Positions 1 to 64,000 of a stretch of 64,000 nt of DNA are shown here, piece by piece. Source of the stretch: Microcystis wesenbergii NRERC-220 (GTDB lineage Bacteria > Cyanobacteriota > Cyanobacteriia > Cyanobacteriales > Microcystaceae). The position numbers and the translations under genes are program-made. The notes below the pieces were generated by a model, which worked only from the letters and a program-made list of their open reading frames with translations, did no database searches and was not told the DNA's origin. The stretch lies in NCBI RefSeq assembly GCF_032027425.1, contig NZ_JAVSJA010000001.1, positions 4,166,001 through 4,230,000 on the forward strand, written 5' to 3'. Positions within the stretch are counted from its first letter, which is position 1, and every line of letters starts with the position of its first letter.

Positions 1-76
1 AGCAGCAGGAAATTAACAAAACAAAGCTCCGGGCCTTTCCCGGAACCGATAGACTCAAGTAGACAAGGAGACAGGA

Positions 77-1378
77 TTGGTTAGCACATCTTCGCATCAA
101 ACAACAAAATCGAAAGAAATCTTTACAGCCGCTCAAAAATTAATGCCGGGGGGTGTAAGTTCCCCCGTGCGCGCCTTTAAATCCGTCGGTGGTCAACCCA
201 TCGTTTTTGAAAGCGTCAAAGGGGCTTATATTCGCGACGTGGACGGTAACGAATATATCGACTATGTGGGAACTTGGGGGCCGGCTATCTGTGGTCATGC
301 CCATCCCGAAGTGATTGCCGCCCTACACGAGGCCCTAGACAAAGGGACCAGTTTCGGCGCTCCCTGTGTCCAAGAAAATATTCTCGCTGAAATGGTGATT
401 GATGCCGTTCCCAGCATTGAAATGGTGCGTTTTGTCAATTCCGGCACCGAAGCCTGTATGTCCGTCCTGCGCTTAATGCGGGCTTTTACCGGCCGGGATA
501 AAATCATCAAATTCGAGGGCTGTTACCACGGTCACGCCGATATGTTCCTCGTTAAAGCCGGCTCTGGTGTGGCCACCCTGGGCTTGCCCGACTCGCCGGG
601 GGTTCCCAAAACCACCACTAACAACACTTTAACCGCCCCCTACAATGACCTGGAAGCGGTAAAAGCCCTCTTTGTCGAAAATCCCGACTCGATCGCCGGG
701 GTGATTTTAGAGCCAGTGGTGGGTAATGCCGGCTTTATCGTGCCGGATGCTGGCTTTTTAGAAGGATTGCGGGAATTAACCAAGGAGTACGGGGCCCTAT
801 TAATGTTTGATGAGGTAATGACCGGATTCCGCATCGCCTACGGTGGCGCTCAGGAAAAATTCGGCATCACCCCCGATTTAACCACCCTCGGCAAAGTTAT
901 CGGCGGTGGGCTGCCAGTGGGGGCCTACGGCGGTCGGGCCGATATTATGGCGATGGTGGCTCCAGCCGGCCCGATGTACCAAGCGGGAACCTTATCCGGC
1001 AACCCTTTGGCTATGACGGCGGGAATTAAAACCCTCGAGTTACTCCAGCGCCCCAGCACCTACGAATATCTCGATAAAGTGACCAAATCCTTAACTGAAG
1101 GGCTGCTGAAAGTGGCCAGAGATGCTGGTCATAGCGTTTCTGGAGGTCATATTAGTGCCATGTTCGGGATGTTTTTCACTGGCAACCCCGTGCATAACTA
1201 TGAAGATGCCAAAAAGGCCGATGTGGCTAAATTCGGTCGTTTTCACAGAGGAATGTTGGAAAGAGGCGTTTATCTAGCTCCTTCCCAGTTTGAAGCTGGT
1301 TTTACTTCCTTAGCTCACACAGAGGCCGATATCGAACGGACTTTGGCTGCCGCTAAAGAGGTGTTAGAAAGTTTATAG
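77..1378 (+). CDS. hemL: glutamate-1-semialdehyde 2,1-aminomutase
   Basis: This PLP enzyme converts glutamate-1-semialdehyde to 5-aminolevulinate, the first committed precursor of chlorophyll, haem and bilins in the cytosolic C5 pathway. The 433-residue product has the usual family length. It shows NSGTEA near residues 121-126, DEV with the cofactor Asp near 245, and [10 protein letters not shown] with the Schiff-base lysine at 273. The start is TTG at 77; AAGGAG lies six bases upstream (65-70), which decides the start. The gene is convergent with pnp, and a strong hairpin separates the two. Family assignment is certain; the TTG start is an inference from the ribosome binding site. Confidence 0.97.
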
Positions 1379-1389
1379 TCAATGCTGCC

Positions 1390-1416
1390 AGGTTTTTAGA
1401 TTTATTCAGCAAACCC
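1390..1416. repeat. half-end of the TA-flanked small element family
   Basis: The bases after hemL match the right end of the element at 59017-59260: the segment GGTTTTTAGATTTATTCAGC is present in both, followed here by AAACCC and a TA dinucleotide at 1417-1418. No matching left end is visible, so this is probably a decayed fragment. Confidence 0.45.
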
Positions 1417-1445
1417 TACTTAGGCGATTTCAGGTATCAAACAAA

Positions 1446-1471
1446 AACCCTCGATCGAGCGATCGAGGGTT
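1446..1471. terminator. bidirectional hairpin terminator between hemL and pnp
   Basis: There is a perfect 11-bp stem, AACCCTCGATC and GATCGAGGGTT, with a 4-base GAGC loop. It sits between two convergent genes and has A-rich sequence on its hemL side and a short run of A and T on the other. It probably serves both transcripts. Confidence 0.75.
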
Positions 1472-1492
1472 AACCATGAACAAAAAATTTAC

Positions 1493-3646
1493 CTAGACTA
1501 CAGTAGCAGCTTTACGGGCAGCGGCCGCCTCATCGGGATGAATACCGAGACGGGTAAGATTGAGACGACCTTTACTATCGATCTCCCGTACCTTAACTAA
1601 CACCTCATCCCCCACGGCCACTTCATCCTCCACCTTACCGACGCGTCCCTCGGCCAATTGGGAAATATGGATCATTCCCTCTTTCCCTGGCAAAACTTCC
1701 ACAAAAGCACCGATTTGGATAATGCGAGTCACGCGACCGAGATAAACCTCACCCTCATTGAGTTTGCGGGTCATATTGTAGATCAGTCGTTTAGCTTTTT
1801 CGGCCTGTTCCCCATCGGTAGAGGAAATGGTGACAGTACCATCGTCATCGATATCGATTTTCGTGCCGGTCTGTTCAGTAATCCCTTTAACCGTCTTACC
1901 ACCTGGCCCGATGACTAACCCGATCAGATCCGGATCGATCTTGATCGTCAATAACCGGGGTGCGTGGGGAGATAATTCCGTGCGGGGTTTTTCTAGGGTC
2001 GCTAACATCTTCTCGAGGATATGTTTGCGGGCCGGTAAAGCTTGTTCGATCGCCTTGGCCACCACTTCCATGCTTAAACCGGGGATTTTCATATCCATCT
2101 GGAGAGCGGTGATGCCGGAATCAGTGCCAGCCACCTTAAAGTCCATATCTCCCAGAAAATCCTCAATACCCTGAATATCGGTCAAAATCCGCACTTCTTC
2201 CCCTTCTTTAATTAAACCCATGGCCGCACCGCTAACGGGTTTTTTCAGGGGAACACCGGCATCCATCAGCGCCAGGGTAGAACCACACACGGAACCCATG
2301 GAGGTGGAACCATTAGAAGAGAGGACTTCCGACACCACCCGCAGCACATAGGGAAATTCCTCCTGTGGGGGGAGGACAGGTACGATCGCCCTTTCCGCTA
2401 AAGCACCGTGACCAATTTCTCGACGGCCGGGAGAACGCATGGGACGGGTTTCACCGACGGAAAAGGGTGGGAAATTGTAGTGATGAAGATAGCGTTTTTC
2501 ATCTTCGGGATGGAGATCGTCCCCTAAATCCTGAGCATCACCGGGGGTGCCAAGGGTGGCGATCGAAAGCACTTGGGTTAAACCGCGATTAAACAAACCG
2601 CTACCGTGAACCCGACGGGGTAAAACTCCCACCCGGCAAGAAATCGGGCGTACTTCGTCCAGTTTGCGACCATCAACCCGCACCCCATCCTCGATAATTT
2701 GGGCGCGCATCAGTTTTTTGGTCAGATCCTTAAAGAGATTACCGATTAACTTCGGTTCTTCCAGGGTTGGAGCTTTTAAGGGATCTTCATCGGGGAGAGC
2801 GGTTATAGTTTCCTTGAGCCGATTTTCGATCGCCTCTAATTTCTCATCCCGTTCGGTTTTGCTGAGGGTAAACTGACAGAGAATCTGTTTAATTTCCTCT
2901 TTAGCTTGTTCTCGCAGAAAATTCTGCACGGTTTCGTTTACTGCCGGCGCTTCCCGCGTCACGAGGGCAATACCCAACTGATCGATTAATTCCCGTTGAG
3001 CGGTGATCAGGTCGCGGACCGCTTCATAACCAAAATCGATCGCCTCAATAATATCCCGTTCCGGTAACTGATTGGCTCCCGCTTCGATCATCACCACCCC
3101 TTCGGGACTACCGGCCACCACTAGATCCAATTCTCCGTTATGGATTTCCTTGTAGGTGGGATTGATGATAAATTCATCTCCCAATAAACCGACGCGCACC
3201 GCTGCCATCGGTCCTTGGAAGGGAATCCCCGCCAACAGAACCGCCACGGAGGCCCCCGTAACGGCCAAAACATCCGGGGGGACTTCCTCATCCATTGAGA
3301 GGGTTGTAGCGACCACCTGAATATCATCCCGCATCCAACTGGGAAATAGGGGCCGCAGGGGGCGATCAATCAAACGACCGGTCAGAATTGCTTTTTCCGG
3401 GGGACGACCTTCACGACGCAAAAATCCTCCCGGGATGCGCCCGGCGGCGTATAATCTTTCTTCGTAATCAACGGTTAAGGGCAGGAAATCTACTCCTTCT
3501 CTGGCTTTGGCTGTGGTTGCTGTCACTAAAACCGCCGTTTCTCCCGATTGGATCAGAACACTACCGCCAGCTTGGGGGGCTAAAAGCCCTATTTTTAGTC
3601 GAATATCCCTGCCATCAAAGGATATTGACTTGTCAAACTCTTCCAT
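1493..3646 (-). CDS. pnp: polynucleotide phosphorylase
   Basis: This is the phosphate-dependent 3'-5' exoribonuclease that also adds heteropolymeric tails to RNA in cyanobacteria. The 717 residues show two RNase PH cores separated by an alpha-helical linker, then a KH domain (about 557-615, with the VIGPGGK loop) and an S1 domain (about 625-693, starting [15 protein letters not shown]). Length and domain order are those of full-length PNPase. The start is ATG at 3646. It is transcribed alone, convergent with hemL, and a 530-base repeat-rich spacer separates it from divergent prfA. Confidence 0.97.
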
Positions 3647-4177
3647 GTAAAGCTATATTCCTTTCTTTCACTTTTCTCTGTGCTGTGGCAATCCTAGCAT
3701 TTTTTGTACCCCTTTCCGACAGGTTTAGTATTCAGTGATCAGTTATCAGTTATCAGTTATCAGTTATCAGAGTTGAGTTTTCAGTTCGCTGATTACTCTT
3801 TACCGTTTACCGATCACAGCAAAAAAGCTCCCCATCTCCCCATCTCCCCATCTCCCCACTTCCTGCTTTTAAACAGGATTTAACATGACTTGCTCAAACC
3901 AGCCAAAAAATGATAGCTTCAGATATAGGAATAATCTGGTTAAGAAAAAAAATGTCTTCCCTTGCCGCTTGCTGGCCCAAAAATATTTCTAAGTATTAGC
4001 AAAACTGACTGACTCTCAGCAGTTGGGCGGGATTTTTCCAGGCTCGAAGAACCCCAAACCAAGAAAATTAAGACAATTAAAAGGATTGCGTCTCTATTAT
4101 CTGTTAGACGCTTCTAATCCAGTGAATTTGCGGGTTATCTTCAAATTAACCCCGTTTAACCCTATTTATTATCGATT
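3647..4177. other. pnp-prfA divergent spacer with tandem repeats
   Basis: This stretch has no gene. It holds a TCAGTTA-type heptamer tract (3732-3770), a CCCCATCT octamer tract (about 3828-3859) and presumably both promoters. I see no RNA gene and no clear operator. Reading frames over it look like chance. Confidence 0.6.
3732..3770. repeat. TCAGTTA heptamer tandem repeat
   Basis: The unit TCAGTTA is repeated about five times, with one TCAGTGA variant. Similar tracts occur at 5280-5310, 19816-19850, 31662-31700, 41525-41575, 54497-54540, 56280-56325 and 63189-63260. All lie between genes. Confidence 0.85.
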
Positions 4178-5278
4178 ATGGCTGAAAGTTATTTACTAGA
4201 CAAACTGCAATCTGTAGAACAGACCTACAAAGAATTAACCCGTCGTCTAGCGGATCCCGATGTCACCAGTAATCCGGGTGAATTGCATCGTCTGGCCAAA
4301 TCCCGCGCTTCCCTAGAGGAAACGGTCAACACCTACGAAATTTGGCAAAAAAGTCAAGAGGATTTAATCGGTGCGAAACAAATCTTCAAAGAATCCGCCA
4401 GCGATCCCGAATTACGCGAAATGGCAGCCCTAGAAGTGGCAGAATTAGAGGCAAAAATCGCCTCTTTGGAAGACCAATTAACCATTCTGCTGCTGCCCCG
4501 GGATCCCCTCGATGAAAAGAATATCATGCTAGAAATTCGCGCTGGAACCGGGGGTGATGAGGCCAGTATTTGGGCGGGGGATTTAGTTCGCTTGTACTCA
4601 AAATATGCCGAAACTCAAAACTGGAAAGTTAGCCTTTTGAGTGAATCTCCGGCGGATATGGGAGGATTTAAAGAGGCAATTTTAGAGATTAAAGGCGATA
4701 ACGTCTATAGTAAGCTGAAATTTGAGGCGGGAGTCCACCGGGTGCAGCGGGTTCCTCTGACGGAAGCGAGTGGTCGCGTCCACACTTCCACCGCTACCGT
4801 GGCGATTATGCCGGAAGTGGACGATGTGGAAGTGCATATCGATCCCAAGGATATTGAGTTAACCACGGCTAGATCTGGGGGGGCAGGCGGTCAAAATGTC
4901 AATAAAGTGGAAACTGCGGTCGATTTAATCCATAAACCCACGGGAATCCGGGTTTTCTGCACCGAAGAGCGCTCGCAATTGCAAAACCGGGAACGAGCTA
5001 TGCAGATTCTCCGGGCGAAACTGTACGATATGAAGTTACAGGAACAACAGGAAGCGGTTAGTTCCATGCGGCGCTCTCAGGTGGGAACCGGTTCCCGTTC
5101 GGAAAAAATTCGCACCTATAACTATAAGGATAATCGTCTCACCGATCATCGCTTAAATCAGAATTTTTCCCTCGATCGCATTTTAGACGGCGCCATCGAA
5201 GAGGTGATCCAATCCTGTATCGCCAAGGATCAACAGGGAAAACTGGCAGAATTAGCCGCTGCCCAAGAGACAGCTTAA
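4178..5278 (+). CDS. prfA: peptide chain release factor 1
   Basis: This factor reads UAA and UAG stop codons and triggers peptide release on the ribosome. The 366 residues show the class-I organisation: an N-terminal coiled region, a codon-reading PLT tripeptide at 193-195 (the PxT type typical of RF1), and the catalytic GGQ at 237-239. The length matches bacterial RF1. The start is ATG at 4178, supported by the family-typical N-terminus; no strong ribosome binding site is visible. It is followed by heptamer repeats and has no operon partner in this window. Confidence 0.97.
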
Positions 5279-5496
5279 TCAGTGATCAGTGATCAGTTAC
5301 CAGTGATCAGATTTTAGTTTTCAGTGAATAGTATTGAGTGGCAAGTTCAGAGCTTTCTGTTCACTGATTACTGATTACTGATTACTGGTTAATGTTTACT
5401 GTTCACCACAAAAAGCTCCCCACTCCCTGCACTTTCCCCACTGGTGGGTGAGTGCGGGTGGGGACTGATGCCGGTTAGTTCAACTCACGACTAATT

Positions 5497-6689
5497 CTAA
5501 GCTTCCACTAAACGAAAAGCCGCACCCAAACCGACAGCGATCTCATCGGGAGAAATTTTCCCATCATGGTTAATATCGATCGCATCGAATACCGCATCGG
5601 TTCCCGCCCATTCTTCCCGGGTGATGAAACCATCGCCATCATGGTCATAGACTCGGAAAATATCTTCGGCGGCGTGTTCTAGGGTTGACTGACCTTCCAA
5701 CTGGGTTAAACGTTGAATCAGCAATTGTTCTAATAATTCTAAAGCTTTGGTAAAACCTTGAATACCTTCCGTTAATTTTTCGGAAGCCATGGCATCTTCG
5801 GCGTGCATTTTCTCAAAAGTCGCTTGATCCAGGTCAATTTTGACAATATCAAGGGTTGCGGCCTGGTCTGGATCGAGCTTACGGGGTAAATCGGCTTCTG
5901 TCCCTTGCAATTGTTCGAGAAGTTTCGGGGAAATGGTTAAAAGATCACAACCGGCTAACTCGCAAATTTCACCGATATTGCGGAAACTTGCCCCCATAAC
6001 TTCGGTTTTATAACCAAACTTTTTATAGTAGTTATATATCTGGGTAACGGATTGGACTCCAGGATCTTCAGCGCCAACGTAGTCTTTACCAGTTTCTTTT
6101 TTATACCAATCGAGAATGCGACCGACAAAGGGAGAAATTAAGGTTACTCCCGCCTCCGCACAGGCGATCGCCTGATGAAAACCGAATAATAGGGTTAAAT
6201 TACAGTGAATTCCCTCTTTTTCGAGGACTTCTGCGGCTTTAATCCCTTCCCAAGTCGAGGCAATTTTAATTAAGACTCTTTCTCTAGAGATACCCGCTCT
6301 CTAGAGATACCCGCTTGTTCATACTGGGAAATGAGATAACGGGCCTTGTCGATGGTAGCTTGGGTATCGTAGGAAAGACGAGCATCTACTTCGGTCGAGA
6401 CGCGGCCGGGGACGATTTGCAGGATTTGTAGACCAAAACCGATGGCCAGGCGATCGAAAGCTAATTTGGCCACATCTTCCGGGGTGGCCTGCTTTCCCAA
6501 TTCTTTTCTGGCCGCTTGCAGGGTTTGATCGACAATCGGCTGATATTGGGGCATTTGGGCCGCGGCCGTAATCAGGGAGGGGTTAGTGGTGGTATCTTGG
6601 GGGGTAAAAGCTTCGATCGCTTGGATATCGCCGGTATCGGCAACAACCACTGTAAATTCCCGTAATTGTTCTAGTAGGGTTTTAGCCAT
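5497..6689 (-). pseudogene. tal: transaldolase with C-terminal EF-hands, frameshifted by a 17-bp tandem duplication
   Basis: Transaldolase moves a dihydroxyacetone unit between sugar phosphates in the pentose phosphate pathway. The first frame (6689 down to 6270) has the transaldolase signature TTTNPSLI but stops after 139 residues. The rest continues in another frame down to 5497 and ends in two EF-hand loops, [12 protein letters not shown] and [12 protein letters not shown]. At 6281-6297 and 6298-6314 the same 17 bases occur twice in tandem. Deleting one copy gives an open frame of 391 codons plus stop, reading [14 protein letters not shown] with the catalytic lysine codon at 6265-6267. As written the first product ends just before that lysine and should be inactive. 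The cause may be a real mutation, a reversible slippage state or an assembly error. Confidence 0.9.
6281..6314. repeat. exact 17-bp tandem duplication inside tal
   Basis: Two adjacent identical 17-base copies (6281-6297 and 6298-6314, each TCTCTAGAGATACCCGC). Seventeen is not a multiple of three, so the duplication shifts the tal frame. Confidence 0.97.
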
Positions 6690-6899
6690 AACTTCTCCAG
6701 ATGCGTGTTAACGCGAGACTTTATCTAGATCTTAGCGATTCGATCGAGAGGAAGGGGAAAAATTCCCGATTGATTTAATTCCCAAGCACAGACCTGGCCA
6801 AAGTCGGGATAAGAGCAGGAATCTTGGGTCCACTTCTTGCCCAAAGTCCTCTATTTGTGATAGTATTAGTGATTGTGTCGATTTAATAAAAGGGAGTTT

Positions 6900-7103
6900 A
6901 TGCCCAAGCTAAAAACGCGAAAGGCGGCGGCCAAACGATTTGAGGCCACGGGAAGCGGCAAAAAAATCAAACGTCGCAAAGCCTTCAAAAATCATCTACT
7001 CGATCATAAGAGTGCCGAACGCAAGCGCCGTCGTTTGTCCCAGATTACCCTGGTACACGAGCGCGACGAGAAGGAAGTGCGCTTAATGTTGCCCTATTTG
7101 TAA
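6900..7103 (+). CDS. rpmI: 50S ribosomal protein L35
   Basis: This is a 67-residue basic ribosomal protein of the large subunit. It begins [14 protein letters not shown], the L35 signature, followed by [10 protein letters not shown]. The ATG at 6900 is preceded by AGGGAG at 6891-6896; an upstream TTG in frame (6873) lacks this support and would add nine unconserved residues. It pairs with rplT 31 bases downstream, the usual L35-L20 order. infC, often upstream, is absent here. Confidence 0.97.
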
Positions 7104-7134
7104 ATTTTCCAGAAAAATCGTCTAAAGGATTATC

Positions 7135-7482
7135 ATGTCTAGAGTAAAACGGGGGAATGTCGCCCGCAAGCGACGCAAAAAAGTTCTCAAATTAGCCAAA
7201 GGTTTTCGCGGTTCCCACTCGCGCTTATTCCGTACCGCTAACCAACAGGTAATGAAGGCCTTGCGGAATGCCTATAGAGACCGTCGCAAACGTAAACGCG
7301 ATTTTCGTCGTCTTTGGATTACCCGCATTAACGCGGCTGCTCGTCAACAGGGCATCAGTTACAGCCAACTAACCGGACAATTAAAGAAAGCTAATATCCT
7401 CCTGAATCGGAAAATGTTGGCCCAATTAGCTGTCCTCGATCCCGTCGCTTTTGCTAAAGTGGTAGAAACAGCCAAAGGATAA
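7135..7482 (+). CDS. rplT: 50S ribosomal protein L20
   Basis: This is an early-assembly large-subunit protein that binds 23S rRNA directly. The 115 residues start [16 protein letters not shown] and include the conserved [20 protein letters not shown] block, giving a very basic N-terminal half. It lies directly after rpmI in one transcription unit, with AAAGGA upstream of the ATG. In many bacteria L20 represses this operon by binding its own mRNA; I did not identify such a site here. Confidence 0.97.
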
Positions 7483-7495
7483 TTTAGCCCCAAGC

Positions 7496-8452
7496 ATGAC
7501 GGAAACTTGGCAAACGATTCAATTCCCCAGTTCAGAAAGTGCGATCGCTTTAGCGGGTCATCAAGAAGCTAACCTCAAATTGATAGCCAGGCAAACTGGG
7601 GCGAATTTAGTCCTCAGAGGCATGGAATTGCGGATTGCGGGGCAACCAACCCCCGTGGAGCGTGCCACAGCGATTGTGCGCTCCTTAAGTATTTTATGGC
7701 AAGAGGCCAAGTTAATCGCCGAAGCCGATATTATGACCGCTATCCATGCCCTCGATACGGGGCGTTCTAGCGAGTATAAAGAACTACAGCAGGATATTCT
7801 CGCTCGTACCCGTCGCGGGGAGCTAATTCGGGCAAAAACCTTCCGTCAGCGTCAATATATCCAAGCGATTCAAAGTCACGATATCACCTTTTGTATTGGA
7901 CCTGCTGGCACGGGGAAAACCTTTTTAGCCGCCGTTTTAGCCGTACAAGCTCTATTAGAAGATAAAGTAGAACGGATTATCCTCACCCGTCCGGCTGTGG
8001 AAGCGGGGGAAAAATTAGGCTTTCTCCCGGGGGATTTACAGCAAAAAGTCGATCCTTTTTTGCGTCCCCTTTACGATGCTTTATACGAATTTATCGAAGC
8101 GGCCAAAATTCCCGACCTGATGGAACGGGGTAAAATCGAAATCGCTCCCTTAGCTTATATGCGGGGACGAACCCTAGCTAATGCTTTTGTTATCGTTGAT
8201 GAGGCCCAAAATACCACCCCAGCACAGTTAAAAATGGTCTTAACTCGCTTGGGATTCGGTTCGCGCATGGTAGTAACTGGAGATGTCACCCAAACCGATT
8301 TACCGCAACAACAGGAATCGGGGTTAATTGCCGCTCAAAAAATCCTAAAATCAGTAGAAGGGATCGCTTTTTGCTACCTATCGCGGGCCGATGTGGTGCG
8401 TCATCCCTTAGTACAAAAAATCGTCTCAGCCTACGAACAGCACGAAAAATAA
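7496..8452 (+). CDS. phoH: PhoH-family ATPase (PhoH/PhoL type)
   Basis: This is a 318-residue cytosolic protein of the PhoH family, thought to be an RNA-associated ATPase or helicase. Residues 1-70 resemble the KH-like N-terminal part of the family. The Walker A motif GPAGTGKT lies at about 135-142, Walker B FVIVDEAQN near 231-239, and a LTRLGFGSRMVVTGD block follows. It starts only 13 bases after rplT and ends 6 bases before the cysteine synthase gene, so cotranscription is likely. The physiological role is not established. Confidence 0.88.
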   Translation: MTETWQTIQFPSSESAIALAGHQEANLKLIARQTGANLVLRGMELRIAGQPTPVERATAIVRSLSILWQEAKLIAEADIMTAIHALDTGRSSEYKELQQDILARTRRGELIRAKTFRQRQYIQAIQSHDITFCIGPAGTGKTFLAAVLAVQALLEDKVERIILTRPAVEAGEKLGFLPGDLQQKVDPFLRPLYDALYEFIEAAKIPDLMERGKIEIAPLAYMRGRTLANAFVIVDEAQNTTPAQLKMVLTRLGFGSRMVVTGDVTQTDLPQQQESGLIAAQKILKSVEGIAFCYLSRADVVRHPLVQKIVSAYEQHEK

Positions 8453-8458
8453 CAGATT

Positions 8459-9427
8459 ATGGATATTAAAAATGGTTTCGTCGATGCGGTGGGTAATACT
8501 CCCCTAATTCGTCTCAATAGTTTTAGCGAGGAAACCGGCTGCGAGATTCTCGGTAAGGCCGAATTTCTTAACCCCGGTGGTTCGGTCAAGGATCGCGCCG
8601 CTTTATATATTATCCAAGAAGCGGAAAAAGCCGGTACTCTCCAACCGGGGGGAACCGTTGTCGAAGGAACCGCCGGCAATACTGGCATCGGTTTGGCCCA
8701 TATCTGCAATGCTAAAGGTTATAAATGCCTGATTATCATTCCCGATACCCAATCCCAAGAGAAAATCGACCTATTGAGAACATTGGGTGCCCAAGTGCGT
8801 ACTGTTCCCGCCGTTCCCTACCGAGATGCCAATAATTACGTTAAATTATCGGGGAGATTGGCCAGTGAGATGGAAAATGCTATCTGGGCTAATCAATTCG
8901 ATAATCTGGCTAATCGTCGCGCTCACTACGAAACCACCGGCCGGGAAATCTGGGAACAAACCGACGGTAAAATTGATGCTTGGGTGGCTGCCACGGGAAC
9001 CGGGGGAACATACGCGGGGGTGGCGATGTTTTTAAAAGACCAAAATCCGCAGGTGCGTTGTGTGGTGGCGGATCCGATGGGTAGCGGTTTATATAGTTAT
9101 GTGAAAACCGGGACAATTACCCTGGAAGGTAGTTCAATTACTGAAGGGATTGGTAATAGTCGTATTACCGCTAATATGGAAGGCGCACCCATAGATGATG
9201 CCATTCAAATTGATGATCCCACTGCCATTAAAGTTGTTTATCAACTATTACAAAAAGATGGTTTATTTATGGGGGGTTCTGTGGGTATTAATGTTGGTGC
9301 TGCGGTAGCTTTAGCTAAACAAATGGGGCCAGGCCACACCATCGTTACTGTTCTTTGTGATGGTGGGTCCCGTTATCAATCTCGTTTATATAATCCTCGA
9401 TGGTTGACTGAGAAAGGATTGGCTTAA
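8459..9427 (+). CDS. cysK: cysteine synthase family protein (O-acetylserine sulfhydrylase)
   Basis: This fold-type II PLP enzyme makes cysteine from O-acetylserine and sulfide. In 322 residues it shows GNTPLIRL at 12-19, GGSVKDRAA with the cofactor lysine at residue 44, GTAGNTGIGLA (substrate and PLP phosphate loop) and GTGGTYAGV. The EGTAGNTGIGLA form marks a subgroup distinct from classical CysK, so the choice between CysK and CysM is open. It follows phoH after six bases. Confidence 0.85.
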   Translation: MDIKNGFVDAVGNTPLIRLNSFSEETGCEILGKAEFLNPGGSVKDRAALYIIQEAEKAGTLQPGGTVVEGTAGNTGIGLAHICNAKGYKCLIIIPDTQSQEKIDLLRTLGAQVRTVPAVPYRDANNYVKLSGRLASEMENAIWANQFDNLANRRAHYETTGREIWEQTDGKIDAWVAATGTGGTYAGVAMFLKDQNPQVRCVVADPMGSGLYSYVKTGTITLEGSSITEGIGNSRITANMEGAPIDDAIQIDDPTAIKVVYQLLQKDGLFMGGSVGINVGAAVALAKQMGPGHTIVTVLCDGGSRYQSRLYNPRWLTEKGLA

Positions 9428-9577
9428 TCAGGAATTATCGGCTCATAAATTAGTTGAGATAATGGTAGGGGTAGGGCAACAATGAGGGAAGGCAGCAAGG
9501 GAAAATGAGGCGCTTCGGTTGGGCAAACACTTGAGACAAGATAGACAATAATAGAATATTAAAGGGGGAAAATTAAG

Positions 9578-9784
9578 ATGAAACAGGCATTTACAGCCAG
9601 AATTTTTCAAGAGGGTAATTGGTTTGTGGCTCAATGTTTAGAGGTTGATGTGGCAAGTCAAGGAGAAACGGAAACTGAGGCGTTAATAAATCTTCAAGAA
9701 GCCTTGGAATTACACTTTGAACCGCCTTGTGCAACAGTGATTCCTCAATTGCAAAAAATAGAGGTAGAAATTAATGCCGCTTAA
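9578..9784 (+). CDS. hicB: HicB-family antitoxin
   Basis: This 68-residue protein has the HicB partial RNase H-like fold pattern: a strand, WFVAQCLEVDVASQGETETEA, then a helix of the type ALINLQEALELHF. HicB proteins neutralise HicA toxins and may repress their own operon. GGGGGAAAA precedes the ATG. Its last 11 bases overlap the start of the toxin gene. Antitoxin-first order occurs in part of the family. No C-terminal DNA-binding domain is present, so autorepression would need another mechanism. Confidence 0.85.
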   Translation: MKQAFTARIFQEGNWFVAQCLEVDVASQGETETEALINLQEALELHFEPPCATVIPQLQKIEVEINAA

Positions 9785-9995
9785 GCCTTTATCTTATCGT
9801 GAAATTAAACGGAAATTAGAGACGGCAGGGTTTGAAGTGGTGAGTCAAAAGGGAAGTCATGTTAAGTTTGCTAAGGATACCTCTGAAGGAAAACGCACAG
9901 CGATTGTTCCTAAATATAAAGAGGTAACAATTGGGACGATTACCAGTATTTTAAGGCAAGCAGGGTTAAGTGTTGATGAGTTTGAGCGGTTATAA
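9774..9995 (+). CDS. hicA: HicA-family toxin (mRNA interferase)
   Basis: This 73-residue protein of the YcfA/HicA family has a dsRNA-binding-like fold with a catalytic histidine in KGSHVKF (about residues 25-31). It also has the N-terminal SYREIKRKLETAGFEVV helix and a C-terminal ITSILRQAGLS segment. HicA cleaves mRNA when free of HicB. The ATG lies inside the hicB stop region, an 11-base overlap that implies translational coupling. The active-site His is intact, so the toxin is predicted functional. Confidence 0.88.
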   Translation: MPLKPLSYREIKRKLETAGFEVVSQKGSHVKFAKDTSEGKRTAIVPKYKEVTIGTITSILRQAGLSVDEFERL

Positions 9996-10198
9996 GTTAA
10001 TAATCCAATCCTGTCTAAATTATGATTTTTTTGATTATTTGATTAACTATGATTGTTTTTGGCTCTCATCTCTGTGATCTGATTCTGATAATCTACCCAC
10101 CAGATAGGCAATGGTAGCGGTAGCGCAATGCTTAGGTGATGTTATAATAATAATAGTTTTGCCCAAATTTTTATTAAGGACGGGATGATCTTAAAAAT

Positions 10199-10405
10199 AT
10201 GCAATATCAAGTCAATCTCAAACAAACAGAAGAGGGATATGCCGTTTGGTGTCCTAGTTTACCCGGTTGTGCTTCTCAAGGGACAACTAAAGAAGAAGCA
10301 CTCAATAATATTCAAGATGCAATTGAGTCTTATTTAGAAGTTGCTGCGGAATTAAATCAAGGGATCGAATCTTATTATGTAGAAGTTGAATTAAATCATG
10401 CCTAG
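10199..10405 (+). CDS. solo HicB-family antitoxin
   Basis: This is a 68-residue HicB-like protein with the classic GYAVWCPSLPGCASQGTTKEEA core and a following helix. It is clearly divergent from the HicB 200 bases upstream. No HicA gene follows: the sequence after the stop holds only decayed frames. It may be an orphan antitoxin left after toxin loss, or it may act on another HicA in the genome. The upstream regions of both hicB genes share a loosely similar ATGGTAGxGGTAGxGCAA segment (9464 and 10109). Confidence 0.8.
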   Translation: MQYQVNLKQTEEGYAVWCPSLPGCASQGTTKEEALNNIQDAIESYLEVAAELNQGIESYYVEVELNHA

Positions 10406-10902
10406 TCGCCTAGTCCAATGCACCTTTACTTCTAACTTCTTCGCTTGTTTTTCTGTAATTGGTAATTCACCTAAAATACTTTTCACTTTTCTCGTCCGAC
10501 CAGCGGTTTCTTCTGTACTTGTTTTTATCAAAAAATACCGATTTTTGGGTTAACATACTGAATCATTAAATCTCTGACCGTCTCCTCTATTTCTCCCAAG
10601 TTATTAAATTTCTTGATTTGGGATTGCTCCTAGAGACACGCTCCCAACTATCGGGATAACTCTTGAATTCTTTTTTCATTTTCTGATCACATTGGATTGT
10701 TCCTCCCATCGAGAGTAAGTCATAACTATTATAATCTCATTTCTCTTTGTGATCAAGTTGAAGATTTTCTAGTTTTTGACAGCTATAACCATTAATACTC
10801 ATTGCACAAGTGAGATGCTCCCTTTCATTCAAAATCGACAAATTGGGTTTTGGGTTTTGGGTTTTATTGTCGATGTAGTCGGGGATGAGCATTTTATTCT
10901 TA
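10406..10902. other. decayed spacer between solo hicB and the helicase gene
   Basis: No intact gene. On the minus strand from about 10680 to 10402 there are protein-like pieces in different frames, for example KKFNNLGEIEETVRDLMIQY and, after a stop, GRTRKVKSILGELPITEKQ. They look like one decayed gene of unknown family. The first copy of the 106-bp repeat is at 10715-10820. A GGGTTTT triplet repeat lies near 10844-10866. Confidence 0.5.
10715..10820. repeat. 106-bp direct repeat, copy 1
   Basis: It matches 13757-13862 at 103 of 106 positions in the same orientation. It lies 3' of the PLD-helicase gene. The other copy contains the last 29 bases of the small gene at 13834-14154, so this copy carries a duplicate of that gene's end. 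Confidence 0.95.
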
Positions 10903-13722
10903 TTAAGTATTAATTGAATTTAAAAGTAATTTTAGATCATCATCTTCATTTTCAGGCTTTAAATATAATGCACAAATTCGCTCAACATCATCGGCTAAAA
11001 CTTTATTTTTTTGACACCAATCTTGAAGGCAAATATCACTTAAATTTTCAATAAAATCATGGTCAACATTAGCGGCTGGCGTACTTTCTTCACAGGCAAT
11101 TTTATCTAAAATTTTAACAATATCAGGTTCAGCTAATTGTTTAGTAATAGGATTATAAAAAATGCCGTGATAATTTTGCTTATGTAAAACTAATAGATAA
11201 AGTAAGGGATGTTTTTCTGAATATATTTTAGCACTAATTAAATCATCAGATAAGGTTTCTGCATAATCACGATTAAGTTGAAGTTTTGCTGTATGTTGAT
11301 AATAAGGAGAAATGTCTAAATCTGCTAAAGCATTAAGATTGATTTCCCCAGATTCAATCGTCACTTGAGATGCCATTTCAGAAATATTAATTTCTTGAGT
11401 TTCCGCAATAGTTAAAACAGGTAAATCAATTACTTTTTTTGATTCTTGATGACGAGACATTAAATTTTTCCATCGTTTTTGAATTTCCACTAAATCATAA
11501 TTTAGTGCAGTGTTACTATTCTTTGCGCTTAGTGTTGGCACAAAAGTATAAATGTGAACGATGCGAGGTAAATGCCAGAAACGTAAAATTCTTCCCGCTC
11601 TTTGAACTGGTGCGATCGGAGTCCAATCAATATCATAATTAATAACTACTGAAGCATCTTGCATATTGACACCAACACCATGGGCATCAGTCGAAATAAA
11701 AATATCATAATTTTCGGCAAATTTCTCGGTTGTTTTATTGGAATGAGGAGCAAATTGTTTAATTAACTGTTCAATCTCTCTACTATCCTTCATCTCATAT
11801 TTTTTTTCATCTTCGCTTTGCTCGATAGTATATGCAATTTTTAAAGAGGGAAAATTACTTATAAAGTACCGAGAAAGATAAGCAACTGTAGCCCTTCTTT
11901 CACAAAAAATAATTACCTTTTGCTGTTTTTCTAATACCTGCTCTTTGATAAGGGCAGACAAAATTTTAACTTTTAGATCAAGGTTCTGATTAAGGTTCTG
12001 ATTGATTCGTTTCAGTTCAGCAATAATAGGTCTTAAAAATTTTTCTCTATCTTCACGAGAAAACATAAATTCAAGTTTCTCAAACTGATAGCTATTCTCC
12101 CCACCTGGAGTATCAGCAATACTTTCTAAAACTCCTTGAAGTGAGAGGGGCGAACTTGCCCATGCAATTTTAACTGAACGATTAAATAAATCTTTAAACA
12201 TGATATTTTTAGATTTAAGGTTAAAGTAACCTTTGACTATTGCTTCAGTCAATTCATCTTGAAGAATAAGAGAAAAATTAATGCTATGAAGAATTATATT
12301 TGGCACATAACGTCTTTCTTCACCAAAATTAATATAGGTTTCTAATCCTTCCTTTTGACCATAATATTTAGCAACGTGAGGAGTTGTTAATTGACTAGCT
12401 ACAGAAAGATTAATAAATTCATCTATATCGTTGATACACCAAGCATTAATATCTTTTTTTTCTTCTGTAAATAAATGATCCTGTTCTGGACACTTTTCCA
12501 AGAAAAAGTCAAATTCTTGAGGTTTACTTTCGCAAGTGTGAGGAAGTAGATAAAGTTGATTATTGATATTTTCAATATCTTTAGCATAAGGTGAACCAGT
12601 TAAAAGTAAAACTTTAAGATTACCCTTTTTTACTAATTCTCTAAGTTTGATAAAAGCTAATCTTTCTTTTGGTTTTTTAGTCATATTAAATAAATCTTGT
12701 TTAAATCGATTTCTAAATTCTTGACTTTCATCAATAATTAATAACCAACGCTGATTTTTAATATCTTCTAAAATATCTTCAAATAATTCCAAGGCATGAT
12801 CTTGTTTAGCATCTTTTCTATCAAAAGTTTGCCGCACAAAATAATCACAGGGTAATCCCGCTTCTCGCATTTCTTTTTGCCAATTGCTGCGGACGGCTTT
12901 AGGTCCAATAACCATGATATTATCAATTAAATCTTCATCTCGTAAATGAAGAGCTACATGAACCGCTACAACAGTTTTGCCTAGTCCAGTTGAAGCAACC
13001 AGCATTGAGCCATCAAAGTTTTTGATCTGTCGTAAAGTTTGGGCAATCATGTCAATTTGGTAGGAAAGTGGCTTTTTAGAATATCTAGTTTTGGGAGGCT
13101 GGATATTTTCTAAAACCAACATAGTTTTGAGATAAATGTCCCAAGGTGCAGCAAACTGTAACCATTTTAGTAAAATTTCTAATAGTTCTTGAGTTAAATC
13201 TTTAGCCTCAGCAAAATAATCATCAAATTCTTTAACTAATGCAAGAACCTCTGTTTTATCAGTGATAATATTACCACCTTCAACTTGTTCTCTTAATCCT
13301 TTACCAGTTAAATTTGACGAAGTTTGAATTGCCGCTTTTTCATCACAGATGTAAAGTTTATTATGATGATCTTTGGCTCTGGCATCTACAATTCCAAACT
13401 GATTTGATTGTATTTTTTCTATAATATCAAGAACTGATTTTCTTCTATCTCTGTCTAATCCTATACGCACATCTCTCATTATTTCTTGAATTAATGCCAT
13501 CCTTGCCCTTTGCTCTCCTGGATCATCTAAACCTACCAAAATATAGGTTTGTTTTCCTGTAGTATAACCCCGAACTAAATTCCAACCTTTAATCGTAAAA
13601 AAGCCTGTGGCAATGCGAATTTTTTGATTAGCTTCTTCTAAGTATTTGGTAATATATTCTATTGATTTACCTGATTCAAACCAGCTTAATCTGTTGTTAT
13701 TTAAAGATTTTAATTCTTTCAT
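10903..13722 (-). CDS. PLD-domain superfamily 2 helicase, probable defence protein
   Basis: This large 939-residue protein joins two parts. The N-terminal ~190 residues form a phospholipase D-like domain with the motif HNKLYICDEK (H120, K122, D127) and NLTGKGL downstream. A helicase follows: Walker A STGLGKT at 244-250, DESQ at 331-334, the helicase C domain with VIIFCERRATVAYLSRYF, and motif VI QRAGRILR. Such PLD plus SNF2-like proteins occur in restriction-like and phage-defence loci. Its codon use is A+T-rich compared with leuS and pnp, suggesting transfer. It is a single gene between direct repeats, next to hicBA. Only one HKD half is seen, so dimerisation would be needed for nuclease activity. 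Antiviral function is an inference. Confidence 0.8.
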   Translation of the reverse strand: MKELKSLNNNRLSWFESGKSIEYITKYLEEANQKIRIATGFFTIKGWNLVRGYTTGKQTYILVGLDDPGEQRARMALIQEIMRDVRIGLDRDRRKSVLDIIEKIQSNQFGIVDARAKDHHNKLYICDEKAAIQTSSNLTGKGLREQVEGGNIITDKTEVLALVKEFDDYFAEAKDLTQELLEILLKWLQFAAPWDIYLKTMLVLENIQPPKTRYSKKPLSYQIDMIAQTLRQIKNFDGSMLVASTGLGKTVVAVHVALHLRDEDLIDNIMVIGPKAVRSNWQKEMREAGLPCDYFVRQTFDRKDAKQDHALELFEDILEDIKNQRWLLIIDESQEFRNRFKQDLFNMTKKPKERLAFIKLRELVKKGNLKVLLLTGSPYAKDIENINNQLYLLPHTCESKPQEFDFFLEKCPEQDHLFTEEKKDINAWCINDIDEFINLSVASQLTTPHVAKYYGQKEGLETYINFGEERRYVPNIILHSINFSLILQDELTEAIVKGYFNLKSKNIMFKDLFNRSVKIAWASSPLSLQGVLESIADTPGGENSYQFEKLEFMFSREDREKFLRPIIAELKRINQNLNQNLDLKVKILSALIKEQVLEKQQKVIIFCERRATVAYLSRYFISNFPSLKIAYTIEQSEDEKKYEMKDSREIEQLIKQFAPHSNKTTEKFAENYDIFISTDAHGVGVNMQDASVVINYDIDWTPIAPVQRAGRILRFWHLPRIVHIYTFVPTLSAKNSNTALNYDLVEIQKRWKNLMSRHQESKKVIDLPVLTIAETQEINISEMASQVTIESGEINLNALADLDISPYYQHTAKLQLNRDYAETLSDDLISAKIYSEKHPLLYLLVLHKQNYHGIFYNPITKQLAEPDIVKILDKIACEESTPAANVDHDFIENLSDICLQDWCQKNKVLADDVERICALYLKPENEDDDLKLLLNSINT

Positions 13723-13756
13723 ATTAAACCTTCAATATCGAGATATATTCTGAATC

Positions 13757-13862
13757 GTAAGTCATAACTATTATAATCTCATTTCTCTTTGTGATCAAGT
13801 TGAAGATTTTCTAGTTTTTGACGGCTATAAACATTAATACTCATTGTACAAGTGAGATGCTC
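13757..13862. repeat. 106-bp direct repeat, copy 2
   Basis: This is the second copy, 34 bases upstream of the helicase start. It differs from copy 1 at three positions. It includes the 3' end of the neighbouring 106-codon gene, so it is likely the original copy. Confidence 0.95.
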
Positions 13863-14154
13863 TCCAATGCATCAATGCACCAATTATACCCCCAATTAAA
13901 TCAGGCGCTAAACCTTCCTTAAATTTTTCATCACAAACCACCTGACGCGCTTGCTTTAACGCAGATTCCCAAGTGATTCCTGCTCTCACATCTTCAATGT
14001 CGGCTCGACGCGCTAAGATACGAGCAGCTTGTTCTAGATCCCCTTCACATCTTTCAATCACGTCAATATCCGCAAGTGCTTTAGAATCCTCTACCAATTC
14101 AGCGCGAAACTGGGCAATTTCTTCAGGAGTAACTTTAGTTGATTCAATATCCAT
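13834..14154 (-). CDS. small hypothetical protein, 106 aa
   Basis: I do not recognise the family. The product is acidic and predicted mostly helical, with EEIAQFRAELVEDSKALADID near the start and a C-terminal LIGGIIGALMHWRASHLYNEY. There is no signal peptide or obvious catalytic motif. The start is ATG at 14154. Its last nine codons lie inside the 106-bp direct repeat, so the neighbouring helicase cassette abuts its 3' end. It could be a regulator or small accessory protein of the same locus; that is speculation. Confidence 0.6.
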   Translation of the reverse strand: MDIESTKVTPEEIAQFRAELVEDSKALADIDVIERCEGDLEQAARILARRADIEDVRAGITWESALKQARQVVCDEKFKEGLAPDLIGGIIGALMHWRASHLYNEY

Positions 14155-14300
14155 AGGTTGTTCTTATTTACAGACAATGCTAATTGTATAGTTTCTATTT
14201 TGCCCTCTATTGATAGTTTTTGATAGAAAGTGTTAATCTGACTGGTCACTGATAACTGAAAAGGTTCTTAATTCCCTACCATTGTGATAATTGCTGTCAT

Positions 14301-16853
14301 TTAAACCACGACAAAATTAACTAATTTGCCAGGGACAACAATCACTTTTTTGATTTCCTTACCCTCTAAATAACGTTGGGCGATTTCTGATTCCAGGGCG
14401 AGGGTTTCTAGGGTGCTTTTATCGGCACTAGCGGGAACTTGTATCGTGCCTCTGGTTTTTCCCAAAATTTGGATGACAAGGGTAATCTCGTCCACAATCA
14501 GGGCAGTGGGATCAACTTTTGGCCAGGGTTGCAGGTGAATTGATTGGCTATGGCCTAAAGCTTGCCATAATTCTTCGCTAAGATGGGGGGCAAAAAGGGA
14601 AAGTAAGATTAATAGGGTTTCAATTCCTTCCCGATAAATGGGGGATGCAAAACACTTATTATCCCCTAAAGCGTTACTGAGTTTCATCAATTCGGAAATG
14701 GCGGTATTAAATTGATAATCCCCTTCTAAATCCTCGGAGATTTCTTTAATAGCGGTGTGAATTGCCCGTCTTAAATCTTTGTCAGTTTTCGAGAAAGTCT
14801 CTATTTTTTTGACTTGCTTGGGTTTATTTTCAATATATTCGCTGACTAAACGCCACACCCGATTAAGAAAGCGAAATTGTCCTTCTACCCCCGCATCTTC
14901 CCACTGTAAATCTTTTTCTGGGGGTGCGGTAAAAAGTATAAACATTCGGGCAGTATCAGCCCCATATTTTTCGAGAACTTTCAGAGGATCAACGCCGTTA
15001 TATTTCGACTTAGACATTTTTTCAAAGAAGAAAGATAGAACTTCTCCCGTGTCTTTATCGCAATATTTATCCTCTTTATAGATAACATTTTCTGCGGGGA
15101 CATATTTGCCAGTTTCGGGATTTTTGTAGGTTAATCCCTGTACCATTCCCTGGGTTAACAGACGGTTAAAAGGTTCATCAACATTAACTAAACCTCGGTC
15201 TCTTAAAACTTTGGTAAAGAAACGAGAATAGAGTAAATGTAGGATAGCGTGTTCGATTCCTCCGACGTATTGATCCACGGGCATCCAATCATTAACCTTC
15301 TCGAATTGAAAGGGTATATCTTCATTTTTAGCATCGGTATAACGGAGGAAATACCAACTAGAATCGATGAAAGTATCCATAGTGTCGGTTTCCCGTTTTG
15401 CGGGAGTGCCACAGCGAGGACAATCCACATTTACCCAGTCTTCTAATTTGGCTAAAGGAGAAGCACCTCGACCGCTAAATTCGACATTTTCCGGTAAAGT
15501 AACGGGTAAATTATCGATAGGTACTGGCACGGTTCCACAGTTAGGACAGTGGATAACAGGAATCGGACAACCCCAATATCTTTGACGGGAAATTAACCAA
15601 TCCCGGAGGCGATATTGTATTCTAGCTTTGCCGTAACCTTGGGCAGTGGCATAATCAATAATAGCGGTTTTTCCTGCTGTAGAATGCAGCCCATTAAATT
15701 GAGCGGAATTAATCATAATTCCCGCTTCTGTATAGGCATCTTTTAACTCGATTTCGCCACTTTCTGGAGTAATAACTATCTTAATTGGCAGGTTATTTTC
15801 CCGAGCAAATTTAAAATCGCGACTGTCGTGAGCCGGGACTCCCATCACTGCCCCCGTCCCGTATTCGTAGAGGACATAATCAGCAATTAAAATCGGAATT
15901 TCTTCACCAGTAAAAGGATTAATTGCCAGTCCTCCGGTTTTAATACCGCGTTTGGGTTTATCTTCGGCAGTTCTTTCTAATTCGCTTTCGCTGGCTATCT
16001 CTTGAATAAAAGTTTCTACGGCCGATTTTTGTTCGGGAGTGGTAACTTGTAAAGTTAAGGGATGTTCGGGAGCAAGTACCACATAAGTCACTCCATAAAC
16101 CGTATCGGGACGAGTGGTAAAAACGGCAATTTTTTCTGTGGAGTTAACAAGAGGAAATTCTAAATAAGCACCTACTGATTTACCAATCCAGTTGGCCTGC
16201 ATGGTTTTAACCCGTTCTGGCCAACCGGTAAGTTTATCTAAATCAGTGAGTAATTGTTCGGCATAATCGGTGATTTTTAGGAACCATTGCCGGAGTAATT
16301 TTCTTTCTACTTTAGCACCCGATCGCCAAGATTTTCCTTCACTATCTACCTGTTCATTGGCCAAGACAGTTTGATCGATAGGATCCCAATTGACTGCCGC
16401 TTCTTTTTGGTAGGCTAATCCCGATGCAAAAAACTGTAAAAATAGCCATTGGGTCCAACGATAATATTCCGGGGAACAGGTGGCAACTTCTCTTTCCCAA
16501 TCGATAGATAATCCTAACTGTTGTAATTGCCGTTTCATCTGGGCAATATTTTGATCAGTCCATTTTGCCGGAGGAACTCCCCTTTCAATAGCGGCATTTT
16601 CTGCGGGTAATCCGAAAGCATCCCACCCCATGGGATGCAGCACGCGATAACCCTGCATTCTTTTCAGACGGGCAATCACATCGGTGATAGTATAGTTGCG
16701 AACGTGACCCATGTGCAGGTTGCCCGATGGATAGGGGAACATGGAGAGGGCGTAAAATTTCGGTTTATCGGCGTTTTCTGGGGTTTTGTCCAATCCCATT
16801 TGCTGCCAAATCTTCTGCCATTTCTGTTCGATTTCTGCGGGGTTGTACGGCAC
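14301..16853 (-). CDS. leuS: leucyl-tRNA synthetase
   Basis: This class I synthetase charges tRNA-Leu. The 850 residues have the HIGH-type motif [11 protein letters not shown] near residue 45, a CP1 editing domain in the middle ([12 protein letters not shown] and [10 protein letters not shown]), a zinc-type cysteine cluster [10 protein letters not shown], the KMSKS loop [13 protein letters not shown], and an anticodon-binding C-terminus. The length is normal. Translation starts at GTG (16853), with AGGAG 11 bases upstream. It is a single gene, downstream of the BON-protein terminator. Confidence 0.97.
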
Positions 16854-16945
16854 TGGGGTCTTTTCTCCTGAGTTGTATCTATCTCTCCCATTTTACCGCA
16901 GCCGGCTGGGGGCGATTGCCAGTCTTGGGGTTATCTACCCTAGCA

Positions 16946-16980
16946 AAAACCCTCTGGGTTTTACTCACCCATAGGGTTTT
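16946..16980 (-). terminator. hairpin terminator downstream of the BON-domain gene
   Basis: On the minus strand the arms AAAACCCTATGGGT and ACCCAGAGGGTTTT form an imperfect stem. It ends in a T run, 38 bases after the BON gene stop and before leuS. Confidence 0.6.
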
Positions 16981-17017
16981 AGTGGTTAATTTGCACGGGG
17001 AATATAGCCGTTCGACT

Positions 17018-17350
17018 TCACCCAATAGTTACTTGACTGGTATCGACACTGGTTGCCCCATGGACTTTACTGGCAATGGCCACCATTTTATTTAAAGTCG
17101 CCTGATTGGAAACCCCGCCTTTTAGTACAACTTTACTACCAGTTTGAGCGACCCACAATTTGTCCTCATCGGCTAAATCCGGTGTCTCGTCAAAAGCTAA
17201 AACTACTCGTTTAGCTAGGCCGCTTTCGTCGTATTTTCCATCTAATCCGACTCTTTCGGGGGGAATACCCGAAGCAGCGGCTTCCCCTGCGATCGCACTA
17301 GCGGCATCGGCCGGTTTATCTAAGCCAAAAATTCTTTTTAACCAATCCAT
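17018..17350 (-). CDS. BON-domain protein
   Basis: This is a 110-residue protein whose C-terminal half (VVLKGGVSNQATLNKMVAI) fits a BON domain, a small alpha/beta fold found in osmotic-stress and envelope proteins. The N-terminus MDWLKRIFGL is amphipathic, not a clear signal peptide. The ATG at 17350 is chosen over a GTG at 17359 because AGGAG lies eight bases before the ATG. Its role here is unknown. It is transcribed alone, with its own terminator. Confidence 0.7.
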   Translation of the reverse strand: MDWLKRIFGLDKPADAASAIAGEAAASGIPPERVGLDGKYDESGLAKRVVLAFDETPDLADEDKLWVAQTGSKVVLKGGVSNQATLNKMVAIASKVHGATSVDTSQVTIG

Positions 17351-17688
17351 TGCTAACACTCCTGATTGAGTCCTTAAAAATTGTACTATAACTAGATAGT
17401 TTGACTATTTTCTTAACAACTATTTTAGTTTTAACTACTATCTTGGTTGAAGTTTGAATATTTTCTTTTAACTGCCGATATTCTTAACTAAACCCTAATT
17501 ATTGAGCTTTTTTTTGATTAATTAGCCCTGACATCTCCTCTGATTCAGATAGACATTTTTACTGACTTTTTAACAGCGATCCCTGCCAGTCTAACAGAAA
17601 AAGAATAACTAAATTGAGAATATCAGGGCTAAAAACGGCAAATTCTAGCTTTTTAACTCTATAACTGCCGATTAAGTCCAATTTAACC
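17351..17688. other. A+T-rich spacer
   Basis: About 340 bases without a gene, between two minus-strand genes. It probably carries the BON-gene promoter. I see no repeat or RNA gene in it. Confidence 0.5.
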
Positions 17689-18618
17689 CTAAAAACCCAA
17701 TTTCTTTAACAGAGATTTGGTCGAAACGATGTGTCGATCTAATCCTAAACGATCGGGACTGACTCCCAGCGCTAAGGCGACTAATTGGGAAAAATGTAAC
17801 ACGGGTAAACCTAAACTTCGACCGATCACTTTTGCCACTTCCGGTTGTCGGGAATCAAGATTAAGATGGCATAAAGGACAAGGGGTGACTAAACAATCGG
17901 CCCCCGCTGCCATCGCCTCTAAAATGTGTTTTCCTGCCATTTGGAACGATTGGGTGGTGGCATAACTGGACAGGGGCCAACCACAGCATTGAGTGCGTCC
18001 TTGATAATAAATCGGATTCGCCCCCACCACCCGAAAGACATTTTCTAGAGATTCCGGCTGAAAAGGATTATCGTAGGGGAGAGTATCCTGGACCCGCAAG
18101 AGATAACAACCATAAAAACCGGCACAATTTAAGCCTGATAAGGGACGAACCACCTTGTCCGCCAAATTATCTAAGCCATAATCGCCGACAATTGCCCAGA
18201 GTAGGTGCTTAACCGTCGTCGTACCTTGATAGGGGGAACAATGTTCTTTCTGTAAATAATTATTAACTTCCTCAACATAATTGGGATTATTATGCTTTGC
18301 TTCCTTCAAGCGCTCATCCACATGACCGATCACCCCTTGACAGGTGCTACAGTGAGTCAACAGGGGTAAATTGAGGGCTTCCGCTAGGGCAATATTGCGC
18401 GCATTGACGGCATCTTCCAACAGCTGCGAATCTTCCTTATAAGTTCCCGAACCACAACAGGCAGCTTTTTTGAGTTCGACTAAATTAATCCCCAAAGCTT
18501 CCGTCAGGGCTGCCGTGGATAAATATAGTTCCCGACAGGCACCTTGGGCGACACAACCGGGAAAATAAGCATACTGGAGATTTTTGACTGTCATGGATTC
18601 TAGGAAATTACTACTCAT
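17689..18618 (-). CDS. HdrB/CCG-domain iron-sulfur protein
   Basis: This 309-residue protein belongs to the family named after CoB-CoM heterodisulfide reductase subunit B, with two cysteine-rich CCG domains. They are visible as [11 protein letters not shown] with an upstream FPGCVAQG, and [10 protein letters not shown] with [11 protein letters not shown] downstream. CCG domains bind non-cubane [4Fe-4S] clusters in thiol-disulfide and quinone-linked enzymes. Cyanobacteria lack methanogenic heterodisulfide, so the partner must differ; succinate dehydrogenase-like or glycolate oxidase-like complexes are candidates. A second ATG at residue 9 ([14 protein letters not shown]) is an alternative start. 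Confidence 0.82.
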
Positions 18619-18751
18619 TGCCTATCTACCATCTTGCCGCCCTTCCCCCCTATCATCACTAAAGTCATGGAATTTCTTAACAGACAGTCTTTTGTGATCT
18701 GCTCCGAACAAGTGTACAGTAGTTTGTCCCTAGAAATAATATCCAAAAAGG

Positions 18752-18785
18752 AGGAGAGCCATCTCAATAGTATAGTGGCTCTCCT
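18752..18785 (-). terminator. hairpin terminator downstream of the STAS gene
   Basis: The arms AGGAGAGCCA and TGGCTCTCCT form a perfect 10-bp stem with a 14-base loop. On the minus strand it is followed by CCTTTTTGG. It lies downstream of the STAS gene that ends at 18911. Small frames on both strands across it (18615-18849) look like chance. Confidence 0.65.
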
Positions 18786-18910
18786 TGAGAAAAATTGTTG
18801 TCCTGAGGAGTCGGTTGTACAAATGGGAATCTGCCCGGTCAAGAGGTGATTTACGGGTAGAATTGAGATTGTAGCCGAGAAATTACGGCGAGAAACGCTA
18901 TTTTGTCGGC

Positions 18911-19261
18911 TTACGCCGCTTGGGCGAGAGTGATAACAGCATCAAAGTCAGCACGGCTAGGGAAAATCGAGAGAACCCGATCGAGTTGGGTTAATTCAAA
19001 GATAATCTTGACTGAAGGTGGAATAGAACAAATATTGAAGGATTTTTCTTGACTTTGAGCCAGACGAAAGGCGGCAACTAAAGCCATTAATCCGGCACTG
19101 TCGAGGAATTCCACCCTGCTCATATCCACGAGAAAAGTGATAGAGCTGCTCCGGTTAACCAGATTGGCGAGCTGCTCTTGAAATTCTAGGACGTTAGCGG
19201 CGGTAATATAGCCGTTTGGCTCAAATAGAGCAATTTCTGCGACTTTTACAGGACTTTTCAT
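18911..19261 (-). CDS. STAS-domain anti-sigma factor antagonist
   Basis: This 116-residue single-domain STAS protein is of the SpoIIAA/RsbV type. The motif VEFLDSAGLMALVAAF contains the serine that a partner kinase phosphorylates in this family. Such proteins switch anti-sigma kinases or act in partner-switching signalling. No kinase or phosphatase gene is adjacent, so its partners lie elsewhere. The start is ATG at 19261; about 350 bases upstream are non-coding. Confidence 0.85.
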   Translation of the reverse strand: MKSPVKVAEIALFEPNGYITAANVLEFQEQLANLVNRSSSITFLVDMSRVEFLDSAGLMALVAAFRLAQSQEKSFNICSIPPSVKIIFELTQLDRVLSIFPSRADFDAVITLAQAA

Positions 19262-19617
19262 GGCTGGGCTTTGAAATTCATAAATGAACCTTTTAACTGG
19301 AAATCAGATACCGCTATTATGTCCTAACTTTCTGATTTTGCAACCTTGGTCTTGATCAATTTTCTCTCTCCTGAAAAGATTAATCTTTTTTTAATCTTTC
19401 CCCTGTAGGAAGGAACCACTTTTAGGTTAGCCTTTAGTATAGGCAATAAGGAGAAACAGTGATCAAGACACACTAGGGTAAACATCCAGGTAAAGTAGTT
19501 AGGTTTAAGCTCTAATCCAGAATGACTGATGATAACTTAGCATTTTATAGGTATTTTTGCTGAAAAAAGTAAAGCAGGATACGGAAATTAGATTTATTGA
19601 ACTAGAGTAAGAAAATT
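19262..19617. other. divergent spacer
   Basis: A 356-base A+T-rich region between the STAS gene and the small gene at 19618. It presumably holds both promoters. I identified no repeat or RNA in it. Confidence 0.5.
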
Positions 19618-19812
19618 GTGGATACCCAGCCGACTATCCGCCAATTAGTGGAAAAAGCCCTATATTATCGTCAAATCACGCCAGAAATCGAAAACGGAAT
19701 TAATGAACTACTCGGTCGTCTTGGCTACGTTTCTGATGTGGATTATGAGGCCCTAGAGTTACTCATGGATGAAATGGACGAAGGCCGGATTAATCTGGTT
19801 CCGAGCCGGTAA
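19618..19812 (+). CDS. small conserved-type hypothetical protein, 64 aa
   Basis: An acidic helical 64-residue protein. It starts with GTG at 19618 and reads DTQPTIRQLVEKALYYRQI, then a GINELLGRLGYVSDVDYEAL segment. I recall similar short proteins in cyanobacterial genomes but cannot name a function. There is no signal peptide, cysteine cluster or membrane segment. It is followed by a TCAGTGA heptamer tract and the intron remnant. Confidence 0.6.
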   Translation: MDTQPTIRQLVEKALYYRQITPEIENGINELLGRLGYVSDVDYEALELLMDEMDEGRINLVPSR

Positions 19813-19858
19813 CTTCAGTGATCAGTGATCAGTGATCGGTGGTGAGTTTTCAGTTATT

Positions 19859-20465
19859 AGGGGTCGAGAAGGTCGTTGCCGACCTCCCCTCCCATTCAGA
19901 ACCGTGCCTGAGACTTTCACCTCCCACGGCTCCTAGTTTGACTGTTCCATTTTTAGGGATACAGCTTGTCTTAGCCTCTTGGAATATCCTCTTTTGGAGC
20001 TTAAAAACGTATCCTTGAACTTTCGCCCAATTGAGAGCTTTCCATAAAGCTCTGCTGCCACTCTCGGAAAATCCCTGTCAACTCATAAGTGCTGAAACTC
20101 TTATTTCATCGGCGAGTGCTCACTTGGTTTCTAACAACAACTCGGAAATTTAGTTTCTATTAGTTATTGTCCGCCGGAAAGCTTGCCCAGAAAGAAAGCT
20201 AGGGTTTAGAGGTAATCAGGACTTTCCCAGAGTCCCGAAAGAGCGATAGCTATGGGGGTGTCTGACCATTAACTATACCCTTCCCTGCGGTCGATCAACC
20301 TCCTCTATCCTACTATCCCACCCCCATCGGTCCAACACCCCCTCAATAAAACCCAATACCGCACTGTGCGGTCTAATCACTATCGGTGCAGCAGCTAGGA
20401 GCCACATTAGGGAACGCACCCTACAGCGATGGCGTACTGCTACGCAGTGCCTTCGGCATCGCACT
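19859..20465 (-). mobile_element. group II intron remnant lacking the reverse transcriptase gene
   Basis: On the minus strand a 34-nt segment at 19932-19899 reads GAGCCGTGGGAGGTGAAAGT, then TCTCAGGCACGGTTC. This fits intron domain V: an AGC catalytic triad position, a GAAA tetraloop and pairing outer arms. A short domain VI-like hairpin (GAGGTCG, GCAA, CGACCTTC) follows toward 19859. Upstream minus-strand sequence to about 20465 has structured, intron-like blocks but no maturase frame. The 3' end falls in a heptamer repeat tract. The 5' boundary is uncertain; candidate GTGCG starts exist near 20464 and 20417. Confidence 0.65.
19899..19932 (-). ncRNA. group II intron domain V
   Basis: A 34-base hairpin with GAGCCGTG pairing to CACGGTTC, an inner stem GGGAGGT/AGTCTCA with loose pairing, and the GAAA loop. 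Size and key positions are those of domain V. Confidence 0.75.
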
Positions 20466-20475
20466 AACCCTAACA

Positions 20476-20503
20476 ACAATTTTTGATTTTTACCAGAGGT
20501 CTA
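20476..20503. repeat. 28-bp dispersed segment, copy 1
   Basis: ACAATTTTTGATTTTTAC followed by CAGAGGTCTA. It matches 41784-41811 at 27 of 28 bases. It flanks the 5' side of the intron remnant here and precedes a GDT1 gene there. Confidence 0.8.
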
Positions 20504-20618
20504 TTGACTGAATGATGGGATGTAATATTTCAATAACCAGCATTTTCTTGGTGCCTGAGCTATACAATGATATGTATATTTTGATATAATAAACAAGATT
20601 AGTATAGAGGTAAAATTA

Positions 20619-21044
20619 ATGGCTGAAACCCTATATGAAAAAGACTATGTAGCTTGGCTGCAAGACCAGGCAGAAAAACTGCGATCGCCTGAACGCAATA
20701 CTTTAGATTGGCAAACTTTAGCCGAGGAATTAGAGGAAATGGTTGATGAACGCAAATACAAAGCAGAAAGCTTTCTTATTCAACTCCTCAGTCACCTGCT
20801 ACTTTACGCCTACTGGAAGCATCCTTACTACCTACCCCACTGGACAGACGAGATAGATAATTTCAGATTGGAATTGAGCTTGCTGTTTCGCTCTAAGGTA
20901 ATCTACAATCATGCCTTAGAACGGTTTGGTTATTGTTATCAAAAAGCTCTGGGAAAAGCGAGCCGCAAAAGTGGATTAACTTTACCAGTTGACTGTCCGT
21001 GGACAATTGAGAAAATTCTTGATGAAGATTGGTTCCCTAGTTAA
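20619..21044 (+). CDS. DUF29 family protein
   Basis: This is a 141-residue protein of the cyanobacteria-rich DUF29 family. It begins MAETLYEKDYVAWLQDQAEKLR, followed by DWQTLAEELEEM and LSHLLLYAYWKHP. No catalytic function is established. It is predicted helical and cytosolic. AGAGGTAAA precedes the ATG, and the upstream TTGATATAATAAAC segment could hold a -10 box. Members are often multicopy in cyanobacterial genomes. Confidence 0.85.
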   Translation: MAETLYEKDYVAWLQDQAEKLRSPERNTLDWQTLAEELEEMVDERKYKAESFLIQLLSHLLLYAYWKHPYYLPHWTDEIDNFRLELSLLFRSKVIYNHALERFGYCYQKALGKASRKSGLTLPVDCPWTIEKILDEDWFPS

Positions 21045-21229
21045 AAAGTGGAGCTTGCGGTCCAACTTACATCCATACAACAATAAGGTGGGCATTGCCA
21101 ACCTTACTTCAGTTGCTTAACAACTAATAGCTGGTATTCCAAAATCTGGTTGAAAAAGAAATTGAGTCATGCGAGGAAGTTTCGGCTCCATCCATGACTC
21201 AATTTTGATATATAGCGTTTCTAGGTTCA
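21045..21229. other. convergent spacer
   Basis: A 185-base gap between the DUF29 gene and the RTX gene end. I see nothing specific. Confidence 0.4.
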
Positions 21230-23413
21230 CTAAATAAGAACTACGTCAAGAGAAACCGCAAAACCAGCTGGAAGGTTTGCTATCTTGGCAAACTCGGTCC
21301 CTAAAAATGAAAGTGATCCAGTCCCTGCGTTGTAACTGATCTGACTCAGAGAAGTGGCTCCAAAACCCGATTTGCTAACTTCAATTTTGTCTCCTTCTGG
21401 CCATAAAAAGTCTTGGATAGTATCAACTTTCTCGGAGAGGAAATTGAAGCGGAACTTATCGGCACCAGCACCACCAGTCAGGGTGTCATTGCCAGCACCA
21501 CCAATCAGGATGTCATTGCCAGCGCCGCCAATCAGGGTATCATTGCCAGCACCGCCATCGAGGGTGTCATTCCCCGCTCCGCCATTGAGGGAATTGTTGG
21601 TGCTGTTGCCCGTGATCGTGTCGGCAAAGCCGCTGCCGATGACGTTTTCAAACTGGCTCACCGTGAAGGTCAAGGGCAGCGGCGCGGCCGTGCCGTTCAC
21701 CTTCACCACGCCGGTGGTGAGGTTGGTAACCGTTCCCGTGGCGGGAGCCACGCTGGCACCGCTGTGATCCACCGTGTCGCCCAGCAGGCTGCTGCCCACA
21801 ATCGATTCCACGGCAATCAAGGTGTCGGTACCCAGCGCTCCCTTGTTCAACACCCCGAAGGCACCCAAAGTGACGACATTGCTCAGAGCGCTGTAGTTGG
21901 CCGTATCGACGCCAGCACCACCATTAATCGTGTCGTTGCCAGCGGTGCCGAAGAACGTGTTGGCCGAGGCGTTGCCCGTGAGGATGTTGTTTTTGCTATT
22001 GCCAGTAGCGTTGATATTGCTACTCCCCGTCAGGGTCAAGTTCTCAATCCCATATCCTTGGTTACCCGGTGTCCCCGGTGCTAGAGAATAAGTGACTGAG
22101 GCAGATACCGTATCAGCTGTCCCACCCAGGGAATCATCGAAGACCTCCTTGACGATATCGCCCACATTGTCCACGAAGTAGGTGTCGTTGCCATCACCAC
22201 CATCCATAGTGTCGGCACCCACACCACCATTGAGGACATTGCTGCCGCTGTTGCCCGTGAGGATGTTGTTTTTGCTATTGCCAGTAGCGTTGATATTGCT
22301 ACTCCCCGTCAGGGTCAAGTTCTCAATCCCATATCCTTGGTTACCCGGTGTCCCCGGTGCTAGAGAATAAGTGACTGAGGCAGATACCGTATCAGCTGTC
22401 CCACCCAGGGAATCATCGAAGACCTCCTTGACGATATCGCCCACATTGTCCACGAAGTAGGTGTCGTTGCCATCACCACCATCCATAGTGTCGGCACCCA
22501 CACCACCATTGAGGACATTGCTGCCAGTGTTGCCCTTGAGGACGTTGTTTTTGCTATTGCCAGTAGCGTTGATATTGCCACTCCCCGTCAGGGTCAAGTT
22601 CTCAATCCCATATCCTTGGTTCCCAGGTGTCCCCGGTGCTAGAGAATAAGTGACTGAGGCAGATACCGTATCAGCTGTCCCACCCAGGGAATCATCGAAG
22701 ACCTCCTTGACGATATCGCCCACATTGTCCACGAAGTAGGTGTCGTTGCCATCACCACCATCCATAGTGTCGGCACCCACACCACCATTGAGGACATTGC
22801 TGCCGCTGTTGCCCGTGAGGATGTTGTTTTTGCTATTGCCAGTAGCGTTGATATTGCTACTCCCCGTCAGGGTCAAGTTCTCAATCCCATATCCTTGGTT
22901 ACCCGGTGTCCCCGGTGCTAGAGAATAAGTGACTGAGGCAGATACCGTATCAGCTGTCCCACCCAGGGAATCATCGAAGACCTCCTTGACGATATCGCCC
23001 ACATTGTCCACGAAGTAGGTGTCGTTGCCATCACCACCATCCATAGTGTCGGCACCCACACCACCATTGAGGACATTGCTGCCGCTGTTGCCCTTGAGGA
23101 TGTTGTTTTTACCATTGCCAGTAGCGTTGATATTGCCAAACCCCGTCAGGGTCAAGTTCTCAATCCCATATCCTTGGTTATAAAATGTCCCCGGTGCTAG
23201 AGAATAAGTGACTGAGGCAAATACCGTATCAGCCGTCCCACCCAGGGCATCGTCGTAGAATTCCTTGACGATATCGCCCACATTGTCCACGAAGTAGGTG
23301 TCGTTGCCATCACCACCATCCATAGTGTCGGCACCCAAGAGACCATCGAGGGTGTCGTCGCCAGAGGTACCAAACAGTATGTCGTTGGCATTAGTTCCTG
23401 TAATTATGGCCAT
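21230..23413 (-). CDS. RTX-type calcium-binding repeat protein
   Basis: A secreted-type protein of 727 residues with no N-terminal signal peptide, as expected for type I secretion, which reads a C-terminal signal. After an N-terminal TNANDILFGTSGDDTLDG motif come five copies of a 93-residue unit (GADTMDGGDGNDTYFVDN..., DNA 23335-21941). A short non-repeat region follows, then about five nonapeptides of the GGAGNDTLxG type that bind Ca2+ in a beta-roll. It ends with ADKFRFNFLSEKVDTIQDF, typical of type I secretion targets. The ATG at 23413 is chosen because AAGGAGGG lies just upstream; an in-frame upstream start lacks this. No enzyme domain is seen. A surface-layer, adhesion or structural role is possible but not shown. 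Confidence 0.88.
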   Translation of the reverse strand: MAIITGTNANDILFGTSGDDTLDGLLGADTMDGGDGNDTYFVDNVGDIVKEFYDDALGGTADTVFASVTYSLAPGTFYNQGYGIENLTLTGFGNINATGNGKNNILKGNSGSNVLNGGVGADTMDGGDGNDTYFVDNVGDIVKEVFDDSLGGTADTVSASVTYSLAPGTPGNQGYGIENLTLTGSSNINATGNSKNNILTGNSGSNVLNGGVGADTMDGGDGNDTYFVDNVGDIVKEVFDDSLGGTADTVSASVTYSLAPGTPGNQGYGIENLTLTGSGNINATGNSKNNVLKGNTGSNVLNGGVGADTMDGGDGNDTYFVDNVGDIVKEVFDDSLGGTADTVSASVTYSLAPGTPGNQGYGIENLTLTGSSNINATGNSKNNILTGNSGSNVLNGGVGADTMDGGDGNDTYFVDNVGDIVKEVFDDSLGGTADTVSASVTYSLAPGTPGNQGYGIENLTLTGSSNINATGNSKNNILTGNASANTFFGTAGNDTINGGAGVDTANYSALSNVVTLGAFGVLNKGALGTDTLIAVESIVGSSLLGDTVDHSGASVAPATGTVTNLTTGVVKVNGTAAPLPLTFTVSQFENVIGSGFADTITGNSTNNSLNGGAGNDTLDGGAGNDTLIGGAGNDILIGGAGNDTLTGGAGADKFRFNFLSEKVDTIQDFLWPEGDKIEVSKSGFGATSLSQISYNAGTGSLSFLGTEFAKIANLPAGFAVSLDVVLI
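21941..23335 (-). repeat. five tandem 279-bp units in the RTX gene
   Basis: Units of exactly 279 bp (93 codons). The three middle copies appear almost identical at DNA level, including synonymous positions, whereas the first and last diverge. This indicates recent duplication or gene conversion inside the gene. Confidence 0.92.
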
Positions 23414-23621
23414 AAATTTAACCCTCCTTAACAATTACATAATTTACACCCTGTGCAACTGTATTTTTAGTCTTGATTTCCAAGGCTTTCAGAAATCGGC
23501 ACAGGTAATTGTTGCTATCGTACAGCCAAACGTCTAGAATGGTCATTAATTTTTGTGCATGGTCGGGTCTTCTAACCGAAGGCATTGACGAAAAGCACAT
23601 TGTATCTGTCCTAGAGGCACT

Positions 23622-25421
23622 ATGAAAAAGCTTAAGCAATACTGGACTGCTGAAGCACTGGAAAAAGACTTAGGCGATCCTCTCAATCCCGATAACCCTC
23701 TATCCTACAAGCGGGTGATCGAAATTGACGAGAGCGAAGAATTTCCCCACGAGGAAATTCGCTGGTTATACGACTGGAAACTCCAACACTACTACATTCC
23801 CACGGATTGCGGCGGTGAATTCACCTCTTTTGAGGAATTTGTCGCTTTTGTGCGGGTACTGTCTCGACGGGATCAAACTATCGGCATCGCTTTTACTACC
23901 CTATTCTGGTCGTTTTTAAACTGGATGGCGGGAACCCCAGAACAGAAACAGAAGCTCGCCCGTTTTATCATGGATGACTATGGGGCGATGTGTCTGGGTT
24001 ACTCGGAAAAGGAACACGGCAGCGATCTGATCAATGGTGATCTGACTGCGACGAAGGTGGAAGGAGGTTATATTCTCAATGGTGAGAAATGGCCGATTAA
24101 CCGGGCGACTATCTCTGGAGTTTCCTTTATTTTGGCGAAAACCGATGCTAACGGCGGGCCAAAGTGTTTAACCCTATTTATGGTCGATAAACGGCAATTA
24201 GACCCCGAAAAATACTATAATTTGCCGAAAATATACACCCATGGCGTGCGCGCCTCGGATATGAGTGGCATTGGTTTTAAAGATTGTTTCGTCCCCGATT
24301 CCATGCGTTTACGGGAGGAGGGAGACGGTTTAGAATTAGCCCTGAAAGGTTTCCAGATTACCCGAATGTTGTGCGCTGCTTTTTCCCACGGGGCAGCCGA
24401 TACCGCTTTGAGAACTACCCTCAGTTTTGCCGTTAATCGGGTAATTTATCAGAAAACTGTGATGGATTTGCCCCAACCCCGGCGCACTCTCGTGGATGCT
24501 TTCCTTGACATCCTTATTTGCGATTGCGAGACGATTCCGGCCGCGAGAGGTTTTCATATTATCCCCGAACAGTTTAGCGTCTGGGCTTCGGTGGTAAAAT
24601 ATTTTGTCACCGTCCGTCTGGAGGAGATGGTTAATAGTGTTTATGTGGTCTTGGGATCGCGTTTTTATATGCGAGAAGAACACGAATTCGGCATCTTCCA
24701 GAAGCTACTGCGGGATAATTCGATTATCAGTATGTTTGACGGCAGTTCGATCGTCAATCTCCATGCTTTAATCCTACAATTGCGTCCTTTAACTAAATAT
24801 CGGGCTAAACGCAACTCGCGCACCATGTCGGCGTTAAAAACCCGTTTAGAGGCGATTTTTAGCCTAGAAAAGTCGGTTCCTCCCTTTGAACCCAATAATT
24901 TAGAATTATTTGGCCGGGGAATGGATGATTCCCTACAGGGTTTAGAGATTGCCCTTGATATGCTAGAGGGATTGAAAGATTCTCAGGAGGTGGACGCAGA
25001 GATATTAGAAAATCTGTTGATGTTGGGTAATTTAGTTTTAGAGGAACTAAATGCTCACGATGAACAGATTAGTCAATCGAAATTCGAGTATGGTCACGAC
25101 CAATCACCCGAATTGTTCGAGATTGCCAAGAAATACTGTACTTTACACGCCGCTTCTGCTTGTTTACACACTTGGCTTTATAATCGTTCCATCTTGGGTG
25201 AATTTTTTGCCCGGGGGGAATGGTTGGTGTTGAGTTTACACCGATTACTGCGAACTCTCCGGCCGCTGCCTTACACTCTATCTGAGGTGTATGTAGAAAA
25301 TGTTGCCCAAGAATTGCTGAAATTATATCGAGAAAATCAACATTTTTCGATCGCACCTTTTCAATTAGCCCATTCACAAACTACCGAGGAAAAAACCCAT
25401 GAACTCCAACTCCAATCTTAA
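23622..25421 (+). CDS. acyl-CoA dehydrogenase-family flavoprotein
   Basis: A 599-residue protein with the acyl-CoA dehydrogenase fold: an N-terminal helical domain, a FAD-binding middle (MCLGYSEKEHGSDLINGDLT and LNGEKWPINRA) and a C-terminal helical domain plus an extra ~180-residue tail. At the position of the usual catalytic glutamate (YEGT in medium-chain enzymes) it has FDGSS, after QKLLRDNSIISM, so the general base would be Asp. Its last 23 bases overlap an acyl carrier protein gene. This suggests an acyl-ACP, not CoA, substrate, and desaturation or another redox step. The pathway and product are unknown. It is divergent from the RTX gene across about 200 bases. Confidence 0.8.
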   Translation: MKKLKQYWTAEALEKDLGDPLNPDNPLSYKRVIEIDESEEFPHEEIRWLYDWKLQHYYIPTDCGGEFTSFEEFVAFVRVLSRRDQTIGIAFTTLFWSFLNWMAGTPEQKQKLARFIMDDYGAMCLGYSEKEHGSDLINGDLTATKVEGGYILNGEKWPINRATISGVSFILAKTDANGGPKCLTLFMVDKRQLDPEKYYNLPKIYTHGVRASDMSGIGFKDCFVPDSMRLREEGDGLELALKGFQITRMLCAAFSHGAADTALRTTLSFAVNRVIYQKTVMDLPQPRRTLVDAFLDILICDCETIPAARGFHIIPEQFSVWASVVKYFVTVRLEEMVNSVYVVLGSRFYMREEHEFGIFQKLLRDNSIISMFDGSSIVNLHALILQLRPLTKYRAKRNSRTMSALKTRLEAIFSLEKSVPPFEPNNLELFGRGMDDSLQGLEIALDMLEGLKDSQEVDAEILENLLMLGNLVLEELNAHDEQISQSKFEYGHDQSPELFEIAKKYCTLHAASACLHTWLYNRSILGEFFARGEWLVLSLHRLLRTLRPLPYTLSEVYVENVAQELLKLYRENQHFSIAPFQLAHSQTTEEKTHELQLQS

Positions 25422-25761
25422 TAATCTCGTACAAAATTGGTTAGTTAAACAGTTAGCCGATCAGTTATCTTTGGATGCAAAAACGATTAATGTGACTGAA
25501 CCTTTAACCCGTTATGGTTTAGATTCGATCGATGCGGTAACGATGGTGGGTGATCTAGAAGATTGGGTCGGTCAAGAGTTACCTTCTACCCTTTTCTGGG
25601 ATCATTCTACTATCGAAAAAGCGTCTCTTTTCCTAGTAGAAAACTACGATCTTTCTAATCTTTCCGGTGAGGAAACCCCCGCAGAAGTTGCTCCCGTCGC
25701 TGAAAAAGCTGAACCGGCCGTTAGTGGTGGCAAAGGTTGGAGTTTATTCGGTCGTCGTTAA
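25399..25761 (+). CDS. acyl carrier protein, polyketide-type
   Basis: A 120-residue carrier protein with the phosphopantetheine motif YGLDSIDAV (Ser about residue 39), typical of PKS-like ACPs more than of fatty-acid AcpP. A C-terminal acidic, Ala- and Pro-rich linker ends in GWSLFGRR. It starts inside the end of the dehydrogenase gene (23-base overlap), implying coupled translation. It would need a phosphopantetheinyl transferase and an acyl-ACP ligase, neither of which is in this window. Function as a dedicated carrier for the dehydrogenase is inferred from the overlap alone. Confidence 0.85.
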   Translation: MNSNSNLNNLVQNWLVKQLADQLSLDAKTINVTEPLTRYGLDSIDAVTMVGDLEDWVGQELPSTLFWDHSTIEKASLFLVENYDLSNLSGEETPAEVAPVAEKAEPAVSGGKGWSLFGRR

Positions 25762-25848
25762 TTATCGGTTATCGGTTATCAGTTAAAGCATTTCTCTTAA
25801 AGATGAAGTATAACCTATAGGATAACTGCTGTAAATTGAAATATACAA

Positions 25849-25876
25849 AAAAGGGCGATCGCTTGATCGCCCTTTT
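25849..25876. terminator. bidirectional hairpin between the ACP gene and ctaE
   Basis: The perfect 12-bp arms AAAAGGGCGATC and GATCGCCCTTTT enclose a GCTT loop, with T and A runs outside. It separates two convergent transcripts. The arms contain a GCGATCGC-like core common in this genome. Confidence 0.85.
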
Positions 25877-25896
25877 CTCCTAGTAAATAACAAAAA

Positions 25897-26520
25897 TTAG
25901 CGTAAGATATACACCAGTAAAAACAGGATAATCCAGACCACATCGACGAAATGCCAGTATAATTCTGCCGCTTCGACACCAAAGTGAGATTGACTAGAAT
26001 AGTGGTCTTTTTGACGAGAACGCCAGAGGACAGATAGAATCAGCACTAAACCAAAAGTAACGTGGAGACCGTGGAATCCAGTTAAGGCATAAAAAGCGCT
26101 GGTGAAAACATTAGTTGTCAGACCGAATTCAGCGTGATAATATTCGTATCCTTGACCACAAAGGAAGATAATTCCCATCAGGGCAGTAATGCCGAACCAC
26201 AATTGTAAACCGGCATTATTGTTTTGTTTAATCGCCTTTTGTCCTATGTGCATAACAAAACTACTGGACACCAGAATAATCGTGTTAATTGTCGGTAGGG
26301 TTAATTCTAGTTCTGGCGTGCCGGCGGGGGGCCAAACGGGTAACATGGTACGGTAGAACAAGAAAGCGGCAAATAAGCCTAAAAAGATGGAACTTTCCGC
26401 CACTAGAAACAAAACCACACCGAATAAGCGATGATCTGGGTGGCCATGATGCCCGTGTTCCACCGTTTCCTGATGATAATTGACAGAGAGTTGAGAATCT
26501 TCGAGCGTTGAACCTTGCAT
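25897..26520 (-). CDS. ctaE: cytochrome c oxidase subunit III
   Basis: A 207-residue membrane subunit of the aa3 terminal oxidase, with about five hydrophobic segments and GFHGLHVTFGLVLI near the C-terminal third. It ends the ctaC-ctaD-ctaE operon. Bacterial subunit III of this length (no N-terminal two helices) is normal. The start is ATG at 26520. Confidence 0.95.
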   Translation of the reverse strand: MQGSTLEDSQLSVNYHQETVEHGHHGHPDHRLFGVVLFLVAESSIFLGLFAAFLFYRTMLPVWPPAGTPELELTLPTINTIILVSSSFVMHIGQKAIKQNNNAGLQLWFGITALMGIIFLCGQGYEYYHAEFGLTTNVFTSAFYALTGFHGLHVTFGLVLILSVLWRSRQKDHYSSQSHFGVEAAELYWHFVDVVWIILFLLVYILR

Positions 26521-26613
26521 GATTGAATGTCCTTAGTTTACACGGGAGACGGGGAGCTTTTTCTCAGTGATCAGTAAACAGTAAACAGTAATCAGTGAAC
26601 TGAAAGCTCACAT

Positions 26614-26674
26614 CTGATAACTGATAACTGATAACTGATAACTGATAACTGATAACTGATAACTGATAACTGAT
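26614..26674. repeat. CTGATAA heptamer tandem repeat abutting ctaD
   Basis: Eight full copies of CTGATAA plus five bases, running right up to the ctaD stop codon at 26674-26676. It lies inside the ctaDE operon, in the 150-base ctaD-ctaE gap. Confidence 0.92.
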
Positions 26675-28350
26675 TATTGCGATTCCGCACCTACTTCAGC
26701 GAGCAGATCTTGTACTGATTCCGCTGCTTCTGATTCTTCCATATCAATACCGTAATCGTAGGGGCCGGACCAAAGAATCGGCATTTCCTCGAAATTCTCG
26801 ATAATTGGGGGAGAGGAGGTTTGCCATTCTAGGGTTAAAGCGCGCCAAGGATTACGACCGGCGGGTTGACCTTTAAAGGCGCTCCAGACCATATTAATAG
26901 CGAAGGGAATACTCGATATACCGAGAATATAAGCCCCTGCGGTACTAAGAACATTTAAACCCTGAAACTGCACATCATACAGGGCAATACGACGGTTCAT
27001 ACCCAATAATCCCAATTCGTGCATCGGCATGAAAGTTAAATTCAAACCGATAAAAGTGAGAACAAAGTGGATACGACCGAGAGTTTCGTTATACATCCGT
27101 CCGGTCATTTTCGGGAACCAATGGTAAACGGCAGCAAACAGGGCCATTGCCGTACCACCAAATAGTACATAGTGGAAGTGACCGACGACAAAATAGGTAT
27201 CGTGGACGTGGATATCGAAGGGAACAGAAGCCAACATAATCCCGGTCAAACCACCGATGAGGAAGGAAGACAGGAAACCAATCCCAAATAACAAAGACGT
27301 ATTGAGACTAAGTTTACCCCCCCAAAGGGTGGCACACCAACTAAAGATTTTAATGCCCGTGGGAACGGCGATTAACATGGTTGCCGCCATGAAAAACATC
27401 CGTAACCAGCCGGGGGTGCCGCTGGTGAACATATGGTGGGCCCAAACAATTAAACCCAAGAAACAGATGGTGAGACTGGAATAGGCGATCGCTCGATAAC
27501 CAAAAATCGGTTTACGCGCATGAACCGGTAATATCTCCGATATCGTGCCGAAAAAGGGCAAAATCATGATATAAACGGCAGGATGGGAGTAAAACCAGAA
27601 CATATGCTGATAAACCACCGGATCGCCGCCCCCGGCGGGATTAAAAAAGCTCGTGCCAGCGATTAAATCAAAGGATAAGAGAACGAGAGCAGAAGCGAGA
27701 ACAGGGGTGGAAAGCAGTACCAGAGTCGAGGTGGCCAGCATTGCCCAACAAAATAGCGGCATACTGTACAAATCCATCTCAGGAATCCGCATTTTCAGGA
27801 TCGTGGTGATGAAATTAATCGAGCCTAAAATCGAGGAAGTCCCGATCAATAAAAGGCTCAAAATCCACAATTCTTCGCCCCATTTGCCGCTAATTAAGCT
27901 TAAAGGTGGGTAGGAAGTCCAACCGGACTGGGGTGCGCCGACAAAGAAACTGGATAATAATAGCAGCCCGCCGGGGGGATTAAGCCAGAAAGCCACAGCG
28001 TTAAGACGAGGAAAAGCCATATCTTCCGCCCCAATCATCAGGGGAATGAGATAATTGGCAAAACCCGCCCCAACCGGAACGATCCAAAGAAAGATCATGA
28101 TCGTTCCGTGCATGGTCATGAATTGGTTATATAGTTCTGGGGAGACGAAATCGGGGTCGGGAGTGGCTAATTCTGTCCGCAGCACTTCCGCGAAAGCACC
28201 GCCAATAAAGAAGAAAAGAAAGGCAGTCACCAGATATTGAATACCGATGACTTTATGATCGGTGCAGAAAGTAAAGTAATCGGTCCACTTGCGGTGATGG
28301 ATCACCTCGGGAACGGTTGCTGGGGTGGTTATTTCCGTTGATGCTGTCAT
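26674..28350 (-). CDS. ctaD: cytochrome c oxidase subunit I
   Basis: The catalytic subunit with haem a and the haem a3-CuB centre; it reduces O2 and pumps protons. The 558 residues contain 12 predicted helices, the low-spin haem His in MTMHGTIMIFLWIVPVGAG, YSHPAVYIMILPFFG (CuB ligand and cross-linked Tyr region), AHHMFTSG (CuB His pair) and HDTYFVVGHFHYVLFGG (a3 and a ligands). This is a complete type-A oxidase. It is 29 bases downstream of ctaC. Confidence 0.98.
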   Translation of the reverse strand: MTASTEITTPATVPEVIHHRKWTDYFTFCTDHKVIGIQYLVTAFLFFFIGGAFAEVLRTELATPDPDFVSPELYNQFMTMHGTIMIFLWIVPVGAGFANYLIPLMIGAEDMAFPRLNAVAFWLNPPGGLLLLSSFFVGAPQSGWTSYPPLSLISGKWGEELWILSLLLIGTSSILGSINFITTILKMRIPEMDLYSMPLFCWAMLATSTLVLLSTPVLASALVLLSFDLIAGTSFFNPAGGGDPVVYQHMFWFYSHPAVYIMILPFFGTISEILPVHARKPIFGYRAIAYSSLTICFLGLIVWAHHMFTSGTPGWLRMFFMAATMLIAVPTGIKIFSWCATLWGGKLSLNTSLLFGIGFLSSFLIGGLTGIMLASVPFDIHVHDTYFVVGHFHYVLFGGTAMALFAAVYHWFPKMTGRMYNETLGRIHFVLTFIGLNLTFMPMHELGLLGMNRRIALYDVQFQGLNVLSTAGAYILGISSIPFAINMVWSAFKGQPAGRNPWRALTLEWQTSSPPIIENFEEMPILWSGPYDYGIDMEESEAAESVQDLLAEVGAESQ

Positions 28351-28379
28351 AATGCCAAGATTTTAGATGACAAGAAAAA

Positions 28380-29345
28380 TTACATTTGGTGCTGATGGGG
28401 AACTTGGGCGAGGATTTCAGCGTTGATGCCCATTTCTTCGGTGTAGGGGGTCAAATATTGACTATCAGAGCGATCTTTAGTGGTCATGGCTACAGTTCGA
28501 TCGCTGTCAACTTCGGCGATCGTGTTATCCTGCACCCATTGGTCGTAATCCCCTTGGGAGTGAACTACAAAGCTAGATTTCATGCCGCCGTGATAGGCCC
28601 CGCAAAGTTCCGCACAAATGATCGGATATTGACCAATTTGGTTGGATGTGAACGATAACACCGTTTCCTGTCCGGGGATAACGTCCTGTTTTAGACGCAA
28701 TTGGGGAACCCAGAAAGCATGGATCACATCTCCCGCTTCCATATTCAGTTGCACGGGGCGATTGACGGGAGCGTGCAGTTCCCCGGAAACAATGCCGGTT
28801 TCGGGATAGGTGAAGATCCAAGCGTATTGAATACCTTTAACATTGACCACTAGGGGGGGAACTCCTTCACCATCGTAGGAATTGCCGATACCTAGGGCTA
28901 CTCTGCGATCGCCAGCCAGGGCCATCATCGTGCCGTGGTGATGACCGTGGTGGGCGATTTCTCCTTTGCCACCCTTGGAAATCAAGGGATCGAGACCGCC
29001 GATATTGTTATAAATCTCGAAGCTATAGACGGCAAGGATAAAAACGATTACCGTCGGGATGGCTGTCCAGAAGATTTCTAGGGGGACATTGCCCTCCACT
29101 GCCGGCCCGTCGGTTTGATCCCCCGGTTGGCGGCGAAAGCGAATCACTATATAGATAATCACGCCTTCAACTATTAAAAATAGCCCCGTGGCGATGGTCA
29201 TCATCAGATTAAAGATATTATCTATCTCCTGGGCATCTTCGGAAGCGGCCACGGGCATTAAGCCATGATTTTGGCCATACCAGAGACTAATTAAGGTCAA
29301 GGCGATCCCGAGTACGAGCGTCAGGATACTGCTGGGAATTTTCAC
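28380..29345 (-). CDS. ctaC: cytochrome c oxidase subunit II
   Basis: The membrane-anchored CuA subunit receiving electrons from cytochrome c6 or plastocyanin. The 321 residues have an N-terminal hydrophobic segment and a second one near residues 45-70, then a periplasmic/luminal cupredoxin domain with the CuA ligands in AELCGAYHGGMKSS (C, C, H, M) and a His earlier. It is the first gene of ctaCDE, divergent from ctaA. Confidence 0.96.
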   Translation of the reverse strand: MKIPSSILTLVLGIALTLISLWYGQNHGLMPVAASEDAQEIDNIFNLMMTIATGLFLIVEGVIIYIVIRFRRQPGDQTDGPAVEGNVPLEIFWTAIPTVIVFILAVYSFEIYNNIGGLDPLISKGGKGEIAHHGHHHGTMMALAGDRRVALGIGNSYDGEGVPPLVVNVKGIQYAWIFTYPETGIVSGELHAPVNRPVQLNMEAGDVIHAFWVPQLRLKQDVIPGQETVLSFTSNQIGQYPIICAELCGAYHGGMKSSFVVHSQGDYDQWVQDNTIAEVDSDRTVAMTTKDRSDSQYLTPYTEEMGINAEILAQVPHQHQM

Positions 29346-29659
29346 GGTCTTTTCAATATTTTCAATAGTGGCTACTTATTCAAGGCTAAAACATGATTCC
29401 CCTATAGATGGGAAATTTAACCAGCATCTTCTGAGAATTTTATCTTTTCTTTGGGATCGTTTTCAGGGAAAGTATTTTAAATAACTAATTTTTATATCTT
29501 ATTCTGAGTTTATGTAAACAAATGTAACGGAAATGGCCAGAAATCTAAAGAATATCTAAAAGGTTTTACCAGTCGTAAAAAAACTCATTCACAGTGATAA
29601 CTAACTGGCAAACAAAGCCATGATCTTTGATGACAGACTCCTTGAGAACAGGCAAACCG
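29346..29659. promoter_or_regulatory. divergent promoter region of the oxidase and haem A genes
   Basis: About 310 bases between ctaC and ctaA. It is A+T-rich and must carry promoters for both directions. I see no convincing operator match. Confidence 0.45.
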
Positions 29660-30571
29660 ATGACCGAATCTGTTTTTAACCCGACACCCCTAAGAGAAAC
29701 CGGCAATATTCAGGTGTGGATGCGCCGCTTAGTCTGGAAAATTGCGATCGCTACTTTCGCCCTCATGGTGGTGGGCGCTGCCACCAGAGTTATGAACGCC
29801 GGTTTAGCTTGTCCCGATTGGCCCCTGTGTTACGGTCAATGGATTCCCAGTCAGCAGATGAATCTACAGGTATTTCTGGAGTGGTTTCATCGTCTCGATG
29901 CCTCTTTGATCGGGTTTAGTACGCTCGCTCTCGTCGGTCTGTCTTGGTGGTATCGTCGCCATCTTCCCCCTTGGCTGTTGCCATCTGCGATCGCAGCTTT
30001 GGCCTTAATTCTCCTGCAAGGAGTCCTGGGAGGATTAACCGTCACCCAATTACTGCGATTTGACATCGTAACCGCTCATTTAGCCACAGCTTTGCTCTTT
30101 TTTGCCACCCTAATCGTCATTGCTATCGGTCTGACTCCCTACCGTGGCACAGGTACGGTCGGAAAACTAACCGGGATGGGAATGGTCGCCACCGGTCTAG
30201 TTTATCTGCAATGTCTCCTCGGCGGTCTCGTCGGTTCCCGTTGGGCAGCCCATCAGTGTTTAACGGTTTCCCAACTCTGCACGGTGATGAATAGTCACAT
30301 TATCGGGGTTTTTCCCGCCACTATCTCGGTGTTAACCCTAGTTTTCTTCGCTTGGCGAACTGCCGCTATCCATCCTCTCCTCAAAAAACTAGCTTTTAGC
30401 GCCGGGGGATTAGTCGCCCTACAGGTGTTTTTGGGCGTTGCCACCCTGAAACTGCATCTACAGGTGGAACCCTTAACCATTACCCACCACAGCATCGGTG
30501 CGCTATTGGTGGCAACCCTCGTCGCTTTTACCACTTTCGCCTTTCGCGATCGTTCTTTCGCTCCTAAGTAA
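29660..30571 (+). CDS. ctaA: haem A synthase (CtaA/COX15)
   Basis: This membrane enzyme oxidises the methyl group of haem O to make haem A for the oxidase. It has about eight hydrophobic helices, with VMNAGLACPDWPLCYGQW, WFHRLDASLIG and a Cys pair in HQCLTVSQLC. The ATG at 29660 gives MTESVFN; an ATG at 29630 would add ten residues and is not excluded, as neither has a strong ribosome binding site. ctaB follows after 125 bases. Confidence 0.92.
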   Translation: MTESVFNPTPLRETGNIQVWMRRLVWKIAIATFALMVVGAATRVMNAGLACPDWPLCYGQWIPSQQMNLQVFLEWFHRLDASLIGFSTLALVGLSWWYRRHLPPWLLPSAIAALALILLQGVLGGLTVTQLLRFDIVTAHLATALLFFATLIVIAIGLTPYRGTGTVGKLTGMGMVATGLVYLQCLLGGLVGSRWAAHQCLTVSQLCTVMNSHIIGVFPATISVLTLVFFAWRTAAIHPLLKKLAFSAGGLVALQVFLGVATLKLHLQVEPLTITHHSIGALLVATLVAFTTFAFRDRSFAPK

Positions 30572-30696
30572 CTAGACACAATTAATTGCACATATCTAAC
30601 CACCTCTTGCCTTTTGCCTCTTGCCTATTGCCCATCCTAACCAAGAAGTTAATTTTGTCCCATTACTTATAAGCCATCTCTAAGGATTTAATCACG

Positions 30697-31647
30697 ATGA
30701 CTGGAACTCAAGCCCTTCGCCACCACGATAATTTTTTACAAGTCGCTAAAAGTTATTATCAACTCACCAAACCGCGAATTATTCCTCTACTGCTGATTAC
30801 TACGGCCGCTTCTATGGAAATCGCCTCCAAAGGTCAGGTTTCCCCCCTCTTACTCTTTCTTACCCTCCTCGGTGGCACTCTCGCCGCCGCCGCCGCTCAA
30901 ACCTTAAACTGCATCTATGATCGCGACATCGATCACACCATGCTTCGCACCCGCGCCCGTCCGATCCCCTCCGGTCGCGTGCAACCCCTCCACGCCCTCA
31001 TTTTTGCCCTCGTTTTAGCCTCCCTTTCCCTAGCAATTTTTGTCTTTTTTGTCAATACTTTGAGCGGATTTTTAGCAATGACCGGCATCGCATTTTATAT
31101 GCTGATTTATACCCATCTGCTCAAGCGTCATAGTGTCCAAAATATTGTTATCGGTGGCGCGGCCGGCTCGATTCCTCCCCTCGTCGGTTGGGCGGCAGTA
31201 ACGGGCGATCTCGGTTGGATTCCTTGGATTTTATTCGCCATTATTTTCCTCTGGACTCCTCCCCATTTTTGGGCTTTAGCTTTAATGATCAAGGATGATT
31301 ATGCAGAAGTAGATATCCCGATGATGCCCGTAGTTAAAGGGGAAGAAGCTACTAGCAAGCAGATTTGGCTCTATACTTTAATCGTCGTTCCTTTCACTTT
31401 CCTCCTGATTTATCCCTTGGCTGCCTGTGGTGTGGTTTATGGTGTAGCGGCTTTAATTTTAGGGTTTGTTTTCCTGAAAAAAGCTTGGCGATTAAAACAG
31501 AATCCTTTTGATCGGGACATGGCTCGATCGCTGTTTAAATATTCCATTCTTTACATGATGTTATTATGTACAGCTATGGTGATCGATAGTTTACCCATGA
31601 CCTCTCGTCTCCTCGCTACAATTGGCAGTTTATTCTCCTGTAGTTAA
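30697..31647 (+). CDS. ctaB: protohaem IX farnesyltransferase (haem O synthase)
   Basis: A UbiA-superfamily membrane prenyltransferase that adds a farnesyl group to haem B, the step before CtaA. The 316 residues contain the NxxxDxxxD-type motif in [12 protein letters not shown] followed by [11 protein letters not shown], and a second acidic loop [13 protein letters not shown]. It sits after ctaA, so the locus encodes oxidase and cofactor supply together. Downstream there is a short heptamer repeat tract before dnaA. Confidence 0.95.
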
Positions 31648-31732
31648 TCTCAGTTTTGAATCAGTTATCAGTTATCAGTAAACAGTTATCAGTGAACTGA
31701 TAACTGAAAAACCCTATCTCCCCAATTCCCGA

Positions 31733-33067
31733 CTACTGATTGCGACTGAGGGAGTTAATTCGCTCGATTAGTTGGGCTAAGATGTCTTGTAATTGTCGGT
31801 CTTGATGCTGAGAAAGATTGATTTTATCACAGCTATAAATAACGGTGGTGTGATCTTTGCCGCCAAATTCTTCGCCAATGCGCGGTAAACTTAAATCCGT
31901 GTGTTGACGCATTAAATACATCCCAATCTGTCGAGCAAAACTAATTTCTCGTCGCCGGGAATTTCCCTTTAGATCAGCGATCGAGAGTTGAAATTTTTCC
32001 GCTACTACCGCCATAATAATCTCAGGAGAAGTGGCAATTTTGGCCATTGGTGGATTTAAAACCGGCGCGATATTTTCTACCGTCATCGGCAATCCGGAGA
32101 TAGAAATATAAGTAGTAGCCCGGATTAATGCTCCCTCTAATTCGCGAATATTAGAAGTATAATTAACGGCAATATATTCGATAACTTCTCTTGGGAGACG
32201 CAGATTTTCGTACTCGGCCTTTTTTTGTAAAATTGCCATACGAGTTTCGATATCCGGTGCTTGGATATCGGCGACTAATCCCATAGAAAAGCGAGAAATT
32301 AAACGATCCTGTAAACTGGGCATCTGTTTGGGCAGGCGATCGGAGGCTAAAACCACCTGTTTTCCCGCTTCGTGCAGGGTATTAAAAGTATGAAAAAATT
32401 CTTCTTGAGTGTATTCTTTTCCTTCAATAAATTGCAGATCATCCACTAATAATATATCGGCATGGCGATAATGATTACGAAAACTTTCCATACTATCTTG
32501 ACGGATAGCGGTGATTAAATCATTCGTAAATTGTTCCGTCGATACATAAAAAACCTTGGATTGGGGATATAATTCCAGACGATAATGACCGATGGCCTGC
32601 ATTAAATGAGTTTTACCTAACCCCACCCCACCACAGAGAAAAAGCGGGTTAAATTCGCGTCCGGGTAATTCCGCCACCGCTAAAGCGGCCGCGTGGGCCA
32701 TGCGATTAGTTGGGCCGACAACAAAACGGGAAAAATTATATTTAGGGTTAAGTTGATTACTGGGGGGTAATTCTGATTCTAAGCTACTGTTAGGCTGGAA
32801 AATAGCGATCGAATCGCCCTGTTCTGCCGTTAGTTGAATCTCGACGGGATAACCGACGATATCCTCGACTACTTCGGCAATTGTTGACAGATAATTTTTC
32901 TGAAGATGGTTAAGAATAAAAGGATTGGCAGCCTGAATTACTAAGCGATCGTTTTGCCATTCTTTAACCGTCGCCGTTTGAAACCAAGTCTCAAAAGCGG
33001 GACGGGTTAATAGTAATTTTAGACGCTCTAGGAGATTATGCCAAAGTTGTTGGGCGCTGCTATCCAC
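31733..33067 (-). CDS. dnaA: chromosomal replication initiator DnaA
   Basis: The AAA+ ATPase that recognises DnaA boxes. The 444 residues include an N-terminal interaction domain ([21 protein letters not shown]), Walker [11 protein letters not shown], Walker B LLVDDLQF, and the C-terminal DNA-binding signature [15 protein letters not shown]. The start is GTG at 33067. dnaN is not adjacent, as is common in cyanobacteria. No cluster of TTATCCACA boxes is seen nearby, so this need not be the replication origin. It is divergent from the truncated def. Confidence 0.97.
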
Positions 33068-33187
33068 AATTAATTTTGATTAACAAAGTTGCTCTAGTGC
33101 TGCTGCGGGGAAACCTTATCAGTTTAGCGAGATTTTGCCGTTGACGATAAAATAATTTTCAGAGGGAAACAATTAATCTTTAGACAG

Positions 33188-33622
33188 ATGACGCAAGTTT
33201 TAACAATCACCCAATTAGGAAATCCAATTTTAGAGCAAAAAGCACCGGAGATCGATAATCTTCTCGATTCTGACTGTCAAAATTTGAGCGATTCCCTGAT
33301 TACCACCGTACAAGCTGCCCACGGGGTGGGAATCGCCGCGCCCCAAGTTGCTTGGTCTCTGCGTCTGTTTATCGTTGCTTCTCACCCCAATCCTCGTTAT
33401 CCCGACGCTCCGATCATGCCTGCCACTGCCAGGATTAATCCGCGCATTTTGCAGGTGAGCGAGGAAATGGTCAAGGGTTGGGAAGGTTGTGTCAGTGTCC
33501 CCAATTGGCGCGGTTTTGTCCCCCGTCATCAGTGGATTGAGGTGGCCTATTGCGATCGCAATGGTCGGGAAATTCGTCAAGTTTTCAGCGATTTTGTTGC
33601 GCGCATCACTTTACCAAATTAG
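33188..33622 (+). pseudogene. def: peptide deformylase, 3'-truncated
   Basis: The enzyme removes formyl groups from nascent proteins. Motif 1 (GVGIAAPQ) and motif 2 (EGCVSVP) are present. The frame then runs to FSDFVARI and ends with the foreign residues TLPN. The third motif, HExDH with two metal-binding His and the catalytic Glu, is missing. The break is right after 33606, where a different sequence begins. The product, 144 residues against about 170-190, should be inactive. I searched downstream by eye for the lost 3' end and did not find it. Cyanobacteria often carry another def gene. Confidence 0.88.
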
Positions 33623-34035
33623 CCGTTAAAAGTTGATAGAGGAGACGAGTCTCGTAAAACAGCAAACGGCACAGTCCGTCTTTACCTAAAGCCTTTAAGC
33701 TTGGCAAATCGTGATTAATCTCGATTTTTTGCGCGGTTTTGTCGTCTCTTTTGTAATAGGTATGACTTCTCGAATTTTGCCAAGCATTCTTAAGCTTGCC
33801 AATAATCTCGGTTTTAGCGGGTTTATGGTGGCAAATAGTCACCAGTGCGTGAGCAGACAAGTGAGAACGTACCAAGTCGGAACCTTTCCAAGACTTTTTA
33901 ACCTTGTCCTGTTTGGCAGAAGTATCACCAGAAACCTGATAAGAATATCCTAATCCTAGATAAGCCTGAAACTTTCTTAAACTAATAAGCTGTACTGAAT
34001 TTAAACTGCGTAGGGAAAATTTTAGTACAAATGCT
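33606..34035 (-). pseudogene. unrecognised reading frame fragment
   Basis: The minus strand is open for about 140 codons with protein-like composition: FSLRSLNSVQLISLRKFQAY near its start, then DTSAKQDKVKKSWKGSDLV, and a C-terminal LLFYETRLLYQLLTANLVK. The ATG in this frame at 33875 would give only 89 residues, so the N-terminus is probably lost. Its stop codon lies at the break in def. I do not recognise the family. It may be part of an insertion element or a displaced host gene. Confidence 0.45.
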
Positions 34036-34372
34036 CAAACGGCTTCTCCCTGCTCCGCAGCTCCAGTACTCCCCTGCAATCTTAACGAGTAATTTAGATA
34101 GTCAACAGCTTATCGTGATTCCCTCTAAAATAAGGTTTCCCGTTAACCAAAAATCTTTCGATAGGATAACAGTGCAAAAGTAACAAGCTTTGGCTCTTCG
34201 GTAATTGTTATGCAAATAATTAACTTAAAATAAAATTCGATGATAGTGCCTACGCTCAAAAATAGCTGAAATTTATACAGGGAGAGATTTTAGACACAAA
34301 CAGGTTAATACCAAAAGATAGACAATCGAGTTAAGATTTGATATAATAGCCAAAAACCAGAGTATTTTACTT
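34036..34372. other. spacer in the insertion debris
   Basis: About 340 bases of A+T-rich sequence without a supported gene, between the unknown frame and the ISL3 remnant. It probably includes the original left flank of the ISL3 copy. Confidence 0.4.
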
Positions 34373-35026
34373 ATGATACTTGACAAATTTTTGAACCTAG
34401 AAGGAACCTCTATTCAAGGCTATCGACACCTAGAAAATGTCGGTATAGTTTGACCAGTCGAATCGAAAAAGAAAAAAGCAACGGCTCGACTGATCTCGCC
34501 GAACGTCCTGTCCTCGTTGTGGGTTAGAGAGCGATAAACTACACCAAAATCATCGATATTTAGTCAAAGATTTACCAATCTCAGGACAACCAGTGTACCT
34601 ACAAGTTAATCGTCGTCAATTTAAGTGCGATAATTGTCGAAAACCCTTGAGCGAAGAGTTAGATTTTGTCGCCAGTAAACGAACCTATACGAAAAGACTA
34701 GCCGAAAATATACTCGAACAATTAAAATCAGGAGATATTTTAAATGTTAGTCGAAGAAATGACGTAACGGAAGAAGAGATTCAAAGAAGGCTAGAGGACA
34801 TTGCTGAAGAAATTACCGAGCCAGACCTATCGGAATTAAAAAGACTAGGAATTGATGAAATCGCTCTAGTCAAAGGACAAAAAAATTACTGTGCGGTTTT
34901 AGTAAATTTAGATACGGGAAAACTAATAGCTATTCTAGAGAAGCGAACACAAGAGGAGTTGAGGAAAACCCTTACAGGCTGGGGAAAAGAGGTGTTAGAG
35001 CCAATTGAAGAAGTGAGCATAGACCT
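34373..35026 (+). pseudogene. ISL3-family transposase, broken
   Basis: It starts MILDKFLNLEGTSIQGYRHL and hits a TGA at 34451. Beyond that come recognisable ISL3 parts: a zinc-finger-like CPRCGLESDKLHQNHRYL segment, then from 34593 in a shifted frame YLQVNRRQFKCDNCRKPL with the rest of the N-terminal half, up to EVSIDL. At 35027 it is cut by the left end of the IS4-type element. The DDE core after EVSID is gone. It cannot encode an active transposase. Confidence 0.85.
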
Positions 35027-36293
35027 GACAGGGGGACAAGCTGAAAAGCTTATGTAGCATAAAATACAGACACAGACTCCCAAAAAAGATCAGTCATATT
35101 TACCATATATGACCTAAATAACGAAAATGATAAGTGAACTATACCAGAAAGTGTTAGAAAATGAACTGGGACGAGCCAGATATCTACTGTTGTTAATGAT
35201 AGTTGGAACCTGGCAAATACTAAAGCAAGCTAAGTTAGAGATATTAGCTGAAGCCTTACCAATACCAATCCTGTTTGAGAGTCGGAGAAAAAAACTAAAA
35301 AGATTTTTAAAGCTGGAAATTCTGAATATTGAAAAAATCTGGTTTCTCTGCCTAAAAGAGATGTTAAAACAGCAGCAGAGATTCACAACAAAAGGATTAG
35401 CGTATATTGCTATAGACCGGACAAGTTGGGGAGCAATAAATATCTTGATGGTGAGTCTAATTTATGACAAGAGAGCCATCCCAATCTATGGGGAGATATT
35501 AGATAAAAAAGGAAGTAGTAATCTCGAAGAACAGCAGCGAGTATTAGAAAAAACATTGACCGTGCTATCAGGTCATAAAATCGTGGTGTTAGGAGATAGA
35601 GAATTTTGCTCGGTCAGTCTTGGAAAGTGGCTTCAGAAGCAGAGTTTATACTTTTGCTTAAGACAAAAAAAAAGTACAAATGTCAAGACAAAAGAAGGAA
35701 TTTATCAAGAAATGAGAGCCTTAGGTTTAAGTCCAGGAACTCAACTATTTTTAAATGATGTTAATCTTACAAAAGAGAAGGGATTTGGCGAGTTTAACTT
35801 AGCGGGTAAGTGGAAAAAAACCTATCGGGGTTTTCCAACAAAAGAGCCTTGGTATATTCTGACTAACTTTGGAGATTTAGAGACGGCAATAATGGCCTAT
35901 CAAAAAAGATTTGATATTGAGGAGATGTTCCGAGATTTTAAGTCGGGAGGCTATAGCTTAGAAGGTTCTCAATTAGCACCGAAATACCTATCAAAGCTGA
36001 TAATTGTTATAGCTATCGCCTATACAAGTGCCACACTGCAAGGTAAAAAAATTAAGGATATGGGAATCCAAAAATATGTCACAAGACCTGAAAAAAGATA
36101 TAAAGGTCAACGCAGACACAGCAGTTTTTATGTGGGTCAACATCTCTATCATTGGCTCCAGCTACATCAAATGTTCCCAAAAAATATAGAAGAGCTAATG
36201 CAAATTAGCCGCTATCGGTTGAAGGATTACATCAAAGGACAAAGAGCGATATCGCTTGCCCTATCTACCTTCTAGCTCGCTTGTCCCCCTCTC
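35027..36293 (+). mobile_element. IS4-family insertion sequence
   Basis: The element is bounded by near-matching inverted ends, ACAGGGGGACAAGC at 35028 and, read on the minus strand from 36292, AGAGGGGGACAAGC. It is about 1.27 kb long and encodes one intact transposase. It lies inside the ISL3 remnant on its left, while the right side joins a TPR gene fragment. No matching target duplication is seen, so a deletion or rearrangement followed insertion. Confidence 0.8.
35127..36275 (+). CDS. IS4-family DDE transposase
   Basis: A 382-residue transposase. The catalytic triad is visible as AIDRTSWG (Asp), LGDREFCSV (Asp) and the IS4 signature YQKRFDIEEMFRDFK, an exact Y-2-R-3-E-6-K pattern. It appears full length and undamaged, so it may be active. 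It reads the same way as the ISL3 remnant it interrupts. Confidence 0.92.
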   Translation: MISELYQKVLENELGRARYLLLLMIVGTWQILKQAKLEILAEALPIPILFESRRKKLKRFLKLEILNIEKIWFLCLKEMLKQQQRFTTKGLAYIAIDRTSWGAINILMVSLIYDKRAIPIYGEILDKKGSSNLEEQQRVLEKTLTVLSGHKIVVLGDREFCSVSLGKWLQKQSLYFCLRQKKSTNVKTKEGIYQEMRALGLSPGTQLFLNDVNLTKEKGFGEFNLAGKWKKTYRGFPTKEPWYILTNFGDLETAIMAYQKRFDIEEMFRDFKSGGYSLEGSQLAPKYLSKLIIVIAIAYTSATLQGKKIKDMGIQKYVTRPEKRYKGQRRHSSFYVGQHLYHWLQLHQMFPKNIEELMQISRYRLKDYIKGQRAISLALSTF

Positions 36294-36594
36294 AGCCTCG
36301 CTGAAGGTAAGCGTCAGCATCATAAGGATTGAGGTTAATAGCTTTGTTATAGTCGGCGAGTGCTTTTTGAGGGTTTCCTAATTTGGCATAAGCCAACCCT
36401 CGATGAAAGTAAGCTCCGGACAATTTAGGATCGAGGTTAATAGCTTTGTTACAGTCGTTGATCGCCTTTAAGTATTCTTTTAAGTCATTATAAACAGCCC
36501 CTCGGTTACTGTAAGTTTTACTGGATTTAGCATTGAGGCGAAGGGCGTGGTTATAGTCAGTCGGGTAGGTTCGTTTCATTCTCTGAAATGTCAT
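36292..36594 (-). pseudogene. TPR protein fragment
   Basis: Two full and one partial tetratricopeptide repeats remain: SKTYSNRGAVYNDLKEY..., SGAYFHRGLAYAKLGNP... and ADAYLQRG. TPRs mediate protein-protein contacts. The 3' end is cut at the IS4 boundary, and the N-terminus (TFQRMKRTYPTDYN) is not repeat-like, so both ends appear lost. No function can be given. Confidence 0.7.
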
Positions 36595-37023
36595 TCTCTC
36601 AAATCCTTATATGGCAACGTTTTTAGTCGATTTCTCGGAAATACATATCTGAAAATTTTTCAAAACGTCGCGCTTTGTAGGTTGATTCATGAATCAACCT
36701 ACTATGAGTTGATTCATGAATCAACCTACTATGAGAGCAAAAACCTGTACTTCCCTGCTCCCTAGCCTACCTCATAAGCGATTAAGGGTAGCAAAAAAAA
36801 GAATTAGATTCGGAGAATGAATCAGCCCTAGGGCAAGGGGGGGAATATTCAGCTAATCTAAGGATAGGCGGTTAAAATGCGTCTTAGCTTACTCTAAAAA
36901 AATAGATAGCTAAATGGGAGGAATTATTGCCGAAATAGGCATGGAAAGAGCCAATATTTCAGACAATTTACCTACAGTGAAGATTTTTGCCGTTAGACTA
37001 GGCTAAGAAACCCTACTGGAAAT
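36595..37023. other. spacer with palindromic tandem repeat
   Basis: About 430 bases with no gene. It contains the 27-bp palindromic duplication at 36682-36735; the sequence up to the reductase start appears non-coding and presumably includes its promoter. Confidence 0.5.
36677..36735. repeat. 26-bp perfect palindrome with 27-bp tandem copy
   Basis: GTAGGTTGATTCA and TGAATCAACCTAC form a perfect palindrome at 36677-36702. A 27-base unit starting TTGATTCATGAATCAACC occurs twice in tandem (36682-36708 and 36709-36735). Confidence 0.95.
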
Positions 37024-38049
37024 ATGCGTTACAAACTTTTAGGTAATAGTGGTCTGCGAGTTTCCGAACTATGTCTAGGAACGATGACATTCGGGGAAGA
37101 TTGGGGTTGGGGGTCGGATAAAGAAGAAAGTCGGGCGGTTTTTCGGGCTTTTGCGGAAGCGGGCGGCAATTTTCTCGATACTGCTAATCTCTACACTAAC
37201 GGAACCAGTGAAACATTAGTGGGGGAATTTGTCAAGGGCGATCGAGAAAAATGGGTAATCGCCACCAAATATTCTCTCAACACGCGCCCCGGCGATGTCA
37301 ATGCCTGCGGAAATCATCGAAAAAACCTCTTTCAAGCGGTAGAAGCTAGTTTAAAGCGTTTAGGTACTGATTACATCGATTTACTCTGGCTTCATCTTTG
37401 GGACTCTCTCACTCCTATCGAAGAAGTGATGCGCGCTTTCGATGATTTAGTCAGGATGGGAAAGGTCCTTTATATCGGCATTTCTGACAGTCCTGCTTGG
37501 ATTGTCTCCCAAGCGAACACCCTGGCCACCCTGCGGGGATGGACACCCTTTATCGGACTACAAATAGAATATTCTCTCAAGGAACGCACCCCCGAACGGG
37601 AATTATTGCCTATGGCCAAAGCATTAAACATCGGGGTGACAGCTTGGAGTCCCCTGGGAGGAGGAGTTTTAACGGGAAAATATAATCAACCCAACCCCGT
37701 CGATGGTCGTTTAAGCATGACCGACCAACCTTTTCAAATTCTCGATCGCGATCTGAAAATTGCCGAGACTGTCCTGGAGATTGCCAGAGAAATCGGGAAA
37801 TCACCGGCACAAGTGGCATTAAATTGGCTCAGAAATCGCCCTAACTCCGTAATTCCTATCATTGGCGCTCGAAGATTGTCCCAATTGCAGGATAATCTCG
37901 CCTGTCTGGACTTTAACCTCACCGGGGAACATCGGCAACGACTCGATAATATCAGTGCCATTTCTCTTGGTTTTCCCCACGAACTTTTAGCCAGTCAATT
38001 TGTTCGCGATATCCTATTAGGAGGAGTAGCGGCACAATTGGACCGATGA
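37024..38049 (+). CDS. aldo/keto reductase
   Basis: A 341-residue NADPH-dependent oxidoreductase with a (beta/alpha)8 barrel. The catalytic tetrad is visible: Asp and Tyr in FLDTANLYTNG, Lys in WVIATKY, and His in LLWLHLWD. The C-terminal GARRLSQLQDNL segment fits the cofactor-binding loop. The substrate is not predictable. Its last four bases overlap the next gene, so the two are translationally coupled. Confidence 0.92.
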   Translation: MRYKLLGNSGLRVSELCLGTMTFGEDWGWGSDKEESRAVFRAFAEAGGNFLDTANLYTNGTSETLVGEFVKGDREKWVIATKYSLNTRPGDVNACGNHRKNLFQAVEASLKRLGTDYIDLLWLHLWDSLTPIEEVMRAFDDLVRMGKVLYIGISDSPAWIVSQANTLATLRGWTPFIGLQIEYSLKERTPERELLPMAKALNIGVTAWSPLGGGVLTGKYNQPNPVDGRLSMTDQPFQILDRDLKIAETVLEIAREIGKSPAQVALNWLRNRPNSVIPIIGARRLSQLQDNLACLDFNLTGEHRQRLDNISAISLGFPHELLASQFVRDILLGGVAAQLDR

Positions 38050-38453
38050 TGGAAGTCTTTGTTTATGGAACCCTGAAACCGAAGGAGAGTAACTATTCTG
38101 CCTACTGTGCGGGAAAAGTGCTCAACTCTAAAACCGCCTACACAAAGGGGCATTTATACCATCTTACCGCCCTCGGTTATCCCGGACTGACCGAGGGGGA
38201 TGGCTGGGTCAAGGGAATTTTATTGACTTTTAACGCAGATTATGATATAGGGCTTTTGGATGGTTTGGAAGATTATCAACCCGGCAGATCTCCAGAAGAA
38301 AACGAGTATCAGCGTCGCAGAATTCCTATTTATAATCTAGAGCGAGAATTGATCGGCGAAGCTTGGGGATATATGATGACACCGGCAAAAATAGCTTTTC
38401 ATGGCGGTATTTGGCTGCCTTCCGGTTGGTGGACCGGTAGCGATCGAGAATAG
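38046..38453 (+). CDS. gamma-glutamylcyclotransferase-fold protein
   Basis: A 135-residue protein of the AIG2/GGCT-like family, with VYGTLKPKESN near the N-terminus (the substrate-binding YGTL loop) and a Glu in GLTEGDGWVKG or the later DGLEDYQPG as possible catalytic acid. Family members act on gamma-glutamyl amines or peptides; the substrate here is unknown. ATGATG at the reductase stop gives a four-base overlap. Confidence 0.82.
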   Translation: MMEVFVYGTLKPKESNYSAYCAGKVLNSKTAYTKGHLYHLTALGYPGLTEGDGWVKGILLTFNADYDIGLLDGLEDYQPGRSPEENEYQRRRIPIYNLERELIGEAWGYMMTPAKIAFHGGIWLPSGWWTGSDRE

Positions 38454-38512
38454 GGATGAGCGGGCCGATTCTGTTAAGATATACAAATTAAAAGCTTAAT
38501 CGTGAAAAAATT

Positions 38513-38713
38513 ATGTATCTACTCCTAGAAGTGGCCAGTGGCAAATTCCCCGTTTATTTTGTGGCAGTTTATGTGGTCGGTTTTCTCGCTGCTGTCAGCA
38601 TTGGTTCGATCGCTTGGTATAATTCTAAACGCCCAGTCGGTTGGGAAGATGCCCAAAGACCCGATATTATCCCCGAAGTGAAGACCGAGGTGGATTCTGA
38701 TTCTCAATCCTAG
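38513..38713 (+). CDS. psb35: Psb35-like small membrane protein
   Basis: A 66-residue single-pass membrane protein: a short N-terminus, a hydrophobic helix (YFVAVYVVGFLAAVSIGSIAW), then a polar tail beginning NSKRPVGWEDAQRP. From memory this resembles Psb35 (Ssl2148 in Synechocystis), which associates with CP47 assembly modules of photosystem II. I could not check the match. A -10-like TTAAGATAT lies near 38477. Other small membrane proteins cannot be excluded. Confidence 0.6.
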   Translation: MYLLLEVASGKFPVYFVAVYVVGFLAAVSIGSIAWYNSKRPVGWEDAQRPDIIPEVKTEVDSDSQS

Positions 38714-38880
38714 AAAAAGGCAATTATCGGTTATCAGTTATCATACTGTTTACTGTTTGCCGATAACTGACAAATCGCCAACAGCCCAGAAAATAATCAA
38801 GATATTTGATCGATTGGGTGAATAAGTCCCCTATAATCACTAACATTGCCCATATCGATCTTCACAGAAGCGGGAACAGT

Positions 38881-40308
38881 ATGCGAATTCTATTTGTGGG
38901 TGCCGAGGCCGCCCCAATTGCCAAAGTTGGGGGAATGGGGGACGTAATTGGGGCATTACCGAAAGTCTTGCGTCAGCTAGGTCATGACGTGCGGATTTTC
39001 CTGCCCTACTACGGTTTTCTCGCGGAAAAAATGGATATCCCTTCCGAACCCATTTGGTCAGGATTCGCCATGTTTCAGGATTTTTTGGTCTATGAGACGG
39101 TTTTACCCGATACGGATATTCCTCTCTACCTCTTTGGTCATCTAGCTTTTTCTGGACGCAATATCTACGGAGGCGAAGATGAGGCCTGGCGATTTACCCT
39201 ATTTGCCAATGGTGCAGCGGAATTCGCATGGAATTACTGGAAACCGCAAGTTATTCACTGTCATGATTGGCATACGGGCATGATTCCCGTCTGGATGCAC
39301 CAAGACCCCGATATTAGCACCGTTTTTACTATCCATAATCTCGCCTACCAGGGGCCTTGGCGGGAGGCGTTAGAAAAAATGACTTGGTGTCCTTGGTATA
39401 TGCAGGGCGATAATACCATGGCCGCGGCGGTTCAATTTGCTAATCGCGTCACTACCGTTTCTCCTACCTATGCCCGTCAAATACAGACCCCCATTTATGG
39501 CGAAAATTTAGAGGGATTATTGTCCTATATTTCCGGCAATCTGGTGGGGATTGTCAACGGCATCGATACGGAGGTGTATAACCCGGCTAAAGATGTTTAT
39601 CTTAAGCAGAATTTTACCCCAGAAACCATCGAAAAACGTCTGGCCAATAAAATTGCCCTGCAAGAAGAAGTGGGGCTACAGGTCAGTAAAAATGCCTTTG
39701 TCATGGGGATGGTGACGCGTTTGGTAGAACAAAAAGGCATTGATCTAGTGATGCAAATTTTAGATCGCTTTCTCACCTATACTGATGCTCAATTGATTAT
39801 TTTGGGTACAGGCGATCGCTATTATGAAACCCAACTGTGGGAGATGACTTCCCGTTTCCGGGGGCGAATGTCCCTGCATCTTCTCTACAGTGATGCCCTT
39901 TCCCGTCGCATCTATGGGGGGGCCGATGCTTTGTTAATGCCTTCCCGTTTTGAACCCTGTGGCATTTCCCAATTAATGGCCATGCGTTACGGTTGCATCC
40001 CCATGGTACGCCGCACCGGTGGTTTAGTCGATACGGTATCTTTCCACGACCCAATTCAGGAAAAAGGAACAGGATTTAGTTTCGATCGCTATGAACCTTT
40101 AGACCTGTTTACCTGTATGATCCGGACTTGGGAAAGTTTCCGTTATAAACAGGATTGGCAAAAACTACAGCAACGGGCAATGACTCAAGATTTTAGTTGG
40201 TATAAATCCGCTTTGGAATATCTCAAAATCTACAAACAAATCACCGGACAATCGGAGCAATTATCCGATGAGGAAAAAGATAAATTTGTCGCCCTGACTA
40301 GCAGTTAA
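38881..40308 (+). CDS. glgA: glycogen synthase (ADP-glucose type)
   Basis: A GT5 enzyme that extends glycogen from ADP-glucose. The 475 residues start [20 protein letters not shown], with the ADP-glucose lysine in KVGG, the HDWHTG loop and the C-terminal [14 protein letters not shown] catalytic segment. The ATG at 38881 is chosen over an upstream in-frame start at 38806, as the conserved family N-terminus begins here. It ends before a strong shared terminator. Glycogen is the main carbon store of this group. Confidence 0.95.
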
Positions 40309-40311
40309 ATC

Positions 40312-40354
40312 CTGCTTAAGTAGGGGTGAAGAGATATCACCCCTACTTAAGCAG
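40312..40354. terminator. bidirectional terminator between glgA and the VWA gene
   Basis: A perfect 18-bp stem with arms CTGCTTAAGTAGGGGTGA and TCACCCCTACTTAAGCAG and a 7-base loop. It fills nearly the whole 49-base gap between the convergent genes. Confidence 0.85.
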
Positions 40355-40357
40355 CAA

Positions 40358-40978
40358 TTAATCGGTAATGGCGTTGAGAAGAACTTCCGCTAGGGTCATA
40401 TCTTCCATGTCATCGATAGTAATTGTGTCAACGATATCAAATTTAGCCCCTGCCGATTCTAGTTGATCGTCTAAAGCTTTAAGAAATTCGGTCGCTTGTC
40501 GATCATGGCCTACTTGAATCAGAGAAATGGCTAATTCTTGATCGCTATCGAGTTTTCGAGAAGCTTCGATAATTTGACGCATCACCGCTTTGCGATCATC
40601 TGGTTCTCCGTCGGTAATCACCAGAATAGTTTCTCCGTTGGGTTTAGTTTTGCCGGCAGTTTTGCGCTGAAAATAATTATCAAGGGCATCTTGCAGCACA
40701 GCTGCTAGGTCTGTCCTCCCCATGGGTTCATTTTCTTGATAAATTTGTGTCACCTTATCGGAAGTAACATTATCATAGCGTCGGAAACGTCCAGAGAAAA
40801 GATAGATGGTGATGCCGTCCGGATCGACTTCCTCGCACTTTCTAGCCAAGGCGAGGGTGGATTCTTGGGCAATTTGCCAACGGGTTTTCTCGCTGGGTTT
40901 ATCAGCAGTGGACATACTGCCACTTTTGTCAATAATCAGAGTATAATCTCTGTCCTGTACAACACTTTCACTGGCCAT
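40358..40978 (-). CDS. von Willebrand factor A domain protein
   Basis: A 206-residue single VWA domain. The metal-ion-dependent adhesion site is present: DKSGSMS near residue 17 and TDGEPDD later. VWA proteins of this size act in tellurium-like stress clusters, chelatase-like systems or surface complexes. GGAGG lies upstream of the ATG at 40978; a TTG at 40999 overlaps that ribosome binding site and is not used. There is no partner gene nearby. Confidence 0.85.
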   Translation of the reverse strand: MASESVVQDRDYTLIIDKSGSMSTADKPSEKTRWQIAQESTLALARKCEEVDPDGITIYLFSGRFRRYDNVTSDKVTQIYQENEPMGRTDLAAVLQDALDNYFQRKTAGKTKPNGETILVITDGEPDDRKAVMRQIIEASRKLDSDQELAISLIQVGHDRQATEFLKALDDQLESAGAKFDIVDTITIDDMEDMTLAEVLLNAITD

Positions 40979-41191
40979 AGGGGCTATACCTCCAAGCAAT
41001 TTGCGCTCGTCCTAGTCTAATAATTATTAAACTCTAGGATGGAAACTCTACCTCGATCGACTAGGGTTTTTTAACTATTGGGGGGAGGAGACAGCGCCCC
41101 CAACAGCAGAAACTATCGCCAGAAAACCGGTCGGGCTAAAATGAAAAAAGTATGAAAATTATTTCTTAACCCGATATTGTTAAATTAGCCG

Positions 41192-41524
41192 ATGAGTGAT
41201 AGCAAATTGATCGCCTCAACCGAGAAAAAGCCAGATCAGCCACCTTCTTGGAGTTTTTGGACGGTGTTTAGTTCCACATTCCTGACGATATTTTTTGCTG
41301 AAATCGGCGATAAAACCCAATTAGCCACCCTTCTGATCAGCGCTGAATCCCAATCCCCCTGGGTGGTTTTTGCCGGGGCAGCCACCGCTTTAATCGCTAC
41401 CAGTCTCCTCGGTGTCCTGATCGGTTATTGGATTGCGCGTCGTCTTTCCCCGAAAACTTTAGATATCGGTGTCGCTATCCTTCTCCTTTTGATCACCGGT
41501 TTACTCATCAGCGATATTCTCTAA
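41192..41524 (+). CDS. half-size GDT1/UPF0016 transporter, copy 1
   Basis: A 110-residue membrane protein with about three helices and one copy of the family motif AEIGDKTQ. Full-length GDT1/TMEM165 proteins (Mn2+ or Ca2+ exchangers) contain two such halves. The N-terminal ~22 residues are soluble. It probably dimerises with the second half-size protein 290 bases downstream. A Mn2+ export role is inferred from family members in cyanobacteria. Confidence 0.85.
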   Translation: MSDSKLIASTEKKPDQPPSWSFWTVFSSTFLTIFFAEIGDKTQLATLLISAESQSPWVVFAGAATALIATSLLGVLIGYWIARRLSPKTLDIGVAILLLLITGLLISDIL

Positions 41525-41815
41525 GCAATCAGTGATCAGTTATCAGTGATCAGTTATCAGTTCACTGTTTACTGTTCACTGAAAAAAGCTTCCCACTCCC
41601 CACCTCCCCATCTCCCCACTCTCTAAAATAAATGTCTTGCATAATTAAGTTTTGGTAGTCCAAAAACCTCAAAAATAAGGATTAAGTTGCATAAAATCTC
41701 TAAATAGACCATTTAATTGATTATTTTTCATTCCTAATTCTCCTGACTACTGACTACTGGCTACTGACTCCTAACCAACCACGACAATTTTTGATTTTTA
41801 CAAGAGGTCTAATGT
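41525..41815. other. repeat-rich gap between the two half-size GDT1 genes
   Basis: About 290 bases with heptamer repeats (41525-41575), a CCCCATCTCCCC tract and an ACTGACTACTGG-type repeat. The 28-bp dispersed segment at 41784-41811 ends 5 bases before the next start. Confidence 0.6.
41784..41811. repeat. 28-bp dispersed segment, copy 2
   Basis: It matches 20476-20503 at 27 of 28 positions. Its AAGAGGT sits where a ribosome binding site for the gene at 41816 would be, so a mobile repeat may provide translation signals. Confidence 0.8.
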
Positions 41816-42091
41816 ATGAATTGGCAATTATTCGGACTGACATTTATCACGGTTTTTTTGGCAGAAATCGGCGATAAAAGTCAATTAGTAGCGATCGCTC
41901 TCGGTGGCAGTTCCAAATCACCTAAAGCTGTCTTTTTTGGCTCAATTACCGCCTTAATCTGCACCAGTTTCTTAGGAGTCCTTGCGGGGGGCAGTATGGC
42001 GCAATTATTCCCCGCTAAGATCTTAAAAGCGATAGCGGCCATCGGTTTTGCTCTGCTTGCTGTCCGGCTGCTTTGGCCAGATTCGGATTGA
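41816..42091 (+). CDS. half-size GDT1/UPF0016 transporter, copy 2
   Basis: A 91-residue membrane protein with about three helices and the motif AEIGDKSQ. It lacks the soluble N-terminal extension of copy 1. The pair would form one complete exchanger with two metal-binding motifs, possibly in antiparallel orientation. Both genes face the same way. The start is ATG at 41816, with AGAGGT a few bases upstream. Confidence 0.85.
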   Translation: MNWQLFGLTFITVFLAEIGDKSQLVAIALGGSSKSPKAVFFGSITALICTSFLGVLAGGSMAQLFPAKILKAIAAIGFALLAVRLLWPDSD

Positions 42092-42262
42092 TCATTGGGT
42101 TGGGCTGAATATTACTGGAAGCCTTACTAGAAAACGGTTTTGGCACTTTTTCCAGGCACGCGAGGCTATTGTGTTATTATGACTTCCCCGACCGGCGACC
42201 GACTCCTGATAGCTAAAAAACTGAGGCAAATTCCAGAAAAATCATTAATTTTTCCTGAAAAA

Positions 42263-42276
42263 GTAGTAAAAGTTAC
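42263..42276 (+). promoter_or_regulatory. NtcA-type site, upstream
   Basis: GTAGTAAAAGTTAC is an exact GTA-N8-TAC match. It is centred 30 bases upstream of the second site, about three helical turns. Confidence 0.7.
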
Positions 42277-42292
42277 AAAAAACATCTAAAAA

Positions 42293-42334
42293 GTAGCGAA
42301 AATCACAAAAAATCTGCTAACCTAGCCGTAATAT
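42293..42334 (+). promoter_or_regulatory. NtcA-activated promoter of urtA
   Basis: GTAGCGAAAATCAC (42293-42306) matches GTA-N8-TAC with one mismatch. After 22 bases comes TAATAT at 42329-42334, a good -10 box. This spacing is that of class II NtcA promoters activated under nitrogen limitation. Confidence 0.72.
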
Positions 42335-42431
42335 CACACAGATATTTGTAGAAAGATTCCCGAAAATCTCCTCAGCAAAAACGTCCGTGTGAAGTAGCTA
42401 ATATTGTCAGCGAGGTTAGTTCAAGATCATC

Positions 42432-43748
42432 ATGTCAAATTTAGGACGACGTAAATTTCTCCTGTACGGTTCTGCCGCTCTGGGAACCAGTATTCTGTTA
42501 AAAGCTTGCGGTGGCAATCAAAGCCAAACCCCCACGGCTAGTCCTAGCCCGGCTGCTAGTCCCGCCCCGGCTTCTGGAGAGACAATTAAGGTGGGTATTC
42601 TGCACTCCCTCAGTGGCACCATGGCCATCAGTGAAACCAGCGTAGTTGATGCGGAAAAACTGGCGATCGAGGAAATCAATGCCGCCGGTGGTGTTCTTGG
42701 TAAACAGATCGAGGCAGTGGTGGAAGATGGCGCTTCCGATTGGCCAACTTTTGCCGAAAAAGCCACCAAACTGATCGATCAGGACAAAGTTGCGACTGTC
42801 TTCGGTTGTTGGACTTCCGCCAGTCGTAAGGCGGTTTTACCCGTGTTTGAAGCCAAAAACCATATGCTCTGGTATCCTGTCCAGTACGAGGGTCAAGAGT
42901 GTTCTAGAAATATCTTCTACACTGGGGCCGCCCCCAACCAACAGATCGAGCCGGCAGTGACTTGGTTGCTGGAAAATAAAGGGAAAAAATTCTTCCTCGT
43001 CGGTTCCGACTACGTTTTTCCCCGCACTGCCAACACGATTATTAAAGAGCAGTTAAAGGCGAAAGGTGGCGAAACCGTGGGCGAAGACTACCTACCCCTA
43101 GGTAACACGGAAGTTACCCCGATTATCACCAAAATTAAGCAAGCTTTACCCGATGGCGGCGTTATTTTCAACACCCTCAACGGTGACAGTAATGTGGCTT
43201 TCTTTAAACAACTGCAAGCGGCCGGTTTAACTCCCGATAAATATCCGGTCATGTCGGTGAGTGTTGCCGAGGAAGAAGTTAAACAGATCGGTAAGGAATA
43301 TCTCCTCGGTCAATACGCTTGTTGGAACTATTTCCAAACCGTAGATACCCCCGCTAACAAGAAATTTGTTGAGGCTTTTCGAGCTAAATTCGGTCAGGAG
43401 CGCGTCACTAACGACCCGATGGAGGCGGCCTACATCATGGTCTATCTCTGGAAGCAAGCGGTGGAACAAGCGGGAACCGCCGATGATCTTGACAAAGTTC
43501 GCGCCGCCGCCGTGGGACAAAAATTCGATGCTCCCGAAGGACCGGTGCAAATGTTCCCTAATCATCATATCTCCAAAACCGTCCGCATTGGTCAGGTGAG
43601 AGATGATGGTCTATTTGACATCGTTTGGTCAACTCCGGGAGTGGTGGATCCGCAACCTTGGAACCAATTTGTCCCCGAAACTAAGGGCTTTGCCTGTGAC
43701 TGGACGGATCCGGCCAAGGGCGGTAAATTCAAAATGGAAAAATCCTAG
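42432..43748 (+). CDS. urtA: urea ABC transporter substrate-binding lipoprotein
   Basis: The periplasmic receptor of the Urt transporter. The 438 residues begin [17 protein letters not shown], with a twin-arginine-like start, and a lipobox LLKAC at Cys26. A Pro/Ser/Ala-rich linker follows, then the branched-chain amino acid-type binding domain ([19 protein letters not shown]). It is the first gene of urtABCDE. Urea taken up is hydrolysed by urease elsewhere. Confidence 0.95.
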
Positions 43749-43842
43749 TTTTAGGAATTTTTCCAGACAGTAACGAGAGTGAGGTGGGCATTACTGTTCA
43801 CCCCACTTTTTAAAGCTTAAAAATGCACAGGAATAAAGAAAA

Positions 43843-45003
43843 GTGTCAGCATTATTGGAAGGATTATTTAATGGTATTAGTATCGGTTCTGTGCTATTGC
43901 TGGCCGCTTTAGGACTAGCGATTGTTTTCGGACTGATGGGGGTGATTAATCTCGCTCACGGTGAGTTAATGATGTTAGGGGCCTACAGTACTTTTGTGGT
44001 GCAGAATGTCTTTAAAGGTTTCGGTTCTCCCCTCTTTGATACTTATGTTTTATTCGCCCTACCGATCGCTTTTTTAGTGTCGGGATTGGCGGGATTATTA
44101 TTAGAAAGGGGGGTGATTAGGTTCCTCTACGGCAGACCCCTAGAAACGCTGCTGGCCACTTGGGGAGTCAGCTTAATTCTGCAGCAATTTGTCAGAAGTG
44201 TCAACGGGTTATTAGTAATTAGTTTAATAGTTTTATGTCTGTTATTTTTTGGGGCGATGACGGTGTTAAGTCGTCGCTTAGATTGGGAGAGAATTCGCAA
44301 TTTAGCTATCGGTGTCACCCTGCCTTTATCCCTAGCTATCGCTGGATTATTAGGCTATCTTTTATCTTTTAATCCCGTTCTCGCTAGACCCTGGTTTAGT
44401 GCCAGAAACGTCGATGTCACGGCTCCTGCTTGGTTACGGGGAGGTTTACCTTTACCCGGTTTTCAAATGCCCTACACCCGTCTATTTATTATTATTTTGA
44501 CTGCCATTTGTTTGTTAGGGACTTATTGGTTTTTAAATAAATCTTCTTGGGGTTTACGCATTCGTGCCGTCACCCAAAATCGCCAGATGAGTGCCTGTTT
44601 AGGCATTCCGACAAATCAAGTGGATGCTTTGACTTTTGCCCTCGGTTCGGGATTAGCTGGAGTTGCCGGTTGTGCGATTAGTTTTTTGGGTTCCGTCGGT
44701 CCAAACGTGGGACAAAATTATATCGTTGATACCTTCATGGTAGTGGTGGTGGGGGGAGTGGGTAATCTCCTGGGAACTATTATCGCAGCTATGGCCATCG
44801 GTGTGGCTAATTATTTAATTGGTTCGGGAACTTTTGCCCTGATTTTTGGTTCCGTAGAAGCACTAAAACCCCTAACGGATTTCTTCACCTTTTTCTCCAC
44901 CACTAGCATGGCAAAAGTGATGATTTTTGCTTTAATTATTGCTTTCTTGCAATTCAAACCTGCGGGAATTTTTCCTCCTAAAGGACGTACTGCCGAGTTA
45001 TAG
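43843..45003 (+). CDS. urtB: urea ABC transporter permease UrtB
   Basis: A 386-residue inner-membrane permease of the LivH type, with about eight to nine helices and GLMGVINLAHGELMMLGAY and GSGLAGVAGCAISFLG segments. It starts at GTG (43843), 94 bases after urtA. Its stop is three bases before urtC. Confidence 0.95.
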   Translation: MSALLEGLFNGISIGSVLLLAALGLAIVFGLMGVINLAHGELMMLGAYSTFVVQNVFKGFGSPLFDTYVLFALPIAFLVSGLAGLLLERGVIRFLYGRPLETLLATWGVSLILQQFVRSVNGLLVISLIVLCLLFFGAMTVLSRRLDWERIRNLAIGVTLPLSLAIAGLLGYLLSFNPVLARPWFSARNVDVTAPAWLRGGLPLPGFQMPYTRLFIIILTAICLLGTYWFLNKSSWGLRIRAVTQNRQMSACLGIPTNQVDALTFALGSGLAGVAGCAISFLGSVGPNVGQNYIVDTFMVVVVGGVGNLLGTIIAAMAIGVANYLIGSGTFALIFGSVEALKPLTDFFTFFSTTSMAKVMIFALIIAFLQFKPAGIFPPKGRTAEL

Positions 45004-45006
45004 ATT

Positions 45007-46161
45007 ATGATTACCGAAACCATCACTAGAAACGAATCCCGACAACGGGAAAAGAAAAAGTTAATCACGGAAATCGCTGTTATTGTTGGATTGGTGGTCA
45101 TCTTTGCGGTGTTACTGCCCTTAGCTTTGTCGGCTTTCCGTTTGCGTTTATTGGGGCGATTTCTTTCCCTGGCTATTGTCGCTTTGGGGATAGATTTAAT
45201 CTGGGGTTATACGGGTTTATTAAGTCTTGGTCATGGCATCTTTTTTGCCCTCGGTGGTTACGCTTTGGCCATGTACCTAAATCTTCAGTTACCACCGGGA
45301 CAACTGCCCGAATTTTTTACTCTCTACGGGGTGACAGAATTACCTTTTGTTTGGCAACCTTTTTATTCCCTACCTTTGACAATTCTAGCCCTAATTATCG
45401 TACCAGCGATCATGGCGGCATTATTAGGTTATTTAATCTTCCGCAATCGCATTAAAGGGGTTTATTTCTCGATTTTAACCCAAGCGGCTTTACTGGTATT
45501 TTTTAACTTTTTTAACGGCCAACAAAAGTTAATTAACGGCACTAATGGCTTAAAAACCGATACCCAAACAATTTTCGGGTTACTGGTGGGTTCCGATGCC
45601 GTTCAAGTGGCCTTTTATTTACTCACAATTGTCTGTTTACTGGCTATTTATCTCCTCTGTCGTTGGTTAACTACGGGCAGATTTGGGCGCTTGTTAGTCG
45701 CCATTCGCGATGACGAGGTGCGGGTTCGTTTTTCTGGTTATGATCCTACTTGGTTTAAGGTGTTAGTTTTTGCCATTTCTGGGGCGATTGCTGGTGTTGC
45801 CGGCGCTCTTTATACGGTGCAAACGGGAATTATCACCCCTAACTCTATGGATGTGGCTTTTTCCATTGAAATGGTGATTTGGGTGGCTGTGGGGGGACGT
45901 GCTACCCTTGTGGGGGCAGTTATCGGTACTTTATTAGTACGCCTAGCCCAAACTTTTTTAAGCGAACAATTTCCGGAAGTCTGGGTATTTTTCCAAGGGG
46001 CCCTATTCCTAATTGTGGTGACAGTGCTTCCCGATGGTATTCTCGGTGGGATTAAACGTTTGCTGACTCATTTTGGTTTCCGCAAAACTTTAATCACCTA
46101 TCCTAGTATTGAGGAAGATCCAGAAGCGCAACTGGAAAAAGAAGAATTAGAGCATAAGTGA
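45007..46161 (+). CDS. urtC: urea ABC transporter permease UrtC
   Basis: A 384-residue second permease of the LivM type: an N-terminal basic segment, then about ten helices, with GYTGLLSLGHGIFFALGGY and AISGAIAGVAGALYTVQTG. It pairs with UrtB to form the channel. A 107-base gap with a heptamer tract separates it from urtD. Confidence 0.95.
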   Translation: MITETITRNESRQREKKKLITEIAVIVGLVVIFAVLLPLALSAFRLRLLGRFLSLAIVALGIDLIWGYTGLLSLGHGIFFALGGYALAMYLNLQLPPGQLPEFFTLYGVTELPFVWQPFYSLPLTILALIIVPAIMAALLGYLIFRNRIKGVYFSILTQAALLVFFNFFNGQQKLINGTNGLKTDTQTIFGLLVGSDAVQVAFYLLTIVCLLAIYLLCRWLTTGRFGRLLVAIRDDEVRVRFSGYDPTWFKVLVFAISGAIAGVAGALYTVQTGIITPNSMDVAFSIEMVIWVAVGGRATLVGAVIGTLLVRLAQTFLSEQFPEVWVFFQGALFLIVVTVLPDGILGGIKRLLTHFGFRKTLITYPSIEEDPEAQLEKEELEHK

Positions 46162-46268
46162 TTTTATTCTATTAGTATTCAGGAGTCAGTTATCAGATGT
46201 GAGTTTTCAGTTCACTGATTACTGTTTACTGTTCACTGAAAATACTTCCCAATTCCCTCTTAGAAATT

Positions 46269-47015
46269 ATGACTGGAAAAATCCTAGAAATCGAGAATCT
46301 TACCGTTAGTTTTGGGGGTTTTAAGGCTCTCAATAATCTTAATTTCAGTATGGATACGGGAGAATTGCGGGTGATTATCGGTCCCAATGGTGCGGGAAAA
46401 ACCACTTTTTTAGATGTGATTACGGGGAAAGTGCAACCCACCATCGGACGGGTATTATTTAAAGGTCGAGATCTCCGCAAAATTCCCGAATTTGCGATCG
46501 CTCGTTTAGGTATCGGTCGCAAATTTCAAACTCCTAGGGTATATTTAAATCTAACTGTCCGAGAAAATCTCGATTTAGTTAGCAATCGCAATAAAAATGT
46601 TTTCTCAACTCTTTTCGGTCGTCCTCCCCTAGAAGATAGCAGAAAAGTTATTGGTTTATTGGAAACTATCGGGTTAACTGCTAAAGCTGATTTACCCGCT
46701 TCTTTACTGTCCCACGGCGAAAAACAACGCTTAGAAATTGGTCAATTAGTGGCCCAGTCACCAGACTTACTGCTAGTAGATGAACCCGTGGCAGGATTAA
46801 CCGATGAGGAAACGGAAAACGTGGGTAATTTGTTGTTAAATCTAGCGGAAAGTCATTCGATTATTGTCATCGAACACGATATGGAATTTGTCCGGCAAAT
46901 TGCTCGCAAAGTCACGGTTTTACACCAAGGAACTGTTCTATGTGAGGGGAATATGGAGCAAATTCAAAATGATCCGAAAGTTATTGAAGTTTATCTAGGT
47001 TCCTCGGAAGAATAA
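46269..47015 (+). CDS. urtD: urea ABC transporter ATP-binding protein UrtD
   Basis: A LivG-type ATPase of 248 residues. Walker A GPNGAGKTTF, a signature-type LLSHGEKQRLEIGQLV, Walker B LLLVDEPVAGLT and the switch His in VIEHDMEFV are all present. It energises urea import together with UrtE. Confidence 0.95.
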   Translation: MTGKILEIENLTVSFGGFKALNNLNFSMDTGELRVIIGPNGAGKTTFLDVITGKVQPTIGRVLFKGRDLRKIPEFAIARLGIGRKFQTPRVYLNLTVRENLDLVSNRNKNVFSTLFGRPPLEDSRKVIGLLETIGLTAKADLPASLLSHGEKQRLEIGQLVAQSPDLLLVDEPVAGLTDEETENVGNLLLNLAESHSIIVIEHDMEFVRQIARKVTVLHQGTVLCEGNMEQIQNDPKVIEVYLGSSEE

Positions 47016-47053
47016 AGAGTAAAATGATTAAAATTAGTTAAAAAGGGTTGACA

Positions 47054-47752
47054 ATGTTACACATATCTGATCTCAATGTTTACTACGGAGAAAGTCATAT
47101 TTTAAGAGATGTTGATCTTAACATTAATGCGGGAGAAATGGTCTGTTTAATCGGACGTAATGGCGTGGGTAAAACTACCCTATTAAAAACCTTGATGGGT
47201 ATCTTAAAACCGCGAGCGGGAGTAATTAATTATGAGCAAGAAAACCTAATTAATAAAACCTCAGATCAAAGAGCCAGATTAGGACTGGGTTATGTGCCGC
47301 AGGGTAGGGATATTATTCCCCGTTTAACGGTAAAAGAGAATTTAATTCTCGGTTTGGAAGCTTTACCCACAAGGAGAAAAAATGCCACAATTCCCGAAGA
47401 AATCTTTGATTTATTTCCCGTTTTAAAAACCATGTTATCGCGGATGGGAGGAGATTTAAGCGGTGGACAACAACAGCAATTAGCCATCGCTCGCGCCTTA
47501 GTGGGGGAACCAAAATTATTAATTTTAGATGAACCCACGGAAGGAATTCAACCGTCAATTATCCTCGAAATTGAAGCGGCGGTGCGGCGTATTGTTGCCA
47601 GCAAAGGAATCGCCGTTTTATTAGTAGAACAACACCTGCATTTTGTCCGCCAAGCTGATCGATATTACGCCATGCAGAAAGGGGGAATTGTTGCTTCCGG
47701 TTTCACGAGCGAATTAAGTCAAGAAGTCATTCAGCGATTTTTGGCGGTTTAA
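47054..47752 (+). CDS. urtE: urea ABC transporter ATP-binding protein UrtE
   Basis: A LivF-type ATPase of 232 residues with GRNGVGKTTL, LSGGQQQQLAIARAL, LILDEPTEGIQPS and VEQHLHFV motifs. The ATG at 47054, preceded by AAAGGG, is preferred over a TTG at 47048. It is the last gene of the operon; a hairpin follows. Confidence 0.95.
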   Translation: MLHISDLNVYYGESHILRDVDLNINAGEMVCLIGRNGVGKTTLLKTLMGILKPRAGVINYEQENLINKTSDQRARLGLGYVPQGRDIIPRLTVKENLILGLEALPTRRKNATIPEEIFDLFPVLKTMLSRMGGDLSGGQQQQLAIARALVGEPKLLILDEPTEGIQPSIILEIEAAVRRIVASKGIAVLLVEQHLHFVRQADRYYAMQKGGIVASGFTSELSQEVIQRFLAV

Positions 47753-47801
47753 ACTTAACTTTTTCCTTGATAAGTAGGTAGGTGTTAAAAATTATCAGAC
47801 A

Positions 47802-47820
47802 CCCCCCTTATCAAGGGGGG
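47802..47820. terminator. G+C hairpin after urtE
   Basis: CCCCCCTT, a 3-base loop and AAGGGGGG form an 8-bp stem, followed by another AAGGGGGG. There is no T run, so it may be a repeated palindrome more than an intrinsic terminator. Confidence 0.45.
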
Positions 47821-47866
47821 ATTAAGGGGGGATATATCTTCAATTTAATTATAACCACTTACTTAT

Positions 47867-49084
47867 ATGACTCAAATAGTCGTAATTGGTGGCGGGGCAG
47901 CGGGATTTTTTGGCGCAATTAAAGCGGCAGAATCTAACCCAAAAGCTGGCGTTACTATCCTAGAAGCGGCAAAAGAACCCCTGGTGAAAGTGCGGATTTC
48001 GGGAGGGGGACGCTGTAATGTCACCCATCATTGTTTTGATGTTTCCCAATTGGTTAATTATTATCCTCACGGTGGCAAAGCACTACGGGGAGCTTTTAGT
48101 CGGTTTCAACCCCAAGATACTATTAAATGGTTTGAATTGCGAGGGGTAAAACTCAAAACAGAAGCGGATGGACGAATGTTTCCCAGCACCGATAATTCTG
48201 AAACTATTGTTAATTGTCTGCGGGAAAGTGCGACTTTTGCTGGGGTTAATTTAAGGCTAAATTCCCCGGTTAAATCGGTTAAAAAACAGGAAGAAAGTTT
48301 TTTAATTGAATTAAAAAGAGATGAGCAAATTAGGGCAGATAAGCTTTTAATTGCTACGGGAAGTAGTCCTTTTGGTTATCGCACCGCTCAAGATTTAGGT
48401 CATTCTCTAGTCTCTCCTGTCCCTTCTTTATTTACCTTTCAAATTGCCGATCCTCGTCTGAAAGATTTGTTAGGGGTTACTGTGGATAAAGTGCGAGTTC
48501 GTCTTGGGGGAAGTAAATTAGAACAAATCGGACCCTTGTTAATTACCCATTGGGGAGTCAGTGGACCGGCTATTTTAAAACTTTCTGCTTGGGGGGCGCG
48601 GTTACTTCACGAGCATCATTACCGAATGCCTTTAATCATTAATTGGTTGGGGGATTATCCTCCTGAAAAATTGCGAGAAATTATCTTACAAACTAAAAGT
48701 GAATATCCCAAAAGAAAACTTTTTAATTATTGTCCCTTTGAGCAGTTACCTAAGCGTCTTTGGCAGAGTTTATTAAGTTACTTGACTGTTAACTCGGAAA
48801 CTCCCTGGGCAGAATTATCTAAAAATACTCTCAATCGATTGATGATTGAATTACAGCAGGGGGAATATCAAATCAAAGGGAAAGGGGTGTTTAAGGAGGA
48901 ATTTGTCACCTCTGGAGGAGTGAATCTTCAGGAAGTGGATTTTAAAACTATGGAAAGTAAAATCTGTCCGGGGTTATATTTTGCCGGGGAGGTACTAGAT
49001 ATCGATGGAGTCACGGGGGGATTTAATTTTCAATGCGCTTGGACCACTGGTTATCTCGCCGGACAAGCCATGGGCAATAGATAG
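47867..49084 (+). CDS. HI0933/YhiN-family FAD-binding oxidoreductase
   Basis: A 405-residue flavoprotein with an N-terminal Rossmann motif GGGAAGFFGAIKAAE, the family motif RISGGGRCNVTH, an inserted middle domain, and a C-terminal PGLYFAGEVLDIDGVTGG. Reactions of this family are poorly defined; some members are annotated aminoacetone oxidases. Its stop TAG (49082-49084) is formed by the TA flank and first G of a small mobile element. Confidence 0.85.
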   Translation: MTQIVVIGGGAAGFFGAIKAAESNPKAGVTILEAAKEPLVKVRISGGGRCNVTHHCFDVSQLVNYYPHGGKALRGAFSRFQPQDTIKWFELRGVKLKTEADGRMFPSTDNSETIVNCLRESATFAGVNLRLNSPVKSVKKQEESFLIELKRDEQIRADKLLIATGSSPFGYRTAQDLGHSLVSPVPSLFTFQIADPRLKDLLGVTVDKVRVRLGGSKLEQIGPLLITHWGVSGPAILKLSAWGARLLHEHHYRMPLIINWLGDYPPEKLREIILQTKSEYPKRKLFNYCPFEQLPKRLWQSLLSYLTVNSETPWAELSKNTLNRLMIELQQGEYQIKGKGVFKEEFVTSGGVNLQEVDFKTMESKICPGLYFAGEVLDIDGVTGGFNFQCAWTTGYLAGQAMGNR

Positions 49085-49190
49085 GGCTGGCTGAATAAAT
49101 CTAGTTTAGGCTTTTTTGACCTCAAAAAGTGCCAGCCATTGGAGGGATCGGGGGGAACCCTGCCCCCACGAAAAACTTTTTCAGCCAACC

Positions 49191-49191
<1 letters not shown>
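49084..49191. mobile_element. TA-flanked MITE-like element forming two stop codons
   Basis: A 108-bp element with inverted ends GGGCTGGCTGAA (49084) and GGGTTGGCTGAA (reading back from 49191), flanked by TA on both sides. No protein is encoded. The convergent genes on either side take their TAG stop codons from its ends. TA flanks and short size suggest mobilisation by an IS630/Tc1-type transposase, which is not in this window. Confidence 0.8.
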
Positions 49192-51299
<2,108 letters not shown>

Positions 51300-54269
51300 T
51301 TAATCGGCCCCTTCAATCGGTGCAAATCCCTGACGTTGAATATTCTCGCTGATGTGACGAGGTTCGAGGAATTGCAGCAGATAATCCGGACCCCCTGCTT
51401 TGGAACCTACCCCCGACATCTTGAAACCCCCGAAGGGTTGACGGGAGACAATCGCGCCGGTGATTCCCCGGTTAATATAGAGGTTTCCCACTTCAAATTC
51501 CTGCATAGCTCGGTTAATATGGGCAGGAGTGCGAGAATATAAGCCACCGGTTAAAGCATAGTCGGTTCCGTTAGCTACGGCTAAAGCTTCCTCGAAATTA
51601 CTCACTTTGATAATCGCCACCACCGGACCGAAAATTTCCTCCATCGCTATTACCGCATCGGGGGGAACATTCTTAAAGACGGTGGGACTGACGAAGTAAC
51701 CCACTTCTGGAATTGGCATCTCTAGGGCCAATTCTGCCTCTTTTTTACCAGTTTCGATATATTCCCGAATTCTTGCTTGAGCTTTCTCGTCGATAACCGG
51801 TCCTACTTCCGTACTCGGTAAATCCGTCGGCCCGATATTGAGGGACCCGGTAGCCTCGACAAAGCGATCAACAAAGCTATCATAGACGCTTTCCAGAACG
51901 ATTATTCGCGAACAGGCCGAACATTTCTGGCCGGTGTAGCCAAAAGCGGACTTAACCGCACCGACAACGGCCTGATCTAAATCGGCACTCTCATCGACAA
52001 TTAGGGCATTTTTGCCGCCCATTTCGGCGATAACTCGTTTTAGGTGTTTTTGACCCTTTTGCACGATCGAGGCATCTGTATAGATGCGACAGCCCACTTC
52101 TCGTGAACCGGTGAAGGCGATTAGGTGAACATCGGGATGGCTGACTAGATGCGCCCCCACCTGGGAACCTTTACCCGGGATATATTGGAAGACTCCGGCA
52201 GGAATACCCGCTTCTAGGAGAATCTCGGCAAATTTCGCCGTAATCACCGAGGAAGTCTCGGCAGGTTTCAATAGCGTACAGTTACCTGCTACTAAAGCCG
52301 CTACTGTCATCCCCACCGCAATGGCTAGGGGGAAATTCCAGGGAGAAATCACTAAAGCAATACCCCGGGGTTGGTAGGAATAACGATTATTCTCACCTGC
52401 TACGTCGAAATTATGCCCTAAATCCAGTCTTTCCATCTCGGAGGCGTAATAACGGCAAAAATCGATCGCTTCTGACACTTCCGGATCCGCCTGTTGGATA
52501 ACTTTGCCCACTTCCAAACAAATCCAGGCCGATAACTCGTGTCGTCGCGCTTCCATCAAATCCGCCGCTTTTCGCAGTATTTCGGCTCTTTTAGCCACTG
52601 GAGTGCGTCTCCAAGCGGGAAAAGCCTGTTTCGCCGCTATGATCGCTTTTTCTGCCTGTTCCACCTCAATTAAGCCCACTTTCCCCACTATTTCCTGCGG
52701 GTTACAGGGATTAACGGAATTAATTTGAACATTGGTGGCGACGTATTCGCCGTTAATTAGGGGTAAATAGGTCTTACCGAGGGAATTTTTGACAAAAGTA
52801 AGGGCTTGACTCGCTTTATTTCGTAATTGCTCGTTGGCATAATCCGTATCGGGGGCATTAGGAAAACCGGGGATAATCGGGTTATCCTTGCCTAAAACCC
52901 GGGGGGCTGCGATTAAATCTTCCACGGGACGATCCTCCAAATTTTGCCGGAGGAAGGAACTATTAGCGGTATTTTCCAATAAACGACGGATTAGGTAGGC
53001 CATACCGGGTAAGAGTTGTCCGTAGGGGGAATAAACCCGCACCCGATGACCCCGCTTCACTAACGCTTTCGCTAATTGGTCGCCCATGCCGTACAATACC
53101 TGCATTTCAAAGCGACGACGGGGAATTTCTAAACTTTCTGCGATCGCACAGGCTAGGGCTTGCGATCGCACGTTATGACTACCGATAGCGGCGTATAAAT
53201 ATTGATGATTTTCCAATAATAACCGCGTCATCCGTTCATAATTGGCATCTGTGGCCGATTTTTCGTTATATACCGGCTGTGGCCAGTGATTTTGCCGAGA
53301 TTTAATCGTTTCCTGATCCCAGTAAGCGCCTTTGACTAGCCGGACAGTAAGGGGATAACCGCGCTTTTTGGCCCAATTAATTAAATCTTGTAAATCTTGG
53401 GCAGAATCTCTTAAATATGCCTGTAGGGTGATGCCAATATCGGTACGACTGCGAAATTCTTCTTCTAGGAGTAATTCTTTCAGGATAGCCAGGGTGAGGT
53501 TTTTATAAACGTACTGTTCCATATCAAAATGGACTGCCACCCCTAACTCCTGAGCGCGTCGCAACAGTAGGCGAATGCGATCGCAAACTTTCTCCTTACT
53601 ACCAATCGGATCCATGGGATCAAACTGAGAATAAAAGGCAGTTAGCTTGACAGAAACCTGCACTTGTGGTAATAAGTCGCCGTCCGCTTCATCAATTTGG
53701 CTAACTTTATTCCATTTGCTCGCTTCTTGAGCCAAATGGGTCATTAAATCGAGATAACTTTGTAGATAAACTTGGGTTTCCGCTTCAGTAATTACCGCTT
53801 CACCGAGGAGATCTATGGTAAAAGCCATTTTTTCCTTCCGCAGACGGGTGACAGTGCGAGTAATTTGCTCTAGGTCTTCCCCAGCGATATACTTACGAGC
53901 TAAGGTTTCTACGGATTTACTGATCAGACTGGCGGCCGTTTGAGCGGGTAGGGAGTTAGGATCACTAAAGTTGAGGATACTTTTCAGCGCACTGGGCAGT
54001 TCTACGGAGGCATCACCGAGGTATTGTTGGAGATGATTAGCGATCTCGGCATTACTGCGTAAAGCGGGTAAACAGTCAATAAAACGGAATAATTGTACTC
54101 GTAAATTGGGGTTAGACATTGCCCAATCGAGTAATTTATCATCCCAACGCATTTGATCCTGTAAAGCAGACCAAAGACCTTTTTTTTCCCGAGTTTCGGC
54201 TAAAAGTTGTCTAGCGATCTCTTGGGTTTTGGTTTCGTAGTTTTGAGTTGAGTCGATTTGGATAACCAC
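51300..54269 (-). CDS. putA: bifunctional proline dehydrogenase / P5C dehydrogenase
   Basis: A two-domain enzyme that converts proline to glutamate. The N-terminal ~450 residues form the FAD-dependent proline dehydrogenase barrel (VRLVKGAYWD, MQVLYGMGDQLA). The C-terminal half is an aldehyde dehydrogenase with VIAEMGGKNALIV (Glu) and the catalytic Cys in TGQKCSACSR. The 989 residues match the short PutA form without a DNA-binding domain, so it should not autoregulate. GTG start at 54269. It could let the cell use proline as nitrogen and carbon source. Confidence 0.95.
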   Translation of the reverse strand: MVIQIDSTQNYETKTQEIARQLLAETREKKGLWSALQDQMRWDDKLLDWAMSNPNLRVQLFRFIDCLPALRSNAEIANHLQQYLGDASVELPSALKSILNFSDPNSLPAQTAASLISKSVETLARKYIAGEDLEQITRTVTRLRKEKMAFTIDLLGEAVITEAETQVYLQSYLDLMTHLAQEASKWNKVSQIDEADGDLLPQVQVSVKLTAFYSQFDPMDPIGSKEKVCDRIRLLLRRAQELGVAVHFDMEQYVYKNLTLAILKELLLEEEFRSRTDIGITLQAYLRDSAQDLQDLINWAKKRGYPLTVRLVKGAYWDQETIKSRQNHWPQPVYNEKSATDANYERMTRLLLENHQYLYAAIGSHNVRSQALACAIAESLEIPRRRFEMQVLYGMGDQLAKALVKRGHRVRVYSPYGQLLPGMAYLIRRLLENTANSSFLRQNLEDRPVEDLIAAPRVLGKDNPIIPGFPNAPDTDYANEQLRNKASQALTFVKNSLGKTYLPLINGEYVATNVQINSVNPCNPQEIVGKVGLIEVEQAEKAIIAAKQAFPAWRRTPVAKRAEILRKAADLMEARRHELSAWICLEVGKVIQQADPEVSEAIDFCRYYASEMERLDLGHNFDVAGENNRYSYQPRGIALVISPWNFPLAIAVGMTVAALVAGNCTLLKPAETSSVITAKFAEILLEAGIPAGVFQYIPGKGSQVGAHLVSHPDVHLIAFTGSREVGCRIYTDASIVQKGQKHLKRVIAEMGGKNALIVDESADLDQAVVGAVKSAFGYTGQKCSACSRIIVLESVYDSFVDRFVEATGSLNIGPTDLPSTEVGPVIDEKAQARIREYIETGKKEAELALEMPIPEVGYFVSPTVFKNVPPDAVIAMEEIFGPVVAIIKVSNFEEALAVANGTDYALTGGLYSRTPAHINRAMQEFEVGNLYINRGITGAIVSRQPFGGFKMSGVGSKAGGPDYLLQFLEPRHISENIQRQGFAPIEGAD

Positions 54270-54543
54270 GGCGATTCAAGTAAAAAAATTATCAACGGGA
54301 TTCAGCTTTCAGCAAGCTACGGTCAGCCTTCAGCCTAAAATTCAGTTTTTGAGCTTTTTCAGCTAATTGCCGCTCTTAATGGCTCTTTTCTCTGGTTTAT
54401 AACTCTTACCGAAGGACTAATCAAAGCTAATAGCCGATCGCTTTTGCTGAACACTTTATTGTACTCGATCGAGTGGGGAAGTGGCGAGGTTGGGGAATTT
54501 GTCACTGATCACTGATCACTGTTTACTGATAACTGATAATCCG
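54270..54543. other. spacer between putA and the Uma2 gene
   Basis: 274 bases with AGCCTTCAGC-type short repeats near 54300-54340 and a heptamer tract TCACTGA/CTGATAA at 54497-54540. No gene is seen. Confidence 0.5.
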
Positions 54544-55107
54544 TTAACCTCTTAACCAGTCAAATAATTGACCGAGGGTGATTTGAAAACTGATCGCAAA
54601 AGCAGGGACGGGTAAAAGAGCATTTTCTGATTCAAAAATAGCGATAGTTCGATCACTAAAATAAACAAAGATAATTTCTTCTTCAGGATCGATTAACCAA
54701 CCCATTTGAGTGCCGTGATCTAGACAATAAAGGATATTTTTAACAACTTTAGTCTGATTTTGGTCAGGAGAGAGAATTTCAATCAACCAGTCAGGAGCGA
54801 TCGCAAAAGTATTTAATACTTTTCCCTCGGCATCGCGAGGAATATTTTCCCAGAGAAAAACTGAAACATCAGGAACTAGAGAACGACTGCCAAAAGTACA
54901 ACGCAATTGAGGATAGGCACGGGCAATTCGTTGGGGTTTTAGACTGGCGTTAATAGCTGGAACCAAATCACCTTGAATAGTGCTATGTTTAGCTTGGGGC
55001 ATGGGTTTGGGAATAATTTGACCATCAATAAATTCCCTAGAGGGTTGAGTTTCTGGTAATTGCAGAAATTCCCTTATTGTCAGGGAATTATTAACAGTTA
55101 CAACCAT
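54544..55107 (-). CDS. Uma2-family (DUF820) restriction-like endonuclease
   Basis: A 187-residue protein with the PD-(D/E)xK fold of the Uma2 family, multicopy in cyanobacteria. PDVSVFLW supplies the first Asp and DWLIEILSPDQ the next acidic residue, with a KVVKNILYCL segment holding the Lys-like position. It starts at ATG 55107. The family is often linked to mobile DNA, but the substrate is unknown. Confidence 0.85.
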   Translation of the reverse strand: MVVTVNNSLTIREFLQLPETQPSREFIDGQIIPKPMPQAKHSTIQGDLVPAINASLKPQRIARAYPQLRCTFGSRSLVPDVSVFLWENIPRDAEGKVLNTFAIAPDWLIEILSPDQNQTKVVKNILYCLDHGTQMGWLIDPEEEIIFVYFSDRTIAIFESENALLPVPAFAISFQITLGQLFDWLRG

Positions 55108-55873
55108 AAAATTTTTTTATTGATCGTTATGATCGTTAATTTTATCGCAATTTCTCCAAGCAGACGGGATCAGCAATACTCGCCCCGCTAATAATTATTA
55201 CAAAGTATTAACTTCTCTCTCAGAAATGGGACAAAAGGCTGCTGGGTTGCCGCTGCTTGCCAAAAATCCCAAGCACCGACGAGTATATGTTTCAGCCTTT
55301 TCTCCACTCTGGCTTATTTAGGGTTGGCTGAATATCAGTGTAACCCTTTCCAGGGGAGCGAGGTCATTTTGTTATTCGGACTTCCCCAACCGACTCCTAA
55401 CCCCACCAATAAACTTTTTGCCGCAAACCCTATCTAAAGAGGTATTGACAGCCATAGCTAATGATGATATGGCGGATAAGCTGCCCGCGCATTTAAATTG
55501 CTTGTTGAGACGAGGCAAGAGGCACTCTTGCAAGAGGCAACAGTAAAGGGATTGGGGGAGATTCGGCTAATCTTAAGAATAAGCGCTTTAAATGCGTCTT
55601 AGCTTATCTACCTTCGGGAAACCGCCACCAGTGCCTTATCGCAGCCCGAATTAGTCCAGAATCAACTCACTCCGGGTTGATGGCATGGCAACTTTTAGGC
55701 AAAAATGGTGCTTTTGCCGCCAAAAAAGCCTATATTTTGGCTATTTACCCCCAGTTGACCCCCGACAAAAGGAAAGATTTTTGATTTTTGCAGCAGGTTG
55801 ACTCTCATGAAGAACTGGTCACGGTTTCCTGATAGGATAAGGTGACTTGGGATTAACTTATGGTGTTGAAAAT
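55108..55873. other. repeat- and remnant-rich spacer before psb27
   Basis: About 770 bases with no intact gene. It holds the TA-flanked element at 55321-55430. A stretch near 55590-55740 looks like decayed coding sequence, and the psb27 promoter must lie near its end. A TTTTTGATTTTTGCAGCAGG motif at 55778 resembles the 28-bp dispersed segment. Confidence 0.5.
55321..55430. mobile_element. TA-flanked MITE-like element
   Basis: A 110-bp element from GGGTTGGCTGAA to TTTTGCCGCAAACCC, with TA on both sides (55319-55320 and 55431-55432). The ends are imperfect inverted repeats. It is related to the elements at 49084 and 59017. Confidence 0.6.
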
Positions 55874-56275
55874 ATGTCTCTAAAACCTTACATTTCTCGC
55901 TTATTAGCTTTGGTTCTCGTCCTGGTCATCGGATTGATGGGTTGTTCTAGTAGTTCGGGGTTAACGGGTAATTATGGAAAAGATACCCTGACGGTGATTG
56001 AAACTTTAACCACAGCCCTTGATTTAGTCAAAGATGACCCGAATAAAGCGGCAGTTGAGTCGCAAGCAAAGGAACAAATCAACGATTACATCTCCCTCTA
56101 CCGAAAAGATAAAAAATCCGGGGGTTTGCGTTCTTTCACTACTATGCAAACGGCCTTAAACTCTGTAGCAGGTTATTATACCGCCTACGGTTCCCGTCCC
56201 ATCCCCGACAAACTCAAACAACGTTTAAAACAAGAATTTAAACAAGTACAATTCTCTCTCCAGAAAGGAATTTAG
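55874..56275 (+). CDS. psb27: photosystem II assembly lipoprotein Psb27
   Basis: A luminal lipoprotein that binds CP43 and prevents premature attachment of extrinsic subunits during photosystem II assembly and repair. The 133 residues have an N-terminal hydrophobic signal and lipobox LMGC, then a four-helix domain (DTLTVIETLTTALDL, FTTMQTALNSVAGYYTAYG, LKQRLKQEFKQVQFSL). The ATG at 55874 gives the expected signal peptide; an upstream in-frame start at 55847 is less likely. Confidence 0.92.
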   Translation: MSLKPYISRLLALVLVLVIGLMGCSSSSGLTGNYGKDTLTVIETLTTALDLVKDDPNKAAVESQAKEQINDYISLYRKDKKSGGLRSFTTMQTALNSVAGYYTAYGSRPIPDKLKQRLKQEFKQVQFSLQKGI

Positions 56276-56647
56276 ATACAGTGATCAGTTATCAGTGATC
56301 AGTTATCAGTGATCAGTTATCAGTAGAACTCGACCTAATATTATATCTAGACTAGAAGTCTTTGTAGGACAGAAACTTACCCAAGTAGAAATGATTTTAA
56401 TTGCCCCATATTTTTTCAGTTAAATTGAATTAGCAAGGATAGATACACATTTCAGTAAAGCAAACTGTGATTGGGTTATAATTTTTGGAGATGTCTAGCG
56501 GGATTGTTAAGTGACAGGTATTAGGTGCGAGTAACAGTGCTGTCTTTTCCCTGATTACTGATGACTGTTGACTGAAATGACTCCTGCAAAATCAGGCCAA
56601 ATCCAGTTAGACTAGAAATACAAAGCGTATTATAAAAAACTACAAAA
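56276..56647. other. spacer between psb27 and mutS2
   Basis: 372 bases. It begins with TCAGTGA/TCAGTTA heptamers (56280-56325) and ends in A+T-rich sequence that must hold the mutS2 promoter. No gene is seen. Confidence 0.5.
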
Positions 56648-59017
56648 TTGATTCAAGACGAAACCCTAGAATTATTGGAATGGCCGCGGCTATGTCAACA
56701 CCTAGCTACTTTTGCAGCGACTAAACTCGGTGCGATCGCAATTCGTCAATTGCCGTTACCAGAAAGCAAAGAGGAAAGTTTAAACCTACTCTGCCAAACC
56801 AAAGAAGTTTATAGTTTAGAACAAAAATTAGATAGTCGTCTTTCCTTTGATGGGATTACCGACATCGGTGATGCCCTAGAAAGGGCGCATCTGGGGGGTT
56901 TATTATCGGGACAGGAACTTTTAAATATTGCCACGACTTTAGCGGGAGTGCGACGTTTACGGCGTTTAATTGACGAACAGGAAGATATACCGGTTTTAAA
57001 AGAGTTAGTAGCGGAAATTCGCACCTATCCAGAGATAGAACAGGAAATACACCGTTGTATCGATGAAGATGGCCGGATATCTGATCGCGCTAGTCCCCAA
57101 TTACGCGAAATTCGGGGACAAATGAAGGTGATTAGAGAGCGTATTTACCGAAAATTGCAGGATATCATGCAAAAACAGGGCGGTGCTATCCAAGAAGCGG
57201 TCATTACCCAAAGAAGCGACCGCTGGGTGATTCCCGTCAAAGCAGCGCAAAAAGAGCAAATACCGGGCATAATTCACGATACTTCCAGCACAGGGGCGAC
57301 TTTTTACATTGAACCTCACTCTATCGTTGACCAAGGCAATCAACTGCGGCAATATCGTCGTCAGGAACAAATCGAAGAAGAAAAAATCCTGCGGCAGTTA
57401 AGTAATCTGATCGCCGAAGCCTTTGAGGACTTAGAATATTTACTAGCGATCGCTACTAGGCTCGATCTGGCCACCGCTAGGGCCCGTTACAGTTTATGGT
57501 TAGAGGGTAATCCCCCCCACTTTATCGATGGTTCGGAAACGATAACTTTAAGGAATTTGCGTCATCCTTTGCTCTGGTGGCAAAAACACCACGAACAGGG
57601 GGGGGAGGTCGTACCGATAAATGTGCAGATTAGCCCAGAAATTCGCGTTGTTGCCATCACCGGACCAAATACCGGCGGAAAAACCGTTACTTTAAAAACC
57701 CTCGGATTAGCGGCTGTAATGGCGAAAGCGGGCCTGTTTATTCCAGCGCGGGAACCAGTAGAGATACCCTGGTTCGATCAGGTTTTAGCCGATATTGGCG
57801 ATGAACAGTCTTTGCAACAGAGTTTATCGACTTTTTCGGGTCACATTCGCCGGATTGTCCGCATTTTAGCGGCTTTAAATTCTCGTTCCTTGGTTTTACT
57901 CGATGAGGTGGGAGCCGGTACGGATCCGGCCGAGGGAAGTCCTTTAGCGATCGCTATTTTACAATACCTCGCCGATCATAGTTTACTGACGGTGGCTACC
58001 ACCCACTACGGGGAATTAAAAGCGTTAAAGTATCGAGATTCTCGCTTTGAAAATGCCTCGGTAGAGTTTGATGATCGCACTCTTTCCCCCACTTATCGAC
58101 TATTATGGGGCATTCCGGGCCGTTCTAATGCTTTAACTATTGCCCAGCGTTTGGGATTAAGTCCCGAAATTGTGGCCGAAGCGAGAAATCATCTGGGGGG
58201 GTTATCGGAGGAGATAAATCAAGTAATTGCTGGTTTGGAAGCGCAAAGACGGGAACAGGAGTCAAAAGCTAAGGAGGCTAGTCAATTACTCCAACAAACG
58301 GAGAAATTTTATACAGAGGTGTCCACGCGGGCTAATTCTCTACAGGAGAGAGAGCGAGAATTAAAGCGTTATCAAGAGCAGGAGATACAAAAGGCTTTAT
58401 TATCGGCAAAAGCAGAGATTAATGACGTTATTCGCCGATTGCAAGCGGGAACAAAAACCGGTAGAGATGCTCAAAAAGCCACAGAGGAGTTAACTGCGAT
58501 CGCAGAAAGGTTATTACCAAAAACGGAAAAAACTAAGGTTAATTATCGTCCGCAAGTGGGGGAAAGGGTACGCTTGCCCAATTTGGGACAAACTGCCGAA
58601 GTTTTAGCAATTTCACCAGAATCAGAGGAGATTTCCCTGCGTTTCGGTATGATGAAGATGACCCTACCCTTAGATCAGATTGAGTCTTTGGATGGTCAAA
58701 AAGTGGAAACTGTGCCAAAACCTGCCAAAAATTTGCCCCAAACTCCCGCAAAACCCCAGGAGACTCCTTTAATTCGTACTGCTAATAATACCGTCGATAT
58801 TCGCGGTTCCAGGGTGGCAGAGTCAGAAACGGATATCGAACAGGCGATCGTCAGGGCTACCCCATCGGGTATATTATGGATTATTCACGGTAAAGGTACG
58901 GGGAAATTGCGTCAAGGTGTTCACGATTTTTTATCCCGTCATCCCCAGATAAAACGCTTTCAATTAGCACCCCAAAATGAGGGCGGTTCGGGGGTAACTA
59001 TCGCTTATTTAACTTAG
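56648..59017 (+). CDS. mutS2: endonuclease MutS2
   Basis: A MutS-family ATPase with nuclease activity, linked to suppressing homologous recombination and to ribosome rescue in other bacteria. The 789 residues have a core domain, Walker A GPNTGGKTV, Walker B LVLLDEVGAGTDP, the THYGELK switch, a coiled coil (about 510-600) and a C-terminal Smr domain with VDIRGSRV and HGKGTGKLR. It starts with TTG at 56648. Its stop TAG (59015-59017) is formed by the TA flank and first G of the adjoining mobile element. Confidence 0.94.
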   Translation: MIQDETLELLEWPRLCQHLATFAATKLGAIAIRQLPLPESKEESLNLLCQTKEVYSLEQKLDSRLSFDGITDIGDALERAHLGGLLSGQELLNIATTLAGVRRLRRLIDEQEDIPVLKELVAEIRTYPEIEQEIHRCIDEDGRISDRASPQLREIRGQMKVIRERIYRKLQDIMQKQGGAIQEAVITQRSDRWVIPVKAAQKEQIPGIIHDTSSTGATFYIEPHSIVDQGNQLRQYRRQEQIEEEKILRQLSNLIAEAFEDLEYLLAIATRLDLATARARYSLWLEGNPPHFIDGSETITLRNLRHPLLWWQKHHEQGGEVVPINVQISPEIRVVAITGPNTGGKTVTLKTLGLAAVMAKAGLFIPAREPVEIPWFDQVLADIGDEQSLQQSLSTFSGHIRRIVRILAALNSRSLVLLDEVGAGTDPAEGSPLAIAILQYLADHSLLTVATTHYGELKALKYRDSRFENASVEFDDRTLSPTYRLLWGIPGRSNALTIAQRLGLSPEIVAEARNHLGGLSEEINQVIAGLEAQRREQESKAKEASQLLQQTEKFYTEVSTRANSLQERERELKRYQEQEIQKALLSAKAEINDVIRRLQAGTKTGRDAQKATEELTAIAERLLPKTEKTKVNYRPQVGERVRLPNLGQTAEVLAISPESEEISLRFGMMKMTLPLDQIESLDGQKVETVPKPAKNLPQTPAKPQETPLIRTANNTVDIRGSRVAESETDIEQAIVRATPSGILWIIHGKGTGKLRQGVHDFLSRHPQIKRFQLAPQNEGGSGVTIAYLT

Positions 59018-59260
59018 GGTTTGCTGAAAAGGTTTTCGTGGGGGCAGGGTGTGGCCCCCCCAACCCCCCCGACATCGGGGGGGTGGGGTGTGGGGTGTGG
59101 GGTGTAGGGTTTTAGCGATTTTCAGGTGGTCAACTACCTAATTTTCAGGGAAAAAGTACCTGAATTTTCCCCCCGATCACTCCAAGTGCTGGCACTTTTT
59201 GAGGGGAAAAAAGTCTAAAAGTCTTATACAACAAGGTTTTTAGATTTATTCAGCAGCCCC
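59017..59260. mobile_element. TA-flanked MITE-like element next to mutS2
   Basis: About 244 bp from GGGTTTGCTGAA to TTCAGCAGCCCC, flanked by TA at 59015-59016 and 59261-59262. It shares blocks with 49084-49191 in inverse orientation (CGTGGGGGCAGGG, AAGTGC, GGCACTTTTTGAGG). A GGGGTGTGGGGTGTAGGG run makes it longer. Confidence 0.7.
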
Positions 59261-59746
59261 TAACTTAGGGTTTGCGGCAATAAGTTTTTTGTCGGGTTAG
59301 GGGCCAGGAGACAGTATTCAGGAGACAGGAGACAGGAGATTATTTTTCTTTATTCTTCCCACTTCCCACTTCCCACTTCCCCACTTCATAATTCATAATT
59401 CATAATTCATACTTTGTGCTTTTTGTCAAAAAAACTTTTTTTTTGCAATAAAACTACACAAAAAAAAGATCATCGTTATGGGTGAAATTGACTGATTTAC
59501 CCGTCTTAATTAGGATAACCTTCTAGGTGTGGCAAGGGTTTCAACCATTGCTGCCCAAAAAAGCAGAAAATAACCCATTATGAAATTCTATCAAATCGCT
59601 GTTACCAGCGTAACATCGTTGTTAAATAAAAATCTTTCTCAATAAATTCTTAAGAATTTGTAAATATTGCGGAATGTTAATTTAAATATTCTCAAGTTTT
59701 TGGAGTCAATCAATAATTTTTGCTTATCTTTAGCCAACATTGGGTT

Positions 59747-59870
<124 letters not shown>

Positions 59871-59926
59871 AAATCTGGTTATTAAAGACTGATTATGTAT
59901 TCCCCCTTTTGCATGAGTGCATGAGT

Positions 59927-59959
59927 AGAAAGCGGGTTTCTCCGAGAAACCCGTTTTCT
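59927..59959. repeat. 33-bp palindrome, copy 2
   Basis: AGAAAGCGGGTTTCTC, C, GAGAAACCCGTTTTCT. One base pair of the stem is mismatched relative to the copy at 51125; the flanks recur in inverse orientation. Confidence 0.9.
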
Positions 59960-60071
59960 GTGCGTTACTCAACGGATTTAGTATCAGGAGTCAGGAGTCG
60001 GGAGATTATTTTTATCCCACTTCATAATTCATAATTCATAATTCATAATTCCCTCTTCCCACACAAGAAGA

Positions 60072-63000
60072 TTATTTTCTGGAGAATAAAACGTAAAAAC
60101 AGGGAATAATAAACAGAGTTAACAGAGTTGCTAAAGACAAACCCGAAAAAACGACAATTCCCAAAGGTTGCAGGAATTCTCCCCCCTCTCCCAATCCTAA
60201 AGCGAGGGGAAATAAACCTAAAACCGTGGTCACGGTAGTCATTAAAATCGGTCGTAAACGTTGGGGAGCGGCCTTTAAAATGGCTTGTAGTCGAGTAAAA
60301 CCGAATTCTTGCCGCAATTGATTGGCTAATTCCACCATAATAATCCCGTTATTAACCACAATGCCCACCAATAAAACCACCCCGACAATGACAATGGCAT
60401 TAATCGGGGTTTTGGTCAAATATAGTCCGAAAATTCCCCCCGCTAGGGCCAAAGGAACGGTTAACATAATCACCAAAGGGTCTATGAGCGAGTTATACTG
60501 CACAGCCATGACCACAAAGACTAAAAATACCGATAAACCCGCTAATAAACCCAAAGAACCCTGAATTTCTTGATTAGACGTGGCGGCAGCACTGGGTAAA
60601 ATGCTGATACCATCGGGTAAGGGAGTGGAATTTAAAACCGATTGTACTCCCGCGAGTGCGTCACTTAATTTCGCCCCTTCGACTAAACTGCCGATAATAA
60701 TAAAAACTTGACGCTGATTGATTCTCTGGATGACTCCGGGGGTTTTTCCCGCTTCAATCCGGGCTATATCTGCTAATTTTAAGTCTTCTTGTCTATTGAC
60801 AAAAATAGGTATTTGTGATATGTCACTAATTTTTTGCCGCGAGTTGGGGTCCAATTGCACCCGGATATCGATTAATCTTTCTCCCCGTTGCAGTTGGGTG
60901 GGGATCGATCCTTGAATAGCGGTCCGTAGCGTTTGTCCCACTTCCAGGGTACTCAATCCCAAACTATTTAAGCGCGTCCAATCGGGTTTAATCTGAATTT
61001 CTGGTTGTCTGGGGTCAGCATCGGCACGAAAACGCGCACTAGAGACCTTTTCATCGAGAATACTGAGGATTTCTTCACCAGCTTGCTCTAAAGTTTTCCC
61101 ATCGCGTCCCTGTAACATCACATCCACATCGGCACCGACGGAGGGAGAGTTGTTAAGAATAATACCGCGCACTTGACCGGGGGTGAGACGCAAACGCACG
61201 TTAACGAGGTTTAATTGCTCTAGTGCTTTGCTCATCCGTTCGATATATGCTTCTGTATTAGTGCCTTTTTTGAGATTAATCGTACTAGAAGCGCGCAAAA
61301 TATTTTCATTGGTAGTTGTGCCAAAAAGAGAACCGCCACTGGTAGTAAAAACATACTCAGTTTCCGGCTGTGATAATAAAATCTTTTCTACTTCCCGCAT
61401 CACCTGACGGTTAGTATTTAAATTGGTACCAGGAGGAAATTGGGCAAAAACGTTCACCTGTCCGGTTTGAATACGACTAAAGACTTCCTGGGGGATATAT
61501 TGCCAGAGATAGAAACTACTTCCCCCGAAAATTAAAAAGGCCAGCAGGATAACAGGTATTCTGTAGTGGATGATTTTAGCTAAAAAACGACCGTAGAGGA
61601 TGGTTAAACCTTCTAGACGTTGACTAAAGACTTTTAATAGCCAAAATCGCTGAATACGACTAGAAACCCGCATATTTAACAAACGACTGGCTAACATGGG
61701 AACAACGGTTAACGCACACAGCAGAGAAGCAGCCACAGCAAAACTGATAGTGAGGATAATCTCGTTAAACAGTAGGGAAATAAAACCACCCAGTAATAAA
61801 AATGGCAGTATAGAGACGAGATTAGTCGCAGTGGAGGCCACTAAAGCAGATTCTACCTCTTGGCTGCTATTCCGGGCAATTTCTAAAAAATCTTGCTTAT
61901 TTTGGTTTTGATTAACTTTAAGGGCAATATTTTCCAGCATGACAATGGAATTATCCACCACGATACCCACCCCTAGGGCCAATCCTCCCAAACTAAACAC
62001 ATTTATCGATAACCCGAATAATTTCATACAGATAATTGCGACGAGGGTAGAAAGAGGAATCGCTAGGGTAATGATAAAAGTCTGTCGCAGAGAACCGAGA
62101 AAGACGAATACAGTCAGTCCTGCTAGAATTGTCCCCGCTAGTCCCGAGGAAACCACGTTATTAACCGCGTTTTGGATAAATACAGACTCATCGGTAGTGG
62201 TGACGACTTGTATTCCCTCTGGAATTAACCCGGATTTTTTTAATTCGGCAATGCGTTTTTTGACCCCTTCTACCACAGCAATCGTGTTCGCATTCGGTTG
62301 TTTTTGGACGCTAACCCTGACGGCATTTTTTCCATTTAGGGTGACAAAAATTCTTTGTTCTTCTGTCCCATCGATAACTCTGGCCACATCCCGCAGATAG
62401 ATTTTTTCTTCGGGATTATTACTATCGGTCAGTGCTAAATCTTGGATATCCCCTACGTTTTTAAATTTCCCCACCGCACGGGTTAAAGGTTCCCCGGTTT
62501 CTCCCTCTAGTCGGCCCCCAGAGATGTCCTGATTGCGTCTTTTTAGGGTGTCTAAAACCTGATTTAATCCCACTCCTAAAAATTGTAATCGCTGCAGGTC
62601 AATATTAACTTGAATTTCTTCTCTAACTCCCCCAATCACGTCCACCACTGCCACTCCTTCCACAAATCCTAATTCTCTCCCTAATTCTTCATCGGCAAAT
62701 AATCTTAAATCTTTTAGGGGTAGGGTATCGGAAACGAGAGCGAATTCATAGACGGGTAAACGAGAGGGTTCAAATTTATTTAAGCGCGGTTCCTCAATAA
62801 TATCGGGTAAATTTTGTCGGACACGATTAAAACTTTCGGTAGCTTCATTTAAAGCGACATTTAAATCTCCCCCGGGTTGAAAAAATAAATCTACTCGCAT
62901 CCTTCCCTCGCGAGTTTCTGAATAAACTTGCACTACTCCCTCGGTGGCACTCATTCCTTCTTCCAGGGGTTTAGTGACTTCTTCGAGAATGACTTCCGGG

Positions 63001-63176
63001 GACACTCCGGGTACATTCATCCTTAAACTAATGCGGGGATAAGTGATAGAAGGAAGCAAATCTACTTGTAAACGATTTAGAAAAAAAAGACCGATGATGA
63101 TAACTGCTATAGTTAACATCAATACTCCTATGTGACGACGAATTGATAGACCGCTTAGGGAGATGTTTTCTGACAT
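60072..63176 (-). CDS. RND-family efflux transporter permease
   Basis: A 1034-residue AcrB/MexF-like inner-membrane pump with the 12-helix duplicated architecture: an N-terminal helix, two large periplasmic loops and GIVVDNSIVMLENI in the fourth helix (the proton-relay Asp). A C-terminal LVGIVVNNGIIMVELANQL mirrors it. No membrane-fusion partner is next to it in this window; it may lie beyond, or the pump may use one elsewhere. The substrate (drugs or metals) cannot be told. The start is ATG at 63176. Confidence 0.93.
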   Translation of the reverse strand: MSENISLSGLSIRRHIGVLMLTIAVIIIGLFFLNRLQVDLLPSITYPRISLRMNVPGVSPEVILEEVTKPLEEGMSATEGVVQVYSETREGRMRVDLFFQPGGDLNVALNEATESFNRVRQNLPDIIEEPRLNKFEPSRLPVYEFALVSDTLPLKDLRLFADEELGRELGFVEGVAVVDVIGGVREEIQVNIDLQRLQFLGVGLNQVLDTLKRRNQDISGGRLEGETGEPLTRAVGKFKNVGDIQDLALTDSNNPEEKIYLRDVARVIDGTEEQRIFVTLNGKNAVRVSVQKQPNANTIAVVEGVKKRIAELKKSGLIPEGIQVVTTTDESVFIQNAVNNVVSSGLAGTILAGLTVFVFLGSLRQTFIITLAIPLSTLVAIICMKLFGLSINVFSLGGLALGVGIVVDNSIVMLENIALKVNQNQNKQDFLEIARNSSQEVESALVASTATNLVSILPFLLLGGFISLLFNEIILTISFAVAASLLCALTVVPMLASRLLNMRVSSRIQRFWLLKVFSQRLEGLTILYGRFLAKIIHYRIPVILLAFLIFGGSSFYLWQYIPQEVFSRIQTGQVNVFAQFPPGTNLNTNRQVMREVEKILLSQPETEYVFTTSGGSLFGTTTNENILRASSTINLKKGTNTEAYIERMSKALEQLNLVNVRLRLTPGQVRGIILNNSPSVGADVDVMLQGRDGKTLEQAGEEILSILDEKVSSARFRADADPRQPEIQIKPDWTRLNSLGLSTLEVGQTLRTAIQGSIPTQLQRGERLIDIRVQLDPNSRQKISDISQIPIFVNRQEDLKLADIARIEAGKTPGVIQRINQRQVFIIIGSLVEGAKLSDALAGVQSVLNSTPLPDGISILPSAAATSNQEIQGSLGLLAGLSVFLVFVVMAVQYNSLIDPLVIMLTVPLALAGGIFGLYLTKTPINAIVIVGVVLLVGIVVNNGIIMVELANQLRQEFGFTRLQAILKAAPQRLRPILMTTVTTVLGLFPLALGLGEGGEFLQPLGIVVFSGLSLATLLTLFIIPCFYVLFSRK

Positions 63177-63258
63177 AATTATCTATGGGGGAGAGTAAAC
63201 AGTGAACAGTAAACAGTAAACAGTAAACAGTGACCAATCACTGATAACTGATAACTGA

Positions 63259-63936
63259 TTAATTGTGCATAACTCGACCGAAACTCCATAATTTTTGATA
63301 ATAATGACGACTAACGCTATCCTGATCATCGGTGAGGAGATTTATAGCGATACCATTGTTACCTGTTTCTTGTCCTGAACTGTGGATATATTGATTATTG
63401 CCTAGATATAAAGCCACATGATTAACTCTTTTATCACCAAAGAAAATTAAATCTCCCGGTAGTAATTCCTCTCGGTTTATTTTTTGACAAAAAGCCTCCT
63501 GTTGATAGGAATCCCTCGGCAACCAAATGTCAAAGCTGGCAAAAGCGGCCTGGATTAATCCTGAACAATCGTAATTAGGTGCAAGGGTTCCACCCCAGAG
63601 ATAATGATTGGTACGGTTCCTTGCTTCCTGAGTAAAAGTGATAATCTCAGGAATATGTTTTTCTATGTCTGAACGAGTTAGAGGAATTTTTTGATAAGCT
63701 GTGGTGGCCACCGCAATTGCATCTAAATCTTCTCCGGATAGCCAAGCTAAATAATTATCTTCCCTTAGCTGAATTTGTAGCCCTTTTTCGGTAATTTCTA
63801 GGGAAATAAATTTTAATTGTCTTCCCCGTTGTGCTTGGGTAGCTAACTCTTGACAACTGGGAGAATTGTAGAGATTTAAGTCTCTTTTACAGAGATATTC
63901 TTGGGTGGATGATAGGGGAAGAGAGATGATTTTCAT
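63259..63936 (-). CDS. NlpC/P60-family peptidase (C40)
   Basis: A 225-residue protein with an N-terminal SH3-like region and a C-terminal NlpC/P60 domain. The catalytic Cys is in NYDCSGLIQAAF, and His residues lie in VNHVALYLG and NQYIHSSG. Such enzymes cleave peptidoglycan stem peptides. No signal peptide is evident at the start, so export is not assured. Some cyanobacterial relatives act at septa; a role in cell separation is a guess. Confidence 0.88.
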   Translation of the reverse strand: MKIISLPLSSTQEYLCKRDLNLYNSPSCQELATQAQRGRQLKFISLEITEKGLQIQLREDNYLAWLSGEDLDAIAVATTAYQKIPLTRSDIEKHIPEIITFTQEARNRTNHYLWGGTLAPNYDCSGLIQAAFASFDIWLPRDSYQQEAFCQKINREELLPGDLIFFGDKRVNHVALYLGNNQYIHSSGQETGNNGIAINLLTDDQDSVSRHYYQKLWSFGRVMHN

Positions 63937-64000
63937 AAAAAATATATCAGAATTATTTTGACAGAAAAAACTGCCCGACTAGCCAAAAACTAAGGTATAA

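Follow-up and report, generated by a model that had tools for sequence, protein, structure and literature searches.

In Microcystis wesenbergii NRERC-220 the transaldolase gene, tal, occupies positions 5497 to 6689 (minus strand) of the window, i.e., the whole stretch of 64,000 nucleotides that was analysed, and it is split between two reading frames. The N-terminal piece (6270..6689, minus strand) has 139 codons, covers positions 1-107 of the TAL_FSA profile and ends with a TAA stop at 6270-6272. The C-terminal piece (5497..6300, minus strand) lies in another frame, which is open for 267 codons from 6300 to 5500, and it covers TAL_FSA positions 105-283, including the LIKIAS segment, followed by EF hands; no further stop is present in either piece. 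Within tal, on the same strand, there are two exact and adjacent copies of a 17-bp unit that reads TCTCTAGAGATACCCGC in plus-strand letters: copy 1, in plus-strand order, is located at 6281..6297 and copy 2 at 6298..6314, a site at which the relatives have a single copy. The periodic match continues for one base past copy 2, to 6315, and this is the only identity of the array beyond the two copies. With equal base frequencies, an exact adjacent duplication of this period is expected approximately 3e-6 times per 64 kb, and therefore it is not a product of chance. Across the genome (4.68 Mb), exact matches to TCTCTAGAGATACCCGC number two in forward orientation and none in reverse, i.e., the tandem pair alone.

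Since 17 is not a multiple of three, ribosomes that pass the repeat would be in the wrong frame and would stop at 6270-6272. The codon of the LIKIAS lysine, which we take to be the equivalent of Lys132 of E. coli TalB, is at 6265-6267 in the second frame, 13 bases from the repeat edge; given that it lies past the stop of the first frame, this catalytic residue and the N-terminal strands of the barrel are not in one product. Translation would end after 139 codons, just before the codon of the catalytic lysine, and the remaining barrel would be left with no standard start codon upstream of the lysine. An internal start for the C-terminal piece was considered and rejected, since no ATG, GTG or TTG is found in frame from 6300 to 5998. 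When 17 bp are subtracted from 6689..5497, the remainder amounts to 392 codons including the stop, in accordance with the 391-codon genes of the relatives. These results agree with the preliminary description of this DNA, which had reported an exact 17-bp tandem duplication, a frame from 6689 that stops at 139 codons with both copies and an open frame of 391 codons with one; its statement that the duplication lies next to the codon of the catalytic lysine is a fair one.

From its sequence, the gene is classified as a TalAB-type transaldolase with C-terminal EF hands. Both pieces match NF008965 (PRK12309), a transaldolase model that falls within TIGR00874 (talAB) and Pfam TAL_FSA (PF00923); the N-terminal piece aligns with positions 1-135 and the C-terminal piece with positions 126-391, of 392. 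This gene differs from the family in that it is divided by a frame-shifting duplication, and neither piece by itself reaches the cut-off of 550 bits (231.1 and 514.2 bits), whereas the intact gene of M. wesenbergii FACHB-1317 (L036) reaches 745.5 bits. Likewise, the pieces score 176.2 and 323 bits for talAB, with a cut-off of 396.2, so no single open frame spans the domain above the cut-off of the model. The solved structures closest to the intact protein, taken as the best of 53 sequences, are transaldolases, TalB included. A second transaldolase in the genome was also contemplated, and an intact tal elsewhere had been named at the outset as a result that would reduce the physiological weight of the break; this candidate was rejected, since the TAL_FSA profile search of the genome matched the two pieces alone.

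The comparison with relatives points to a split peculiar to this strain. Of the best 80 among 171 matches to the N-terminal piece, eight are named Microcystis records, with which it shares 98% identity, and none of the remaining 72 exceeds 80%. The alignment to strains of the genus that had been proposed beforehand was carried out, and tal is open in each of the 11 other Microcystis genomes, including G059 of the same species; every one has a single match to the whole family, in an uninterrupted frame that measures 397 codons between stops. The single copy was read directly at the site in 10 of these 11 genomes. In a survey of the repeat site that took in 42 of at least 112 loci, a single copy and 391 codons were found in 18 of 18 Microcystis loci, comprising 10 genus genomes and eight named loci, two sets that may be the same genomes. 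At a wider scale, a TAL_FSA match above the cut-off is present in 195 of the 196 genomes sampled from the order at a completeness of at least 98%, the present one included, a figure that counts matches and not open frames; from this it follows that an intact tal is the ancestral state. No TAL_FSA match was obtained in the one other genome of the sample (G057). A separate observation concerns another genome of the same order (G188), whose best transaldolase match, one of three, has a value of 1.0e-60 and is as weak as that of the split gene (4.8e-63); the tal of this genome might be another broken or unusual one.

There is no sign of decay in either piece of tal, and both still resemble a gene under selection. 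When the pieces were compared apart (123 and 261 codons, with a few codons around the repeat left out) against ten distinct sequences from relatives, pN/pS values of 0.07-0.15 were obtained, and the median among the relatives themselves is 0.094 (45 pairs); of the 19 loci considered for this comparison, 17 were located by their start motif and the other two were left out of the count. Values like those of the relatives, together with the identity of the two repeat copies, indicate that the break is recent. The locus shows the features of a recent pseudogene, namely orthologues that remain intact in close relatives, a single disabling change and the absence of further decay.

The reading that we favour, and that we hold to be probable, is that the single transaldolase gene of NRERC-220 is present as a null allele, of recent and strain-level origin, caused by the 17-bp tandem duplication. 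The 17 bp would have been duplicated in tandem by replication slippage or a similar event, and the duplication very probably switches tal off, the loss of transaldolase activity being deduced from the broken frame. The mutation appears real and, unless it is a sequencing artefact, is ordinary in kind, recent and specific to the strain. The preliminary description is upheld in so far as it saw a broken gene with loss of function (there are two frames, and no second tal was found), a very recent event and a difference at the strain level; its suggestion of a switch by slippage that would act on the oxidative pentose phosphate pathway did not find support. On the other hand, that tal is so widespread in the order points to a need for it in wild strains, and this fits poorly with a fixed null unless the mutation was born in culture.

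The alternative that best survives is an assembly artefact, in which contig or read ends overlapping by 17 bp were placed side by side without being merged, so that the true state would be one copy and an intact gene. We consider it unlikely, but it would account for the open tal of the relatives with a single copy wherever the site was read, for the lack of decay in the pieces and for the unexpected finding of a null in a gene that is so widely conserved. However, the site is unique sequence, which gives an assembler no particular cause to break, the genome is contained in two contigs and rated 100% complete, and no second broken gene was detected among the comparable ones. For this last test, frames of at least 120 codons were compared at an identity and a coverage of at least 85% each; 16 frames of G059, six of G002, three of G008 and five of G005 could be compared with the window, and tal was the sole broken one each time. 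In the reverse direction, none of 17, 7, 4 and 6 window frames, respectively, was broken. It follows that frameshifts do not abound in the assembly of this region, and a generally poor assembly was rejected as an explanation, bearing in mind that the test is small, i.e., 30 of the relatives' 187 frames were used and the rest were dropped, mostly as synteny in these stretches soon breaks.

A different proposal, made in the preliminary description, is that of a reversible slippage switch, in which the copy number in the population would go back and forth between one and two, with transaldolase on in the former state and off in the latter. It has in its favour that exact tandem copies can be removed in one step and that a hairpin can be formed in the two-copy state only. 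The 17-bp unit begins with a perfect palindrome, TCTCTAGAGA, and its two occurrences (6281-6290 and 6298-6307, spanning 6281..6307) are complementary to each other, so that a stem of 10 bp closed by a loop of 7 nt is possible. The predicted single-stranded DNA fold of the two-copy site is of -7.5 and -8.1 kcal/mol on the two strands; shuffled controls average -2.7 and -3.7 kcal/mol, with 0 and 2 of 200 shuffles folding as well, and the one-copy site of L036 gives -1.3 kcal/mol on the gene strand. Palindromes and hairpins are reported to promote deletion between repeats, and according to this prediction the hairpin may favour the loss of one copy; since the identity beyond the copies is of one base only, it provides no explanation for the origin of the duplication. 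The allele should be able to drop one copy again, but copy loss is possible for any short tandem duplication and it is therefore no evidence for a switch. Moreover, no two-copy allele was seen in the relatives, of which only one belongs to the same species, and the forward step should be rare, given that the one-copy state has 1 bp of flanking identity. No variation in copy number was found among related strains, i.e., there is one copy in all ten genus members that were read, and the gene of G059 is open over its full length. Phase-variable tracts usually consist of many short units; tal resembles these simple-sequence repeats in that the frame is set by how many copies of a tandem unit are present, and differs from them in having two copies of a long unit, relatives with one and no sign of alternation. 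The switch is, for these reasons, very improbable. Its link to the oxidative branch was likewise unsupported, since transaldolase belongs to the non-oxidative pentose phosphate branch, and the oxidative genes zwf and gnd are open in this genome. A stronger version, in which tal is a contingency allele whose duplicated-state hairpin speeds its own excision, so that this bloom-forming cyanobacterium loses and regains transaldolase at a useful rate, seems to us highly speculative and hardly to be credited.

We give scarcely any credence to the weakest alternative, namely that the pieces are still functional, either because they associate or because ribosomes shift by -1 within the overlap and make an enzyme of full length, with six additional residues before LIKIAS: the two frames do share 28 nt (6273-6300) and the insert precedes the conserved LIKIAS segment, at a place that might accommodate additional residues, but the second frame has no ATG, GTG or TTG before the lysine, and programmed frameshifting was rejected since no slippery heptamer of the type X XXY YYZ is found in 6270-6320.

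If the null allele is accepted, its effect on metabolism has to be considered. Besides zwf and gnd, the genome has open genes for transketolase, for a GlpX-type phosphatase, which in cyanobacteria is an FBPase/SBPase, for two members of the class II aldolase family and for phosphoketolase (one strong match). The null would be tolerated by means of the aldolase, FBPase/SBPase and phosphoketolase routes. According to PMC7125299, repression of talB in a Synechocystis library does not lead to a low fitness score, and a transposon library of Synechococcus PCC 7942 shows transaldolase to be non-essential; two model cyanobacteria thus withstand a reduced or disrupted tal. From these libraries and the open genes of alternative sugar-phosphate routes, it is likely that a tal null is viable in the light.

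The allele resembles the small indels that separate cyanobacterial substrains, in that an indel in a coding region distinguishes lineages of one species and can be used as a marker; it departs from them in the 17-bp unit, present in two copies instead of one, and in affecting a gene of central metabolism. Among the literature matches listed, no title reports a broken tal in Microcystis, and nothing in those on complete genomes of M. wesenbergii, on duplication and reversion, on Synechocystis substrains or on palindromes and deletion deals with the tal repeat site; the accessible part of PMC9839332 contains no occurrence of transaldolase. If the duplication is real, the strain is a transaldolase null of natural origin in an order where nearly all sampled genomes (195 of 196, its own included) match the family, and this could be used to ask what role transaldolase plays in a cyanobacterium; otherwise, it serves as a strain marker and as a caution for annotation.

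Exact tandem arrays with units of at least 12 bp were also collected from 464 kb of the genome, i.e., the window and 20 further stretches that represent 8.6% of the chromosome. There are 38 such arrays, some of them overlapping, and 21 do not overlap any open frame of 100 codons; the tal array was verified as breaking a conserved gene, and tal was the only in-frame array that this check took in. A perfect palindrome of at least 10 bp is present in only two array units, that of tal and a 27-bp unit at 36681, and therefore the idea that tandem duplications of this genome contain palindromes as a rule was rejected. The window has 64 perfect 10-bp palindromes, a number close to that expected by chance (64000/1024).

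Several other repeats and features were noticed in the window. The 27-bp unit forms an exact tandem duplication at 36681-36735, outside open frames of 100 codons, and opens with an 18-bp perfect palindrome, GTTGATTCATGAATCAAC. Tandem 16-bp units that contain GTTGATTCA recur in other sampled stretches of the genome. A 279-bp unit is repeated 4.9 times, with 97% matches, at 21971-23337, inside a minus-strand open frame (21230-23434). Many heptamer tandem tracts are found (CTGATAA, AGGAGTC and ATCAGTT, among others), which we take to be of the kind called STRR in cyanobacteria; those at 26614-26674 and 59747-59866 lie between open frames, and another (19815-19837) overlaps the end of a match to an Rfam group II intron (19828-19934, minus strand, 48.8 bits). 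Finally, positions 10903-13722 encode a protein of 939 codons that contains PLD-like and helicase domains, for which the top PADLOC match is the HKD+Snf2 model, followed by the BrxHI and DrmD models; this gene has two exact in-frame copies of 12 bp at 11980-12003.
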